From Meiothermus sp. Pnk-1 (GTDB taxonomy: Bacteria > Deinococcota > Deinococci > Deinococcales > Thermaceae): a stretch of DNA of 55,135 nt. The stretch lies in NCBI RefSeq assembly GCF_003226535.1, contig NZ_QKOB01000006.1:1-55135 (forward strand). The letters run 5' to 3'. Every line of letters starts with the position of its first letter. The first letter of the stretch is position 1. Under the pieces are notes generated by a model that did not search any database, was not told the DNA's origin, and was given only the letters and a program-made list of their open reading frames with translations. Shown here piece after piece: positions 1 to 55,135 of this stretch. The translations under genes and the position numbers were made by a program.

Positions 1-110
1 CCCCCGCGTTTAGCGTCTGGCGTTTTGCGTATTGCGTACGACGTAGGACGTATACCAACATACCAACCCCACCCCAGCCCTCCCCCGCTAGGGGAGGGGG
101 TACTCCGCGT
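1..110 (+). repeat. Dispersed intergenic repeat, copy 1
   Basis: Non-coding stretch built from variations on GCGTNTGGCGTACGGCGT-like words followed by a palindrome (CCCTCCCCC-GCTA-GGGGAGGG, about 79-99). Bases 1-22 are the exact reverse complement of 27284-27305, and the order of blocks (GCGTTTAGCGTCTGGCG, then GACGTATACC, then the CTCCCC/GGGGAG palindrome) is the same in both copies. It may continue beyond the window edge. Confidence 0.75.
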
Positions 111-117
111 CTTGCGT

Positions 118-152
118 TTGGCGTACGGCGTTTTGCGGATTAGCATATCCCC
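118..152 (+). promoter_or_regulatory. Promoter of the decarboxylase gene, leaderless type
   Basis: TTGGCG at 118-123, a 17-bp spacer and TAGCAT at 141-146. The ATG at 153 follows the -10 box by 6 nt, so transcription would start at or next to the start codon; no Shine-Dalgarno sequence is seen. The -35 box lies in repeat-derived sequence. Confidence 0.55.
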
Positions 153-1580
153 ATGACCCCCGAAGAGTTCAAACGCATCGGCTACCGGCTCATCGACTGG
201 ATCGCCGAATACCGGCAGCGGGCCCGAGAATTGCCGGTGATGCCTCAGGTCGAGCCGGGGTTTCTGCGCTCGCAGCTTCCCGACGCCCCGCCCCGGCAGG
301 CGGTGGGATTGGAGGGCATCACCCAGGAGCTGGAAAAGCTCGTCCCCGGCCTGATGGGCTGGCAGAGCCCCAACTTCTTCGGCTACTTCCCCTCTAACGC
401 GCCGCTGCACTCGATCCTGGCCGACATGGTGGCAACCGGGCTGGGGCAGATCGGGCTTTCCTGGCAGGCCGCCCCGGCCCTCACCGAGCTCGAGGAGGTC
501 ATGACCGACTGGCTGCGGCAGATGCTGGGCCTGCCCCCCGGGTTCGAGGGCGTGATCCAGGACACCGCCTCCACGGGAACGCTGGTGGCGATGCTCACCG
601 CGCGGGAGCGCTCCACCGCGCACTCGCAGGCCAGGGGTGGGCTTCAGGCCGAGGAGAAGCCGCTGGTGGCCTACGTTTCCGACCAGGCCCACTCCTCGGT
701 GCCCAAGGCGGTGCTCTTGGCCGGGTTCGGGCGCGACAACCTGCGGCTCATCGAGACCGACGAGGCCCACGCCATGCGCTTGGATCTGCTCGAGGCGGCC
801 ATCGAGCGCGACCTGGCCGAAGGCCGCCGGCCCTGCGTGGTCGTGGCGGCGGTGGGCACCACCACCAGCACCGCCATCGACCCGGTGCGCCCCATCGCCC
901 TTCTGGCCCGGAAATACGGGCTGTGGCTGCACGTGGATGCGGCCATGGCAGGCTCGGCCATGATCCTGCCGGAGTGCCGCTGGATGTGGGAAGGCATCGA
1001 GCACGCCGACTCCATCGTGCTCAACCCCCACAAGTGGCTGGGCGCGGCGTTCGACTGCTCGCTGTACTACGTGCGCGACCCCGAGCACCTGGTGCGGGTG
1101 ATGTCTACCAACCCCTCCTATTTGCAGACCGCCGCCGACGGGAGGGCTAAGAACTACCGCGACTGGGGCATCCCGCTGGGGCGGCGCTTCCGGGCGCTCA
1201 AGCTGTGGTTCGCCCTGCTGGCCGAGGGGGTCGAGGGCTTGCAGGCGCGGCTGCGGCGCGACCTCGAGAACGCCCGCTGGCTCGAGGCCCAGGTGCGCCA
1301 GGCCCCCGGCTGGAAGCTGCTCGCACCGGTGCCCTTGCAGACCGTCTGCGTCCGCTACGAGCCCGAGGGCCTTGGCCCGGAAGAACTCGACCGTCACACC
1401 CTGGACTGGGTGGGCCGGGTCAACCGCTCCGGCAGGGCCTACCTGACGCCCGCCATCCTCAAGGGCCGCTGGATGGTGCGTGTCTCCATCGGAGCCGAGC
1501 TCACCGAACGCCGCCACGTCGAGGCGCTTTGGGCCCTGATGCGACAGGAAGCCGAGAAGGTGCGGCTTGAACGCTCCTGA
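153..1580 (+). CDS. Pyridoxal-dependent (aromatic-L-amino-acid type) decarboxylase
   Basis: 475-residue group II PLP decarboxylase, close to the usual 470-490 residues. The motif NPHKWLGAAFDCS (from nt 1023) carries the lysine that binds PLP, DAAMAGSAMI is the cofactor-proximal Asp segment, and TASTGTLVA is a phosphate-binding segment. Such enzymes remove the alpha-carboxyl group of an aromatic amino acid (Trp, Phe, Tyr or DOPA) to give the amine; the substrate cannot be read from the sequence. The start at 153 is supported by the -10 box 6 nt upstream. The following methyltransferase overlaps its end. Cytosolic. Confidence 0.88.
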   Translation: MTPEEFKRIGYRLIDWIAEYRQRARELPVMPQVEPGFLRSQLPDAPPRQAVGLEGITQELEKLVPGLMGWQSPNFFGYFPSNAPLHSILADMVATGLGQIGLSWQAAPALTELEEVMTDWLRQMLGLPPGFEGVIQDTASTGTLVAMLTARERSTAHSQARGGLQAEEKPLVAYVSDQAHSSVPKAVLLAGFGRDNLRLIETDEAHAMRLDLLEAAIERDLAEGRRPCVVVAAVGTTTSTAIDPVRPIALLARKYGLWLHVDAAMAGSAMILPECRWMWEGIEHADSIVLNPHKWLGAAFDCSLYYVRDPEHLVRVMSTNPSYLQTAADGRAKNYRDWGIPLGRRFRALKLWFALLAEGVEGLQARLRRDLENARWLEAQVRQAPGWKLLAPVPLQTVCVRYEPEGLGPEELDRHTLDWVGRVNRSGRAYLTPAILKGRWMVRVSIGAELTERRHVEALWALMRQEAEKVRLERS

Positions 1581-2259
1581 ACCCATGCCCTTCGAGCGCC
1601 TGGAAACCGCCGACGGATCGCCCACCGTGGTGCACCCCGTGTTCAAGGAAGCCTATAGCTCGGTGCATGGGGCGCTGATGCAGGCCAGAAAGCTCTACCT
1701 CGAGCTCACCCACACCCACCTCGAGCCCAGGCCCAGGGTGCTCGAGGTCGGCTTTGGCCTGGGGGTCAACTTCCGGGTCACGCTGGAGAGCGCCCTGAGC
1801 CGGGGGGTGCGGCTGGAGTACCTGGGCTACGAGTTCGCGCCGCTGGAGCGATCCCTGCTGGGGTCGGTGGAGGTGCCCCTCGGCGAGGCGGCGCGGGAGG
1901 TTTGGGAGGAGGTGCTAAAGCGCTGGCCCGCTGAGCCCCTGCGGCTACTGGGCGAATGGGGCAGCTTGGAAATCCGCTTCGAGGACGTGGTAAAAGCCCG
2001 GCTCCCGCGAGATTGGGCCACGGCGATCTACCTCGACCCCTTCAGCCCCGCGGTCAACCCCGAGCCCTGGAGCCTCGAGGTCATGCGCAAGCTGCACCGG
2101 GCTGCCCGGCCGGGGGCTTGGCTGGCGACCTACTCGGTCGCGGGTTCGGTTCGCCGGAATCTCACCCAGGCGGGCTTTGCGGTTGAGCGGGTCCCGGGGA
2201 TGGGGAAGAGGGCCTGGCTGAGGGCTTGCCGTAGCGCTGGAGGAGCTCCTCGCGGGTGA
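1567..2259 (+). CDS. mnmD: MnmD/MnmC-like tRNA (5-methylaminomethyl-2-thiouridine) methyltransferase
   Basis: About 230 residues matching the methyltransferase domain of MnmC without the oxidase half. It has the SAM-binding glycine motif VLEVGFGLGVNF (residues about 58-69) and the family signature YLDPFSPAVNPEPWS (about 157-171). Members finish the wobble uridine mnm5U34 in tRNA. Start: TTG 1567, overlapping the upstream stop and preceded by a purine-rich GAGAAGGTG; ATG 1585 is an alternative. The 3' end overlaps the convergent deacetylase gene by 98 bp; the residues after GMGKRAWLRA are an unconserved tail. The family is fairly certain, the exact in vivo step less so. Confidence 0.75.
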   Translation: MNAPEPMPFERLETADGSPTVVHPVFKEAYSSVHGALMQARKLYLELTHTHLEPRPRVLEVGFGLGVNFRVTLESALSRGVRLEYLGYEFAPLERSLLGSVEVPLGEAAREVWEEVLKRWPAEPLRLLGEWGSLEIRFEDVVKARLPRDWATAIYLDPFSPAVNPEPWSLEVMRKLHRAARPGAWLATYSVAGSVRRNLTQAGFAVERVPGMGKRAWLRACRSAGGAPRG

Positions 2260-3355
2260 TGCAGGCTAGCTGCACCAGGGGGAGCCCGCGCCTGGGAAGC
2301 TCGCCCCGGTAAATCCACATGAACCAGATGTTGGCGATCCCCGTGATGAGCAACTGGCTCAGGGGAACCGGGTAGAGCTTGAAGCCGAAGACCTTCAGGG
2401 CCACAGCAGCGTAGCTGATGCCGTAGATCAGCCGGATGTCGGGCTCGTTCTCCAGCTTCTGCGCCAGAAGCTGGAAGCCGTGACGGGTTTGCCGCAGGAG
2501 GGTCATGGAAGGAAGGGCCGAACTCCTCACCGAGTCGAGGTGGACCTCGTAGGCTTTCACGCCGGGCTGGGCTTCGGGGACAGGGGGGCCGGGGAAGCGG
2601 GTCGGCCCTACAGAGAGGAGGTCGAAAGCCTCCAGGCCCAGCCGCTCGACCTGGTTTTTCTTGAAGTAGCGCTCGTGGTAGCCCTGAAAAGCCCGCTGTA
2701 GGCCCTGGCGCACACCCAGGGGCTTTAGCTCCATCTCGTCCATGCGCACCGGTTGGTAGCCCAGCTCGAGCAGCCGGGGCAGGGTGAGCTCGAGGATGTT
2801 CGCCGTGACGGGATAGCGGTCGTGAAGCAGCAGGATCGAACCCGGCTTGCACCACAGGATCAGGTATTCGGCCAGCTCCTCGGCGGGCCTGTCCGTCCAA
2901 TCCTTGGACTCCAGGTCCCACAAGGCCACCTTTTTCCCCAGGAGCCGAGCCAAGAGCCGGGTGAAGGGAGAGTGGGCCCCGAAGGGAGGGCGGTAGAGCT
3001 TTCCTTCTACCCGCCGGATATGCTCGGCTTCCTGCCAAGGCCACATCAGGAAAGCCTGGCGGTGCCAGTAGCCGTGCGATTCCACCTGATGGCCGTCGGC
3101 CCGCAGGGCTTCCAGCAGCTCAGGGTGCTTCTCCGCCTGGGTGCCGGTGACGAAGAAGGTGGCCTTGACTCCGTAGCGGCGCAGCAGCTCGAGCAGGCGA
3201 GGGGTGTGCTCGCTGGGCCCATCGTCGAAGGTGAGGGCGATTTTGGGGCTCGAGCGCAGCCCCCAGGCATACGCCCCGATTCCCATCCAGCGGAAGAGGA
3301 GATCGCAGATTCCGTAGACCAGAGCGATCAGAACAAGCGCTTCAGCGATGATCAA
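2162..3355 (-). CDS. Polysaccharide deacetylase (NodB fold) with an extra C-terminal domain
   Basis: 397 residues. An N-terminal membrane segment (1-25) precedes a carbohydrate-esterase-4/NodB domain (about 38-230) with the expected motifs: TFDDGPSEHT (catalytic and metal Asp), ESHGYWH (metal His), RPPFG, DLESKDW and LLLHDR. It would deacetylate N-acetyl sugars of an extracytoplasmic glycan. The last 170 residues are a separate domain resembling the YkoP-like region fused to some deacetylases (lower confidence), ending in a Pro/Ser-rich tail. The start overlaps the end of the MFS gene by 4 bp, so the two are translationally coupled in a surface-glycan operon. Confidence 0.85.
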   Translation of the reverse strand: MIIAEALVLIALVYGICDLLFRWMGIGAYAWGLRSSPKIALTFDDGPSEHTPRLLELLRRYGVKATFFVTGTQAEKHPELLEALRADGHQVESHGYWHRQAFLMWPWQEAEHIRRVEGKLYRPPFGAHSPFTRLLARLLGKKVALWDLESKDWTDRPAEELAEYLILWCKPGSILLLHDRYPVTANILELTLPRLLELGYQPVRMDEMELKPLGVRQGLQRAFQGYHERYFKKNQVERLGLEAFDLLSVGPTRFPGPPVPEAQPGVKAYEVHLDSVRSSALPSMTLLRQTRHGFQLLAQKLENEPDIRLIYGISYAAVALKVFGFKLYPVPLSQLLITGIANIWFMWIYRGELPRRGLPLVQLACITREELLQRYGKPSARPSSPSPGPAQPQSPPG

Positions 3356-4524
3356 ACTTTCCTCCGGATAGCAAAGATATAAAACACGGCTACGGCGAGA
3401 AAAGCCGCCGCGCTAGCGTAAAAAGGAGCGGTCACCCCCAGCGTGCTCCAAAGGATCCCTCCCACGGAGGGGCCCGCAGCGGTTCCCCAAGCCTCGATCA
3501 TCATCAGGGTTCCCCAGATTGCGGCGCGGTTGTTTTGCGGCAGCACCCGGACTACCAGGGCGTTCCAACTCGGCACGAACAGGGCGAAACCCATCCCCCC
3601 CAAAACCGCGACGGCGAGGAGCTGGAAAAAAGCGAGTTTTTGCGCGATCAGCACCATGGTGGCGCTCATGAGGCAAAGCCCGACGATGAGCGGAGCCTTC
3701 GGCCCCCGGCGATCGGGTATGCGGCCCAGCCAGCCCATAGAGGAGAAAGCCACCGCTCCTCCCAGCAGGATCACCGCGCCAAGCTCGAGGAACCCCAGCT
3801 TGAGTTCGCTGGTGGCGAACTTCTGGATCAGTTGGCTGACGATGGCGGGAGCGAAGGTTTGGCCGAAGGCCGCCGGGATAAAGAGCACGAGCTGCCGCCA
3901 GGGGTAATACTCCTGCTTTGGCAGGGCGATCTTCTCGCGAAAACCTAGCAGCGGTAGGCTCAGCAAGACCACTAGGCTCTGGCCGACCCAAAGGGCGGTA
4001 TAGGCGCTACCGATATCCCGCGGTACCAGAAAGGCCATCAGCAAAAACCCAACCCCTGCCCAAGGCAGGATCAGGGTGGTGGTGTACGCCAGCGCCCGCC
4101 CCTCGCGGCCCGGTCGGGCCAGGCGGCTGGAGAGGGTCATCAGGCCGGGAGAGACCGCGGAGAGGGAAAGCCCCCACAGCAAAGTCAGCCCCCACAGCAT
4201 CCAAGGGGCGCTGATGTGCGGCAACAAAAGCAAGGCCAAAAGCCCGGCGGCCCCAGCCATGAGCGTGGCCACCCCCAGCCCCAGGCGCTGCACCAGGTAG
4301 CCACCCGGTCCTTTGAAGAGGCTTTCAGCCAGAAAATGCGCTGTCCAGGAGGCACCCCATACGGCCGGGCTGAAGCCCAGACTGCTCTTGGAGAAGTTAG
4401 GCAGATAAACCGCAAAGAAGCCGCTCCGCACCGCCTCGATGAGCCCCAGGAGCAGCACAAAACTAAACAGCGGCAACAGCCCGGCGGTTTTCCAGGGCAA
4501 GAGGCGCGCGATTCTGAGCCGCAT
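3352..4524 (-). CDS. Major facilitator superfamily transporter
   Basis: 390 residues, strongly hydrophobic with about 12 predicted membrane helices in two halves separated by a charged loop (REKIALPKQEYYPWRQ), typical of MFS. The stretch LGRIPDRRGPKAP is the loop 8-9 equivalent of the MFS A-motif. The substrate is unknown. It begins directly after the stop codon of the upstream glycosyltransferase (TAG 4525-4527, ATG 4522-4524) and overlaps the deacetylase. Position in a glycan/glycolipid cluster suggests export of a sugar, glycolipid precursor or lipid, which is inference only. Confidence 0.8.
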   Translation of the reverse strand: MRLRIARLLPWKTAGLLPLFSFVLLLGLIEAVRSGFFAVYLPNFSKSSLGFSPAVWGASWTAHFLAESLFKGPGGYLVQRLGLGVATLMAGAAGLLALLLLPHISAPWMLWGLTLLWGLSLSAVSPGLMTLSSRLARPGREGRALAYTTTLILPWAGVGFLLMAFLVPRDIGSAYTALWVGQSLVVLLSLPLLGFREKIALPKQEYYPWRQLVLFIPAAFGQTFAPAIVSQLIQKFATSELKLGFLELGAVILLGGAVAFSSMGWLGRIPDRRGPKAPLIVGLCLMSATMVLIAQKLAFFQLLAVAVLGGMGFALFVPSWNALVVRVLPQNNRAAIWGTLMMIEAWGTAAGPSVGGILWSTLGVTAPFYASAAAFLAVAVFYIFAIRRKV

Positions 4525-5232
4525 CTAACGCTCCCGGTCGGCGTAGTAGTCCTTGCCATAGTTTTCGGGAAGCCCTAGCATGCGCCGCATGATGTTGCTG
4601 AAGTGGGTGCCGAAGAACTTCCAGCGCCCTGCCTTGAGCCGCCTTCCCGAGGTGAGTACCCGTGCGGTGGGCAGGTAGACGATCTTTCCCCGCTGCTTGA
4701 GCTTGAGCATCAAGTGCAGGTCTTCGCCATAGGGAACGTCGTACCCTCCTACCTCGATCGCCACGCTACGCCGCACGGCGTGATTGCCCCCCGCCGTATT
4801 GGGCTGACCCAGCTTGTCGGTAAGGGCGATAAGCAAAGGGTAGCCATAGCGAGAGAACATCCGGTCCAGCCAAGGGGCATCGTAAAACTCAAGCGTTCCG
4901 TAGACCTCGACCACCTCGGGGTCGCGGAAAGCCCGGGCGATGGTGGCGATCCAAGCAGGCTGCACGATGCAATCGGCATCGGTGTTGGCGACCACCTCCC
5001 CGGTGGCGGCCAGGAGTCCGGTTTGCCGAGCGATATGAAGACCTGGGATGGGCTGATCGATCACCTTGACCCCCGGGTAGCTACGGGCAATCTCGGCGGT
5101 ACGATCCTTGCTGCCGTTGTTGACCACGATGATTTCGTGGGGCTTGGTCTTCTGGGCGAGGATGGACTCCAAGCAAGGACCGATATAGTCCTCCTCGTTC
5201 CTCGCCGGAACCACCACGCTGACCGTTACCAT
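4525..5232 (-). CDS. Glycosyltransferase family 2
   Basis: 235-residue GT-A fold enzyme. VSVVVPARNEEDYIGPCLES is the nucleotide-sugar binding start, and ANTDADC (about residues 83-89) carries the DXD motif for metal and NDP-sugar. GGNHAVRRSVAIEVGGYD and the following GEDLHLMLKL correspond to the acceptor/catalytic ED segment. It transfers a sugar from an NDP donor, probably to a lipid or surface glycan at the inner membrane face. A GGAGGG ribosome site lies about 11 nt before the start. Second gene of the four-gene minus cluster. Confidence 0.87.
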   Translation of the reverse strand: MVTVSVVVPARNEEDYIGPCLESILAQKTKPHEIIVVNNGSKDRTAEIARSYPGVKVIDQPIPGLHIARQTGLLAATGEVVANTDADCIVQPAWIATIARAFRDPEVVEVYGTLEFYDAPWLDRMFSRYGYPLLIALTDKLGQPNTAGGNHAVRRSVAIEVGGYDVPYGEDLHLMLKLKQRGKIVYLPTARVLTSGRRLKAGRWKFFGTHFSNIMRRMLGLPENYGKDYYADRER

Positions 5233-5325
5233 AGGGGCAGGCCCTCCGTGGACCTCGTTGGGCAGTAAGTACAGACGCTAAACATTATGACACTCATCGG
5301 GGTACCCTTCTTTCAGCGGCTGGGG

Positions 5326-6522
5326 TTAAGTCTCGGTGCGGGGAAGGCGCGGAAAGGGAAAGATGAGCCGCTGGGGTTCGGCCCGCAGGATCTCGCTGGC
5401 CTCGTCATAGCAGGCTACGATCTCCTCGGCGATGCGGCGGGCGCTGCGCCGGTCGGCGAAGTGGCGGGCAGCCTGGGAGAATTTGCGCCGCTTATCCTCG
5501 TCGCGCAATAGCTCGAGCGCTCGCGCGGCCATCCCTTGTGAGTCCCGGGGAGCGACCAAGTACCCACTCTTGCCCTCCTCCACCCCCTCCAGGGTGCCTC
5601 CTGCCCCCACCGCCACCACCGGTACCCCTACTGCTTGGGCTTCCCAGAGTACCAGCCCCTGGGTTTCGGTCTCGCTGGCGAACAAAAACAACTCGGCCAG
5701 CCGGAAGTACCCCCCCACCTCGCGGTAAGGCACGGCTCCCACCCAGGTGATGTGCTCGAGGATTCCCAGCTCGCGGGCCAACTTTTGTAAAGGCTCCTTT
5801 TCGGGTCCCTCCCCTACGTGGGTGAGGTGGGCGTCACAGCCTTGGCGGATCTGGGCGAAGGCCTCGAGCACCACCTCGAAGCTTTTCTCCTTGCCCAGCC
5901 TTCCCACCGTAAGCAGCCTGCGCTTTCCGGTAGGCCAGGGCGAGGAGGGCTCGGGGGCAGCTGTCAGGATTTCGGTGTCGATCCCGGTGGGGATGACCCG
6001 GATGGGTCGCTCGATGCCGTAGTCCTCGGCCAGGAGCTTGACCGGATGGGTAGGGGCGATCACTACCTCGGCTCGGTTGTAAAACGCCCGCCCCAACCGC
6101 CGCATGATCCCGGTGTATTTGTCTAGCACCGAGAGGCCAGGGATGTAATGGGCATACTTCTCGTAGTTGGTGTGAAAGGTCGAGACATGGGGCAACTCGC
6201 GGCGCCGGGCGATTTGCATCCCCCACAGGCCCATCCCCAGCGGGGTATGGGTGTGGGTGATCTCGAAGTCGGTGGGGAGCTTGCGCGGGCTGGGAAAGGC
6301 CAGCCGGGTCCCCTCGAAGAAGGGATAGGGTATGCTTCTGACCCGCACCACGCCTTCTTCGTGTTCAGGGGCCTGGGGGTCTTGGGGAGCGATCACCCAG
6401 GCCTCGTGTCCCATGCGGCGAAGCTCGCGCAAGAGGAGGTAGACGCTGGTGGCGACCCCGTTAGGGCCGGGCAGATACATGTCGGTGAAGAGGCCTACCC
6501 GATACAAACGCACCGCAACCAT
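5326..6522 (-). CDS. Glycosyltransferase family 4 (GT-B)
   Basis: 398 residues from the ATG at 6522, chosen because the conserved beginning RVGLFTDMYLPGPNGVATS follows at once; an in-frame start at 6621 would add an unlikely 33-residue tail and run through the trp promoter. GT-B features: glycine-rich N-terminal loop, HTHTPLGMG, TVGRLGKEK at the start of the second Rossmann domain, and the retaining E-x7-E motif in ETETQGLVLWE. Relatives make glucosyl-diacylglycerol or surface glycans from UDP-sugars. It shares its 5' region divergently with the trp promoter. Confidence 0.87.
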   Translation of the reverse strand: MVAVRLYRVGLFTDMYLPGPNGVATSVYLLLRELRRMGHEAWVIAPQDPQAPEHEEGVVRVRSIPYPFFEGTRLAFPSPRKLPTDFEITHTHTPLGMGLWGMQIARRRELPHVSTFHTNYEKYAHYIPGLSVLDKYTGIMRRLGRAFYNRAEVVIAPTHPVKLLAEDYGIERPIRVIPTGIDTEILTAAPEPSSPWPTGKRRLLTVGRLGKEKSFEVVLEAFAQIRQGCDAHLTHVGEGPEKEPLQKLARELGILEHITWVGAVPYREVGGYFRLAELFLFASETETQGLVLWEAQAVGVPVVAVGAGGTLEGVEEGKSGYLVAPRDSQGMAARALELLRDEDKRRKFSQAARHFADRRSARRIAEEIVACYDEASEILRAEPQRLIFPFPRLPRTET

Positions 6523-6541
6523 GTTAACACGCCACTCCCGG

Positions 6542-6570
6542 TTGACCCCTATCTTGGGCTGCGCTAGCAT
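6542..6570 (+). promoter_or_regulatory. trp promoter
   Basis: TTGACC at 6542-6547, 17-bp spacer, TAGCAT at 6565-6570. Transcription would begin near 6577, only about 3 nt before the ATG of the Trp-rich leader peptide, so the leader would be translated from a nearly leaderless mRNA. Confidence 0.65.
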
Positions 6571-6579
6571 CGTAAGCAG

Positions 6580-6672
6580 ATGCAACGCCCGCGCACCCCC
6601 CGCAGCTACAAATGGCACCATCAGCGTTGGTGGTGCTGGTTTGCTCGGTTCGATAGGGAAGCACGGACCTGA
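6580..6672 (+). CDS. trpL: Trp-rich leader peptide of the trpBA attenuator
   Basis: A 30-codon frame from ATG 6580 to TGA 6672 in which codons at 6628-6639 read Trp-Trp-Cys-Trp, with a fourth Trp at 6613. Tandem Trp codons just before a terminator hairpin and trpBA are the hallmark of ribosome-mediated attenuation: when charged tRNA-Trp is scarce, the ribosome stalls here. No Shine-Dalgarno is seen; the promoter position supports leaderless initiation. The frame is short, so its reality rests on the Trp cluster, the promoter and the downstream terminator together. Confidence 0.72.
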   Translation: MQRPRTPRSYKWHHQRWWCWFARFDREART

Positions 6673-6699
6673 CCTAGCCTTTTCCCCTATAAGCCGAGC
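6643..6699 (+). promoter_or_regulatory. Candidate alternative stem of the trp attenuator
   Basis: GCTCGG at 6643-6648, just after the Trp codons, can pair with CCGAGC at 6694-6699, which touches the first base of the terminator stem. It would be the antiterminator or pause helix, but its overlap with the terminator is only one base, so its competing role is uncertain. Confidence 0.35.
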
Positions 6700-6728
6700 C
6701 CCCGACCCCAGACGGGGGTTTTGCTTTT
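6699..6728 (+). terminator. trp attenuator: intrinsic terminator before trpB
   Basis: CCCCCG (6699-6704), an 8-nt loop and CGGGGG (6713-6718), followed by TTTTGCTTTT. The helix ends 25 nt before the trpB start and lies between the Trp-rich leader peptide and trpB, as expected for an attenuator. Confidence 0.8.
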
Positions 6729-6743
6729 GCCCGGAGGAATGCC

Positions 6744-8752
<2,009 letters not shown>

Positions 8753-8784
8753 CCGCCGTTCCAAGGGCAGGAGAGGGATGGAAA

Positions 8785-8815
8785 GAGAAGGCGCGCGGGG
8801 CGGCCTTTTTCTCCT
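8785..8815 (+). terminator. Probable terminator after trpBA
   Basis: AAGGC (8788-8792) pairs with GCCTT (8803-8807), followed by a run of T (to 8810). The flanking GAGAA/TTCTC can extend the helix across a small bulge. It sits 33 nt after the trpA stop. Confidence 0.5.
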
Positions 8816-8829
8816 CGACCCTCTTCTGG

Positions 8830-9115
8830 CGGGACAGGTACACCAGAAGGGCTCGGAGGGTGGCCAAGGGCGGGGGCCTCTGCGCCGGTGGGAGTTTGGA
8901 TAGACCGGGCTGGCCCTCCGGTAAACCGTACCCCTTCGTAGACCAGGGCTACAGCGGCGGGCAAGCCGAGCAGGCCACTGCGGCGAAGGCATCGAGCTGT
9001 GGCCTGGATGTAGCGTTTTGCCAAGACCCGCAAGGGAGTTCGCTAGCAGGCTTTCTCGAGTCCTGGATAGCTTATGTTTGGCTAGCAGGAGTGGGGCTAC
9101 CCCAAAACCCTCTGT
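8830..9115 (+). pseudogene. Decayed IS5-family-like transposase remnant
   Basis: The 375-nt gap between trpA and the methyltransferase holds no intact gene. Read on the plus strand, about 8936-9110 gives fragments resembling the end of IS5-type DDE transposases: FVDQGYSGGQAEQA (like a VDQGYKGSRAEAAA segment), then GLDVA, and YVWLAGVG in the place of the FAWLGRYRR motif. The fragments are not joined in one conserved frame and the rest of the protein is missing. I recognise this only by pattern, without an alignment; it may be an old insertion scar. Confidence 0.42.
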
Positions 9116-9187
9116 GAGAGAATCCGTATGAAAGGGGATGAGCCCTATAACGCTCGAGCCCGGCTTCCGCTGGGTAGAATCCATGGT

Positions 9188-10042
9188 GTGAAACGCATCA
9201 TTCTGGCAGAGAACCTCGCTTATCTCCAAACCTTGCCAGACGGTGCTTTTCCCCTTATCTACATCGACCCGCCCTTCAACACCGGGCGGGTTCAGTCGCG
9301 GCGGCGGATCCGGGCTAAATCCGATGTTTGCGGGACTCGAGGTGGGTTTGGGGGTCGCCGCTACCGGGTTGAAGCGCTTCCCTCCCCAGCTTATGCGGAT
9401 TCCTACCAGGATTTCTTGGCTTTCCTCGAGCCCCGCTTGCGAGAGGGGTATCGGGTGCTCGCCCGGAGCGGGTCATTTTTCCTACACCTGGACTACCGCG
9501 AGGTCCACTACGCCAAGGTGCTGATGGATCAGATCTTCGGGCGCGAGTCGTTCATCAACGAGATCATCTGGGCCTATGACTTTGGGGGTAGGCCCAAGAA
9601 CCGCTGGCCCGCCAAACACGACACCATCCTCTGGTACGCCAAGGATCCCCGGCGCTACACCTTCAACTATGCCGAGATCGACCGCGTCCCCTACATGGCC
9701 CCCAACCTCGCCGGGCGGGAGAAGGCCCGGCGCGGCAAGGTTCCCACCGACGTTTGGTGGCAGACCATCGTACCTACCAACTCCAAGGAGAAGACCGGCT
9801 ACCCCACCCAAAAACCCCTAAAGTTGCTCGAGCGCATCATTCGGGTGCACTCCAACCCCGGTGACATCGTGCTGGACTTTTTCGCTGGTTCCGGCACTAC
9901 CGGCGAAGCAGCAGCCCGGCTAGGGCGTGGGTTTGTGCTGGTAGACCACCACCCCCAGGCGGTGCAGATCATGGCCCAGCGGTTGGCTTTTGCCGAGCCG
10001 GAGCTGATTGGATTTACCCCGCCCCCATGCTTCTTGGGGTAA
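9188..10042 (+). CDS. Site-specific DNA methyltransferase (beta-class, orphan)
   Basis: About 284 residues from GTG 9188 (MKRIILAENLAYL); ATG 9128 is an in-frame alternative adding 20 unconserved residues. The catalytic motif IV YIDPPFNTG lies near the N-terminus and the SAM-binding motif I FFAGSGTTGEAA near the C-terminus. This order is that of beta-class amino-methyltransferases (N6-adenine or N4-cytosine). YPTQKPLKLLERII is the usual motif X segment. No restriction endonuclease or specificity subunit is adjacent, so it looks like an orphan enzyme, regulatory or protective. Recognition sequence unknown. Confidence 0.85.
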   Translation: MKRIILAENLAYLQTLPDGAFPLIYIDPPFNTGRVQSRRRIRAKSDVCGTRGGFGGRRYRVEALPSPAYADSYQDFLAFLEPRLREGYRVLARSGSFFLHLDYREVHYAKVLMDQIFGRESFINEIIWAYDFGGRPKNRWPAKHDTILWYAKDPRRYTFNYAEIDRVPYMAPNLAGREKARRGKVPTDVWWQTIVPTNSKEKTGYPTQKPLKLLERIIRVHSNPGDIVLDFFAGSGTTGEAAARLGRGFVLVDHHPQAVQIMAQRLAFAEPELIGFTPPPCFLG

Positions 10043-10052
10043 ATTGGCGGAG

Positions 10053-10910
10053 ATGTGCCCTCTAAGCGTTGGACAACTCGAGGTGTACCTGCTTCATGAT
10101 GGGGAGTTTTGGCTCGACGGTGGAGCCATGTTCGGGGTGGTACCCAAGGCCCTGTGGGGGCGGTTCACCACCCCCGACGAGGAAAACCGCATCCGCCTAT
10201 GCCTTAGGCCCATGCTGGTGCGAGCGGGGAGACACTGGGTGCTGGTGGAAACCGGACTCGACCGCAAGCCCGGGGAGAAGTTTCGCCGCATCTACGGCAT
10301 AGGGGAGGTTCACCCGGTCTTGGAGCAGCTCTCCCGACTTGGGCTCGAACCCCGCGACATTGACCTGGTGGTGAACACCCACCTCCACTTTGACCACGCC
10401 GGGCTCAATACCCGCTGGCTAGAAGGAAAGCTGGTGCCTGCCTTCCCCAAAGCCCGCTACATCGTGCAGCAACAAGAACTGGAGGACGCCCTGCACCCCC
10501 ACGAGCGCAGCCGGGCCAGCTACCTCGCGGAGAACATCGAGCCCCTAGTGGACTCTGGCCGTTTCGAAGTCGTGCAGGGCGAGGCCGAGATCCTCCCTGG
10601 GGTTCGGGTATTGCCCCTGCCCGGTCACACCCTGGGTCAGCAAGGGGTGGTGCTCGAGTCCGAGGGGGTGCGGCTGGTCTACACCGCCGATCTGTTGCCT
10701 ACCTTGTGGCACGCTCCGCTGCCTTACATCATGGCCTACGACCTACATCCGCTGATCACCCTCGAGACGCGCAAGCGCTATTATCCGCTTTGGGCCCAGG
10801 AGGGTTGCTGGTTGGTCACCCCCCACGACCCACAGCATCCCCTCGGTCGCTTGCGGGTGGGGGAGAAGGGATACCAGGCAGTACCCGTTTCCCCCTCCTC
10901 CCCGGCCTAG
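10053..10910 (+). CDS. Metallo-beta-lactamase-fold hydrolase
   Basis: About 285 residues from ATG 10053, the first Met after the methyltransferase stop and just before the conserved part; an in-frame ATG at 10008 lies inside the upstream gene. NTHLHFDHAG is the HxHxDH metal site, LPLPGHTLGQQGV supplies the next His, and YTADLLPT the bridging Asp. The shape is that of the lactonase/quorum-quenching-like branch, but the substrate cannot be assigned. No obvious functional link with its neighbours. Confidence 0.85.
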   Translation: MCPLSVGQLEVYLLHDGEFWLDGGAMFGVVPKALWGRFTTPDEENRIRLCLRPMLVRAGRHWVLVETGLDRKPGEKFRRIYGIGEVHPVLEQLSRLGLEPRDIDLVVNTHLHFDHAGLNTRWLEGKLVPAFPKARYIVQQQELEDALHPHERSRASYLAENIEPLVDSGRFEVVQGEAEILPGVRVLPLPGHTLGQQGVVLESEGVRLVYTADLLPTLWHAPLPYIMAYDLHPLITLETRKRYYPLWAQEGCWLVTPHDPQHPLGRLRVGEKGYQAVPVSPSSPA

Positions 10911-11099
10911 GGAAAACCGGCGCCCATCGCCCCAGAGAGGGGGGCTCGAGTGCAAATGTCACAATGGCCTATCCCCGCTAGTGTTACAAGCAGAGCGTGG
11001 TGCCGGTAGGGGCCGGCCCAGGGTTATAAAGATTGTTTACATTTTTGTTGCAAGATCAGTGACTCGAAAGGTGTTCTCGCGTATAGGAGGAACCTAGCT
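10911..11099 (+). promoter_or_regulatory. Intergenic region upstream of the chemosensory operon
   Basis: 189 nt. AT-rich around 11022-11060 (TTATAAAG, TTGTTTACATTT), where the operon promoter probably lies, but I see no convincing -35/-10 pair. TAGGAGGAACC at 11083-11093 is a strong ribosome-binding site for the first gene. Confidence 0.45.
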
Positions 11100-11468
11100 A
11101 TGGCAAAAGTAATGATCGTTGACGACTCCATGGCCGATCTCAAGTACGCCGAATCGATCCTCACCGCCGCCTCGCATCGGGTGATGTTGTGCCCGGATGG
11201 TGAGGGGATCGAACAACAGGTGGTCTCTAGCAAGCCCGACGTGATCTTGCTCGATATCGTGATGCCTGGGCGTAGCGGGTACGAGATCCTGCGGAGCCTG
11301 CGCCGCAGCGAGGAGACCAAAGACATCCCGGTGGTCGTCATCAGCTCCAAAGGACAGCCCACCGACATCGAGTGGGGAAAGCGCCAGGGAGCGGCGGAGT
11401 ATCTGGTCAAGCCCTATAGCGCGGATGCCCTCAAAGCCGCGGTGGAAAAAGTAGTGGCCCGTAGGTGA
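11100..11468 (+). CDS. Single-domain response regulator (PilG/PilH-like)
   Basis: 122-residue CheY-like receiver. The acidic pair in IVDDSMAD, the phospho-acceptor Asp in DVILLDIVMPG and the Lys in YLVKPYS are all present. As the first gene of a CheW-receptor-receptor-CheA operon it matches PilG/PilH of the Pil-Chp type IV pilus system, relaying phosphate from the CheA-like kinase to the pilus motors. A strong GGAGG site precedes it. Confidence 0.85.
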   Translation: MAKVMIVDDSMADLKYAESILTAASHRVMLCPDGEGIEQQVVSSKPDVILLDIVMPGRSGYEILRSLRRSEETKDIPVVVISSKGQPTDIEWGKRQGAAEYLVKPYSADALKAAVEKVVARR

Positions 11469-11485
11469 GGGGCGCTGGGCTGACC

Positions 11486-11944
11486 ATGAGCAACTCGCCG
11501 ACAGTCTTCAGGGTCTGTCTGTTCCGCTTGGCCGACCGCGTCTTCGCATTGGATGTCCGCTCCGTGCGAGAGGTGGTGGAAGTGGGCTTGCTTTCCTCCA
11601 TTCCGCTAGCTCCAGCCGAGGTCTTGGGGCTGTTCTCGGTGCGCGGGGAAATCCTTCCCCTGGTCAGCCTTGCCGCGTTGCTGGGCCTGGCCGGTGCAGC
11701 CAGCTCGAGCCGGGCGGTGGTGGTACGCCACGGCGAGCAGCAGGTGGCCCTAGCGGTTTCGGAGGTGCTGGGGCTGGAGGCGTTACCCCTCGAGCCGACC
11801 AAAGGGGAGGAAGAGGCCCCCGCGGCGTACGCTGAAGGCGAGTTGATCTGGCGCGGGCAGCGGGTTCCCCTGCTCTCGGCGCAACAGCTGCTCGGGGCGC
11901 TGGCCCGGCGGGTAGAGGGCGGGCCTGCAGGGGCTGTCGCCTGA
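11486..11944 (+). CDS. CheW-like coupling protein (PilI-like)
   Basis: About 152 residues. A single CheW domain runs from [26 protein letters not shown] through [12 protein letters not shown] and ends in a short C-terminal tail. It bridges chemoreceptors and the CheA kinase in the array. ATG 11486 is used; a GTG at 11465 overlapping the preceding stop (GTGA) would add seven residues and would couple translation. Confidence 0.82.
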
Positions 11945-11967
11945 AGCCCACGTGGAAGGAGGGTGAT

Positions 11968-14238
11968 ATGGTTCCATCCCAGAAAGCTATAGACCAAGCC
12001 GTCCGCCGCGCTCCCCGCTGGCGCAGGGTTGTTCCAGCGGGGAGCGGGAACTGGCTTGGCAACCTCAAGATCGGGCAGAAGCTGGTGCTCATCTCGTTGG
12101 CCTTCGTGCTACCCATCGCGGTGGTGGTGGGGCTTTTGGTAGAGGAGCAAAACCGGGGCATCGAAACTACCCTCAGGGAAAAGCGCGGCCTGGAGTACGT
12201 AACCTTGCTGCGACAGCTCATGCAGGATATCCAGCTCCACCGCGGTCGGGCGGCTACGGAGCTGGGGGGCGATCCCAGCGCCCGTCAGCCCCGTCTGGAG
12301 CTGGCCAACAAGATTGGCGCCGACTTCTCGGCTTTGCTGGAGCTCGATAAGCGCTACGGGGGGGAGTTTGGTACCTCGAGCGCCTTGAGCGACCTGCGCT
12401 TGGGATGGGAGAGCCTGCTACAGGACCTCGAGCGGCTCTCGCCGCAAGAGAGCACCCAGCGCCACGACGACCTGATCAACCAGGGCATCCTGAACCTCAT
12501 GGAGACGGTGGGTAACACCTCCGGCCTCGCGGTGGACGCCGAGCAGGCCAGCGCTTACCTGAGCCGGTTGGCCATTCGAGAGCTGCCCGATGCCATCAAC
12601 GCCACCGGTCTGGTGCGCACCTTGGGGATCACCGCAGCCAGCCGGGGCTACAACGACGAGGGGCAAAAGGCCGAGCTGCGCCTGCGCTTGGCGCTCGCAG
12701 AAGAGCGCCTGGCGCGGGTGTCGCGCTTTATCCAGTTCGTCACCCAGGCCTCGCCCAAGGCCGCGGGCCTGCTCCTGCCGCAAAGCGGCCGCACCGCCGC
12801 CGCGGTGGACAAGATGATCTCGGCCTATAAAAGCCGTATCCTCGAGGTGAACCAGGCCACCGTGACCGGCGCGCAATTCTTTCAGCTGGCCTTCGACTCC
12901 TTTGAGCAGCAGTACAAGCTCTACGACGCGGTGCTGACCCAACTGGGCCTCGAGCTCAAGAGCCGCCTTGCCCTCCTGGAGCGCAACCGCTTCCTCACCC
13001 TCTCCCTCATCCTGCTGACCCTGGCCCTGACCTTCTTGTTGGTAGGGGTGGTGGCGCGGAGCATCACCCGCCCGGTGAACGCCCTCTACCTTGCGGCGCG
13101 GCGCCTGAGCGGAGGGGACCTGGAGGTGCAGGTGCCAGAGCGTTCTCACGACGAGCTGGGAACTTTGGCCCGGACCTTCAACGAGACGGTGGTCCAGCTG
13201 CGGGCCAAGGCCCAAGCCGACGCCGAGCAGCTCAAGCAGAGCGCTTTGCTCCAGCAGCACATCGGCGAATTCCTCGACGTGGCCATGGAGATCGCTCAAG
13301 GCGACCTGACCCGGCGCGGGCGGGTCACCGAGGACGTGCTGGGCAGCGTGGTGGACGCCATCAACCTGGTGCTGGAGGAGATGGGCGGACTGCTCAAGGA
13401 CGTGCAAAAGGCCGCCGATCTGGTGAACCAGGGGGCGGGGGAGCTGGTCCGTACCTCGGCGGTGATCGTGCAGGGGGCGCAGTCGCAGGCCCAGATCGCC
13501 CAACAGGCCCAGGGGCAGGCGGTGGAGGTCTCCGGCGCCATCCGGCAGATGGCCGAACGCGCTGCCCAGACCGCCGAAGCCGCCCGCCGCGCCTTACAGG
13601 CCGCCCAGGCCGGTCAGGCCGCGGTGCAGAACACCCTGGTGGGGATGCAGGGGATCCGCCGCGAGGTGTCCAACATCTCCAAGGGGATCAAAGGCCTCTC
13701 CGACCGCTCTTTGGAGATCTCGGAGATCATCGAGACCATCTCCGGCTTTGCCGCCCAGACCAACCTCCTGGCCCTCAACGCCGCCATCGAGGCCGCCGGG
13801 GCCGGTGAGGCGGGAACCCGCTTCGCCATCGTGGCCGAGGAGGTACGCCGGCTCGCGGAAGACTCGGCTAGGGCTGCCCAGCGCGTCACCACCCTCATCG
13901 GAGGCATCCAGGCGGAGATCCAGGCGGTGGTCTCGAGCGTGGAGGCGGGAACCAAAGAGGTGGAAGAGGGGTACCGCATCGCCAACCAGGCCGGGGAGCG
14001 CCTCCAGGAGATCGCCCAACTCACCACCCAGTCCGCCCAGTTGGTGCAAGCCATCTCGCAGGCTACCCAGACCCAGGCCCAGCGCGTCGCCCAGGTGGGG
14101 CAGGCGGTGCAGTCCATCGCCGCTACCGCCAGCCAGACCCAGGAGCAAAGCCTGAAAGGCCGCCAGGCCGCCGAACAGCTGCGCCAGCTGGCCGAGCAGC
14201 TCTCGCGCAACCTGGCCCGCTTCCGCCTCCCGGCTTAG
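11968..14238 (+). CDS. Methyl-accepting chemotaxis protein (PilJ-like), first of two
   Basis: 756 residues. Short cytosolic N-terminus, membrane helix about 40-58, a nitrate/nitrite-sensor-like helical periplasmic domain (about 60-335; note [16 protein letters not shown]), second membrane helix about 347-368, HAMP, a second HAMP-like unit ([20 protein letters not shown]), then the signalling coiled coil. The hairpin tip reads [33 protein letters not shown]; the usual Arg of EAARAGE is Gly. GGAGG precedes ATG 11968. It feeds the CheA-like kinase encoded two genes downstream. Confidence 0.9.
13306..13380 (+). repeat. 75-bp identical tract shared by the tandem chemoreceptor genes
   Basis: Bases 13306-13380 are identical to 15259-15333, in the second HAMP-like unit of each receptor, while the flanking coding sequence has diverged, including at synonymous positions (GAC versus GAT just before the tract). 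This suggests recent gene conversion between neighbours. Confidence 0.8.
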
Positions 14239-14247
14239 GGGTGAACG

Positions 14248-16191
14248 ATGGACCGTCCGAGTAAAAGGATCGCTTGGCGCCGCTCGAGGACCGTGGCGCA
14301 GAAGTCCGCGGCCGCGCGGCGCGGGGGCTGGCTCGAGAACGTACCGTTTTGGGGCAAATTGGCCATCAACGGGGCGGCGTTTGTGCTCACCGGCCTGGTG
14401 CTGGTCGGGGCCGGGGCTTGGGGCCTGAACCGGATGAGCCTTAACCTGGAGAACCTCTATCAGGCCACCCTGGTCCCTAGCTTGGCCATCAGCGAGGCCG
14501 ACAAGCAGTACGCGGACTTGCAGCGTTACCTGCAAACCCTGATCCATCCGAACACCAGCTCCACCCAGCGGTCCACCCTGATAGAGCTGGCGCGGATGGC
14601 CGACGAGCAGGCTGATGCCGCCATCGAGCAGTACGGCAGCGAATGGATCAGTACCCGCCGGCCCCAGCTAACCCAGGTGCTGACCCAGCAGGGGCGTACC
14701 GATTTGCAAGAGCTGGAAACCGAGACCTACCGCGCCCTCGTAGAGGCGCACCAAGCGGTGGCCCCCCTGCTCCAGCGCCTGTACGACCAGGTGCGCGCGG
14801 GGCGGCTCAACCTCGAGCTGGCCCGTCAGGTGGAGGAGGGCTATGCCCAAGTACGCCAAAACCTGCAAAGCCTGATTGAGGTCAACGGGCAGTTCGCCGC
14901 TATCTCCAACGCGGCCGCGCAGCAAGACGCCCGCCGGGCTCGTATGATCTCCTGGCTGGCTTTGGTAGCAGGATTGTTGCTAGGCGGGATCCTTACCGCG
15001 TTGGTGCTGCGTGCAATCCTACCCCGCCTGCGGGCGCTGCGCGAGGGGGCGGAGGCGCTGCAGCGCGGGGAGTACGGCCACCGGGTGGCGGTCTCGGGGC
15101 GCGACGAGGTGGGCGTGGTAGCGGCCACCTTCAACACCGCTGTAGAGCAGCTCCAGCGGTTTATCGCCCAGCAACAGGAGGAGCAGCGCAAAGCGGAGCA
15201 ACTCCAGCAGAACATCAGGGAATACCTGAGCGTGGCCATGGAAGTCGCCCAAGGCGATCTGACCCGGCGCGGGCGGGTCACCGAGGACGTGCTGGGCAGC
15301 GTGGTGGACGCCATCAACCTGGTGCTGGAGGAGCTCGGTTTCCTGCTCTCGGAGGTGCGCTCGGCCGCCCTCAAGGTCAACCAGGGTTCCTTGCTGATGA
15401 ACCAGATGACCGACGTGGTGCTGCAAGGGGCCCAGACCCAGGCCCAGATGAGCCAGCAGGCCCAGGCCCAGACCCTGGCCGTGACGGAGTCCATCCGGCA
15501 GATGGCCCAGCGGGCTGTGCAGACCGCCATCGCCGCCGGCCAGACCCTGACCGCCTCGCAGCAGGGCCAACAGGCTGTGGATCAGACCCTCGAGGGCTTT
15601 ACCGCCATCCGCCGCGAGATGCAGGAGCTGGCCCAGAGCATGAAGGAGCTCTCCGAGCGCTCCAAGCAGATCGCTGAGGTCAACAAGACCATCTCGGGGT
15701 TCGCCTCCCAGACCAACCTCTTGGCTTTGGGCGCCTCGCTCGAGGCCGCCGGGGCGGGCGAGGCCGGGGCCCGCTTCGCGGTGGTGGCCGACTCGGTACG
15801 GAAGCTGGCCGACGACTCGGCGCGGGCGGCCAAGCAGGTGGGTTTGTTGATTCGTAGCGTGCAGAACGAGATTCAGACCCTGGTGGAGCGGGTGGAGAGC
15901 AGCGCCCAGGAGGTGGACGCCCGCTACGCGGTAGCGACGCGCGCGGGGGAACGCCTTAGGGAAATCGCTGAGCTGGCCAACCAGGTAGCCCGCTTGGTAC
16001 AGGCCATCTCCAGCACCACCCAGCAGCAGGTGAGGCAGGTCGAGCAGGTGAGCCAGGCGGTGCAGTCCATCGCCGCCACCGCCCAGCAGACCCAGGCCCA
16101 AAGCTTGAAAGGCCGCCAGGCCGCCGAGGAGCTGAGCCGCTTGGCCCAGGGGCTAACCCAGAGCCTGGAGCGCTTCCGCCTGCCCGCGTGA
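14248..16191 (+). CDS. Methyl-accepting chemotaxis protein (PilJ-like), second of two
   Basis: 647 residues, paralogue of the preceding receptor. Membrane helices at about 38-56 and 230-252 flank a smaller sensor domain; HAMP, the same [20 protein letters not shown] unit and the signalling coiled coil follow. The tip diverges from consensus: [31 protein letters not shown] has Gly for the invariant Asn and Ser for a conserved Glu, so it may be a weaker or modulating partner in mixed receptor trimers (inference). It shares a 75-bp identical DNA tract with receptor 1. Confidence 0.88.
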   Translation: MDRPSKRIAWRRSRTVAQKSAAARRGGWLENVPFWGKLAINGAAFVLTGLVLVGAGAWGLNRMSLNLENLYQATLVPSLAISEADKQYADLQRYLQTLIHPNTSSTQRSTLIELARMADEQADAAIEQYGSEWISTRRPQLTQVLTQQGRTDLQELETETYRALVEAHQAVAPLLQRLYDQVRAGRLNLELARQVEEGYAQVRQNLQSLIEVNGQFAAISNAAAQQDARRARMISWLALVAGLLLGGILTALVLRAILPRLRALREGAEALQRGEYGHRVAVSGRDEVGVVAATFNTAVEQLQRFIAQQQEEQRKAEQLQQNIREYLSVAMEVAQGDLTRRGRVTEDVLGSVVDAINLVLEELGFLLSEVRSAALKVNQGSLLMNQMTDVVLQGAQTQAQMSQQAQAQTLAVTESIRQMAQRAVQTAIAAGQTLTASQQGQQAVDQTLEGFTAIRREMQELAQSMKELSERSKQIAEVNKTISGFASQTNLLALGASLEAAGAGEAGARFAVVADSVRKLADDSARAAKQVGLLIRSVQNEIQTLVERVESSAQEVDARYAVATRAGERLREIAELANQVARLVQAISSTTQQQVRQVEQVSQAVQSIAATAQQTQAQSLKGRQAAEELSRLAQGLTQSLERFRLPA

Positions 16192-16200
16192 GGTCGCACC

Positions 16201-18987
16201 ATGAGGACCCTACCCACCCCCGATATGCTGGAAAGCTTCCTGGGAGAGGCTTGGGAAGCGGTATCTACCCTCGAGCAGGCGCCTGCCCTCCTAGCCCAAG
16301 ACCCCCAACCCCTGGTGGTGATGGCCCACCGCCTCAAGGGTTCAGCGGGGCTGTATGGTTTCTCTGAGGTATCGCAACTGGGCGGCTTGCTCGAGCGGAT
16401 CTTCGAGCGGGCCCCCTCCTTTACCGCCTTCCAGCGCGAAAAGGCCGCTGAGTTCTCGCGGCTCGCGGCGGCGTGCCTCTCCGAGGCCCTCGAGCGCATC
16501 GCCAGCTCCGGCGAGGAGGGCGAGGTGGGGTTGGCCCTGGGTCAGGCCGGGGGGGCCGGGGTGCTGCTGGACTTGCTGGAGGCCAACCCTACCGCTTTTC
16601 GCCCCGCCAGCTTGGCGGGCCAGGCGGACGGCGATCAGCCCAAGGACTACGGCGGCACGGGGTTGCATGACATCCCGGCCCAGCTGCGCCGGTTTCGCCT
16701 CGAGAACCCTGAGGTTTGGGAGTACTTCGCTCCCGAGGTGAGCGAGCACCTCGAGGCCATTCACGCTGCTACCGAAGCCCTCTTGGCCTCAGGCGGAGCG
16801 GCCGAGCACCTCACCGCCCTCTTCCGCTCCATGCACACCATCAAGGGGGCGGCTTACTCGGTAGGCTGTACCCCCATAGGGACCTTGGCCCACCGCCTGG
16901 AGGATCTGCTGGTGGAGGTCCGCGAGGGTTCGCGCCCCTGGGACGCGGCGGTGGCCCGGGTGATTCTCCAGGGCTCGGACACCCTGGGCCTGATGCTGAG
17001 CGCCGCTGAAGGCCGGGAGACCCCGCTCATGCCGGCGCTCGAAGAGGCCCATCGCCTCTTGGGAGGGGTGTGGAGCGAAGGGGCAGCCCCCTCCCCGCCG
17101 GGGACCAGCGAACCTGTGGCGCAGGGGCAAGTCTCCCCGGCGCCTGTGCCTCGCTCTACGGTGCGGGTCAGCCTCCAGCGCCTGGAAGCCCTGATGAACC
17201 TGGCCAGCGACGCCATCGTAAGCCGGGCCCGGCTGGAGCGGCTCGCCGCCCAGCTCGAGGAGGCGAGCCATACCCTGGAGGTAAGCCAGGCCCGTTTCCA
17301 GCGCACCGCCGCGGAGTTCGAGGCCCGCTACCTCAACCCCCGCCTGGCGTCCTCGGAGGCCAGACCCCAAGACGGGGCGCGGCCTGCGCTCACGCTCTCG
17401 AGCGGGCTCAGCCTCGCTGAGCTCTTCTCCGAGCTGGAGTTCGACCGTTACGACGACCTTTCGATCCTGGCCCGCAGCATAGCCGAGATGAGCGCCGACC
17501 TGGGCGAGCTCAAGGGGCAGCTCGGCCAGCTCGCTCGTTCGTTCAAGCGCGAATCGGAGACCCTGAAAAAGCTCACCCGCGACCTGCGCGGCGAGGTGGG
17601 CCGGATGCGGCTGGTGCCGATGGGTCGCCTCTACCAGCGCCTCAAGCGCATCGTGCGTCAGAGCGAAGGCAAACAGGTGCGGCTGGAGCTCTCCGGCGAA
17701 CTGGTGGAGGTGGACAACCTGGTCCTCGAGGGGCTGGCGGACCCCCTGGTTCACCTGGTCAACAACGCCATCGCTCACGGTATCGAGAGCCCGGAGGTTC
17801 GGCTGGCCCAGGGCAAGGGCCCAGAGGGCCGGGTGGTGGTGCGCACTTTCCAGCGCGGCAGCTTCGTCTACGTCGAGGTTCAAGACGATGGACGGGGGAT
17901 TGACCTGGAGGCGGTCAAGCGCCAGGCGGTGCTTCAGGGGCTGCGCCGCCCCGAAGAAGTCCAAAGCCTCACCCCTGAGCAGGCGGTGGAGCTGATCTTC
18001 TTGCCGGGTCTTTCCACCAGCGAGACCGTCACCCGCCAGGCCGGGCGTGGAGTGGGAATGGATGTGGTGCTGACCAACCTGCGCCGACTCAAAGGCGACA
18101 TCGTCGTCCAGACTGAGCCGGGCTTGGGGACCCTGTTCCGTTTGCGGGTCCCGCTGAGCCTCATCGTCTCCGATGTGCTGATGGTAGAGGTGGGAAAGGA
18201 GCTGCTGGCCATACCGGGGGAATCCCTGCGCACCCTGCGTACGGTGCGGGCCCAAGATTTGCTAGAGCGGGACGGCCACCCGGCCTTGGAGTTCGAGGGC
18301 CAAGCGGTGCCCATCCTCTACTTGCACGAACTGCTCGGCCGCCCGCTTCCGCAAGGGCCACGGCGCTCTTTTGCCATCGTGGAGGCCGGGGAGGGGCGCT
18401 TAGCTTTAGGGGTGGATGCTTTTTTGGGCCTCGAGCAGACCGTGGTAAAGTCGCTTGACGAGCCGGTCGGTAGCCTACCGCACCTGGCCGGGGCTACCAT
18501 CTCCGCCGAGGGACGGGTGATCGTGGTGCTCAACCCGGGCGGCCTGCGCCGCGTAGAGGCCCCCCGCTGGAGCGCTGCGATGGCCGGATCGACCTCGACT
18601 CCCCTCGAGCGCGGCCTGAAGATCCTCCTGGCGGACGACTCGCTCTCGATCCGCCGGGTGGTGGGGCAGATGCTCACCCGCTGGGGCCACCGGGTACACA
18701 CCGCTGGCGACGGCTATGAGGCCCTGGAACTTTTGCAAGATAACCGTTACGATGTGGTCATCACGGATCTGGAGATGCCGCGCGTGAACGGTTTTGAACT
18801 GCTGGACGAAGTGCGTCGCCGCCCTGATTTGCGCGAGACCCCGGTCTTTGTGCTCACCTCGCGGGCGGGCGAAAAACACCAAGCTTTGGCCAGCGAACTG
18901 GGCGCCAGCGGCTACCTGACCAAGCCGCTGGAGGAAGTCAAGCTCAAAAGCCTCCTCTCTACCGTCAAGAAACGCGCCGAGGTGTAG
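16201..18987 (+). CDS. Hybrid CheA-type histidine kinase/response regulator (ChpA/PilL-like)
   Basis: 928 residues. Two Hpt domains: His43 in MAHRLKGSAGLYG and His212 in MHTIKGAAYSVG. Then a dimerisation helix pair (about 325-490), a histidine-kinase ATPase domain with N-box LVHLVNNAIAHGIESPE, VQDDGRGID and GRGVGMDVV, a CheW-like domain, and a C-terminal receiver (ILLADDSLSIRRVV, VVITDLEMPRVNGFE, YLTKPLEE). Autophosphorylates in trans and passes phosphate to its own receiver and the small regulators of the operon. Two Hpt units and a fused receiver match the ChpA layout. No CheR or CheB is in the cluster. Confidence 0.92.
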   Translation: MRTLPTPDMLESFLGEAWEAVSTLEQAPALLAQDPQPLVVMAHRLKGSAGLYGFSEVSQLGGLLERIFERAPSFTAFQREKAAEFSRLAAACLSEALERIASSGEEGEVGLALGQAGGAGVLLDLLEANPTAFRPASLAGQADGDQPKDYGGTGLHDIPAQLRRFRLENPEVWEYFAPEVSEHLEAIHAATEALLASGGAAEHLTALFRSMHTIKGAAYSVGCTPIGTLAHRLEDLLVEVREGSRPWDAAVARVILQGSDTLGLMLSAAEGRETPLMPALEEAHRLLGGVWSEGAAPSPPGTSEPVAQGQVSPAPVPRSTVRVSLQRLEALMNLASDAIVSRARLERLAAQLEEASHTLEVSQARFQRTAAEFEARYLNPRLASSEARPQDGARPALTLSSGLSLAELFSELEFDRYDDLSILARSIAEMSADLGELKGQLGQLARSFKRESETLKKLTRDLRGEVGRMRLVPMGRLYQRLKRIVRQSEGKQVRLELSGELVEVDNLVLEGLADPLVHLVNNAIAHGIESPEVRLAQGKGPEGRVVVRTFQRGSFVYVEVQDDGRGIDLEAVKRQAVLQGLRRPEEVQSLTPEQAVELIFLPGLSTSETVTRQAGRGVGMDVVLTNLRRLKGDIVVQTEPGLGTLFRLRVPLSLIVSDVLMVEVGKELLAIPGESLRTLRTVRAQDLLERDGHPALEFEGQAVPILYLHELLGRPLPQGPRRSFAIVEAGEGRLALGVDAFLGLEQTVVKSLDEPVGSLPHLAGATISAEGRVIVVLNPGGLRRVEAPRWSAAMAGSTSTPLERGLKILLADDSLSIRRVVGQMLTRWGHRVHTAGDGYEALELLQDNRYDVVITDLEMPRVNGFELLDEVRRRPDLRETPVFVLTSRAGEKHQALASELGASGYLTKPLEEVKLKSLLSTVKKRAEV

Positions 18988-18988
18988 G

Positions 18989-19720
18989 GTGAAAGCCTTG
19001 GTGGTGATGCCTGCCCAGTACAGTGAGCCCCTAGCCGAAGCTTTCGCCGAGGCCGATTTTGACGTGCGTCATACGGCGAGCGGACTGTACGCTTTGACCC
19101 TGATCGAACGGGATCGTCCCCACCTCATCGTGTGCGCCGAGGCCACCGAGGACCTCGCCGGTGCCGAGCTGCTGGAGATCGTTCGCGAGGACCCTCTGCT
19201 GCGGGTGGTCAAGTTCATGCTGTTGGTGCAGGACCCCACCGGCCCCCATCCTAAAGCCGATGCCCTGTTGCGCCTCACCTCGAGCCCAAAGGGGGTGGTG
19301 CAGACGGCCTGCCACCTTTTAGGGCTTCCCGAACCGGCTACCCTGACCGCCTCCAAGGAGCACAACAGCGCCTTGGAGGAGTCCTGGTACAACGGCAAGG
19401 TAGCCCCCGGGGCGGCTTTTCAGCTTTTGGACTGGCTCACCGGGATGGGCGAGTCGGGCTGTTTGGAGATGAATTTTAGTGGGGGTCAGGCCCGGGTACA
19501 CTTCCTTGAGGGCAAGCCCTTTCACGTGGAGTTCGGCAGCCAATCGGGGGTCGCGGCCCTCCAGGAAATTTTCTTCGCCACCCAGAGCGGCGTGGGCACC
19601 TTTAGCTTCGCCCGTAAGCCACCCGCTGAACTGGAGGCCATTCCCCGTACTCTTCACGAGCCGATTCAGAACATACTCTTGCGGGTGGTGACCCAACTTG
19701 ACGAGTCCCTGCGGAGGTAG
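18989..19720 (+). CDS. Receiver-like protein with PATAN/DUF4388 domain
   Basis: 243 residues from GTG 18989, one base after the CheA stop. Residues 1-112 have a receiver-like fold (MKALVVMPAQYSEPLAEAFAEADFDV) but lack the acidic pair and have Glu-Ala (CAEATED) where the phospho-Asp is expected: probably a pseudo-receiver. The second half (PGAAFQLLDWLTGMGESGCLEMNFSGGQARVHFLEGKP) is a PATAN/DUF4388 domain, a protein-interaction module common in gliding and twitching regulators. Likely an output or scaffold of the chemosensory array. Confidence 0.72.
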   Translation: MKALVVMPAQYSEPLAEAFAEADFDVRHTASGLYALTLIERDRPHLIVCAEATEDLAGAELLEIVREDPLLRVVKFMLLVQDPTGPHPKADALLRLTSSPKGVVQTACHLLGLPEPATLTASKEHNSALEESWYNGKVAPGAAFQLLDWLTGMGESGCLEMNFSGGQARVHFLEGKPFHVEFGSQSGVAALQEIFFATQSGVGTFSFARKPPAELEAIPRTLHEPIQNILLRVVTQLDESLRR

Positions 19721-19724
19721 ATGA

Positions 19725-20516
19725 ATGCCTAAAGTCCTGGTCGTTGACGACAGCGTCAGCGTGCGTAAGGCCCTCGAGCGCATCCTGGCCCCCAAAGCTC
19801 TGGTGGTTTCCACGGCGAATTCCGCCGAGCAGGCCCTCGAGCAGATCACCCATGACAAACCCGACCTGATCATCGCCGACGTGATCATGCCGGGCCTCTC
19901 CGGCTTCGACCTGTGCGAACTCATCCGCAGAAACCCGGTGTACGGCCACGTCCCGGTGATCCTCATCTCGGGGATCGTAGACGCCGCGGTGCTGCGCCAG
20001 GCCGAGGAAGCCGGGGCGTTCTCGGTGGTGCGCAAGCCCTTCACCCCGGAAGACCTGTTGCCCCGGGTGGAAGCCGCGCTGGCCAGGATCGCCCCCGCAG
20101 CTCCGGTGGCTCCCGAGCCTGCGAGGTCGAACCCCACCCGCCTCGAGCCCGCCCCCGGTCGCTCCTCTCCGGAGGAATATCTCCGGCCTTTTCTGGAGAA
20201 GCCCGAGGTCGGAGCCGCCCTCCTGGTGAGCCGAAAGGCCGAAGTGCTGGGCCAGGTCGGCCAGACCCCGGTCGACCCCGGCGTGGTCGCTACCTATGTT
20301 CGCACCCTGGCTTCGATCGCCGGGGCCTTAGGCGAGCACCTCGGTGGAGAAGGGTTGCAAGGGGTCTCGCTCGAGTACCGGGGTCACAGCCTCTTTGTGG
20401 CCAAGTTTAATGAGGAGAGCTACTTGGTCCTCCTCGTGCAAAGCGCCACCCTCCCCGGCACGGTGCGCTACCTGGTGCAGAAGGTCGTGGCCCAGCCGGG
20501 GGCCCTCAGCCGCTAG
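19725..20516 (+). CDS. Response regulator with C-terminal roadblock/LC7 domain
   Basis: 263 residues. N-terminal receiver ([15 protein letters not shown], phospho-Asp in [13 protein letters not shown], Lys in [11 protein letters not shown]), a Pro-rich linker (about 125-145) and a C-terminal domain ([17 protein letters not shown] ... [26 protein letters not shown]) with the roadblock/LC7 pattern. Roadblock proteins such as MglB act on Ras-like MglA GTPases that set polarity, so this gene may link the sensory array to polarity control. GGAGG precedes the ATG; the 3' end overlaps convergent paaZ by 11 bp. Confidence 0.75.
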
Positions 20517-22545
20517 GCCGCCGCTCCACCAGGGTAAGGATCTCGTACAGGGCCACGGTCTTGCCCTCCTGGTTGGTGATTTCCACCGCCCAAGTCACCA
20601 CCCCCGTCGGGCGCTCGCCGGGCTTGGGGTCTTTTTTGGTCTTGCTCTTGACCGTCAGGCGGGCTTGGATGGTGTCGCCGATGCCCACCGGTTCGATAAA
20701 GCGCAGCCTCTCGAGGCCGTAGTTGGCCAGCACCGGCCCTGGGGCTGGACTCACGAAGAGGCCCGCCGCCGCCGAGATCAGGAAGTAGCCGTGGGCCACG
20801 CGCTTGCCGAAGATCGAGTCCTTGGCCCCGAGCTCGTCCACGTGGGCATAGAAGTAGTCCCCGCTGACCCCCGCGAAGTGGACGATATCGGCCTCGGTGA
20901 CGGTGCGGCGGTGGGTGAGGAAGCTCTCGCCGATTTGCAGCTCCTCGAAGTATTTGCGGAAGGGGTGGATTCCGTCGCTGTAGGTTTGGGCCCCGCGCAC
21001 GTACTCGCCCGAGATGAAGCTCAAGGTGGTGGGGTCGGCTTGGATGGCGCTGCGCTGCATGAAGTGCTTGATGCCGCGCACCCCGCCCATCTCCTCGCCC
21101 GCCCCGGCCCGGCCCGGCCCGCCGTGGATGAGCTGGGGCAGGGGAGAGCCGTGCCCGGTGCTCTCCTTGGCATTCTCCCGGTTGAGGATCAAGAGGCGTC
21201 CGTGCGAGCTGGCGCAGCCGAAGAACAGGGCGCGGGCCTCGGCGCGGTCGTAGGTGACGATGGAACCCGCCAGGCTGCCCCGGCCCATCTTGGCCAGCTC
21301 GATGGCCTCGTCGAGGCTGCGGTAGGGCATCACCGTGGCCACCGGGCCGAAAGCCTCGACCTCGTGGGGCTCGCGGGCCTTTAGGGGCTGGTCGCAGTAC
21401 AACAGCCGGGGGCTCATGAAGCCGCCCTTCTCGGGGTCGCCGCCCCGGAGCTCGAGGGGGGGCTCGAGCACCACCTCACAACTCCGGCGCAGCTCGCCCA
21501 CGCGCTCCCCCACCTCCTCGCGCTGGGCGGGGCTCACCAGGGGGCCCATCCCCACCTCTTCGCGGCGGGGATCGCCGATGGCGATCCTGGCCAGGCGCTC
21601 TTTGAGGGCCGCGATCACCGCCTCCACCTGCTCGGCGGGCACGATCACCCGCCGGATGGCGGTGCACTTCTGCCCGGCCTTGACGGTCATCTCGTTCGCC
21701 ACCTCGCGCACGAAGAGCTCGAACTCGGGGTCGCCGGGTTCCACGCTCTTTCCCAGGATCGAGCAGTTGAGGCTGTCGGCCTCGAGGTTGAAGGGCACCG
21801 AGTGGGCCACCAGGTTGGGGTGGGCCTTGAGCTTGCGCCCGGTGGAGGCCGAGCCGGTGAAGGTCACCAGGTCCTGCTCGCCGAGGTGGTCCAGCAGGTC
21901 GCCGGTGCCGCCGCAGATGAGCTGGATGGCCCCCTCGGGCAGGATGCCCGAGTCGATCATGGCGCGAAAAACGGCTTCGGTGAGGTAGGCGGTCTGGGTG
22001 GCCGGCTTGACGATGGCGGGCACCCCGGCGATGAGGCCGGGGGCCAGCTTCTCGAGCATCCCCCACACGGGGAAGTTGAAGGCGTTGATGTGCACTGCCA
22101 CGCCCTCGCGGGGCACCAGGATGTGCCGCCCCAGGAAGGTCCCGGCCTTGGAGATCTGCTGCACCTCGTCCTCGAGGAGGAAATTCTCGTTGGGCAGCTC
22201 GCGTCGGGCCAGGCTGGAGTAGGAGAAGAAGGTCCCGATCCCCCCCTCGATATCGATCCAGCCGTCCTTGCGGGTGGCGCCGGTCTTGAAGGAGAGGGCG
22301 TAGAAGCTCTCCTTGCGCTCCATGAGGTACTGCGCTAGAGCCCGCAGCATCGCGGCTCGCTCGTGAAAGGTGTAGCGGCGCAGGTTAGGTCCACCCACCT
22401 CGCGGGCGTAGCGCACCATCGCGCCGAAGTCCAGCCCCGTGCTGCTTACGTAGGCTACAGGTTCGCCGTAGACGGCCTCCCGAACCTCGGTCCCTCCATC
22501 GCTTCCGGTGACCCACTGCCCATAGGCGTAACTGGCTAGCTTCAT
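20506..22545 (-). CDS. paaZ: Phenylacetate degradation bifunctional protein PaaZ (aldehyde dehydrogenase / enoyl-CoA hydratase)
   Basis: 679 residues, normal for full-length PaaZ. Residues about 1-520 are an aldehyde dehydrogenase with the catalytic Cys in [11 protein letters not shown] and the Glu segment NLEADSLN. Residues 535-679 form a MaoC-like hot-dog domain with the catalytic Asp-His pattern ([15 protein letters not shown] and [10 protein letters not shown]). It opens the oxepin-CoA ring and oxidises the semialdehyde in aerobic phenylacetate breakdown. The remaining paa genes are not in the window. A PaaR-type operator lies in its promoter. Confidence 0.93.
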
Positions 22546-22552
22546 GCTCCCG

Positions 22553-22582
22553 ATTCTAACGAACGCCCGTTAGAAGCTGCAA
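22553..22582 (-). promoter_or_regulatory. paaZ promoter with PaaR-type operator
   Basis: On the minus strand TTGCAG (22577-22582), an 18-bp spacer and TAGAAT (22553-22558) precede paaZ, with GGGAG before its ATG. Within the spacer, 22560-22573 reads CGAACGCCCGTTAG, an exact match to CNAACGNNCGTTNG, the consensus I recall for the TetR-family repressor PaaR of Thermus thermophilus, whose effector is phenylacetyl-CoA. Binding there would block the promoter. Confidence 0.72.
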
Positions 22583-22588
22583 ACCCGC

Positions 22589-23587
22589 TCAGTGGCTCAA
22601 CACCCTGCGCACCGCCTCGAGCACCCGCTTGACGTCGGGCCGGTAGTAGTGTTCCACCGCGCTGAACGGTGGGTAGGGCGCGTCCCAGCCGGCCACGCGG
22701 ACGACGGGGGCCTGAAGGTAATCCAGGGCCTCCTCGGCCAGGCGGGCGGCGATCTCCGCGCCGAAGCCGCCGGTGCGCATGGCCTCGTAGACCACCACGG
22801 CCCGGCCCGTCTTGGCCACCGACTCCACCAGCGTGGGGGTGTCGAGCGGGACCAGGGTTTCCACGTCGATGACCTCGAGCTCCACCCCTTCGCGTGCGGC
22901 CACCTCGGCGGCCTTCTGGCACACCTCGACCATGCCGCCGTAGGCGATCAGGCTCGCCGCGCTCCCCTCGCGCACCACGCGGGCCTTGCCGAGGGGTAGG
23001 GTGTAGTAGCCCTCGGGCACCTCGGCCTTTACCCCGCGGTAGAGCTTGATGGCCTCGAGGAAGAACACCGGGTCGGGGTCTTCGATGGCCGCGAGCAGCA
23101 AGCCCTTGGCCCGTTCGGGACTGCTGGGGATGACCACCTTGACCCCGGGGACGTGGCAGAGGATGGCCTCGGGGCTGTCGGCGTGCTGCTCGGGGGTCTT
23201 GACCCCACCGCCGTAAGGCGCGCGGATCACCAGCGGGATGGTGAAGCGACCCCGCGTGCGGTGGCGCATGCGCCCCAGGTGCGAGAGGATCTGGTCTAGG
23301 GCGGGGTAGAGGAAGCCCGCGAACTGGATCTCGGCCACCGGGCGCAGCCCGGCCATGGCCATACCGATGGCGAAGCCCACGATGGCGCTCTCGGCCAGCG
23401 GGGTGTCGAAGACCCGCCGCTCGCCGTACTTAGGTTGCAGGCCGTCGGAGGCCCGGAACACCCCGCCCATCCTGCCCACGTCCTCGCCGAAGAGCACCAC
23501 CCGTGGGTCGCGCTCGAGGGCTAAGTCCAGCGCCTCGTTTACCGCCTGGACCAGGTTGATCACCCGGGTGCCGCGCTCGGCGATCAT
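22589..23587 (-). CDS. Branched-chain 2-oxoacid (or pyruvate-type) dehydrogenase E1 component, beta subunit
   Basis: 332 residues, standard length. [15 protein letters not shown] contains the Glu that activates thiamine diphosphate, and the transketolase central and C-terminal domains follow ([28 protein letters not shown]). With the alpha subunit it decarboxylates branched-chain 2-oxo acids and loads the acyl group on E2 lipoate. It overlaps the alpha gene by 4 bp. E2 and E3 genes are absent here. Confidence 0.9.
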
Positions 23588-24621
23588 GCCTCACCTCCGT
23601 GCAGGTAGTTCCACGCCGCCCGCTGGTCGGGCTGCAGCTCGGCGTAGACCTGCTCGACGATCTCCCAGGGCCTGGGTTCGGAAACCCGGTCGGCCTCTTC
23701 CACCGCGGCCAGGAACTCGGCCTCGAGCTCTTCCTCGAGTGCTTTCTCCTTCTCGTCGTCCCACAGCCCCAAGTGCACCAGGCAACCCCGCATCCGATCG
23801 ATAGGGTCGCGCTTCTTCCAGGCTTCGGCCTCGTCCTCGCTGCGGTAGCGTCCCGGATCGTCGGAGGAGGTATGGGGGGCTACCCGGTAGGTCAGGGCCT
23901 CGATCAGGGTGGGGCCTTCCCCGGCGCGGGCCCGGGCCACAGCCTCGCGGGCCACCGCCCAGACCGCCACCAGGTCGTTGCCGTCTACCGTCACGCCGGG
24001 GATGCCGTAGCCCTGGGCCTTCAGCGCGATGCGCTGAACCTTCATCTGCTTCTGGGTCGGCACGCTGATGGCCCAGCCGTTGTTCTGCACCACCACCAAT
24101 AGCGGCGCGTCGAAGACCGAGGCGAAGTTGAGCCCTTCGTGAAAATCGCCCTCCGAGGTTCCGCCATCCCCGATGAACACCGCCGCCACCGCCTCCTTAC
24201 CCTGCAGCCTGAGGGCGTGGGCCACTCCCGCGGCCTGGGGCACCTGGGTGGCGATGGGGATGTAGAACTGCACCATGTTCACCTCGGGCGGGGCACCCCA
24301 GCCGGCGGGGTCGGCCCGCCAGCTCAGGATGAGCTTGCTCAGGGGCATCCCAAAGGTGATGGCCGCCGCCGTCTCGCGGTAGCTCGGCAGCAGCCAGTCG
24401 CGCGCGGGCTCCAAGCACAGCGCCACCCCTACCTGTGCTGCTTCCTGGCCGCGAAAGGGCGGGTACACCCCCAGCCGCCCTTGCCGCTGGAGCACCAGCG
24501 CGCGTTCGTCAAAGTGCCGGGCCCGCCGCAGGGCTCGGTAGCCCAACAGCAGCTCCTCCGGGAGGAAAGGAAGGTCTCTTTGCGGGGTACCGTCGTCTTC
24601 TAAGTAGCGTATGATTTCCAC
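23584..24621 (-). CDS. Branched-chain 2-oxoacid dehydrogenase E1 component, alpha subunit
   Basis: 345 residues from GTG 24621. Thiamine-diphosphate motif [19 protein letters not shown] ... [11 protein letters not shown] (GDG to NN about 29 residues apart), and [15 protein letters not shown] is the loop equivalent to the phosphorylation loop of mitochondrial E1 alpha. The sequence type fits the branched-chain rather than the pyruvate enzyme. Start supported by a -10 box (TAAACT, 24628-24633) 6 nt upstream, giving a leaderless transcript. Divergent from hsp20. Confidence 0.9.
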
Positions 24622-24627
24622 ACCGAT

Positions 24628-24633
24628 AGTTTA
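24628..24633 (-). promoter_or_regulatory. -10 box of the E1 alpha/beta operon
   Basis: TAAACT on the minus strand, 6 nt before the GTG start. No clear -35 box. Lies back to back with the hsp20 promoter. Confidence 0.4.
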
Positions 24634-24654
24634 GCCCGTTCTTCGAGGGAAGAC

Positions 24655-24683
24655 TTGACATAACCACACTCAGGTTTTATATA
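24655..24683 (+). promoter_or_regulatory. hsp20 promoter
   Basis: Perfect TTGACA (24655-24660), 17-bp spacer and TATATA (24678-24683), one of the strongest housekeeping-type promoters in the window. A GGAGGTG ribosome-binding site follows at 24740-24746. No CIRCE-type inverted repeat is seen. Confidence 0.78.
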
Positions 24684-24752
24684 CTTGGATTGCGGGGTCG
24701 AAAGACCCTGTGCCCTTCGACCCCAAAAAATACCTGAAAGGAGGTGTCGGCT

Positions 24753-25220
24753 ATGTTGGACATCATGCGCAGGACCAACGATCAACCGGTGCCTTACAGG
24801 AGCTGGAACCTAGCCAACGTCGGCGGCTTCAGTGATCTCTTTAGCGAGTTTGATCGGCTGTGGAGGGAAGTGGCCTCCTCCTTCGGGCGCTGGGTTGACA
24901 GTTACCCGGTAGACCTCTACGAGACGGGGGAGGAGGTGGTGCTCGAGATGGCGGTTCCCGGCCTTAGCAAAGACGACCTGGACATCAGCCTCGAGGGCCG
25001 TCAACTCACCATCCGAGGCAACTTCAACCCGGCCGCCGCTGAAGAGCGGCGCTACTGGCTCCAGGGCATTCCGCGCGGGTCTTTTAGCCGCACCCTAACC
25101 CTGCCCGCGGGGGTGGAGGCGGATAAGGTGCAGGCTACCGTGCAAAATGGCCTGCTGCGGATTTCCATGCCCAAGACCTCCGAGGCTAAGGCCCGCAGGA
25201 TCGCCGTGAAGGCCGAATAA
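24753..25220 (+). CDS. Small heat-shock protein, Hsp20 family
   Basis: 155 residues from ATG 24753, spaced 6-7 nt after AAAGGAGGTG. An N-terminal arm (1-45) precedes an alpha-crystallin domain (about 48-150) with DLYETGEEVVLEMAVPGLSKDDLDISLEGRQLTIRG and the closing GVEADKVQATVQNGLLRISMPK; the canonical A-x-x-x-N-G-L motif is present. ATP-independent holdase forming oligomers in the cytosol. It has its own promoter and terminator. Confidence 0.95.
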   Translation: MLDIMRRTNDQPVPYRSWNLANVGGFSDLFSEFDRLWREVASSFGRWVDSYPVDLYETGEEVVLEMAVPGLSKDDLDISLEGRQLTIRGNFNPAAAEERRYWLQGIPRGSFSRTLTLPAGVEADKVQATVQNGLLRISMPKTSEAKARRIAVKAE

Positions 25221-25231
25221 GCGGGGCATCT

Positions 25232-25268
25232 GGCGCGGGGCGGCCAAGTAGCCGCCCGCGCGGTTTTT
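25232..25268 (+). terminator. Terminator of hsp20
   Basis: CGCGGGGCGGC (25234-25244) pairs with GCCGCCCGCG (25251-25260) with one bulged G, followed by CGG and five T. It starts 13 nt after the hsp20 stop. Confidence 0.8.
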
Positions 25269-25278
25269 AGGTAAACCG

Positions 25279-25311
25279 TTCACGAGCATATTTTATCGTG
25301 AATAAAGTCAC
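25279..25311 (+). repeat. 33-bp conserved element, copy A
   Basis: TTCACGAGC, six variable bases, TATCGTGA and a tail ending in TCAC. It includes the inverted pair TCACGA/TCGTGA and the dyad GTGA-N6-TCAC. Aligns without gaps to copies at 29682-29714 and 50808-50840. This copy lies between two convergent genes (hsp20 and the aminotransferase), so it is not an obvious promoter element. Confidence 0.75.
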
Positions 25312-25314
25312 TAG

Positions 25315-26439
25315 CTAGCGCATCGCCGATAGGTAATCCTCCAGCCGCTCCAGGCCCAGCTCGATCTCTTCGGGCCTCTTGCAAAAAGCCAGCCGGAAAA
25401 GCCCCTCGGGGGCAGGATGATCTTGATAGAAAGCGGCGGCGGGGATGATTGCGACCCGAGCCTCGCGCACCAAGCTCTCCGCCTCAACCCCAGGGATCTT
25501 GGCGGTGAGGAAATAGGTGCCCTGCGGTATGAAAACCTGAACGCCCATCCCCTCGAGCCCCCTGGCCAGCAGGTCGCGCCGGGAGCGGTAGCTCGAGCGC
25601 AGCGCCTGGTAAAAACCTTCCTTTCTGGCGATGGGCAGGGCTTCGGCGACGGCAGCTTGCAGCGGGGCCGGGGAACAGAAGCTCGACCACTGGCGCATCC
25701 CCGCAATCAGGGGGGCTAGCCCGGGGGGGGTCGCGATCCAGCCCACCCGGTAGCCGGTGGCCTCGAGCCGCTTCCCTGCCGAGCCCACGGTGAAGGTCCG
25801 CTCAGGGGCTAGCCGGCGTAGCGGGGTGGGGGCTTCCTCGAAGTAGAGTTCGTCGTAGACCTCGTCGCTTACGATCCATAGGTCGTGTTGGCGGGCCAGG
25901 GCCACGATGCGTTCTAGATCTTCGCGCGGGAAGACCGCCCCGGTGGGGTTATAGGGGTTGTTGAGCAAGATGGCTTTGCTGCGGGGGGTGATGGCCGCCG
26001 CAAGGGCGGAGAAATCTATCCGCCAGCCCCCCTCGAGCCGCATCGGCACCAGCACCGGGGTGGCCCCGGCGAGCCGGGCTTGGGGGATGTACACGTCGAA
26101 GTAAGGCTCCAGCATCACCACCTCGTCCCCCGGGCCGTACAGGGCCTCGGCTAGGGCGTGGAGGGCCTCGGTGGCCCCAGCCGTCACCACCACGTCCTCG
26201 GGGGAGACGTCCAGGTCCTCCGCCAGCGCTTCGCGCAAGCGGGGCAGGCCGATCGGGGGGGTGTACTGGTCTACCACGCCGATGGCCCGGCGGGCGGCCT
26301 CGAGCAAAAAGGCCGGAGGTGGGTCTGAAGGAAACCCCTGCCCCAGGTTTACCGCGCCGAACTGCTGGGCCAGGCGGCTCATGCGCGAGAAGATGCTCTC
26401 CTGGGAGAGCTGGGTACGAGGGTGAAGCTCAGCGGGCAT
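25315..26439 (-). CDS. PLP-dependent aminotransferase, class I/II (fold type I)
   Basis: 374 residues. NNPYNPTGAVFPREDLE holds the Asn/Pro of the cofactor pocket, VSDEVYDELYF the Asp-Tyr that touches the pyridine ring, and GSAGKRLEATGYRVGW the Schiff-base lysine; RLAFCK near the C-terminus carries the substrate-carboxylate Arg. The sequence resembles methionine/glutamine/kynurenine-type aminotransferases (YbdL, KAT family) more than aspartate aminotransferase, but the amino acid used is not certain. Confidence 0.85.
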   Translation of the reverse strand: MPAELHPRTQLSQESIFSRMSRLAQQFGAVNLGQGFPSDPPPAFLLEAARRAIGVVDQYTPPIGLPRLREALAEDLDVSPEDVVVTAGATEALHALAEALYGPGDEVVMLEPYFDVYIPQARLAGATPVLVPMRLEGGWRIDFSALAAAITPRSKAILLNNPYNPTGAVFPREDLERIVALARQHDLWIVSDEVYDELYFEEAPTPLRRLAPERTFTVGSAGKRLEATGYRVGWIATPPGLAPLIAGMRQWSSFCSPAPLQAAVAEALPIARKEGFYQALRSSYRSRRDLLARGLEGMGVQVFIPQGTYFLTAKIPGVEAESLVREARVAIIPAAAFYQDHPAPEGLFRLAFCKRPEEIELGLERLEDYLSAMR

Positions 26440-26462
26440 ACGTCCAGTCTACGCCGCGGGGC

Positions 26463-27215
26463 TTACCTGGCGGCCTCGAGGAGCTTTAGGTAGTCGTCGA
26501 GCTGCAGACTCGCTCCCCCTACAAGCCCCCCGTCGATGTTGGGTTGGCGGAAAAGGTCCGCGGCGTTGTCCGGCTTGACCGAGCCCCCGTAGAGCACCCG
26601 CACCTGTTCGGCAAAGTCCGGGCTGAAACGCCTTGCCAGCCAGCCCCGGATCTCTTTGTGCATGGCCTCCGCGTCCTCCGGCGTGGCCGTTTTCCCGGTT
26701 CCGATAGCCCAGACCGGTTCGTAAGCGATGACCAAGCGATCGGGGGAGCCCGGCTCGACCCCCTCCAGGCTGCCCTCGAGCTGGGAAAGCGTATAGGCCA
26801 CCGCATCGCCCGCCTCGCGCACCGCGATGGGCTCGCCCACGCAGAGGATGGGGGTGATGCCGTGCTCGAGCAGGCGCTTGGCCTTCTGCGCCACCACAGC
26901 GTCGGATTCCTCGTGGTACTGTCGCCGCTCGGAGTGGCCCACGAGGGTGTAGCTACAGCCCAGATCCTCGAGCATCCGGGCCGAGACCTCCCCGGTGTAG
27001 GCCCCCTCGGGGTGGGCCGAGACGTCCTGGGCTCCGTAGGCTACGCCCCGACCCGCCAGGATCTCCTGAGCTACTGGGAGCGCGGGGAAGGGGACCATCA
27101 GCGCGGGCTCTGCCGGGCCAGGGGAGAGTCGGTGCAGCAACCCCTCAAACCAGGCCCTGGCCTCGCTGGGGGTTTTGTGCATTTTCCAGTTGCCTGCAAC
27201 TAGGGTTTTACGCAT
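26463..27215 (-). CDS. tpiA: Triosephosphate isomerase
   Basis: 250 residues from ATG 27215, the Met of [21 protein letters not shown] precedes it. An in-frame extension to 27275 would run into repeat DNA and is rejected. Catalytic residues: Lys in GNWKMHK, His in LVGHSERR and Glu in [11 protein letters not shown]. Interconverts dihydroxyacetone phosphate and glyceraldehyde-3-phosphate. Last gene of the gap-pgk-tpi set on the minus strand. Confidence 0.97.
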
Positions 27216-27230
27216 AGAGCCTCCTGGTGC

Positions 27231-27305
27231 TCCCTCCCCTAGCAGGGGAGGGGTGGGTATACGTCCGTACGCCATACGTAATACGCCAGACGCTAAACGC
27301 GGGGG
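27231..27305 (-). repeat. Dispersed intergenic repeat, copy 2 (inverted relative to copy 1)
   Basis: The 136-nt gap between pgk and tpiA holds the second copy of the repeat seen at the window start. Bases 27284-27305 are the reverse complement of 1-22, and CTCCCCTAGCAGGGGAGGGG (about 27233-27253) is the matching palindrome. Repeat-like words (GACGTACGACGTTTGGCG) continue to about 27340. Confidence 0.75.
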
Positions 27306-27351
27306 TAGATTCCCTTTCGTTTGACGTACGACGTTTGGCGGGTCGGCGCAC

Positions 27352-28539
27352 TTACGACAACGCCTCGATGCCGGGCAAGGTACCCAGCTCGAGCAGCTCC
27401 AGGCTGGCCCCGCCCCCGGTAGAGACGTGGCTAAACTTCTCGGCTACGCCCAGCTTGTTGGCCGCCGCGACCGAGTCGCCCCCGCCGATCACCGTGAACG
27501 CCCCCGGCAAGTCGGCGATGGCTTGGCCCACCGCTAGGGTTCCCGCGGCGAAGTCCTCCACCTCGAAGACCCCCATGGGGCCGTTCCAGAGCACCGTTTT
27601 GGCCCCTTGCAAGGCCTGGGCGAAGGCTTCGCGGGTCTTCGGGCCGATATCCAGGCCCATCCAGCCCTCGGGGATCTGGCCGGCTGGGAAGATCCGCTGT
27701 TCAGCCCCCGGCTCGATCTTCTGCGCCGCTACCACGTCGGTGGGGAGCAGGAGCCTCACACCTAAGCCCTGGGCTTTTTGTAGAAGGTTGCGGGCTAGCT
27801 CGAGCTTGTCGTCTTCCACCAACGAGCTGCCCACCTGCCCGCCCTGGGCCTTGATGAAGGTGAAGGCCATGGCCCCACCGATCAGCATCCCGTTCACCCG
27901 CGGCAGCAGGTTCTCGATCACCCCGATCTTGTCCGAGACCTTGGCCCCGCCCAGCACCACCCAGTAAGGCTTTTCAGGGTGCTCGAGAAGTTTCTTGAGG
28001 CTGTTGACCTCCCGCTCCATCAAAAACCCAGCGTAGCTGGGCAAAAATTTAGCCACCCCGGTCACCGAGGCGTGGGCCCGGTGGGCCGAGCCGAAAGCAT
28101 CGAGCACGAAGGCCTCGCCTAGCCGGGCGTACTTCTGCGCCAGGGCTTCGTCGTTCTTCTCCTCGCCTGGTTCGAAGCGCACATTCTCGAGGAGGGCTAC
28201 CGAACCTTGGGGGAGGGACCCGACCTGCTCGAGCGTGGCTTCCGAAGCCGGGGTCAGCTCGGGGTTCCCGCCGATGAAGCGGACGGGGTGGCCCAGGTGG
28301 GTTTCCAGAGCCTTGGCCACGGGCGCCAGGCTGCTGGCCTCCTCGAAGCCGCCCTTGGGCCTTCCCAGATGGCTCAGAAGCACCAGGGTCGCGCCCTGCT
28401 CGAGCAGGTATCGCAAGGTGGGCAGGCTGGCGGTTATCCGGGTATCGTCTTTGACCTGGCCCTCTTTGAGGGGGACATTGTAATCTACCCGTACCAGCAC
28501 GCGTTTGCCGGCGGCGTTCAAATCTTTGAGTGTTCGCAT
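27352..28539 (-). CDS. pgk: Phosphoglycerate kinase
   Basis: 395 residues, normal for a bacterial enzyme. VRVDYNVPL (substrate-binding start), [10 protein letters not shown] (substrate-binding Arg/His loop), [11 protein letters not shown] (hinge/nucleotide segment) and [11 protein letters not shown] (glycine-rich phosphate loop) are all present. Transfers phosphate from 1,3-bisphosphoglycerate to ADP. Follows gap by 58 nt across a GC-rich hairpin. Confidence 0.97.
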
Positions 28540-28557
28540 AGATTACCCCAAACTGGC

Positions 28558-28580
28558 GGGAGGGGACGTGCCCCCCTCCC
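28558..28580 (-). terminator. GC-rich hairpin between gap and pgk
   Basis: GGGAGGGG (28558-28565) pairs with CCCCTCCC (28573-28580). There is no good T-run on the minus strand, so it is more likely an mRNA-processing or stability hairpin, or a weak attenuator, than a full terminator. Confidence 0.4.
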
Positions 28581-28597
28581 GGCCATCCGGTAAAAGT

Positions 28598-29714
<1,117 letters not shown>

Positions 29715-29732
29715 ATATACCCGAGCAAAGAA

Positions 29733-29753
29733 GAGGCCGGAGGAGCCGGCCTC
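29733..29753 (-). terminator. Terminator of the ABC transporter operon
   Basis: GAGGCCGG (29733-29740), 5-nt loop, CCGGCCTC (29746-29753). On the minus strand it is followed by TTCTTTG. It begins 4 nt after the stop of the substrate-binding protein. Confidence 0.72.
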
Positions 29754-29757
29754 GAGC

Positions 29758-31023
29758 CTAGCGGGTCCGACCAGCCAACAGGTCCTCCGCCGCCTTCTGT
29801 GCTTTGTCCAGCGCAGCCTTGGGCGGCGTCTGGCCCAGCACCGCCTCTTTGATGGCCTGCCCCAGGATGTCGAAGCGAATCTGCTCCCAATCGGAGAGGG
29901 CTGGTTCAAACTTGGCGTAGCGGGCCTGAGTAATGGCGACACCGAAGGCCGGGTTCTCCTTGGTGTAGCGGGTCACCAAGGGGTCAACCCCCGAGCCCAG
30001 GTTGACCGGCACGTAGTTGGTAGCTACCCCGAACACCGCCTGCGCTTTGGGGGAGATGACGAACCTGAGGAAGTCGGCAGCGATTTTCTTCTCTCTTTCG
30101 TCAGCCCCCTTGAAGACCACCAGGTTGGTGCCCTGCACCAGCCCAAAGCCGGGTTGTCGGTTGGTCCGGCCCGGCAGGGTCGCCACGCCTACGTCGAACT
30201 TGGCGGCCTGGAGATAGAAGCTGTAGCCGGCGGAGGTGTCGGTGGAGAAAGCGAAGGGCCCCACCCCGAAGTTGGCGTTGATAAAGCCATTGGTAATGGG
30301 TCGTGCCCAGCCGTCCTTGACGCCTTGCACCAACAGCTCGAGCGCCTCGAGCGCCTTGGGTGAGTTGAGCACCAGCTTGCCGTTTTGCAGGTAGCTGCCC
30401 CCCAGCGTGAAGAACCAGTAGGAAAAGGTTGAAGTATCCGGTTGAAAGAAGTAGACCGGGGCCTTTTCCCCCTGCGAGATCTGCTTGGCGGTGGCCACGA
30501 ACTCGGCGATGGTGACGGGGACCTTGGCGCCGTACTTCTTGAGCAGGTCGCGGTTGTAGTAGAGGATCTGGATGCTCTTGTTGAACGGCACCCCATAGAC
30601 CTGCTTGTTGAAGGTGACCGCGTTTACGAAGAGCGGGTTGACCCCCTTGAGCTCTACCCCCAGCGCCGAAATGGGCACCAGGGCATCGGACTCGAGGTAA
30701 AGGGCCATATTGTTCTCAAAAGCCTGCGCCATCACCGGCACTTTCCCGCTGGCAAAGGCCGCCTTGATCTTGGTGGAGAGGTCGCGGTAGTTGCCTTGCG
30801 AGATGGGCCGCACGCACGCCTGGCCGTTTTGGGTCTTGTTGAACTCCACCACCAGGTTCTCAAGGGCGGTTTTAGGGGCCCCCCCGGTGAAGCCATGCCA
30901 CAGCTCGGCCACTACCCCGGCCTTCTCGCACTGGCCCTTGATCACGTCTTCGGGTTTCGGCTGGGCCAGCCCCAGGCTCAGGCCCAGCACGGCCAAGGCA
31001 GCGATTGTAGCTCTGATGCGCAT
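29758..31023 (-). CDS. ABC transporter extracellular solute-binding protein (sugar/glycerol-3-phosphate type)
   Basis: About 421 residues from ATG 31023. A Sec signal peptide (MRIRATIAALAVLGLSLGLA, then QPKP) without a lipobox Cys implies a free periplasmic protein. Family 1 binding-protein features: ELWHGFTGG, VPFNKSIQILYYNRDLLKKYG and a C-terminal helical region. The closest feel is UgpB/MalE, so the ligand is probably a sugar or glycerol phosphate; it cannot be fixed from sequence. It is the last gene after the two permeases. Confidence 0.88.
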   Translation of the reverse strand: MRIRATIAALAVLGLSLGLAQPKPEDVIKGQCEKAGVVAELWHGFTGGAPKTALENLVVEFNKTQNGQACVRPISQGNYRDLSTKIKAAFASGKVPVMAQAFENNMALYLESDALVPISALGVELKGVNPLFVNAVTFNKQVYGVPFNKSIQILYYNRDLLKKYGAKVPVTIAEFVATAKQISQGEKAPVYFFQPDTSTFSYWFFTLGGSYLQNGKLVLNSPKALEALELLVQGVKDGWARPITNGFINANFGVGPFAFSTDTSAGYSFYLQAAKFDVGVATLPGRTNRQPGFGLVQGTNLVVFKGADEREKKIAADFLRFVISPKAQAVFGVATNYVPVNLGSGVDPLVTRYTKENPAFGVAITQARYAKFEPALSDWEQIRFDILGQAIKEAVLGQTPPKAALDKAQKAAEDLLAGRTR

Positions 31024-31088
31024 AGAGTCTCCTTTCGGGCGTGAAGCCACAACCTGTATATCCCCACAACGCTGTCAGCGCACGGTCA

Positions 31089-31119
31089 AGTCTACGCTAC
31101 CTCCGGGCACCCCTGTCAA
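31089..31119 (-). promoter_or_regulatory. Possible internal promoter for the binding-protein gene
   Basis: On the minus strand TTGACA (31114-31119), a long 19-bp spacer and TAGACT (31089-31094), in the 99-nt gap between the second permease and the binding protein. An own promoter would allow the usual excess of binding protein over permease. Confidence 0.35.
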
Positions 31120-31122
31120 ACC

Positions 31123-32343
31123 CTACTTGATCCCGCTTCGCGCAACGCCTTGGACAAACTGCTTTTGGGCGAAAAAATATCCCACCACGATGGGCAGAAT
31201 CGAGAGCGTAGAAGCCGCCATCAAAGCCCCGTAGTCGCTTCCGGCTTCCCCGATGAATACCTGCAGCCCCCGCTGGATGGTGTACATCTCGGGTTTATCG
31301 GTCACGATCAGGGGCCACAGCAGGGCGTTATAGGCCCCCAAAAACGTGAAGATGCCGTAGGTCACCAGGCCGGGCAGCGATAGCGGCAAGGCCAGGCGCA
31401 CCAGCTGGGTCCAGTAACTCGCCCCGTCGATCCGTGCGGCGTCAAAGAGGTCGTTGGGCAGGGAGAGGTAAAACTGCCGCAACAAGAAGATCCCAAACAC
31501 CGAAGCCAGCCAGGGCACGATCAGGGCATAGTAGGTGTTGATCCACCCCAACCTCGAGAGCAAGATGTAGTTAGGGATCAACAGCACCTCACCGGGGATC
31601 ATCAAAGTCGCCAGGATCAAAAGCCACACCACGCCCTTGCCGGGAAAGGCAATACGCGCCAGGGCAAAAGCGGCCATCGCCGCCAGCAGAAGCCCCACCA
31701 GCACCTGGGTTCCTGCGGTGAAGAAGCTGTTGAAAAAATACCGCCCGAAGGGAGCCGCGCTCCAGGCCTCGCGGTAGTTGTGGAAGATGTACCCCAGGGC
31801 TCCCGGGGCCACGTTGACCCACTCCAGCCGCCAGTCATCCCCGCTCGAGCGCACCGCGTCGGGGGGCAGCTCGGGCCGGTAGCCGGGGTAGCTTTTGGAG
31901 ATCGACACCACCACCGGCAGCAGACGAAAGGACTGGCTCGAGGTGTTGGTGAACGAGATCTCCCAGTAACCCTCGGCGTAGCGGGTACGGATTGAGGTGC
32001 CCTCGGCCCGGGGGTCGGAGAAGGCCCCCAGGGCGGTGGGGATGCTCACCTGGGGTTTTTGTCCTTGTACCCCGGTGTAGATCCGCAAGATGACCGTCCG
32101 ACCGGCCCCATATCCCCCCCAGAGAGCGCTGCCGCCCTGGGCCCCCAGCCGGGCGGCGGCCCTCCAGTTGGCCGGCTTGAGCCGCTCGGGAATCCAGATG
32201 GGTTGGGTTTGTTGGGCCTCCTGCGGGCTTTTGAGGCTGGTCACCAGCATCCAGTAAAAGGGAAAGGCCATCACCACCGCGCCTGCAGATAAAACCGCAT
32301 AGACCAGAAAGCGCGCCAAGACAGCGCGGAATTCAAGCCTCAT
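31123..32343 (-). CDS. ABC sugar transporter permease (MalG-like) with an inserted extracytoplasmic domain
   Basis: 406 residues, about 120 longer than a typical 280-residue MalG-type permease. The first membrane helix (about 12-32) is followed by about 150 residues of soluble sequence (residues about 45-195, with IYTGVQGQKPQVSIPTA and YWEISFTNTSSQSFRLLP) and then the remaining five helices. The EAA loop FDAARIDGASYWTQLVRLALPLSLP, which docks on the ATPase, is intact. The insert should lie in the periplasm. Overlaps the first permease by 11 bp. Confidence 0.87.
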   Translation of the reverse strand: MRLEFRAVLARFLVYAVLSAGAVVMAFPFYWMLVTSLKSPQEAQQTQPIWIPERLKPANWRAAARLGAQGGSALWGGYGAGRTVILRIYTGVQGQKPQVSIPTALGAFSDPRAEGTSIRTRYAEGYWEISFTNTSSQSFRLLPVVVSISKSYPGYRPELPPDAVRSSGDDWRLEWVNVAPGALGYIFHNYREAWSAAPFGRYFFNSFFTAGTQVLVGLLLAAMAAFALARIAFPGKGVVWLLILATLMIPGEVLLIPNYILLSRLGWINTYYALIVPWLASVFGIFLLRQFYLSLPNDLFDAARIDGASYWTQLVRLALPLSLPGLVTYGIFTFLGAYNALLWPLIVTDKPEMYTIQRGLQVFIGEAGSDYGALMAASTLSILPIVVGYFFAQKQFVQGVARSGIK

Positions 32344-33583
32344 ACGTCACCCGCCGCTCCAGGACGCGCTGCTGCACTACCGTCAGGGCCAATATAACCG
32401 CGAATACCACCACCGCGATGGCGCTGGCGTAGGAGAAATCCGAGTCACGAAACCCTTTGTTATACAGGTACAAAGCGATGGTCAGGGTGTCCTGCAAAAC
32501 CCCTCCGGTGGGCGTCATGATGAGCACTTGGGTAAAGACTTGGAAAGCGCCGATCAACCCCAAGGTGGCCAGGAAAAAGGTGGTAGGGGAGAGCAGCGGC
32601 CAGGTGATGTAGCGCTGCTGTTGCCACCAGCTGGCCCCGTCGAGTTGGGCGGCCTCGTAGTACTCCTTGGGGATGTTCTGTAGCCCGGCCAGGATCACCA
32701 CCACCTGGTAGCCCAACAGGTGCCACAGGCTCATCACCATGATGGCCATAAAGGCCACGCTAGGGCCGGCCCAGAAGCCTTGCAGCTTGATGCCCAAGGG
32801 GGCCAAGGCCAAGGCGAAGATTCCCTGCGGCATGGAAAGCCAGTCCAAGCCCGGCGTGCCCAAAAGCCAGTTGAGGAAGCCAAAGTGGGGGTTGTAGATC
32901 CACTCCCACACCGCCGCCGCGACGGTGAGCGCGGTGACGTAAGGCAGGAAGTACAGCGTGCGGAAGAGCCCCTGCCCGCGCAGCTTCTCGTTGAGCAAGA
33001 CGGCCACCAAGGTCGCCAGCAAGATCCCTAGGGGAACGGTGAAAACCACGAACCACACGGTGTTGCCCACGGCCTTCCAGAACAGGGGATCGCGGGTGAG
33101 CAAGATCTCGTAGTTGAGGAGCCCGGCAAACTTGCTCCGGCCGATGAAGTTAAACCGGTCCAGCAACGACAGCCACAGGGCATACAGGCTGGGTGCGATT
33201 TGCCAGACCAAAAGCAGCCCCACCGAGGGCCACACCAGCAACCAGCCCCAGAAAGCCGCCTGCTCACGCTCGGACATCGAGGGGGACCAAACCAGGTAAC
33301 AGACCCCCACGCTGACCAACGCCAGCAACACCCCGGGAAAGAGGCTGTACCCCAGCCCGGTCCCTACACCCAACAGGACCAGCCCTGGGAGTAGGCCTGG
33401 GCGGAAGGCCTTCAGCGCGGCCTCGAGCCCCGCCCCCACGAGCAGCGCCGCCCCCAGAGCATACGCCCCACCGGGGAGCAGCTCGAGCGCCATTCCTAAC
33501 CGGAGCAACGTCAGCAGCACCGCCGCCCCGAGCAAGAGCGCGGGGCGGTTGCCGGGAGAAGCTGCGCGGTGCCCCCTGGCCAA
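32333..33583 (-). CDS. ABC sugar transporter permease (MalF-like)
   Basis: 416 residues from TTG 33583. The N-terminal third is an extra hydrophobic block (about four helices) ahead of the core permease fold. The EAA loop YEAAQLDGASWWQQQRYITWPLLSPTT is intact. First of the permease-permease-binding protein set; no ATPase gene is nearby, so a shared ATPase such as an MsmK/UgpC-type protein encoded elsewhere is expected. Confidence 0.85.
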   Translation of the reverse strand: MARGHRAASPGNRPALLLGAAVLLTLLRLGMALELLPGGAYALGAALLVGAGLEAALKAFRPGLLPGLVLLGVGTGLGYSLFPGVLLALVSVGVCYLVWSPSMSEREQAAFWGWLLVWPSVGLLLVWQIAPSLYALWLSLLDRFNFIGRSKFAGLLNYEILLTRDPLFWKAVGNTVWFVVFTVPLGILLATLVAVLLNEKLRGQGLFRTLYFLPYVTALTVAAAVWEWIYNPHFGFLNWLLGTPGLDWLSMPQGIFALALAPLGIKLQGFWAGPSVAFMAIMVMSLWHLLGYQVVVILAGLQNIPKEYYEAAQLDGASWWQQQRYITWPLLSPTTFFLATLGLIGAFQVFTQVLIMTPTGGVLQDTLTIALYLYNKGFRDSDFSYASAIAVVVFAVILALTVVQQRVLERRVTYEA

Positions 33584-33604
33584 ACCGTGAACCCCCAGGT
33601 TGGG

Positions 33605-33967
33605 TCAGGGCACTAGGCGCAGGATAAGGGCGTAGCTGTACCTCTCCCAGCGTCCTGCCGCCAGCGCGCCCATAACCATGTTCCATAGCGCCAGCACCAG
33701 CAGGAGCAGTCCCAAAGGCAGCGCGATCACCACCCCCACGATGGTGAAGGCGAGGAGGAGTAGGACTAGCCCGTAAATGGTATAGCTGATCTGGCCGTTC
33801 AGGGATTCTTTGGCATGGGATTGCACGAAAGCGCTTTTGGGGCCCCAAAGGAGGATCGCCAGGGGTAGGAGGATCTGTCCGATGAGGAAGAGGTAGCCCA
33901 CCAAGGGGGCCAAGTGGGCTACCGCGGCCCAGGTGCGGTCAGATTCGCTCGGGGAGGGAGGTTCCAT
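33605..33967 (-). CDS. DUF4870 family membrane protein
   Basis: 120 residues. WAAVAHLAPLVGYLFLIGQILLPLAILLWG, FVQSHAKESLNGQISY and a C-terminal pair of hydrophobic helices give the DUF4870 pattern of four membrane segments with a conserved HAKESLN-type motif. Function unknown. A leaderless promoter (TTGATT 33998-34003, 17 bp, TAGGCT 33975-33980, then 7 nt to ATG) overlaps the 3' end of hisS. Confidence 0.8.
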   Translation of the reverse strand: MEPPSPSESDRTWAAVAHLAPLVGYLFLIGQILLPLAILLWGPKSAFVQSHAKESLNGQISYTIYGLVLLLLAFTIVGVVIALPLGLLLLVLALWNMVMGALAAGRWERYSYALILRLVP

Positions 33968-33974
33968 CTACCCT

Positions 33975-34003
33975 AGCCTAGCTACCGATCCCTCGGAAAT
34001 CAA
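33975..34003 (-). promoter_or_regulatory. Promoter of the DUF4870 gene, leaderless type
   Basis: Minus strand TTGATT at 33998-34003, 17-bp spacer, TAGGCT at 33975-33980, ATG 7 nt later. Overlaps the hisS stop region. Confidence 0.5.
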
Positions 34004-35274
34004 CGGGGGAGGGCTTCCTCGAGCGCCTCCCAGCGCACCTCGCGCTGCTCGCCCGAGGCGAGGTGTTTGAGCGCCACCACGCCTTTTTGCCGCTCGGCTT
34101 CGCCTAAAAAACCGGCGTAGCGGGCTCCGCGTTTTAGGGCCTCCTCGAGCGCCTTTCCCACCTTCTTGACGCTATAGCCGATCTCCACCCGGAATTTCGG
34201 GCGCAGCCGTTCGGCCAGGGAGAGCGCCTCGCCCTTGGCGGCCTCGTCCAGCGGGGCCAGATAGAGGTCAGGGGAGGGGTCGGGTGGGATAGCCACCCCC
34301 TCCTCCTCGAGCGCGATCGCCACCCGCTCGATCCCGATACCAAAGCCCACCCCCGGAACCCGGGGCCCCCCCAGCATCTCCGAGAGCCCGTCGTAGCGCC
34401 CGCCTCCGCCCAGGGCCGACTTGGCCCCAATCCGGGCGTGGTGCACCTCCCAGGCCGTGCGTACGTAGTAGTCCAGACCTCGTACGAGGCTCGGGTCCAC
34501 CTGGAAGGGGATCCCGAGCCCCTCGAGGTACCGCTGCACCGCCTGGTGAAAAGCCGAGGACTCCGATCCCAAAAACTCGAGCATCGGCCTGACCTCGAGC
34601 TCTTGCAGCAACGCCTGGTCCCCTGGGTCCTTGGAGTCGAGGATGCGCATGGGGTTGCTCTCGAGCCGCGCCTGGGAGTCCTGGCTCAGCCGCTTCGCGT
34701 GTGGGCGGAAAAGCTCGCGCAGGTAGGCGTTGTAGCGCGAGCGGTCCTCCGGATCACCCACCGAGCCCAGCTTGACCTCGAGCCCCCGCAGCCCCAGCTC
34801 GCGGTAGATCTTGACCATCAAGGCGATGCTCTCGGCGTCTACCAAGGGATCCGCCGAGCCCAGGGCTTCGTAGTCCACCTGGTGAAACTGCTTGTAGCGG
34901 CCTTTCTGGTGGCGTTCGGCTCGAAAGATCGGGCCCCAGGTGAAAAGCCGCACCGGCTGGGGCCAGACCTTCATCCCGTGCTCGTTGTAGGCCCGCACCA
35001 TGGAGGCGGTGGGCTCGGGGCGCAACGCCAGCAGACGCTCGCCGCGGTCCTCGAAGACGTACATCTCCTTCTTGACCACGATGTCTGAGGTCAGGCCCAC
35101 GCCCTTTTGGAAGACCTCGGCGTACTCGAAGATGGGGGTGTGGATGGGCTGAGCGCCGCTCGAGGCCAGCACTTTTTGGGCGGTCTCGACGATGTGGCGA
35201 AACACCGGCTCACGGAAGGCGTATTCCTTGCGCTGGGAGAAAATGTCGTTGGTTCCGGGTACGGACTTCAGCAT
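34000..35274 (-). CDS. hisS: Histidyl-tRNA synthetase
   Basis: 424 residues, usual class II length. Motif 2 (FTWGPIFRAERHQKGRYKQFHQVDYE) and motif 3 (GVGFGIGIERVAIAL) are intact; SLVRGLDYYVRTAWEV is the histidine-binding signature. The C-terminal 100 residues form the anticodon-binding domain. Charges tRNA-His in the cytosol. GAGG precedes the ATG. Confidence 0.97.
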   Translation of the reverse strand: MLKSVPGTNDIFSQRKEYAFREPVFRHIVETAQKVLASSGAQPIHTPIFEYAEVFQKGVGLTSDIVVKKEMYVFEDRGERLLALRPEPTASMVRAYNEHGMKVWPQPVRLFTWGPIFRAERHQKGRYKQFHQVDYEALGSADPLVDAESIALMVKIYRELGLRGLEVKLGSVGDPEDRSRYNAYLRELFRPHAKRLSQDSQARLESNPMRILDSKDPGDQALLQELEVRPMLEFLGSESSAFHQAVQRYLEGLGIPFQVDPSLVRGLDYYVRTAWEVHHARIGAKSALGGGGRYDGLSEMLGGPRVPGVGFGIGIERVAIALEEEGVAIPPDPSPDLYLAPLDEAAKGEALSLAERLRPKFRVEIGYSVKKVGKALEEALKRGARYAGFLGEAERQKGVVALKHLASGEQREVRWEALEEALPR

Positions 35275-35291
35275 GCGGTCCTCACTTTACT

Positions 35292-35320
35292 AAAAGACCC
35301 CGCCGGTCGGCTGGCGGGGG
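35292..35320 (-). terminator. Terminator of the small membrane protein gene
   Basis: CCCCGCC (35298-35304) and GGCGGGG (35313-35319) form the helix; on the minus strand it is followed by TCTTTTAG. It lies 19 nt downstream of the small ORF and just before hisS. Confidence 0.65.
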
Positions 35321-35338
35321 AATGGGCGAAAACTCCGC

Positions 35339-35683
35339 TCAGCCCAGCATGGTCAGGCGGGTTGGGTTGGGGGCGGTCATGGCCTCTTCCTGCTCGACCT
35401 TGCTCACCGCGGCCTCGCCGCCTTGTCCCAAAGCCCGCACCAGGCGCTCCCGACTCACGTTGCGGCCCTCCAGCATATAGACCAGCCCCCGGCGCTGGTG
35501 GGTGATGACAAAAGGAATCCCGTTGTGGTACCGCACCACCGTGTTATGACGGCGGGCGTGGCGCGACATCTTGGCCAGGGCTCGCACCTTTGCATCCCGC
35601 CGATGCTCGCCTACCTTGGGGGCGTACAGCACCAACCCCAGAAGCCCTGCTAGCAGCCCCATCAGCACGACATAGGTGACCAT
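35339..35683 (-). CDS. Small membrane-anchored protein of unknown function
   Basis: 114 residues. One N-terminal membrane helix (about 3-21) is followed by a basic stretch (HRRDAKVRALAKMSRHARRHN) and a short beta-rich segment (TVVRYHNGIPFVITHQRRGLVYML). No family recognised. Its reality is supported by a leaderless promoter and a terminator of its own. The basic region could contact nucleic acid or acidic lipid heads, which is speculation. Confidence 0.68.
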   Translation of the reverse strand: MVTYVVLMGLLAGLLGLVLYAPKVGEHRRDAKVRALAKMSRHARRHNTVVRYHNGIPFVITHQRRGLVYMLEGRNVSRERLVRALGQGGEAAVSKVEQEEAMTAPNPTRLTMLG

Positions 35684-35690
35684 AGGTCAA

Positions 35691-35718
35691 AGTATAAACG
35701 CCCCGTTTACATATTCAA
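35691..35718 (-). promoter_or_regulatory. Promoter of the small membrane protein gene, leaderless type
   Basis: Minus strand TTGAAT (35713-35718), 16-bp spacer, TATACT (35691-35696), ATG 7 nt later. Confidence 0.55.
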
Positions 35719-35736
35719 CCGGCAATTTCACCAGAA

Positions 35737-35775
35737 AATTTCCCCTAAGGACAATTAGCGGAAATTTGCTATACT
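35737..35775 (+). promoter_or_regulatory. Promoter and inverted repeat before the tyrosine recombinase
   Basis: TATACT at 35770-35775 lies 6 nt before the ATG (leaderless). AAATTTCC (35737-35744) and GGAAATTT (about 35760-35767) form an inverted repeat spanning the -35 region, a possible autoregulatory or recombinase-binding site. Confidence 0.45.
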
Positions 35776-35781
35776 TACCCC

Positions 35782-36810
35782 ATGCTCGTCCCGCTCGCCA
35801 ACTGGCACAATCCCGGCAAGCGTCGCCTAGAGGCCATTCGAGCCGCCCAAGAGCGCGACGAAGCCGCCTTGCTGGAGCTGCTCGAGGCCTACCTAATCCT
35901 CAAGGGGCGCAAACGGGCCAAGCTCTCGCCCAAAACCCTCGAGATCTACCGGCTGGGGGTGCGCGATTTTTTAGCCTGGGCCTGGCCGCCGGATGCACCC
36001 GCGCCCCAGGTGCAGATCCTAAAGGCTACCGCAGACGACCTAGACCGCTACATCGCCGACCTTCAGACCGGGGGCAGCCATCTGGTCGGCCACACCCTCA
36101 AGCCCAGCAGCATCGCCACCTACCTGGCCGGGGTGCGGGCGCTGTACAAGGCGCTCGAGTGGGCAGGCGCCGCCACCCCTCCGACCGGGGTCACTGCCCC
36201 CCGGGATCCCACCCCCGCTTACGAGCGCCGACCCGCGTTGCCGGGTACGCTCTATAGGAGGCTCCTCACCCACCTCGAAACCGGCGAGCCCCACCACCGC
36301 CGCGATCGCATCGCTGTCCGCCTCATGGCCGAGGCCGGGTTGCGCATAAGTGAAGTGATTCACTTACAGACCGCCGACGTTCACCTCGAGGAGCGGCTGC
36401 TCGAGGTCAAGCGCGGCAAGGGCAGCAAATCCCGCAGCGTACCCATAAGCAAATCCCTGGCGGCGGAGCTCGAGGACTGGCTCAAGCTCCGCCTGGCCTA
36501 CGCCGCCGCTGGCGAAGGGCGGGTTCTGATCAACCTGGGCGGGCGCAAAGCCAACGGACGAGGCATGACCGCCCGAGGGCTACGGGAGATCCTGAACGGG
36601 CACTACCGCGCCCTGGGCTTCCCACCTCGCTACTCAGGCGCTCACCTGCTGCGCCATACCGCGGGGACGAGGTTTTATCAAGCCTCGCGCGACCTTCACG
36701 CCACCGCCCGGCTCCTAGGCCACACCAACGTCAACACCAGCGCCATCTACGCCAAGATGGACCTGGAGGGCCTCTTTGAGGTCGTCGATCGCATCGACGA
36801 GGGGGATTGA
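35782..36810 (+). CDS. Tyrosine recombinase/integrase (XerC/XerD-like)
   Basis: 342 residues. The N-terminal SAM-like domain (about 20-130) includes LSPKTLEIYRLGVRDFLAWA. The catalytic domain has the full set: Arg in AGLRISEV, Lys in KRGKGSKSR, HLLRH (H-x-x-R), His in LGHTNVNTS, and the nucleophile Tyr in SAIYAKMD. It could be the single chromosomal Xer protein of a Thermaceae genome or a mobile-element integrase; no attachment site, phage or cassette genes are visible. It precedes the Hyf-like operon on the same strand without an obvious link. Confidence 0.87.
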   Translation: MLVPLANWHNPGKRRLEAIRAAQERDEAALLELLEAYLILKGRKRAKLSPKTLEIYRLGVRDFLAWAWPPDAPAPQVQILKATADDLDRYIADLQTGGSHLVGHTLKPSSIATYLAGVRALYKALEWAGAATPPTGVTAPRDPTPAYERRPALPGTLYRRLLTHLETGEPHHRRDRIAVRLMAEAGLRISEVIHLQTADVHLEERLLEVKRGKGSKSRSVPISKSLAAELEDWLKLRLAYAAAGEGRVLINLGGRKANGRGMTARGLREILNGHYRALGFPPRYSGAHLLRHTAGTRFYQASRDLHATARLLGHTNVNTSAIYAKMDLEGLFEVVDRIDEGD

Positions 36811-36901
36811 AGGACACGTTCATCTTGTCGGCCCGCCCTCCCTATCTGGGTGCGCTGCCTGAAGGCCTTGCTGCCCTGGGCTACTCCAAAACATTCACAT
36901 A

Positions 36902-36929
36902 TTGCAATATATTGCTTGATGCATATAAT
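36902..36929 (+). promoter_or_regulatory. Promoter/operator of the arsR-hyf-like operon
   Basis: TTGCAA (36902-36907), 16-bp spacer and a perfect TATAAT (36924-36929), then 8 nt to ATG 36938. The perfect 12-bp palindrome GCAATATATTGC (36904-36915) overlaps the -35 box and spacer, and ATATTGCAATAT (36899-36910) overlaps it. This is a good ArsR-family operator placed to block RNA polymerase, implying autoregulation and control of the downstream operon. Confidence 0.68.
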
Positions 36930-36937
36930 TGAGGTGC

Positions 36938-37276
36938 ATGGAATCCGCCTTGCACCGCTTCAAGGCCGAGTTCTTCAAAGCCCTGGGCCATCCTGTGCGC
37001 CTAGCCATCCTCGACGCGCTGCGGGAGGGGGAGAAGAGCGTGGGAAGGCTGGCCGAGGAGCTGGGCCTCGAGCAGCCTAGCGTCTCGCAGCAGCTTGGTG
37101 TTCTGCGTCAGCGCGGCTTCGTAGAGGCCCGCAAGGAGGGCACCAGCGTCTACTACCGCACTGCCGACCCCGATGTGTACGCCTTCCTCGACTTAGGTCG
37201 CACCATCTTCGAGCGCCACCTAAAAACCCAAAGTGACCTCCTGTCCGAGCTTCAGGAGACCTCAGCCCAACCATGA
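36938..37276 (+). CDS. ArsR-family winged-helix transcriptional regulator
   Basis: 112 residues. RFKAEFFKALGHPVRLAILDALREGEKSVGRLAEELGLEQPSVSQQLGVLRQRGFVEARKEGTSVYYR is the complete ArsR helix-turn-helix and wing. There is no cysteine in the protein, so neither the ELCVCDL metal site nor the dithiol sulphide sensor of the BigR/SqrR type is possible; the signal is unknown. Start ATG 36938 is 8 nt after the -10 box; a TTG at 36929 would overlap the box. Its stop overlaps hyfB (ATGA). Confidence 0.87.
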   Translation: MESALHRFKAEFFKALGHPVRLAILDALREGEKSVGRLAEELGLEQPSVSQQLGVLRQRGFVEARKEGTSVYYRTADPDVYAFLDLGRTIFERHLKTQSDLLSELQETSAQP

Positions 37277-39060
37277 ATCCCTTAACCGACATCACCTTGA
37301 TCCTCCTGGGGCTGCAAAGCCTCCTGGCCCTGCTGCGTCCACCGGCAATTGGATTCTTGCCGCTGAGCCTGGGGGGCAGCGGGCTGCTGCTTCTGGTGGT
37401 GGGCCTTGGGGCCTGGCTTACCGGCGCCCAGGGCACCCCTCTAGACGCTACCGCGGGCTTCTACGTGGCCCTGCTAGGGGCTTTGCACCTAGGGGTGGGG
37501 CCCTATCTCCGAGAGTACCTGGCCCACCACGAGCCCCGCCGTGCCCACCTCGGTCAGCCCGTCAGGGCTAGGCTTGTGGCCTTCCTTCTCCCCCTCTTCT
37601 CCCTGGCCATGCTTGGGGTCCTTCTCTCCCCACCGGGCTACACCTTTCTCTTTCTCTGGGAGGGCATGGCCCTTTTGGGCTACCTCCTCATCGCCCTGGA
37701 AGGCCCGGTGGCCCTGGCGGGCAGCCGGGCCTTCTTCCTGGCCAGCCGCCTCTCGGGGGCCGGGCTGTTTTTGGCCCTGATCCTGCTGACCCGGAAAGAG
37801 CCGCTCTCAGGGGGGCTGGAAAACTTGGTCTGGGCCGGGCTCGTACTGGGTTTTGGCACCAAGGCAGCTCTCTTCCCCCTTTCCACCTGGCTGCCCAAGG
37901 CCCATCCGGTAGCTATGAGCCCGCTCTCGGCCCTGCTCTCGGGGGGGATGGTCAAGCTGGGGCTCTATGGCCTTTACCGTGCCCGGGATTGGGCAGGCCC
38001 GCCTCCAGAGTGGGTAGGCTGGCTCCTGGTGGGGCTGGGACTGGTAGGAGCTGTCTACGCCCTGGTCCGCGGCCTGGCTGAGGAGGATTACAAGGGGGTG
38101 CTGGCCTATTCCAGCGTGGAGAACCTCAACCTGCTCCTGGCAGCTTTGGGGGCGTACTTCCTGCTGAAAAGCCCCTTCTTCCTGCTGGCCTTCTTCTTCC
38201 ACCAGGTCGCCCACGCCCTCTTCAAGGGGCTCTTGTTCCTGGGTTCGGGGGCGCTTCCCGTGCGCGAGATCTCCCGCCTGGGCGGCCTGCACCGGCTGCT
38301 GCCGCGCACCGCAGTCTGGAGCTTCCTGGCTGCGCTGGCTGCGGCCGGCCTGCCCCCCTTGGCAGGCTTTCTCTTCGAGTGGTACCTCTACCAGGGCTTC
38401 CTCTCGGCCCCCAGGGGTACTGGGGCGCACTCCCTATTGGTGCTGGGGGTCGGGGCGGTGGCCCTGGTGGGAGCGCTCGCGACAGTGTCTTACGTACGCC
38501 TCTTCGGCTTGGTCTTTCTAGGCCAGCCGCGGAGTGCTCAGGCCGAGGAGGCCCACGAGATGGGCTGCTTCGGGCAGTTCGGCATGGGAATCCTTGGCGG
38601 GTTGCTCATAGGCCTCTCCCTCTTTCCCGCAGCACTTCTGAAGCCGCTCGAGCCCCCCCTGTACCCGGTGCTGCCCCTGTTTCTGGCGCTCGTGGGTTTG
38701 GGGGGCGGGCTGACCTACCTGCTGGTCCGAAAGCCCTGGCGGGCCTACGATACCTGGGACTGCGGCTTCCACCCCCTCACCCCCGAGATGCAGCCCCACG
38801 CCCTGGGCTATAGCGAGCAGCTCCTGCGGCTCTTCCCCTTTGTCGAGCTCAAAACCCACCTGTCTCGGGAGGGAATGCTGAGCCCCCCTAGGGTGCGCCT
38901 CGAGGTCAGGGACTGGTTCCAGGCCCCCCTGGCCCGCCTGGCCCAGGGCTACGCCACCCTCGCCCGCGGGGTGCAGCGCCTGCAGTCGGGCAGCCTGCAC
39001 CTCTACTTGCTGCTGCAATTCCTGGCCCTGCTCTTCGTTTTGGGGGTGGTCTGGCGATGA
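37273..39060 (+). CDS. Hydrogenase-4 component B-like / NuoL-like antiporter subunit
   Basis: 595 residues, about 14-16 membrane helices of the NuoL/NuoM/NuoN/MrpA type. Proton-channel residues are kept: Glu in LWEGMALLGY, Lys in GFGTKAALFPLSTWLPKAHP, and the EEDYKGVLAYSSVEN segment. The C-terminus (TWDCGFHPLTPEMQPHALGYSEQLLRLF ... FQAPLARLAQGYATLARGVQRLQSGSLH) is the HyfB/HycC-type end. It should translocate protons across the inner membrane as part of a complex I-like machine. Starts inside the arsR stop (ATGA) and overlaps hyfC. No repeat element inside it. Confidence 0.88.
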   Translation: MNPLTDITLILLGLQSLLALLRPPAIGFLPLSLGGSGLLLLVVGLGAWLTGAQGTPLDATAGFYVALLGALHLGVGPYLREYLAHHEPRRAHLGQPVRARLVAFLLPLFSLAMLGVLLSPPGYTFLFLWEGMALLGYLLIALEGPVALAGSRAFFLASRLSGAGLFLALILLTRKEPLSGGLENLVWAGLVLGFGTKAALFPLSTWLPKAHPVAMSPLSALLSGGMVKLGLYGLYRARDWAGPPPEWVGWLLVGLGLVGAVYALVRGLAEEDYKGVLAYSSVENLNLLLAALGAYFLLKSPFFLLAFFFHQVAHALFKGLLFLGSGALPVREISRLGGLHRLLPRTAVWSFLAALAAAGLPPLAGFLFEWYLYQGFLSAPRGTGAHSLLVLGVGAVALVGALATVSYVRLFGLVFLGQPRSAQAEEAHEMGCFGQFGMGILGGLLIGLSLFPAALLKPLEPPLYPVLPLFLALVGLGGGLTYLLVRKPWRAYDTWDCGFHPLTPEMQPHALGYSEQLLRLFPFVELKTHLSREGMLSPPRVRLEVRDWFQAPLARLAQGYATLARGVQRLQSGSLHLYLLLQFLALLFVLGVVWR

Positions 39061-40028
39061 GCGCCCTGGTGCTCCTCCTGCTGGCCCCGCTCTTCACCGG
39101 CAGCCTCAAGTGGCTCAAGGCCAGGCTGCAAAACCGGCTGGGTCCGGACCCCTTCTACGACTACAAGAACCTCTTCAAGCTCTGGCGCAAGACCTGGATC
39201 AGGCCCCGAGGACGATCCCCTTTGGGACCGGGCAGGCCCGGTACACCGGGTGGACGATCCCCTACCCCGCCTACCGGCGGCGAAAGAAGCGTCTCGGGAC
39301 GGAGCAAGCTCCGTACACCGGGAGGAGCCAGCCCCCTCTTCCTGCTCGCGCCTGTGGTGAGCCTGCTCGGCGTGGGGCTCGCCGCAGCCCTCCTGCCGGT
39401 GCTGCCGGGGATTTCCTTCGCCGGGGACTTCCTGGTGCTGGTCTACCTCCTGAACCTGGGCCGCTTCTTCCAGGTCCTGGCCGCGCTGGATACCGGCAGT
39501 GCCTTCGGGGGCCAGGGCAGTTATCGGGAGAACCTGGTGGCGGTGCTGGCCGAGCCCGGCACCGTGCTGGCCCTGGGGGCCGCCGGGCTGGCTTCGGGGG
39601 GCTTCTCGCTGGCCGCCTTCGCTCCCCTTTCACCGCAGAACGCCCTGGTCTACACCCTGGCCCTGGTGGCCTTATCGTTGGCCCTGCTGGCCGAAGGAGC
39701 CCGTATGCCGGTGGACGACCCCACCACCCACCTCGAGCTCACCATGATCCACGAGGCCCAGTTGCTCGATCACTCCGGCCCCCTTTTGGCTCTCTACGAA
39801 CTCTCGGCGGGGATGAAGCTCTTGGTGTACATCGGCCTCATCGCCCTGCTCCTGCCCTTTGGGGGGTTATCCTTCCCTGCGGCGCTCCTGCTGGCCTGGC
39901 TGGCGCTGGGCTACCTGGAGACCTACGGGGTCAAGCTGCGCTACTTGAGGCTCCCCGACCTGATGAGCTACAGCACGCTCACGGGCATCCTGGCCGTACT
40001 GGGGGTGGTGTTACGCTTTCGGATCTAG
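39057..40028 (+). CDS. Hydrogenase-4 component C-like / NuoH-like subunit with an in-frame repeat insertion
   Basis: 323 residues. NuoH/HycD family features: LKARLQNRLGPDPFYDYKNLFKL near the N-terminus, EGARMPVDDPTTHLELTMIHEAQLLDHSGPLLALYE in the middle, and LGYLETYGVKLRYLRLPDLMSY at the end. It joins the membrane arm to the soluble subunits. Residues 51-89 come from a 115-bp repeat inserted in the loop after the first conserved segment; the rest aligns as if the insertion were absent. Overlaps hyfB by 4 bp. Confidence 0.87.
   Translation: MSALVLLLLAPLFTGSLKWLKARLQNRLGPDPFYDYKNLFKLWRKTWIRPRGRSPLGPGRPGTPGGRSPTPPTGGERSVSGRSKLRTPGGASPLFLLAPVVSLLGVGLAAALLPVLPGISFAGDFLVLVYLLNLGRFFQVLAALDTGSAFGGQGSYRENLVAVLAEPGTVLALGAAGLASGGFSLAAFAPLSPQNALVYTLALVALSLALLAEGARMPVDDPTTHLELTMIHEAQLLDHSGPLLALYELSAGMKLLVYIGLIALLLPFGGLSFPAALLLAWLALGYLETYGVKLRYLRLPDLMSYSTLTGILAVLGVVLRFRI
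39208..39322 (-). repeat. Modular hairpin repeat, copy 1 (inside the hyfC-like gene)
   Basis: 115 bp, the exact reverse complement (115 of 115) of copy 3 at 42285-42399. It adds Gly/Pro/Arg-rich residues in frame. Contains two modules, each with a hairpin arm pair (ACGGAGC-TT-GCTCCGT and ACCGGGC-CT-GCCCGGT) and ending in GGGGATCGTCC. Confidence 0.92.
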
Positions 40029-40069
40029 CCCCTAACCTGACGCTGGCCATACTGGCTGCGGGGTTCTTG

Positions 40070-40651
40070 ATGGTGGGCCGCAAGAGCCTGGACGCATGGA
40101 TCCGGCTCTACGCCCTGCAGAACGTGCTCCTGGCGCTTTTGGCCTTCGTGCTGTCCGATGGGGAGCGGCACTTGGTGGCAGCCGGATTGGCCCTGCTCTT
40201 CATCAAGGGGGTGCTCATCCCCCGCTACCTCTTCTGGCTGCTGGAGCGCCTGGGGATCAGCCACGAGGTGGAGTCCTACCTCTCCATTCCCCTATCGCTG
40301 CTCCTGGGTGGAGTCTTGGTGGCGGTGGGCTTCCGCGTGGGGAGCAGCTTCGTCCTGGAGGGGGCCCGGCTGCCGGAGGCCGTACCGGTGGCCCTGGGCC
40401 TGATCCTGCTGGGGATGCTCTCCATGGCTAGCCGCAAAAAGGCGGTCACCCAGGTGCTGGGATTTCTGGCCCTGGAGAACGGGGTCTTCCTGCTGGCTTT
40501 AGCCGAGAGTCGTGGCCTGCCGCTGTTCATCGAGCTGGGGGTGGCCCTCGACGCTTTTGCCGCCGTGGTGCTCGCGGGGGTGCTGATCTTTCGCATCCGG
40601 GCCGCCTTCGGCCACATCGATACCGCGCGGATGCGCGACCTAAAGGGGTAA
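40070..40651 (+). CDS. Hydrogenase-4 component E-like membrane subunit
   Basis: Six or so membrane helices; LARLRAIRAL-type loops are absent but YALQNVLLALLAF, FIKGVLIPRYLFWLLERLGI, ENGVFLLALAESRGLPLFIELGVALDAFAAVVLAGVLIFRI and the end TARMRDLKG match HyfE (NuoK-like). The start is unclear: the first standard ATG (40070) would cut the conserved first helix (LTLAILAAGFLMVGRKSLDAW), whose codons begin at 40037 with CTG. Translation may start at a CTG near 40037 after termination of hyfC at 40028. The long frame running antisense-like through hyfC upstream is not part of the gene. Confidence 0.8.
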   Translation: MVGRKSLDAWIRLYALQNVLLALLAFVLSDGERHLVAAGLALLFIKGVLIPRYLFWLLERLGISHEVESYLSIPLSLLLGGVLVAVGFRVGSSFVLEGARLPEAVPVALGLILLGMLSMASRKKAVTQVLGFLALENGVFLLALAESRGLPLFIELGVALDAFAAVVLAGVLIFRIRAAFGHIDTARMRDLKG

Positions 40652-40653
40652 CC

Positions 40654-42075
40654 ATGCTCTACTTGCTGCTTTTTCTTCCTCTCCTGCCCGCCCTCTATGC
40701 CCTGCGCGAGCGGGAGATCGAGCGGCTCGCGGGTAGCACCGCCGCCAGTGCCGCGCTGTCGTTGGGGCTAGCGCTCCTGGCCCAAAACCAATCTATAGGA
40801 CCCCTACGGCTCGACGGGGTGGGACTTTTTTACCTGCTGCTGACCGACTGTCTCTTTGCGCTGGTGGCCCTGTACGCCCGGGCTTACTTCCAGGCGGCGC
40901 AGGACGGGGAAGCCTGGCGCTTCTACGCTACTGGAAACCTGTTTCTCTTCGCGATGCACGGAGCCTACCTGGCGCACAACCTGGGCCTGCTGTGGATCTT
41001 CGTGGAGGGCAGCACCCTGGCCTCGGCCTTGCTGGTCTACCACAAAGGAGGGGCAAGGGCCCTCGAGGCCACCTGGAAGTACCTGATGCTCGGTAGCGTG
41101 GGCATCGCCCTGGGACTCATCGGGGTGATTCTGGTCTACGCCCTTTTGGGTGGGGCCACGCTGGACTGGCAGGAAGCCCGGGCGCTGGTCCGGGGAGCCG
41201 ACCCAGCCCAGCTCAAGCTGGCCTTTGCCTTTTTGCTGGTGGGCTTTGGCACCAAGGTGGGCCTGTTCCCCATGCACCCCTGGCTGCCCGACGCCCACTC
41301 CGAAGCCCCCAGCCCGGCCTCGGCCCTGCTCTCGGGAACGCTGCTCAACGTGGCCTTCTACGCCCTCTTGCGCTACGTCGCCCTGCTGGGCAGCGCAGGG
41401 TTATTCGACTTTGCCGCGGGGCTGTTGCAGGGCTTCGGGCTGCTCTCGCTGCTGGCCGCGGCCCTTTTCCTCTTTGCCCAGCGGGATTACAAGCGGCTAC
41501 TGGCTTACTCCAGCATGGAGCACATGGGGTTGGCGGTCTACGGCCTGGGCCTGGGGGTTCCCTGGCTGGCCATGCTGCACACCCTGTTCCATTCCCTGAG
41601 CAAGACCGCCGCCTTCCTCTCGGCGGGCAACCTGCTCTTGGCCTACCAGAGCAAACTCATCGCCCGGGTGGGGGCGGCGTGCCGGGCCTGGCCCGCCACC
41701 GCTGGGCTTTTGGTTCTCTCCTTGCTTGCCTTAGCAGGCCTTCCCCCCTTCGGGCTCTTCTACACCGAGTTTCAGGCCCTCTTGCGCTCGAGCCCCCTCT
41801 CGATGGGGCTCTACCTGCTGGGACTGCTGGGGGCTTTCGCTGGGCTGCTGTGGCCCCTCTCCCGCATGGCCTTCGGGGAGGAGCCTGCGGGGGCGAGCCT
41901 CGATACGCGGAAAAGCATGCTGCCACGCGCCCGGACGTTGGTGGTGGTGCCCGCCGTGCTGGTGGCGCTGGCCCTGGTCCTGGGCCTCTTTCCCCCGGTA
42001 GGGGTGGTGGAGCGGCTGGCGGAGACGCTTCTTTCGCCGCCGATAGGCGGGGAGGTGCTCGCGTGGAAGCTCTGA
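40654..42075 (+). CDS. Hydrogenase-4 component F-like / NuoN-like antiporter subunit
   Basis: 473 residues with about 13-14 membrane helices. Channel residues are present: Glu in WIFVEGSTLASALL, Lys in VGFGTKVGLFPMHPWLPDAHSEAPSP, and the YKRLLAYSSMEHMGLAVYGLG segment with Lys and His. It is the second antiporter-like pump subunit besides the hyfB product. The last residues (ETLLSPPIGGEVLAWKL) come from a partial repeat (copy 2), which forms its C-terminus, and the hyfG start lies inside this end. Confidence 0.88.
   Translation: MLYLLLFLPLLPALYALREREIERLAGSTAASAALSLGLALLAQNQSIGPLRLDGVGLFYLLLTDCLFALVALYARAYFQAAQDGEAWRFYATGNLFLFAMHGAYLAHNLGLLWIFVEGSTLASALLVYHKGGARALEATWKYLMLGSVGIALGLIGVILVYALLGGATLDWQEARALVRGADPAQLKLAFAFLLVGFGTKVGLFPMHPWLPDAHSEAPSPASALLSGTLLNVAFYALLRYVALLGSAGLFDFAAGLLQGFGLLSLLAAALFLFAQRDYKRLLAYSSMEHMGLAVYGLGLGVPWLAMLHTLFHSLSKTAAFLSAGNLLLAYQSKLIARVGAACRAWPATAGLLVLSLLALAGLPPFGLFYTEFQALLRSSPLSMGLYLLGLLGAFAGLLWPLSRMAFGEEPAGASLDTRKSMLPRARTLVVVPAVLVALALVLGLFPPVGVVERLAETLLSPPIGGEVLAWKL
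42022..42052 (+). repeat. Modular hairpin repeat, copy 2 (partial, C-terminus of the hyfF-like gene)
   Basis: 31 bp matching the middle of module A (GAGACGCTTCTTTCGCC through GGCGGGG) with one substitution in the hairpin loop (GATA for GGTA). It forms the last coding part of hyfF, 11 nt before the hyfG start. Confidence 0.75.
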
Positions 42076-43595
42076 AGCAGGCGCTGGGGTCGGGTCGGCT
42101 GGTAGCGCTTTGGTACGATGCGCCCTACCTGCGTTATCTGGTCGAAGGGTTCGCTGGGGGCCCCCCACGGGAGTTCCGGGTGGAAGCCCAGGGGAGCTTT
42201 CCCAGCCTGGCAGGGGAGTTCCCGGCGCTGGACTGGTTCGAACGGGAGCTGTGGGAAGAGCATGGCCTCGTCCCCGAGGGTCACCCCGGTGTACGGAGCT
42301 TGCTCCGTCCCGAGACGCTTCTTTCGCCGCCGGTAGGCGGGGTAGGGGATCGTCCACCCGGTGTACCGGGCCTGCCCGGTCCCAAAGGGGATCGTCCTCC
42401 GGCCCCCAAGCCCCTCCGCAACCACCGCCTCCCTTATCCCTTCGAGCGGGTGGAAGGGCTGCACGAGGTGCCCGTAGGCCCGGTGCACGCGGGCATCATC
42501 GAGCCCGGCCACTTTCGCTTCAGCGTGCTGGGAGAAAGGATTCTCCACCTCGAGCTCCGCCTGGGCTACCAGCACCGGGGCCTGGAGCGGCTATTCCAGG
42601 GGAAACGCCTCGAGCAGGCCCTCTTGCTGGCCGAGCGGGTGGGCGGGGAGCCGGTGGCCCACGCTCTGGCCTTCTGCCAGGCGGTGGAGGCCGCTTTGGG
42701 GGTGGAGGTGCCCCAAAGGGCCCGCTGGCTCCGGCGGGTGCTGCTTGAGCTCGAGCGCCTCTTCGGTCACCTGGGCCACCTCGCGGGGCTTTTCACCGAT
42801 ATCGGTTACGCCTACGCCGCCACCCAGGTGGGCAAGGTGCGGGCCCTACTCCAGGGTCAACTCGAGCGCCTGACCGGGCATCGCTATGGCCGCAACGCCC
42901 TCACGGTAGGGGGCGTGGGCTTCGATATAGACCCGGAAACTCAGGCCGAGGTGCGGGGGGCGCTCGCCGAGCTGGCCGCCGAGGCCGAAACCCACCTCAC
43001 CGCAGCTCTAAGGCACCCCATGGTCCTGGACCGCTTTCGTTACGTAGGCCTGGTGACCCAAGCCCAGGCCCAGCTCCTGGGCCTGGTGGGTCCGGCAGCC
43101 CGGGCCTCGGGGCTGGGGCGCGACCTGCGCCAGGACGACGCGCTGTACCAGTTGTTCACCTCGGTGACGCGTACTGGGGGTGACGTGCTGGCTCGGGCCC
43201 AGGTCTATGCCGAGGAGATCCGGCAGGGCTTTGCCTATCTGGATCGCGTTCTCGCCGAGCTGCCCGCAGGGGCAGTAAGGGCGGATGGGGGCCGGCTCCC
43301 CGGTGTACGGAGCTTGCTCCGTCCCGAGACGCTTCCTTCGCCGCCAGTAGGCGGGGTAGGGGATCGTCCTCAAGAGGGAGAACTCCGCGAGGCCTATAGC
43401 CGGGTGGAGGCTGGGCGGGGGGAACTCTTCTACTGGGTGCGGCTACGGGGGAATCGGGTAGAACAGGTCAAGATCGTCGATCCCAGCTTCAAGAACTGGC
43501 GGGCCCTCGAGCTCGCGGTGCGGGGGATGGGCTTGCCCGACTTTCCCCTCATCAACAAGTCCTTCGACCTCTCCTACGCGGGGTGCGACCTATGA
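42063..43595 (+). CDS. Hydrogenase-like large subunit (HyfG/NuoCD-like) lacking all NiFe-binding cysteines
   Basis: 510 residues from GTG 42063. A shortened NuoC-like part ends in FPALDWFERELWEEHGLVPEGHP (to residue 75); the large-subunit part follows (GHFRFSVLGERILHLELRLGYQHRGLE, VPQRARWLRRVLLELERLFGHL, GRDLRQDDALY, TGGDVLARAQVY). The first NiFe motif, RVCGICG in hydrogenases, reads RVGGEPV (Gly194, Pro197). The second, DPCxxC, reads DLSYAG (Ser504, Gly507). It therefore cannot hold NiFe. Two repeat insertions add residues 75-113 and 413-437 in loops. Overlaps hyfF by 13 bp. Confidence 0.88.
   Translation: MEALKQALGSGRLVALWYDAPYLRYLVEGFAGGPPREFRVEAQGSFPSLAGEFPALDWFERELWEEHGLVPEGHPGVRSLLRPETLLSPPVGGVGDRPPGVPGLPGPKGDRPPAPKPLRNHRLPYPFERVEGLHEVPVGPVHAGIIEPGHFRFSVLGERILHLELRLGYQHRGLERLFQGKRLEQALLLAERVGGEPVAHALAFCQAVEAALGVEVPQRARWLRRVLLELERLFGHLGHLAGLFTDIGYAYAATQVGKVRALLQGQLERLTGHRYGRNALTVGGVGFDIDPETQAEVRGALAELAAEAETHLTAALRHPMVLDRFRYVGLVTQAQAQLLGLVGPAARASGLGRDLRQDDALYQLFTSVTRTGGDVLARAQVYAEEIRQGFAYLDRVLAELPAGAVRADGGRLPGVRSLLRPETLPSPPVGGVGDRPQEGELREAYSRVEAGRGELFYWVRLRGNRVEQVKIVDPSFKNWRALELAVRGMGLPDFPLINKSFDLSYAGCDL
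42285..42399 (+). repeat. Modular hairpin repeat, copy 3 (inside the hyfG-like gene)
   Basis: 115 bp, identical to copy 1 but in the opposite orientation, so the same DNA is open and translated in frame from both strands in two different genes. Sits between the NuoC-like and large-subunit parts. Confidence 0.92.
43299..43371 (+). repeat. Modular hairpin repeat, copy 4 (inside the hyfG-like gene)
   Basis: 73 bp: one full module A (72 bp, two substitutions relative to copy 3) ending in GGGGATCGTCCTC, without module B. In frame in a loop near residue 425. Confidence 0.9.
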
Positions 43596-44458
43596 ACCCC
43601 TTCTGGCAGACCTTGCGTACCGGCCTCCTGACCCGAAGCTTGGAGAAGATCTTCCGCCTGCCCGCCTGGGCCCCCGGCTGGCCTGTGCTGCGGCCTGGGG
43701 GGCTTTCCCGGGCGGTGAGGCAGGAACTCCTGGGGCTTTGCCCCAGCGGCGCCTTCGCCGAGGAAGGAGATGAGTTTCGGCTGGATCTGGCGAAGTGCGT
43801 CCTCTGCGGGCGCTGTTTCCGGGCCTATCCGCAGGCGATGGGGGAGTTGCGCACCCTGGAGGTGGCGGTGACCCGGCGGGAGGACCTCGTGCAGCGGGTA
43901 GACCTGGCTACAGCGAGCTTCGTGGACCCAGGCCCCCCACCCCCCACCCGCGCCGAACTCCACCTGCCTACCCTGGCCTTCCGCGAGGTCTCCGCGGGCA
44001 GCACCGGCTTGGACGATACTGAGGTAGCTCTGGCCGGCAACCCCTTCCACGACATGAGCCGCTTCGGCTTCAGCGTGGTGGCCTCGCCCCGTCACGCCGA
44101 CGCCCTCTTGGTGACCGGACCGGTGAGCCAGAACATGCGGGAGGCCCTCCTGCGCACCTATGAGGCCACCCCGGAGCCCAAGGGGGTGGTGGCGGTGGGC
44201 AACGAGGCCATCGGCGGCGAGGTCTTCGCGGAGAGCCCGGAGGTGGTAGGAGGAGTGGACAAGGTGTTGCTGGTGGACGTCTATGTGCCGGGTAGCCCGG
44301 CCCGGCCAGCCTCCATCCTGCATGGCCTCTTGCTGCTTAGCGGCCGGGCCCGGCAGGTGCTGGTTGGGGGGCGCGTGGCGCAGGAGGACGACCCGGAGCA
44401 CGCTCCGTACACCGGGAGGACAGCACCCGGTGAAGCGGGGGTGAGGGAAGATGGCTGA
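43592..44458 (+). CDS. Fused ferredoxin-like (HyfH) and small-subunit-like (HyfI/NuoB) protein lacking the proximal cluster ligands
   Basis: 288 residues. N-terminal ferredoxin part: Cys50 (LCPSGAF), Cys69, Cys72 and Cys75 (KCVLCGRC) form a complete set for one [4Fe-4S] cluster; position 79, where the other cluster's Cys-Pro would be, is Tyr. From about residue 125 it is NuoB/HyfI-like (MSRFGFSVVASPRHADALLVTGPVSQNMREALLRTYEATPEPKG), but the four ligands of the N2/proximal cluster are replaced: Thr138, Asp141, Glu205, Ser235 (PGSP for PGCP). So no electron exit near the large subunit is possible. The C-terminal tail includes repeat copy 5. Confidence 0.85.
   Translation: MNPFWQTLRTGLLTRSLEKIFRLPAWAPGWPVLRPGGLSRAVRQELLGLCPSGAFAEEGDEFRLDLAKCVLCGRCFRAYPQAMGELRTLEVAVTRREDLVQRVDLATASFVDPGPPPPTRAELHLPTLAFREVSAGSTGLDDTEVALAGNPFHDMSRFGFSVVASPRHADALLVTGPVSQNMREALLRTYEATPEPKGVVAVGNEAIGGEVFAESPEVVGGVDKVLLVDVYVPGSPARPASILHGLLLLSGRARQVLVGGRVAQEDDPEHAPYTGRTAPGEAGVREDG
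44384..44416 (-). repeat. Modular hairpin repeat, copy 5 (C-terminus of the fused hyfH-I gene)
   Basis: 33 bp, reverse orientation: CCCGGTGTAC, hairpin CGGAGC-GT-GCTCCG, GGTCGTCCTC. A minimal module that keeps only the two ends and the hairpin. Confidence 0.8.
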
Positions 44459-45182
44459 ACGGTGGTCAGCAAAAACCATGACAGCGGCACCCACCGACGC
44501 CGAACGACTACTGGAGCTGCTGCTCGAGCCCTGCTGCCCCATCTGCACCCTATCCCGCCAGGCCGTGCTGAGCTACCTTGACGAGCAACTGGTGCGCTCC
44601 GGTGTATCGGGCCTGCCCAGTCCCCAAGGGGATCGTCTGCCCGGTGTACGGGCTGTTGCCCGTCCCCAAGGGGATCGTCCTCGGCAGGCTTTCCCGATCC
44701 CAACAGAGTTGGCCACCGGGGTGCTGTGTAGCCGGCATTGGCGCAAGCTGGTTATGCTCGAGGTTCGGCGCGGGGCCAGAGTGCGGCTGAGTGAGGCGCT
44801 GCTGGGCGAACTTCTGGAGGGCGCCGACGCCCCGCGGCCCTGCCCGGCGTGTGAGGTGCAGCAGGCCGCTGCCAGGCACTACCTGGGGATGCTAAGCCGG
44901 CTACCCACCGAAACACTCGAGCTGGCCTTGCGACAGGGCGAGGGCTTCGTCTGTCTCAGGCATCTCGCGGCGCTACCCACAGGCCCCCTCAAGGGTTGGC
45001 TGCTCGAGCGCGTACACACCCTCACACTCGACCTACCTCGCTTTCAGCAGCGCTATGCTCGCCACCACGGTACTTACGCAGGTGAGCATGCCGCCGGGGA
45101 CATGTCTGCGAGTCCCAAGGAGGATCCGCAGGCGGCCCTGGCAGCCCTGGCGGCCCTGGAGGGAGAGGGTTGGCTAGCTTAG
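44451..45182 (+). CDS. Cysteine-rich DUF6062-like protein with CPxC/CxRH repeats
   Basis: 243 residues; ATG 44451 follows GAGGGAAG and overlaps hyfHI by 8 bp. Two internal repeats, each with CPxC then CxRH: Cys29/Cys32 with Cys93/His96, and Cys131/Cys134 with Cys168/His171. This pattern could bind Zn or an Fe-S cluster. It resembles DUF6062 (moderate confidence). As the last gene of the operon it may assemble or interact with the complex. Residues 50-78 come from repeat copy 6, inserted between the two halves of the first site. The 3' end overlaps smc by 9 bp. Confidence 0.72.
   Translation: MAERWSAKTMTAAPTDAERLLELLLEPCCPICTLSRQAVLSYLDEQLVRSGVSGLPSPQGDRLPGVRAVARPQGDRPRQAFPIPTELATGVLCSRHWRKLVMLEVRRGARVRLSEALLGELLEGADAPRPCPACEVQQAAARHYLGMLSRLPTETLELALRQGEGFVCLRHLAALPTGPLKGWLLERVHTLTLDLPRFQQRYARHHGTYAGEHAAGDMSASPKEDPQAALAALAALEGEGWLA
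44598..44682 (+). repeat. Modular hairpin repeat, copy 6 (inside the DUF6062-like gene)
   Basis: Two tandem module-B-like units, 44598-44639 and 44640-44682, each beginning CCGGTGTA, carrying a hairpin (CGGGC-CT-GCCCAG and ACGGGC-TGTT-GCCCGT) and ending GGGGATCGTC. In frame, between the CPxC and CxRH motifs of the first repeat. Confidence 0.9.
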
Positions 45183-48100
45183 AGCGGCCTCGCGGCGGAT
45201 GCTGTAGATTCGGCTCATCCCTCGTTCGCTGGTCACCCCGTAGAGTGCGTCACAGGCCTCCATGGTGCGCTTTTGGTGGGTGACGAGGACGAATTGGGTC
45301 TCCCCCTTGAAGCGCTGCAGGAACTCGGTGAAGCGCAGGATATTGGCCTCGTCGAGGGGGGCATCTACCTCATCCAACACCGCCACCGGCAATCCCCTCC
45401 CCTCTTCAGAGGCTTCCGATAGGGCGAAAAGAAAGGCCAAAGCCCCCATGGTGCGCTCGCCCATAGAGAGCAGGTTTAGGTCCACCGTGCGCTTTCCTGC
45501 AGGCCGCAGCACCAGGCGCAGTCCGCGGTAAGGAAGTAGCTCCAGCCGAGCTTCTGCTCCCAGCAAAGCTTCGGCGTACTCGGCAAACTTGTTCCGGAAA
45601 CGCCCGTAAGCCGCCTCGAGCCTTCCCTGGTACTCCCGCTCGACCGCTTTGAGCTCGGCCTCGAGCCTGCCCGCTACCTCCTCGGCCTCACGCAAAGCGG
45701 TCTGCAAGGCCTCGGCGCGATCCGCGAGGTCCCGCTGCTCGGCCTCGGCCAGGTGGTTGACCGCCCCCAGCGCCGCAAGGGCGGCCTCGGCCTCGGAGAG
45801 CTGGCGGGCCAAGGTGCGGGGGCTACCTTTGGGCAGCTCTCCCCCTACCGGAGGAAGCTCGGACCGCTCGGCCTGGAGGGCTTCCAGGGCGGCCTCGCGG
45901 CGGGCTTGGGTGATACGGGATTGCTCGAGCTCGGCCAAGAGCGCGTTGGTGCGGGCGAGCAGCCGGGACTCCTCATCGGCCAAGCTGCGGGTGGTCTGGC
46001 GGGCCTCGCGCAGGCGGGCCTCCAGCGCGGCGAGTCCCAGTTCCCCTTCTTTTGCGGCCAGTTCGGCTTCCTGAAGGGCGAGTTGAGCCATCCGGGCTTC
46101 GATCTGCTCACGCTCGAGGTCCAAGGAGGCTATCCGTTGCGCGGCTTCGCGGATTCGGGATTGCGCTTCCTGGTAGCGGGCCAGCTCCTCGCGGTAGTGC
46201 CGCCAGGCCATCTGGACTTCGCGGGCCTCCTGCAACCCCTGGCGCAGCGCCTCGCGCTCGCGGAGGAGGGCCTCCAGCCGGTCGCGGTTGGGCGGTTCTA
46301 CCGGCTCGGGGGCTTCGGGGGCCGCGACCTTGGGCAGCCGTTCGAGGTTGGCGCCGAGCGAGCGCAGCTCGGCCTGAAGGGTCTGTTCCCGTTGCCGGAG
46401 CATGGGGAGGTCGAGCCGTTTCAAGTCCTCGCGGAGGCGCCGGGTTTGCCGGGCCAGCTGGGCCAGCTCGGCCTCGAGCCGCTCGGCCTCCGCCCCTCCC
46501 TCGCGCACCCGGCGCCGCAGGGCCAGCATCTGCCCGCCTTTTTGCAGCTTCCCGCCGGTGAGGGCCCCGCTGGGCTCGAGGAGTTCGCCCTCCAGGGTGA
46601 CCATGCGCGGCGCGTCGGGGTGGCGTTTGGCGAGGGAAAGGGCGGCCTCGAGCGAGCTCAGGATCAGCGTCTCGCCGAACAGGGCGGGACCGACCTGGGG
46701 GTAGCCGCGCACTCCCACCAGCTCGCGCGCCAGGCCGAGCACTCCCGGCTCTTGGTCCCAGCCGCGGCGGGGCTTCGGGGCAGGCGGGAGCAGGGTCAGG
46801 GGCAAAAAGGTGGCCCGCCCCCCCTTCTGCTTGAGCATCTCGATGGCCTCTTGGGCGGCGTGATCGTCCGCCGTAAGCACCCACTGTAGCCTGGCCCCCA
46901 GCGCCACCTCGGCCGCACCCTCCAGCCCCGGGGGGACCTCGAGGAGGTCCGCCACTACCCCCAGGATGCCCTGGAGCCGGGCTTCTTTGACCCGCCGCGG
47001 ACCCTCACCGAGGTCGGCGCCGGAGCGCAGCAGGGCCTCGAGCCGCTCCACCTCGGCCCTGAGGGCCCGGGCCTCGGCGGTCAACCTTCCCTCCTGGCCC
47101 ACCAGCCGGTCCAGCTCGGCGCGCAGGGCTTTCTCCCGCGCTTCGGCCTGCTGGCGTTGCTGGGTCGCTTGGGCCAGGTCTTGGGAAAGCTGCTGGACGG
47201 TGGCCTCGAGCCGAAGCCGCTCGGCCTGGGCCTGGAGGAAAGCCTGTCGCTGGGCGTCATAGGTAGCTTGGGCCTTCAGGTAAGCCTCGTAGCGGGTTTG
47301 GGCCAAGCGCAGGGCAGCTTCGGCCTCTTGCCACTCAACCTCGACGGCCCGCAACCGCTCGGCCCCGGCCAGGCGCTCCTGAAGGCTCTCCTCGGGAATC
47401 GGGGGCGAGGCAGGCAGCGGCAAGGCCTCGAGCCGGGCCAGCTCGGCCTCGAGCCGGCTTTTCTCCCGCTCGAGCCGAGCCAAGAGGTCGGCCTGGTGGT
47501 TGCGCTCTTGGCGCAACAGCTTCCGCTCTCCGTTTAGGCTCTCGGCCTGGCGCACGGCGCGGGCGTGGTCCGCCTGGAGGGTCTCGAGAAGGGCTTGAAG
47601 CTGGGTTTTCCGCGCCTGCAACTGCGCCAGATGCTCCGTAAGGGTGCGCCGTTCGGCCTCGAGCCGGGCGATACGCTCCTCGGCCTGGTGGGCTTCCATG
47701 CGGGCTTCCTCGGCCTTGGCCTCGAGCAGGGCGTGGCGCAACAGGAGGATCTGCGCGCTCAGGGCCCGGGCTTGACGGGCGGCCTCGGCTTGGGTGGCTT
47801 TTTCCGACAGCGCGCCCTGCAAACGGGCATGCTCGGCTCGCAGGGTCTGCATCTCCTGCACCGCCAACTCGAGCCGCTCATGTGCGGCCTTGGCAGCCAG
47901 GGTCACCGCCTTGAGGCCGGCGGCCTCCTCGAGGTAACCCAGGAGCACCTCCGGGCCGGACTGGAGGATGGCCCCAACCTCGCCCTGCCCGATCACCGCG
48001 TAGCCGCCCCGCCCCAGCCCGGCTCCCGCCAAGGCCCGCTCCACCGCCCGTAAGGTGGAAGGTTTGTTTCCCAGCCGTACCTCGGCCTCTCCATCGCGAT

Positions 48101-48389
48101 CCAAACGGCGGCTTACGCTAAGCCGCTCGGAGCCGCGGGAAAGCTCGAGGACTACTTCGGCAAAGGGCATGGGGGCTCGGGCCTCCGAGCCGTGAAACAA
48201 AAGCGCTTGGGGCTCTTCGCTTCGCAGCTCACGGGCTCGAGCCCCCACCACCCAGCGTAAACCCTCCAGGATATTGCTCTTGCCCGACCCGTTGGGGCCG
48301 ACGATTCCGGTTACCCCGGGGCCGAACTCGAGCACCGTGCGTTCGCCAAAGGATTTGAATCCTTGCAGGATAAGGCGGTCAATCTTCAT
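45174..48389 (-). CDS. smc: Chromosome segregation protein SMC
   Basis: 1071 residues, somewhat shorter than the usual 1150-1190, so the coiled-coil arms are short. Walker A GPNGSGKSNILEGLRWV (near residue 33), long coiled coils from about 165 and to about 930, a hinge around 480-620 (RLQGILGVVADLLEVPPGLEGAAEVALG), signature LLSMGERTMGALAFLFAL and Walker B VAVLDEVDAPLDEANI. The signature has Met where most SMCs have the first Gly of LSGGE. ATP-driven loop extrusion and chromosome segregation. Overlaps the convergent DUF6062 gene by 9 bp. Confidence 0.95.
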   Translation of the reverse strand: MKIDRLILQGFKSFGERTVLEFGPGVTGIVGPNGSGKSNILEGLRWVVGARARELRSEEPQALLFHGSEARAPMPFAEVVLELSRGSERLSVSRRLDRDGEAEVRLGNKPSTLRAVERALAGAGLGRGGYAVIGQGEVGAILQSGPEVLLGYLEEAAGLKAVTLAAKAAHERLELAVQEMQTLRAEHARLQGALSEKATQAEAARQARALSAQILLLRHALLEAKAEEARMEAHQAEERIARLEAERRTLTEHLAQLQARKTQLQALLETLQADHARAVRQAESLNGERKLLRQERNHQADLLARLEREKSRLEAELARLEALPLPASPPIPEESLQERLAGAERLRAVEVEWQEAEAALRLAQTRYEAYLKAQATYDAQRQAFLQAQAERLRLEATVQQLSQDLAQATQQRQQAEAREKALRAELDRLVGQEGRLTAEARALRAEVERLEALLRSGADLGEGPRRVKEARLQGILGVVADLLEVPPGLEGAAEVALGARLQWVLTADDHAAQEAIEMLKQKGGRATFLPLTLLPPAPKPRRGWDQEPGVLGLARELVGVRGYPQVGPALFGETLILSSLEAALSLAKRHPDAPRMVTLEGELLEPSGALTGGKLQKGGQMLALRRRVREGGAEAERLEAELAQLARQTRRLREDLKRLDLPMLRQREQTLQAELRSLGANLERLPKVAAPEAPEPVEPPNRDRLEALLREREALRQGLQEAREVQMAWRHYREELARYQEAQSRIREAAQRIASLDLEREQIEARMAQLALQEAELAAKEGELGLAALEARLREARQTTRSLADEESRLLARTNALLAELEQSRITQARREAALEALQAERSELPPVGGELPKGSPRTLARQLSEAEAALAALGAVNHLAEAEQRDLADRAEALQTALREAEEVAGRLEAELKAVEREYQGRLEAAYGRFRNKFAEYAEALLGAEARLELLPYRGLRLVLRPAGKRTVDLNLLSMGERTMGALAFLFALSEASEEGRGLPVAVLDEVDAPLDEANILRFTEFLQRFKGETQFVLVTHQKRTMEACDALYGVTSERGMSRIYSIRREAALS

Positions 48390-48420
48390 TGAAGCAACAC
48401 CGGTCGGTATGTCGGCCGCG

Positions 48421-48957
48421 CTATGGCCTACGGATGGGCTCGAGAAGCGACAGATGTCCGAGGGAGTCTATCTCCTTGCCCGCGAGCAGGAAGCGCACCC
48501 CCTGCACGTCGGGGAAGTCGAGCAGGGTGTAGGCGATGCCGTATACCAGCATCACCTCACCGGTGGTACCCAACCCCAATCGGCCATAGGCCGCTGGGAG
48601 GTCCACGTAGGCCAGATTGTCCCGCAGAAAGACGGTGGGAACCGGTAATCCCGGGGGTACCACTGGGTTCGCTCCTTGGACCTGCGGCCCCTTGAGCAGC
48701 TCCGCCAGGGCCCGGTTGTGCGCTTCTTCGTCGGTTTCCATCTCCACCATGCGGGTCTCGACGAGGAATTTTTCTCCGCGGGGGTCGGCGAAGTACAGGT
48801 GTAGGGCCTTGGGGCCGGGCTTGGCCTTTTGCGCCTCCGAGGGAAGGTTGACCGCATTGTTGACGACGGTATTGCTGCTGGCCCAGAAAGCCCATAACCC
48901 CACCGCCAAGGCCAGGACCCCCAACAGGTTCCACAGGCTTAGCGCGCGGCGGATCAC
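48421..48957 (-). CDS. GerMN-domain protein
   Basis: 178 residues. One N-terminal membrane helix (about 8-28), then a GerMN domain (about 48-170) with LHLYFADPRGEKFLVETR, ALAELLKGP, LRDNLAYVDLPAAY and VYGIAYTLLDFPDVQGVRFLLAGK. GerMN proteins act at the cell envelope. The stop of the upstream amidase overlaps its start by 4 bp, so they are co-translated, which points to cell-wall remodelling here since this lineage does not sporulate. Confidence 0.85.
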   Translation of the reverse strand: MIRRALSLWNLLGVLALAVGLWAFWASSNTVVNNAVNLPSEAQKAKPGPKALHLYFADPRGEKFLVETRMVEMETDEEAHNRALAELLKGPQVQGANPVVPPGLPVPTVFLRDNLAYVDLPAAYGRLGLGTTGEVMLVYGIAYTLLDFPDVQGVRFLLAGKEIDSLGHLSLLEPIRRP

Positions 48958-50267
48958 GGATTGCCTCCCGGTTTGGGTTGGGAGCTAGGCGGGGGGTTGC
49001 TCCCGGGAGCGCTATTGGTCGGCTGGAGGCGGCCTAGGTATTTGAGGGTCGCGTTCGCCATCGCTTGGGCTAGTTGCTGCCGACCCTGGGGGGTGGAAAC
49101 GTTGTCGAAACCAAACTCGGCCAACACCGCAGCCCCGCCGCTTTGCGAGAGCACCAGGTAGTCCCCTTCCCCTTGGGCGCTCACCACTCCCACGGCGGAG
49201 ATCTCTTCGCTCAGCCGCCTGAGCAGATCCGCGCTCGAGCCCTCCGGGGAGACGTAGCCAAGGAGCAACCCCTTGCGCGGCTCGGGGGTACTGGGGAGGA
49301 GCTGGCGGCCTTTGCTGAGGAAGAGCAGCTTCCCCTGATTGGGGTTGGTATAGAGGTTCACCCGGTCACCCGGGGCCACGTGCAAGCTCAGCAGCACCTG
49401 GGCAAAAGCCCCGGCGTTGGCCCGGTTTTGCAGCGAGAGCGTCTGGTCCCCCTCCCGGGTCAGGCTCACCCGAAGGCCGCTGGAGGTCAGCAGGGCACGC
49501 AGGGTCTGGGCTAGGTTGAGGGTCAGGTCTTTCTCGCGAATCCCCGACTGGATAAAGCCTGAGTCCGTCCCGCCGTGGCCGGGGTCGATGACCACCAGGG
49601 GAACCCTCGAGCTCTTGGGGTTGCCCCGCTCCACCACCACCTGGCGGGGCAGGAAGTAAAGCCGCGCAGGTCCGCTGCCGGGAAGCCCGACCTCGAGGCC
49701 GTAGACCGCTGGGGCAGTCGTCACCCCTTCGGCTCCCCCCCCTGTCACCCCTACCAGCCCTACCCGGTCATCGCCTAAGAGCCGCGCCGGTACGTCGCGG
49801 TCGAGCTGCAAGGTGATTCGCTCCACCCCTTCGGACTGGGTCACTACAGCGCCGAGGAGGCGGGCCGGTTTGAGCCCTACCGCCACTCCGTCGTCTCGAA
49901 CTTCATAGGATAGGTCAAGGAGGCGGGCCAATCGGGGTAGCGGCACCCAGATCCCCCCCGAGCGCTGCCAGGCCCCTTCGCCCGCAACGGCCTGGGCTCC
50001 GCTGGGGTAGACGGTAAAACTCGCCACCCGACTGCCGACGCTCAAGCTGAGGCGCCCCCCCTCTTCCAGGTAGCCCAGCCCTAGGGCCTTGGCGAGCTGG
50101 GGAGCGGAGGCGTAAGGCACACCCGCGTCCGCGGGGTAAGCCACGTAACTTTGGAGGCTGCCCAGCATTAGCGGGCGCGTTTGCAGCGGCACCGGGGTCT
50201 GCGCCAGCCCAACGGCCAGACCCACCAACGCCCCCATCAGCCCCCATCTGGGAATACGCATTCGCAT
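48954..50267 (-). CDS. N-acetylmuramoyl-L-alanine amidase (Amidase_3)
   Basis: 437 residues from ATG 50267. A signal peptide (RWGLMGALVGLAVGLA) is followed by a copper-amine-oxidase-like N-terminal/AMIN-like region (about 25-215) and a C-terminal Amidase_3 domain. Zn ligands: VVIDPGHGGTDSG (His), the following Glu in REKD, SLHVA (His), with the catalytic Glu in VLAEFGF. Cleaves the amide bond between MurNAc and the stem peptide in peptidoglycan. A leaderless promoter (TTGACA 50301-50306, 19 bp, TAGGAT 50276-50281) ends 8 nt before the start. Confidence 0.88.
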   Translation of the reverse strand: MRMRIPRWGLMGALVGLAVGLAQTPVPLQTRPLMLGSLQSYVAYPADAGVPYASAPQLAKALGLGYLEEGGRLSLSVGSRVASFTVYPSGAQAVAGEGAWQRSGGIWVPLPRLARLLDLSYEVRDDGVAVGLKPARLLGAVVTQSEGVERITLQLDRDVPARLLGDDRVGLVGVTGGGAEGVTTAPAVYGLEVGLPGSGPARLYFLPRQVVVERGNPKSSRVPLVVIDPGHGGTDSGFIQSGIREKDLTLNLAQTLRALLTSSGLRVSLTREGDQTLSLQNRANAGAFAQVLLSLHVAPGDRVNLYTNPNQGKLLFLSKGRQLLPSTPEPRKGLLLGYVSPEGSSADLLRRLSEEISAVGVVSAQGEGDYLVLSQSGGAAVLAEFGFDNVSTPQGRQQLAQAMANATLKYLGRLQPTNSAPGSNPPPSSQPKPGGNP

Positions 50268-50275
50268 CGTTTGGT

Positions 50276-50306
50276 ATCCTACGGCAGGTTTGGGTGAGGC
50301 TGTCAA
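50276..50306 (-). promoter_or_regulatory. Promoter of the amidase-gerMN operon, leaderless type
   Basis: Minus strand TTGACA (50301-50306), 19-bp spacer, TAGGAT (50276-50281), ATG 8 nt later. The spacer is long. Overlaps the region just after smpB. Confidence 0.45.
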
Positions 50307-50312
50307 ACCGCC

Positions 50313-50744
50313 TTACCCATCTTCTAGAGCCCGCCGTACGGCTTGCTTTTTGTCCTCGGCTTTTTTCTGGTACGCCCGCTTACCCCGAGCTAGGCCCAGC
50401 AAGAGCTTAGCGTAGCCTCGGTCGTTGAAGTAGATTTTGAGGGGGACCAGGGTGAGCCCTTTTTGCTCCACCCTCGAGCGCAGCTTATCGAGTTCGTGGC
50501 GGTGCAGGAGCAGCTTGCGCAGCCGCCGCGGGTCGTGGTTGGTGTAAGAGCCCTTTTCGTAAGGGGCGATGTAGAGGTTCTCCAAGAAGAGTTCCCCCCC
50601 CACGAACCGGGCAAAGCTGCCGGTGAAGTCTACCTGCCCGGCCCGCAACGATTTGACCTCGGTCCCCTGCAGGGACAGGCCAGCCTCGTAGGTCTCGAGG
50701 ATTTCGTAATCATGCCGCGCGCGGCGGTTTTCCATGAAAGCCAT
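50313..50744 (-). CDS. smpB: tmRNA-binding protein SmpB
   Basis: 143 residues from ATG 50744 (MAFMENRRARHDYEILETYEAG), which matches the normal length and beginning of Thermus SmpB; ATGs at 50783 and 50852 would add unconserved residues. GTEVKSLRAGQVDFTGSFARF, IAPYEKGSYTNHDPRRLRKLLLH and KKAEDKKQAVRRALEDG are characteristic. Binds tmRNA and brings it to stalled ribosomes. The tmRNA gene is not in the window. Confidence 0.93.
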   Translation of the reverse strand: MAFMENRRARHDYEILETYEAGLSLQGTEVKSLRAGQVDFTGSFARFVGGELFLENLYIAPYEKGSYTNHDPRRLRKLLLHRHELDKLRSRVEQKGLTLVPLKIYFNDRGYAKLLLGLARGKRAYQKKAEDKKQAVRRALEDG

Positions 50745-50807
50745 AGCAGCGTCCGAACCCGGTTTCGGTCCGGCGTCGCCCATTGTAAGGCAAGCGTACG
50801 CGGATAA

Positions 50808-50840
50808 GTGATTTATTTCACGATACAAATAGCTCGTGAC
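50808..50840 (-). repeat. 33-bp conserved element, copy C
   Basis: Reverse orientation of copies A and B. On the plus strand it reads GTGATTTATTTCAC then GATAC and GCTCGTGAC. Lies between divergent smpB and aspS, centred about 65-70 bp before the expected aspS start site. Confidence 0.75.
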
Positions 50841-50856
50841 AAATATATCCACCTTC

Positions 50857-50884
50857 TTGAGCTTTGGCCGGCGAGGCTTAGACT
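50857..50884 (+). promoter_or_regulatory. aspS promoter, leaderless type
   Basis: TTGAGC (50857-50862), 16-bp spacer, TAGACT (50879-50884), ATG 7 nt later at 50892. No ribosome-binding site. Confidence 0.6.
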
Positions 50885-50891
50885 AAGCCTC

Positions 50892-52634
50892 ATGCGCCGT
50901 ACGCACTACTGTGGCCAAGTCGACGAACAGCTGGTAGGACAAAACGTAACCCTGGAGGGCTGGGTGAATCGGCGACGCGATCTGGGAGGGCTGATCTTCA
51001 TCGACCTGCGCGACCGCGAGGGCCTGGTTCAGGTGGTGGTGAGCCCGGATAGCCCAGCCTTCGCCGAGGCCGACCGGGTGCGAAACGAGTGGGTGGTGCG
51101 TGTACAGGGGGCAGTGCGAGAGCGGCCCGTAGAACAGATCAATCCCAAGCTCCACTCCGGCAAGGTGGAGGTAGTAGCCACATCCCTGGAGGTGCTCTCC
51201 GAGGCCCGCACCCTCCCCTTCCAGGTGGACGCCGGCTGGCGCGGGGAAGAAGAACAATACGTAAACGAGGAGGTGCGGCTTAGGAACCGGGTGGTAGATC
51301 TGCGGCGCAAGCGCCTGCACCAGAATCTACGGCTGCGCCACCGGGTGATCACGGCCATCTACCGCTTTCTCGACCAGGCCGGCTTCACCAACGTGGAGAC
51401 CCCTTACCTGACCCGCAGCACGCCCGAAGGAGCCCGCGACTTTTTGGTGCCTTCGCGGCTGGCCCCCGGCCACTTCTACGCCTTGCCGCAATCTCCCCAG
51501 CTTTTCAAGCAGATGCTGATGGTGGCGGGGTACGACCGGTACTTCCAGATCGCCCGTTGCTTCCGCGACGAAGATTTGCGCGCCGACCGCCAACCGGACT
51601 TCACCCAGCTGGATATGGAGATGTCCTTTGTGGAGCAGGAAGACATCCTCACGCTCAACGAACAGCTCGCCGCTTACGTGGTGAAGGAAGCGCTGGGGGT
51701 CGAACTCCCCCTCCCCTTCCCCCGCCTCACCTACCGGCAGGCGATGGATACCTACGGCTCGGACAAGCCCGAGGTGCGCTTCGGCCTCGAGCTCCAGGAG
51801 GTGACTGGGCTGTTTGCAGGGGGCGAGTTCCGCGCTTTCGCCGGGGTCGAGACGGTGAAGTGCCTGGTGGCCCCAACCCTGCTTTCCCGCCGGGAGATCG
51901 AAGCGCTGGAAGCGGTCGCCAAGTCCAAGGGGGCCGCCGGGCTGGCCTGGGCCAGGTTCGAGGGGGGTGGACTCAGCGGGGGTATCGCCAAATTCATCCC
52001 CGCCGCCCTGCTCGAGCAGGTCCGGGTGGCAGAGGGCCAGACCCTGCTCTTCGTGGCCGGCCCCTGGCGCAAGGCGGTGGAGGGCCTGGGGGCCGTGCGG
52101 CTGGAGTTGGGCCGGAGGCTAGGCCTGATCAGGCCGGGGTACCGCTTTTTGTGGGTGGTGGACTTTCCCCTGTTGGAATGGGACGAAGAGGGGGGGCGCT
52201 GGACCTATATGCACCACCCCTTCACCAGCCCTAATCTGGACGATCTGCCGTTATTGGAAAGCGACCCCGGTAAGGTGCGGGCCTATGCCTACGACCTGGT
52301 GTTCAACGGCCTCGAGGTCGGGGGTGGCTCGATCCGCATCCACCGCCGCGATCTGCAGGAACGGATGTTTGCGCTTTTGGGCATCAGCCCGGCGGAAGCC
52401 CAGGAGAAGTTCGGGTTTTTGCTCGAGGCCCTTTCCTACGGAGCCCCGCCGCACGGCGGGATCGCCTGGGGGCTGGACCGTTTCATCGCTACCCTGGCGG
52501 GGGAGGAATCCATCCGCGAAGTGATCGCCTTCCCTAAAAACAAGGAAGGCCGCGAAACCCTCACCGGAGCTCCCAGCCGGGTCAGTGCGGCACAGCTCAC
52601 CGAGTTGGGCATCGCGCTCGGACACACGGAGTAG
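50892..52634 (+). CDS. aspS: Aspartyl-tRNA synthetase
   Basis: 580 residues, bacterial-type class II enzyme. Start ATG 50892 ([17 protein letters not shown]) is placed 7 nt after the -10 box; the in-frame ATG at 50808 lies in the 33-bp element. N-terminal OB-fold anticodon domain, motif 2 ([29 protein letters not shown]), the bacterial GAD insertion (about 290-415), and motif 3 ([16 protein letters not shown]). Charges tRNA-Asp; the bacterial GAD domain suggests the discriminating form, although Thermaceae can also have an archaeal-type second copy. Confidence 0.97.
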
Positions 52635-52740
52635 GCTTAAGCTATGTTCTCACTTCGCCTTGAGTTGCACAGCGGCGGGCATTTGGCCGCTAAAGCGTTC
52701 GGCATCGGGCGTCTTGCCTCCCGTACCCGGCAGGTCGGCC

Positions 52741-53646
52741 ATGGCCAATAGCCAGCTCCCCTACCTACTGGTGGACGCCTTCACCGATACCCCCGGCGGG
52801 GGTAACCGGGTGGCCCTGGTACTGGACGCCCGGGGGATGTCCTCGGGCGAGATGCACCGGATCGCCCAGCGCTTGGCTTACCCGCAGGCGGCCTTCGTCA
52901 CCGACTGGTTGGGCGGGAGCTACTCGGTGCGGTTCTTCACCCCCAGCGGGGAGGTGGAGTTCGCCGGACACGCCGCGATCGCCCTGGCCCTGACCCTGGC
53001 GCGCCAGGGAATGCTCGCGCAGGGGGAAACCCGGCTCTTTCTGCGCACCCCTATGGAGACCCTACCCGTAGAGCTCGAGTACGAGGCTGGGACCCCGATC
53101 AAGGCCGTCCTGCGCGGACCTTCGCCGCGCTTTCGTGACCCGCCGCAGTGGAAAGACATCCGGGAGGTGATGGAGGTGCTGGGGGTGGGCGACCGTTACC
53201 TGCACCGGGGGTTGCCCTACGGGGTGGCCTTTACCGGGCTGTGGTCGCTTTTTTTACCCTTTGTGGCCCCGGGGTTGGTGGACGAGGTAGAACCGGAGAT
53301 GGAGCGGCTGGGAGAGCTCTGCGCCCGGCTCGAGGTCGCCACCCTCCACGCCTATGCCCCCTTGGGGCCGCGCACCTTTTACGCCCGCGATTTCGCCCCC
53401 CTGTTGGGCATCCCCGAGGACCCCGTGACCGGATCAGCCAACGCCGCGTTGGGAGCGCTGCTGGCCCGGGCCGGGGTGGTTCCCCGGCGAGAGGAGGCGG
53501 TGGACCTGACGGTGCTCCAGGGGCATCGCCTGGGAATGCCGGGGACGGTGGAGGTGCGGGTGGAGTTCAGCCCCGGGGGGGAACCCTACCGGGTGTTCAT
53601 CGGGGGGAAGGCCGTCCAGGTCGAAAGTGGACGGCTCGAGCTGTGA
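52741..53646 (+). CDS. PhzF-family isomerase-like protein
   Basis: 301 residues from ATG 52741 (MANSQLPYLLVDAFTDTPGGGNRVALVLDARG). Upstream in-frame sequence to 52585 overlaps aspS and is not conserved. PhzF features: FTPSGEVEFAGHAAIALAL and EDPVTGSANAALGALL. The segment that carries the catalytic Glu in PhzF (usually SETxF) reads PQAAFVT, with Gln in place of Glu, so the isomerase chemistry may be lost or altered. Substrate unknown. Confidence 0.83.
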   Translation: MANSQLPYLLVDAFTDTPGGGNRVALVLDARGMSSGEMHRIAQRLAYPQAAFVTDWLGGSYSVRFFTPSGEVEFAGHAAIALALTLARQGMLAQGETRLFLRTPMETLPVELEYEAGTPIKAVLRGPSPRFRDPPQWKDIREVMEVLGVGDRYLHRGLPYGVAFTGLWSLFLPFVAPGLVDEVEPEMERLGELCARLEVATLHAYAPLGPRTFYARDFAPLLGIPEDPVTGSANAALGALLARAGVVPRREEAVDLTVLQGHRLGMPGTVEVRVEFSPGGEPYRVFIGGKAVQVESGRLEL

Positions 53647-53674
53647 GGCCGGCCCTCGGCTGACGAGCAGGGCA

Positions 53675-53680
53675 TACAAT
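53675..53680 (+). promoter_or_regulatory. -10 box of the first HAD gene
   Basis: TACAAT, 6 nt before GTG 53687; leaderless arrangement. No good -35 box. Confidence 0.4.
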
Positions 53681-53686
53681 AGCAGG

Positions 53687-54526
53687 GTGACGGGATTGGT
53701 ACTGATCGACGTGGACGGAACCCTGTACGGGGCAGACGGAGTCCCCGACTGCGCCTGGAGCGCCGCCGAGCTGGCCCGGGCGGCAGGGATTCGCCTGGCG
53801 GTCTGCACCGGGCGACCGGGGCGAGGGTTCGCCCTCGAGTACGCCCGGCGGCTAGAACCCCGGGGTTGGCATATCTTCGAATCGGGGGCGGTGGTGATGG
53901 GGAGCAGCGGCCCGGAGCGGGTCTGCGCCCTACCTCAGGGGGCGTATCAACACCTGCTCGAGCTCTCCCGCCGCCACGGCCTTCCCTTCGAGGTCTACAC
54001 CGCCGAAGGGGGTTTCTACCGCGAGAGCGCGCATCCCGACCTGCTGGCCCACGAGCAGATGCTGGGTTTCCCTGCCGAGGTGCGAGATCTGGAGGGGGTG
54101 CCTGGCCCCATCGTCCGCGTGCAGTACGTGGTGAAGTTGGATGGGGGTTGGGAGGCCCTGCGCCCTAGGGTACAAGAAGTCGCCGGGGTAGAGCTGCACG
54201 AAGCCACCAGCCCGGGGATGCCCGGGGTGGGCTTCGCCTCGGTGACGGCGCAGGGGGTCTCTAAGGTCTCGGCGGCGCGCTGGGTGGCCGAGCGGTACGG
54301 GCTCACCCTGGAGCACGCTGCCATGATCGGGGACGGCGAGAACGACCTCGAGCTGATCCGCTCGGCGGGGTTGGGCATCGCCATGGGCAACGCCCCGGCT
54401 TCGGTCAAGGCGGTGGCGCGCTACGTGGTGCCCCGGGTCGAGGAATGCGGCCTGGCCGAAGCCTTGCAGCGGGTGATGAGCGAGAACCGCGCGGGGGCCT
54501 CCTCGTTGCGGCGGGGAAGGGATTAA
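53687..54526 (+). CDS. HAD-superfamily phosphatase, Cof-like, first of two
   Basis: 279 residues from GTG 53687 (MTGLVLIDVDGTLYGADG). Motif I IDVDGTL (nucleophile and acid Asp), motif III Lys in GVSKVSAARW, motif IV MIGDGENDLELI; a type C2 cap fills the middle. Dephosphorylates a sugar phosphate or similar metabolite; substrate unknown. GTG follows a -10 box by 6 nt. It is a paralogue of the next gene. Confidence 0.83.
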   Translation: MTGLVLIDVDGTLYGADGVPDCAWSAAELARAAGIRLAVCTGRPGRGFALEYARRLEPRGWHIFESGAVVMGSSGPERVCALPQGAYQHLLELSRRHGLPFEVYTAEGGFYRESAHPDLLAHEQMLGFPAEVRDLEGVPGPIVRVQYVVKLDGGWEALRPRVQEVAGVELHEATSPGMPGVGFASVTAQGVSKVSAARWVAERYGLTLEHAAMIGDGENDLELIRSAGLGIAMGNAPASVKAVARYVVPRVEECGLAEALQRVMSENRAGASSLRRGRD

Positions 54527-54537
54527 AGGAGGATCGC

Positions 54538-55135
54538 TTGATCCAGCTCGTCGCGCTCGACCTCGACGGAACCTTCTACGCCGGGCCCCGGCTAGGGGTC
54601 CCGGAGAGCGCCTGGGCCGCGATCGAACGCGGCAAACGGGAAGGGCTCCGCTTCGCGGTCTGCACCGGGCGCCCTCAAGGCGGCTACGGGCTAGCGTGGG
54701 CTAGGCGGATGGAACCGGAAGGAGCCCACATCTTCAACGACGGGGCCTCGATCTGCGACGCCCTGGGGCGAGCTTTACACTACGAGCCCTTGCCCAATTT
54801 CGCCCAGATCGTTGAGCTAGCCCGCAAGCACCGGATCGCTTTCGACGTGTTGACCGAGACCGGAGGGCGCTACTGCCAGGCCGATCTGGTGCCGCCGGGG
54901 ATCGAGGAGCATGTGGCGGTGGTGGGGGTCCCGGCGCAGCTAGCGGTGCTCGAAGGGCTGCGCGAAACCGTGGTGCGGAGTTGGTGGGTGACCACCGACC
55001 CCACCGATTGGGAAGTGGCCAAGCCGGACCTCGAGGCCGTTGCGGGGATCGACATCGCCGAGTACCTCTCTCCTCGGGAGGCCATCGTAGGCATCATCCG
55101 CAAAGGGGTCTCCAAAGCCACCGGGCTGGAGTGGC
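54538..55135 (+). CDS. HAD-superfamily phosphatase, second of two (3' end outside the window)
   Basis: At least 199 residues, with no stop before the window end. Start TTG 54538, 5 nt after AAAGGAGG (54525-54532). MIQLVALDLDGTFYAGPRLGVPESAW is parallel to the start of the previous protein, and CTGRPQGGYGLAWARRMEPEGAHIFNDGASI matches the same stretch (CTGRPGRGFALEYARRLEPRGWHIFESGAVV) there. Tandem duplication. The last visible part (GIIRKGVSKATGLEW) is the motif III lysine region. Confidence 0.82.
   Translation, partial: MIQLVALDLDGTFYAGPRLGVPESAWAAIERGKREGLRFAVCTGRPQGGYGLAWARRMEPEGAHIFNDGASICDALGRALHYEPLPNFAQIVELARKHRIAFDVLTETGGRYCQADLVPPGIEEHVAVVGVPAQLAVLEGLRETVVRSWWVTTDPTDWEVAKPDLEAVAGIDIAEYLSPREAIVGIIRKGVSKATGLEW

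Follow-up and report, generated by a model that had tools for sequence, protein, structure and literature searches.

The window, a stretch of 55,135 nucleotides from Meiothermus sp. Pnk-1, carries a respiratory-type operon in which six copies of a palindromic repeat are found within 5.5 kb (Table 1). The repeat is built from two elements: unit A, 42 bp long and containing two hairpins, and module B, a hairpin of 30 bp that is located in the linker of A or stands alone. The top PDB match of the fused 30/49-kDa-like subunit is formate hydrogenlyase subunit 5, and copy 3 is situated in the linker joining its two domains.

Table 1. Host genes and repeat copies of the operon (positions within the window)
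Feature	Position	Strand	Description
NuoH-like membrane subunit, host gene	39057..40028	+	Pfam NADHdh
Copy 1, NuoH-like gene	39208..39321	-	114 bp, A with nested B, then A; 38 residues in frame
NuoN/HyfF-like proton-conducting subunit, host gene	40654..42075	+	Pfam Proton_antipo_M
Copy 2, near NuoN-like C-terminus	42022..42051	+	30-bp B module alone; 10 residues
Fused 30/49-kDa-like subunit (HyfG/HycE-like), host gene	42063..43595	+	Pfam Complex1_30kDa and Complex1_49kDa
Copy 3, fused-subunit gene	42286..42399	+	114 bp, A with nested B, then A; 38 residues
Copy 4, fused-subunit gene (also hosts copy 3)	43300..43371	+	72 bp, A with nested B
NuoB-like subunit, host gene	43592..44458	+	Pfam Oxidored_q6
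Copy 5, NuoB-like C-terminus	44384..44416	-	Partial, remodelled A unit
Conserved ORF, host gene of copy 6	44451..45182	+	No Pfam match; orthologues present
Copy 6, downstream cysteine-rich ORF	44599..44682	+	84 bp, two A units of 42 bp each in tandem

The orthologous operons of related genomes contain exact empty sites for clean insertions of 114, 30, 114, 72 and 84 bp (copies 1, 2, 3, 4 and 6). The earlier note listed six in-frame copies and looked to orthologues for confirmation of clean insertion. All six places exist, and the fifth is the exception: it is a partial remnant that amounts to about +15 bp relative to the related genome G003 and is not a clean insertion. Copy 1 is missing from eight orthologous loci, where the codons flanking the empty site are restored exactly. 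Copies 1 and 3 had been described as identical, inverted and 115 bp long; the identity and the inversion hold, the insert is exactly 114 bp and the 115th base is a chance match. Both copies are missing in all relatives compared, and the fact that two genes hold identical composites, one inverted relative to the other, points to recent movement. Copy 2 is ancestral, because Allomeiothermus silvanus carries a B module at the identical site. Other loci provide further examples of filled and empty orthologous sites, both of which are found, as in a mobile element in general. A 42-bp unit is exactly present or absent between A. silvanus and G003 at CAACCACCAC^CTCCC and between the TopA genes of two close Meiothermus-type relatives, and the sites occupied in the HyfG-like and PabB genes differ between species. 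The direct repeats at the resolved junctions measure 0-5 bp and have no fixed length: TopA has AGCGG, the nuoH-like gene has GAGGA, and neither the downstream ORF (copy 6, compared with G003 CGCTGGCAG) nor A. silvanus site 2 has any. No target motif or tetranucleotide is conserved across the resolved sites.

Unit A begins with a conserved head, CCGGTGTA, which is followed by a hairpin whose stem is variable but paired. The linker, 4-5 nt between CCC and GGG, allows a second short hairpin, and the conserved tail is either GGGGATCGTCC or GGGAATCTACC. The units are inserted one at a time or as head-to-tail sets; variants of 39, 45, 48 and 57 bp exist besides 42 and 30 bp, and intergenic tandem arrays have periods of 41, 42 or 43 bp. 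The coordinated changes of the two arms, to which the earlier note had drawn attention, are borne out: 98.6% of the cells are paired, compared to 82.9% in shuffles, there are 41 two-sided changes, and slid controls come nowhere near these values. In the coding units, whose pairing was counted by anchored parsing because a MAFFT alignment mixes stem and linker lengths, perfect stems occur in many different sequences.

The statement that the repeat is found nowhere else in the window is right for both A and B, and units abound in the remainder of the genome, which was covered by searches and by the stretches surrounding their matches. With a covariance model, whose E-values reach about 1e-11, 129 A units are identified in the Pnk-1 genome and 46 in A. 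silvanus. Units are present in 20 of the 22 Allomeiothermus/Calidithermus/Meiothermus-type genomes, and the model finds none in the 28 other Thermaceae, namely Thermus-type and g5. An Rfam search returned nothing relevant. A non-exhaustive search of the literature found no earlier report of such a family in Thermaceae, and the genome paper of A. silvanus makes no mention of such a repeat.

About 29 clusters in three genomes are in frame inside genes, many of these calls being made by a simple coding score rather than by orthologue comparison. The genes include PabB, MetH, TauE, Cse1/Cse2, a secretin and an RNR intein, a TopA of the Meiothermus type holds two units, and many proteins recognised by Pfam hold in-frame copies. 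Among the clusters with same-strand coding on both flanks, 24 keep the same frame open, 2 keep the frame but contain a stop and 4 are frame-discordant. The units in genes use all six frames, and in units of the coding type 5.49 of the 6 frames are open, compared to 4.67 in shuffles. Since the units span whole numbers of codons and those of the coding type have few stops in any of the six frames, gene insertions are read through as 10-38 added residues, which for the most part fall in loops, linkers and tails; the open frames suggest that the units in genes are translated. The inserted peptides are disordered in structure prediction, which made use of distant homologues of the HyfG-like protein, the sole kind returned by the search of related loci; the pLDDT is about 31-41 for the block of copy 3 and below 50 for the region of copy 4 (residues 415-434), and mostly above 90 for the core.

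The clean empty sites, the species-specific sites in the same genes, the genome-wide dispersal and the in-frame copies in many unrelated genes of three genus groups all lead to the same reading. Very probably the repeats are mobile palindromic elements, non-autonomous and very short, that form one family and tolerate insertion into proteins, which is one of the two readings offered in the earlier note; their transposition is deduced from the empty sites. An enzyme, or else a replication or repair process acting on the folded strand, would copy the element and insert it in trans, and purifying selection on the host gene would retain in-frame copies where they are tolerated. Those tnpB genes of the IS605 type that hold units could act as carriers between species. 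A dedicated mobiliser was not found. The family may further be, as a tentative proposal held with somewhat less than even confidence, a selfish DNA adapted to gene interiors, codon-locked in length (42, 30, 39, 45, 48 and 57 bp), poor in stops in six frames and with stems that turn over under a pairing rule, which would insert irrespective of orientation and frame, be translated and seed peptide loops across a whole group of genera.

The other reading offered in the earlier note was an mRNA feature of this operon; it is taken here to include a DNA feature and a function maintained by selection, for example in regulation through mRNA folding or protein binding. It would account for the crowding of the sites, for the several units that the orthologous operon of A. 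silvanus also holds and for stems that are kept paired. However, the orthologous operons of G003, G005 and G009 have no copies, and those in the nuoH-like and hyfG-like genes are opposite in their orientation relative to transcription. Because units are found in dozens of unrelated genes and in intergenic arrays, read on either strand, throughout the genome as well as across three genus groups, such a feature was rejected as the main explanation and is highly improbable. It is practically inconceivable that the repeats are common low-complexity DNA of high GC content or a peptide linker that arose by convergence. The DNA is GC-rich and the peptides are rich in Gly, Pro and Arg, but the module patterns have 4 matches each in the window and 0 in dinucleotide shuffles, the covariance model reaches the E-values given above and matches none of the Thermus-type and g5 genomes, and identical DNA is read in six different frames.

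How the mobile palindrome moves is a separate question. That the A units are IS200/IS605-derived or RAYT-type, an HUH (Y1) transposase pasting a hairpin recognised in single-stranded DNA, as proposed for REPs, is unlikely. Hairpins and the lack of a fixed target-site duplication would fit, Y1_Tnp genes are present in all five unit-bearing genomes first tested, IS605 tnpB genes of G002, G003 and G005 carry in-frame units at the N- or C-terminus, and G014 has a unit in or near a tnpB-like gene. These tnpB units, however, resemble insertions rather than IS ends, most of the Y1 loci examined have no unit in the stretch read, and the resolved sites do not share a target tetranucleotide. Six genomes (G013, G015, G016, G017, G020 and G021) have units but no Y1 match, and Thermus-type genomes have Y1 but no units. 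An obligate role of the IS200/IS605 (Y1) transposase does not fit this co-occurrence across 50 genomes, and the resolved sites show no fixed target-site duplication or target motif. Movement might also require no transposase at all and proceed by template switching driven by microhomology, or by the repair of single strands that form hairpins, for example in natural transformation, with tandem growth by slippage. This is possible, if rather doubtful: the variable junction repeats, the periods of the intergenic arrays and the perfect stems of many sequences, as expected from hairpin-templated correction, agree with it, but for a random process of switching the ends are very exact across distant sites, and identical 42-bp boundaries recur.

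So far, the discussion of protein-coding palindromes has centred on Rickettsia, whose members have reduced genomes and an obligate intracellular life. An any-frame, exact-length modular family in free-living thermophiles, in TopA, MetH, PabB and complex-I-like subunits, would, if true, mean that repeated in-frame insertion in core enzymes is no quirk of reduced genomes. The clean pairs of filled and empty sites offer a test bed for hairpin movement without an evident transposase and for the fixation of inserted peptides. There is also a warning for annotation: proteins annotated in these genera include segments that derive from repeats.

The family works like the Rickettsia palindromic elements (RPE), a parallel aptly drawn in the earlier note, but fails those defining features of RPE, REP and MITE that were put to the test. 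RPEs are short palindromes of about 150 bp that occur in frame in many unrelated genes, which they do not disrupt, and also in intergenic DNA; no transposase is known for them (reviewed in PMC10969869). Here, too, unrelated protein genes hold in-frame insertions, and copies lie between genes. The unit, however, is 42 (A) or 30 bp (B), the composites of the window reach 114 bp, and the family is modular, nested, tandem, used in six frames and found in Deinococcota; the likeness is one of description. Di Nocera et al. (PMC3733652) equated RPE-4 and RPE-6 with CGTC REPs.

REPs are palindromes of 20-40 bp in many copies, some intragenic, with stems that vary in sequence (PMC3733652), and the present units are likewise short, numerous, partly intragenic and variable in their stems. 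They differ from REPs in the 42-bp two-hairpin unit and in the head-to-tail tandem arrangement. RAYT transposases go with the GTAG REP super-family. In the present family no association with a RAYT (Y1) gene flanked by the repeats was found, the presence of Y1 does not track that of units, and the units at IS605 loci lie inside tnpB ends. Neither a GTAG nor a CGTC tag stands 5' of an 8-9 bp stem; on the reverse strand some copies have GGTAG and others GGACG, not adjacent to the main stem. CGTC REPs are defined by CGTC followed by an 8-9 bp stem, a 4-5 nt loop and a CCA tail (PMC3733652), whereas here CGTC comes after a 3-bp CCC/GGG helix, and many copies have CTAC or CTGC in its place.

Prokaryotic MITEs are small, dispersed and non-autonomous and sometimes add in-frame sequence to genes (PMC10969869), all of which applies to the present units. 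Unlike in MITEs, the ends of unit A (CCGGTGTA and ATCGTCCTC) are not inverted repeats, and the target-site duplication has no fixed length, varying at the resolved junctions from 0 bp in the downstream ORF and at A. silvanus site 2 up to 5 bp in the nuoH-like gene and TopA. Partly inverted outer repeats were seen only in the intergenic composite of the Pnk-1 genome. The small noncoding repeats (SNR) of Deinococcus radiodurans are mosaic (PMC1978522) and come from the same phylum; they are set apart by their description as noncoding. Adjacent hairpins, GC-rich and with variable paired stems, also recall, with no relation implied, mitochondrial double-hairpin elements and repetitive hairpin-forming elements (RHE). 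In those elements, which are mostly intergenic, adjacent GC-rich hairpins have stems that vary yet keep pairing. RHE are among the elements described in sponges (PMC2800124).

The A and B modules make up a genuine family of palindromic modules that insert in frame and occur across a whole clade. Unit A, of 42 bp, has two hairpins and is built as CCGGTGTA-[stem-loop]-CCC-linker-GGGGATCGTCCNN. Module B is a 30-bp hairpin, GAGACGCTTCTTTCGCCGCCGGTAGGCGGG, which is either nested in the A linker or stands alone. All six repeat sites reported in the earlier note are present in the window sequence, and the modules are, as claimed, confined to them within the window, where the A and B patterns give four matches each and none in shuffles.

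Repeat copies and other features of the window
Feature	Position	Host or context	Composition	Length (bp)	Remark
Copy 1	39208-39321	NuoH-like gene	A-with-B plus A	42+30+42 = 114	identical to copy 3, inverted
Copy 2	42022-42051	NuoN-like gene	B alone	30	
Copy 3	42286-42399	fused HyfG-like gene	A-with-B plus A	42+30+42 = 114	identical to copy 1, inverted
Copy 4	43300-43371	fused HyfG-like gene	A-with-B	72	
Copy 5	44384-44416	NuoB-like gene	partial, remodelled unit		
Copy 6	44599-44682	downstream ORF	two A units	84	
Host operon	37273-45182				49-kDa-like subunit has RVGGEPVAHA at the cysteine-motif position of NiFe hydrogenases
Outer repeat	1-40 and 27266-27305		outer repeat that bounds intergenic A arrays at other places in the Pnk-1 genome (GCGTTTAGCGTCTGGCGTTTTGCGTATTGCG...)		mutually inverted; no A unit found there
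Direct repeat	13249-13433 and 15202-15386			185	84% identity; spacing 1953 bases

The host operon encodes a membrane complex similar to complex I and formate hydrogenlyase, and its gene order is the same in related genomes. The host proteins (n=5) were aligned with orthologues from Allomeiothermus silvanus DSM 9946 (G001), from three other compared Thermaceae genomes (G003, G005 and G009) and from Thermus-type genomes. The clean insertions postulated earlier were found at five sites, whose inserts amount to 38, 10 and 38 residues and, at the last two, to about 23-24 and about 28; the NuoB-like site shows a short remodelled stretch instead. The empty site of the downstream ORF reads CGCT^GGCAG in G003; in the window the T and the GG are separated by exactly 84 bp. 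In the HyfG-like gene the DNA comparison likewise recovers the ancestral codons, CAC C^CG GCC. In its predicted structure, the HyfG-like protein has a confident core, and pLDDT is below 50 at residues 81-130 and 415-434, the location of the two inserts; this is compatible with flexible surface loops but no proof of them. The HyfG-like gene of A. silvanus carries its own 42-bp units at other positions than in the window, and an A. silvanus unit at CAACCACCAC^CTCCC makes a difference of exactly 42 bp from G003. The B insertion of the NuoN-like gene is common to the window and A. silvanus and is therefore older. The identical inverted 114-bp composites are found in none of the relatives compared, an absence that points to a recent move or copying of the composite. 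On the A. silvanus plasmid pMESIL01 the entire complex-I-like operon is present twice, near-identical and inverted (L031 and L032; about 15-22 kb and 247-254 kb), and both copies bear the same units.

The search of the Pnk-1 and related genomes, as proposed in the earlier note, revealed a dispersed family. The 115-bp stretch has 68 BLAST matches in the Pnk-1 genome. With a covariance model for unit A, 129 units in 68 clusters are detected there; A. silvanus has 46 units, G003 has 39 and G002 has 55. Among 50 Thermaceae genomes, units are present by this model in 20 of the 22 belonging to genus groups g1-g3 and in none of the 28 others, one of which (G039) has a single short B-module match by BLAST. 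Groups g2, g3 and g4 probably correspond to Calidithermus, Meiothermus and Thermus. The majority of Pnk-1 units form intergenic tandem arrays with periods of 41, 42 or 43 bp, bounded by outer repeats (GCGTTTAGCGTCTGGCG... and TACGTCATACGAAGGGGATCGG) related to each other as partly inverted copies. At three Pnk-1 loci (L015, L016 and L017) B-like modules lie outside A units, adjoining other hairpin-rich repeats (GAGACGCTTGTTTCGGCGCAAGCCGTGGGGTGGCG), which suggests a wider B-related family.

Many units of G003 and A. silvanus are intragenic, and a simple coding score identified 29 intragenic in-frame clusters across three genomes. At a coding-score cut-off of 0.15, the clusters with coding flanks on both sides of one strand comprise 24 that are open in the same frame, 2 that keep the frame but contain a stop and 4 that are frame-discordant; some of the latter two classes may lie between adjacent genes. 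The hosts include TauE, an FAD oxidoreductase, PabB, a T4SS coupling protein, Cse1, Cse2, MetH, a secretin, a ribonucleotide reductase intein, a glyoxalase and an alpha/beta hydrolase. TopA of one Meiothermus-type genome contains two units, the first of which is missing, by exactly 42 bp, from a 95%-identical relative. Insertion sites in PabB differ between species; at the site common to A. silvanus and G003 the element is 95% identical versus about 86% in the flanks. In G003, an in-frame A unit lies within the LAGLIDADG domain of the ribonucleotide reductase intein (L130, C141:64936-64978), an element nested in an element in a gene.

Units are read in all six frames, a tally in which the assignment at G001 C3:44941 is probably mis-phased by the parser. 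Coding-type units have 5.49 of six frames open versus 4.67 in dinucleotide shuffles, whose range reaches 5.03, and none of the six frames is closed in 56% of the units versus 20% of the shuffles; part, and only part, of this excess arises because the translated frame is open by definition. The paired changes of the stem arms noticed earlier are borne out by strong covariation among units. Pairing is also kept in the coding units, whose 29 distinct stems are 84% paired versus 65% in shuffles (shuffle maximum 74%).

Rickettsia palindromic elements (RPE), named as a parallel in the earlier note, and intragenic REPs (PMC10969869, PMC3733652) are the closest working parallels. The A/B family is nevertheless left outside RPE, REP and MITE because its size, tag motifs and transposase association differ. 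A search of the openly readable literature gave no earlier description of a comparable family from Thermaceae, and the A. silvanus genome paper makes no mention of one. The phenomenon is already known in kind; what is new is its modular, unusually coding-compatible form.

The units insert precisely, in both orientations and any frame, have spread in copy number and into tandem arrays, and their stems turn over under pairing. The folded strand would have been moved in trans. Direct repeats at the resolved junctions measure 0 to 5 bp, so that a target-site duplication of fixed length is absent. IS200/IS605 transposases occur in many genomes with units; as a mobiliser, the Y1 enzyme of these elements does not track the family, since several unit-bearing genomes have no Y1 match and several Thermus-type genomes with Y1 have no units. 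In-frame units are found at the N-terminus of tnpB in G002 and G003, and at its C-terminus twice in G005; G005 and G014 each have one more such case at a tnpB-like locus. The guide RNAs of TnpB are usually encoded near the C-terminal end of tnpB, and the C-terminal units, close to this location, could be carriers or something functional. The tnpB copies are best read as carriers, by which units may have passed from one species to another, and not as proof of the mobiliser. Unit-bearing N- or C-terminal ends of IS605 tnpB are seen at loci L120, L138, L232, L233, L234 and L235, in several genomes.
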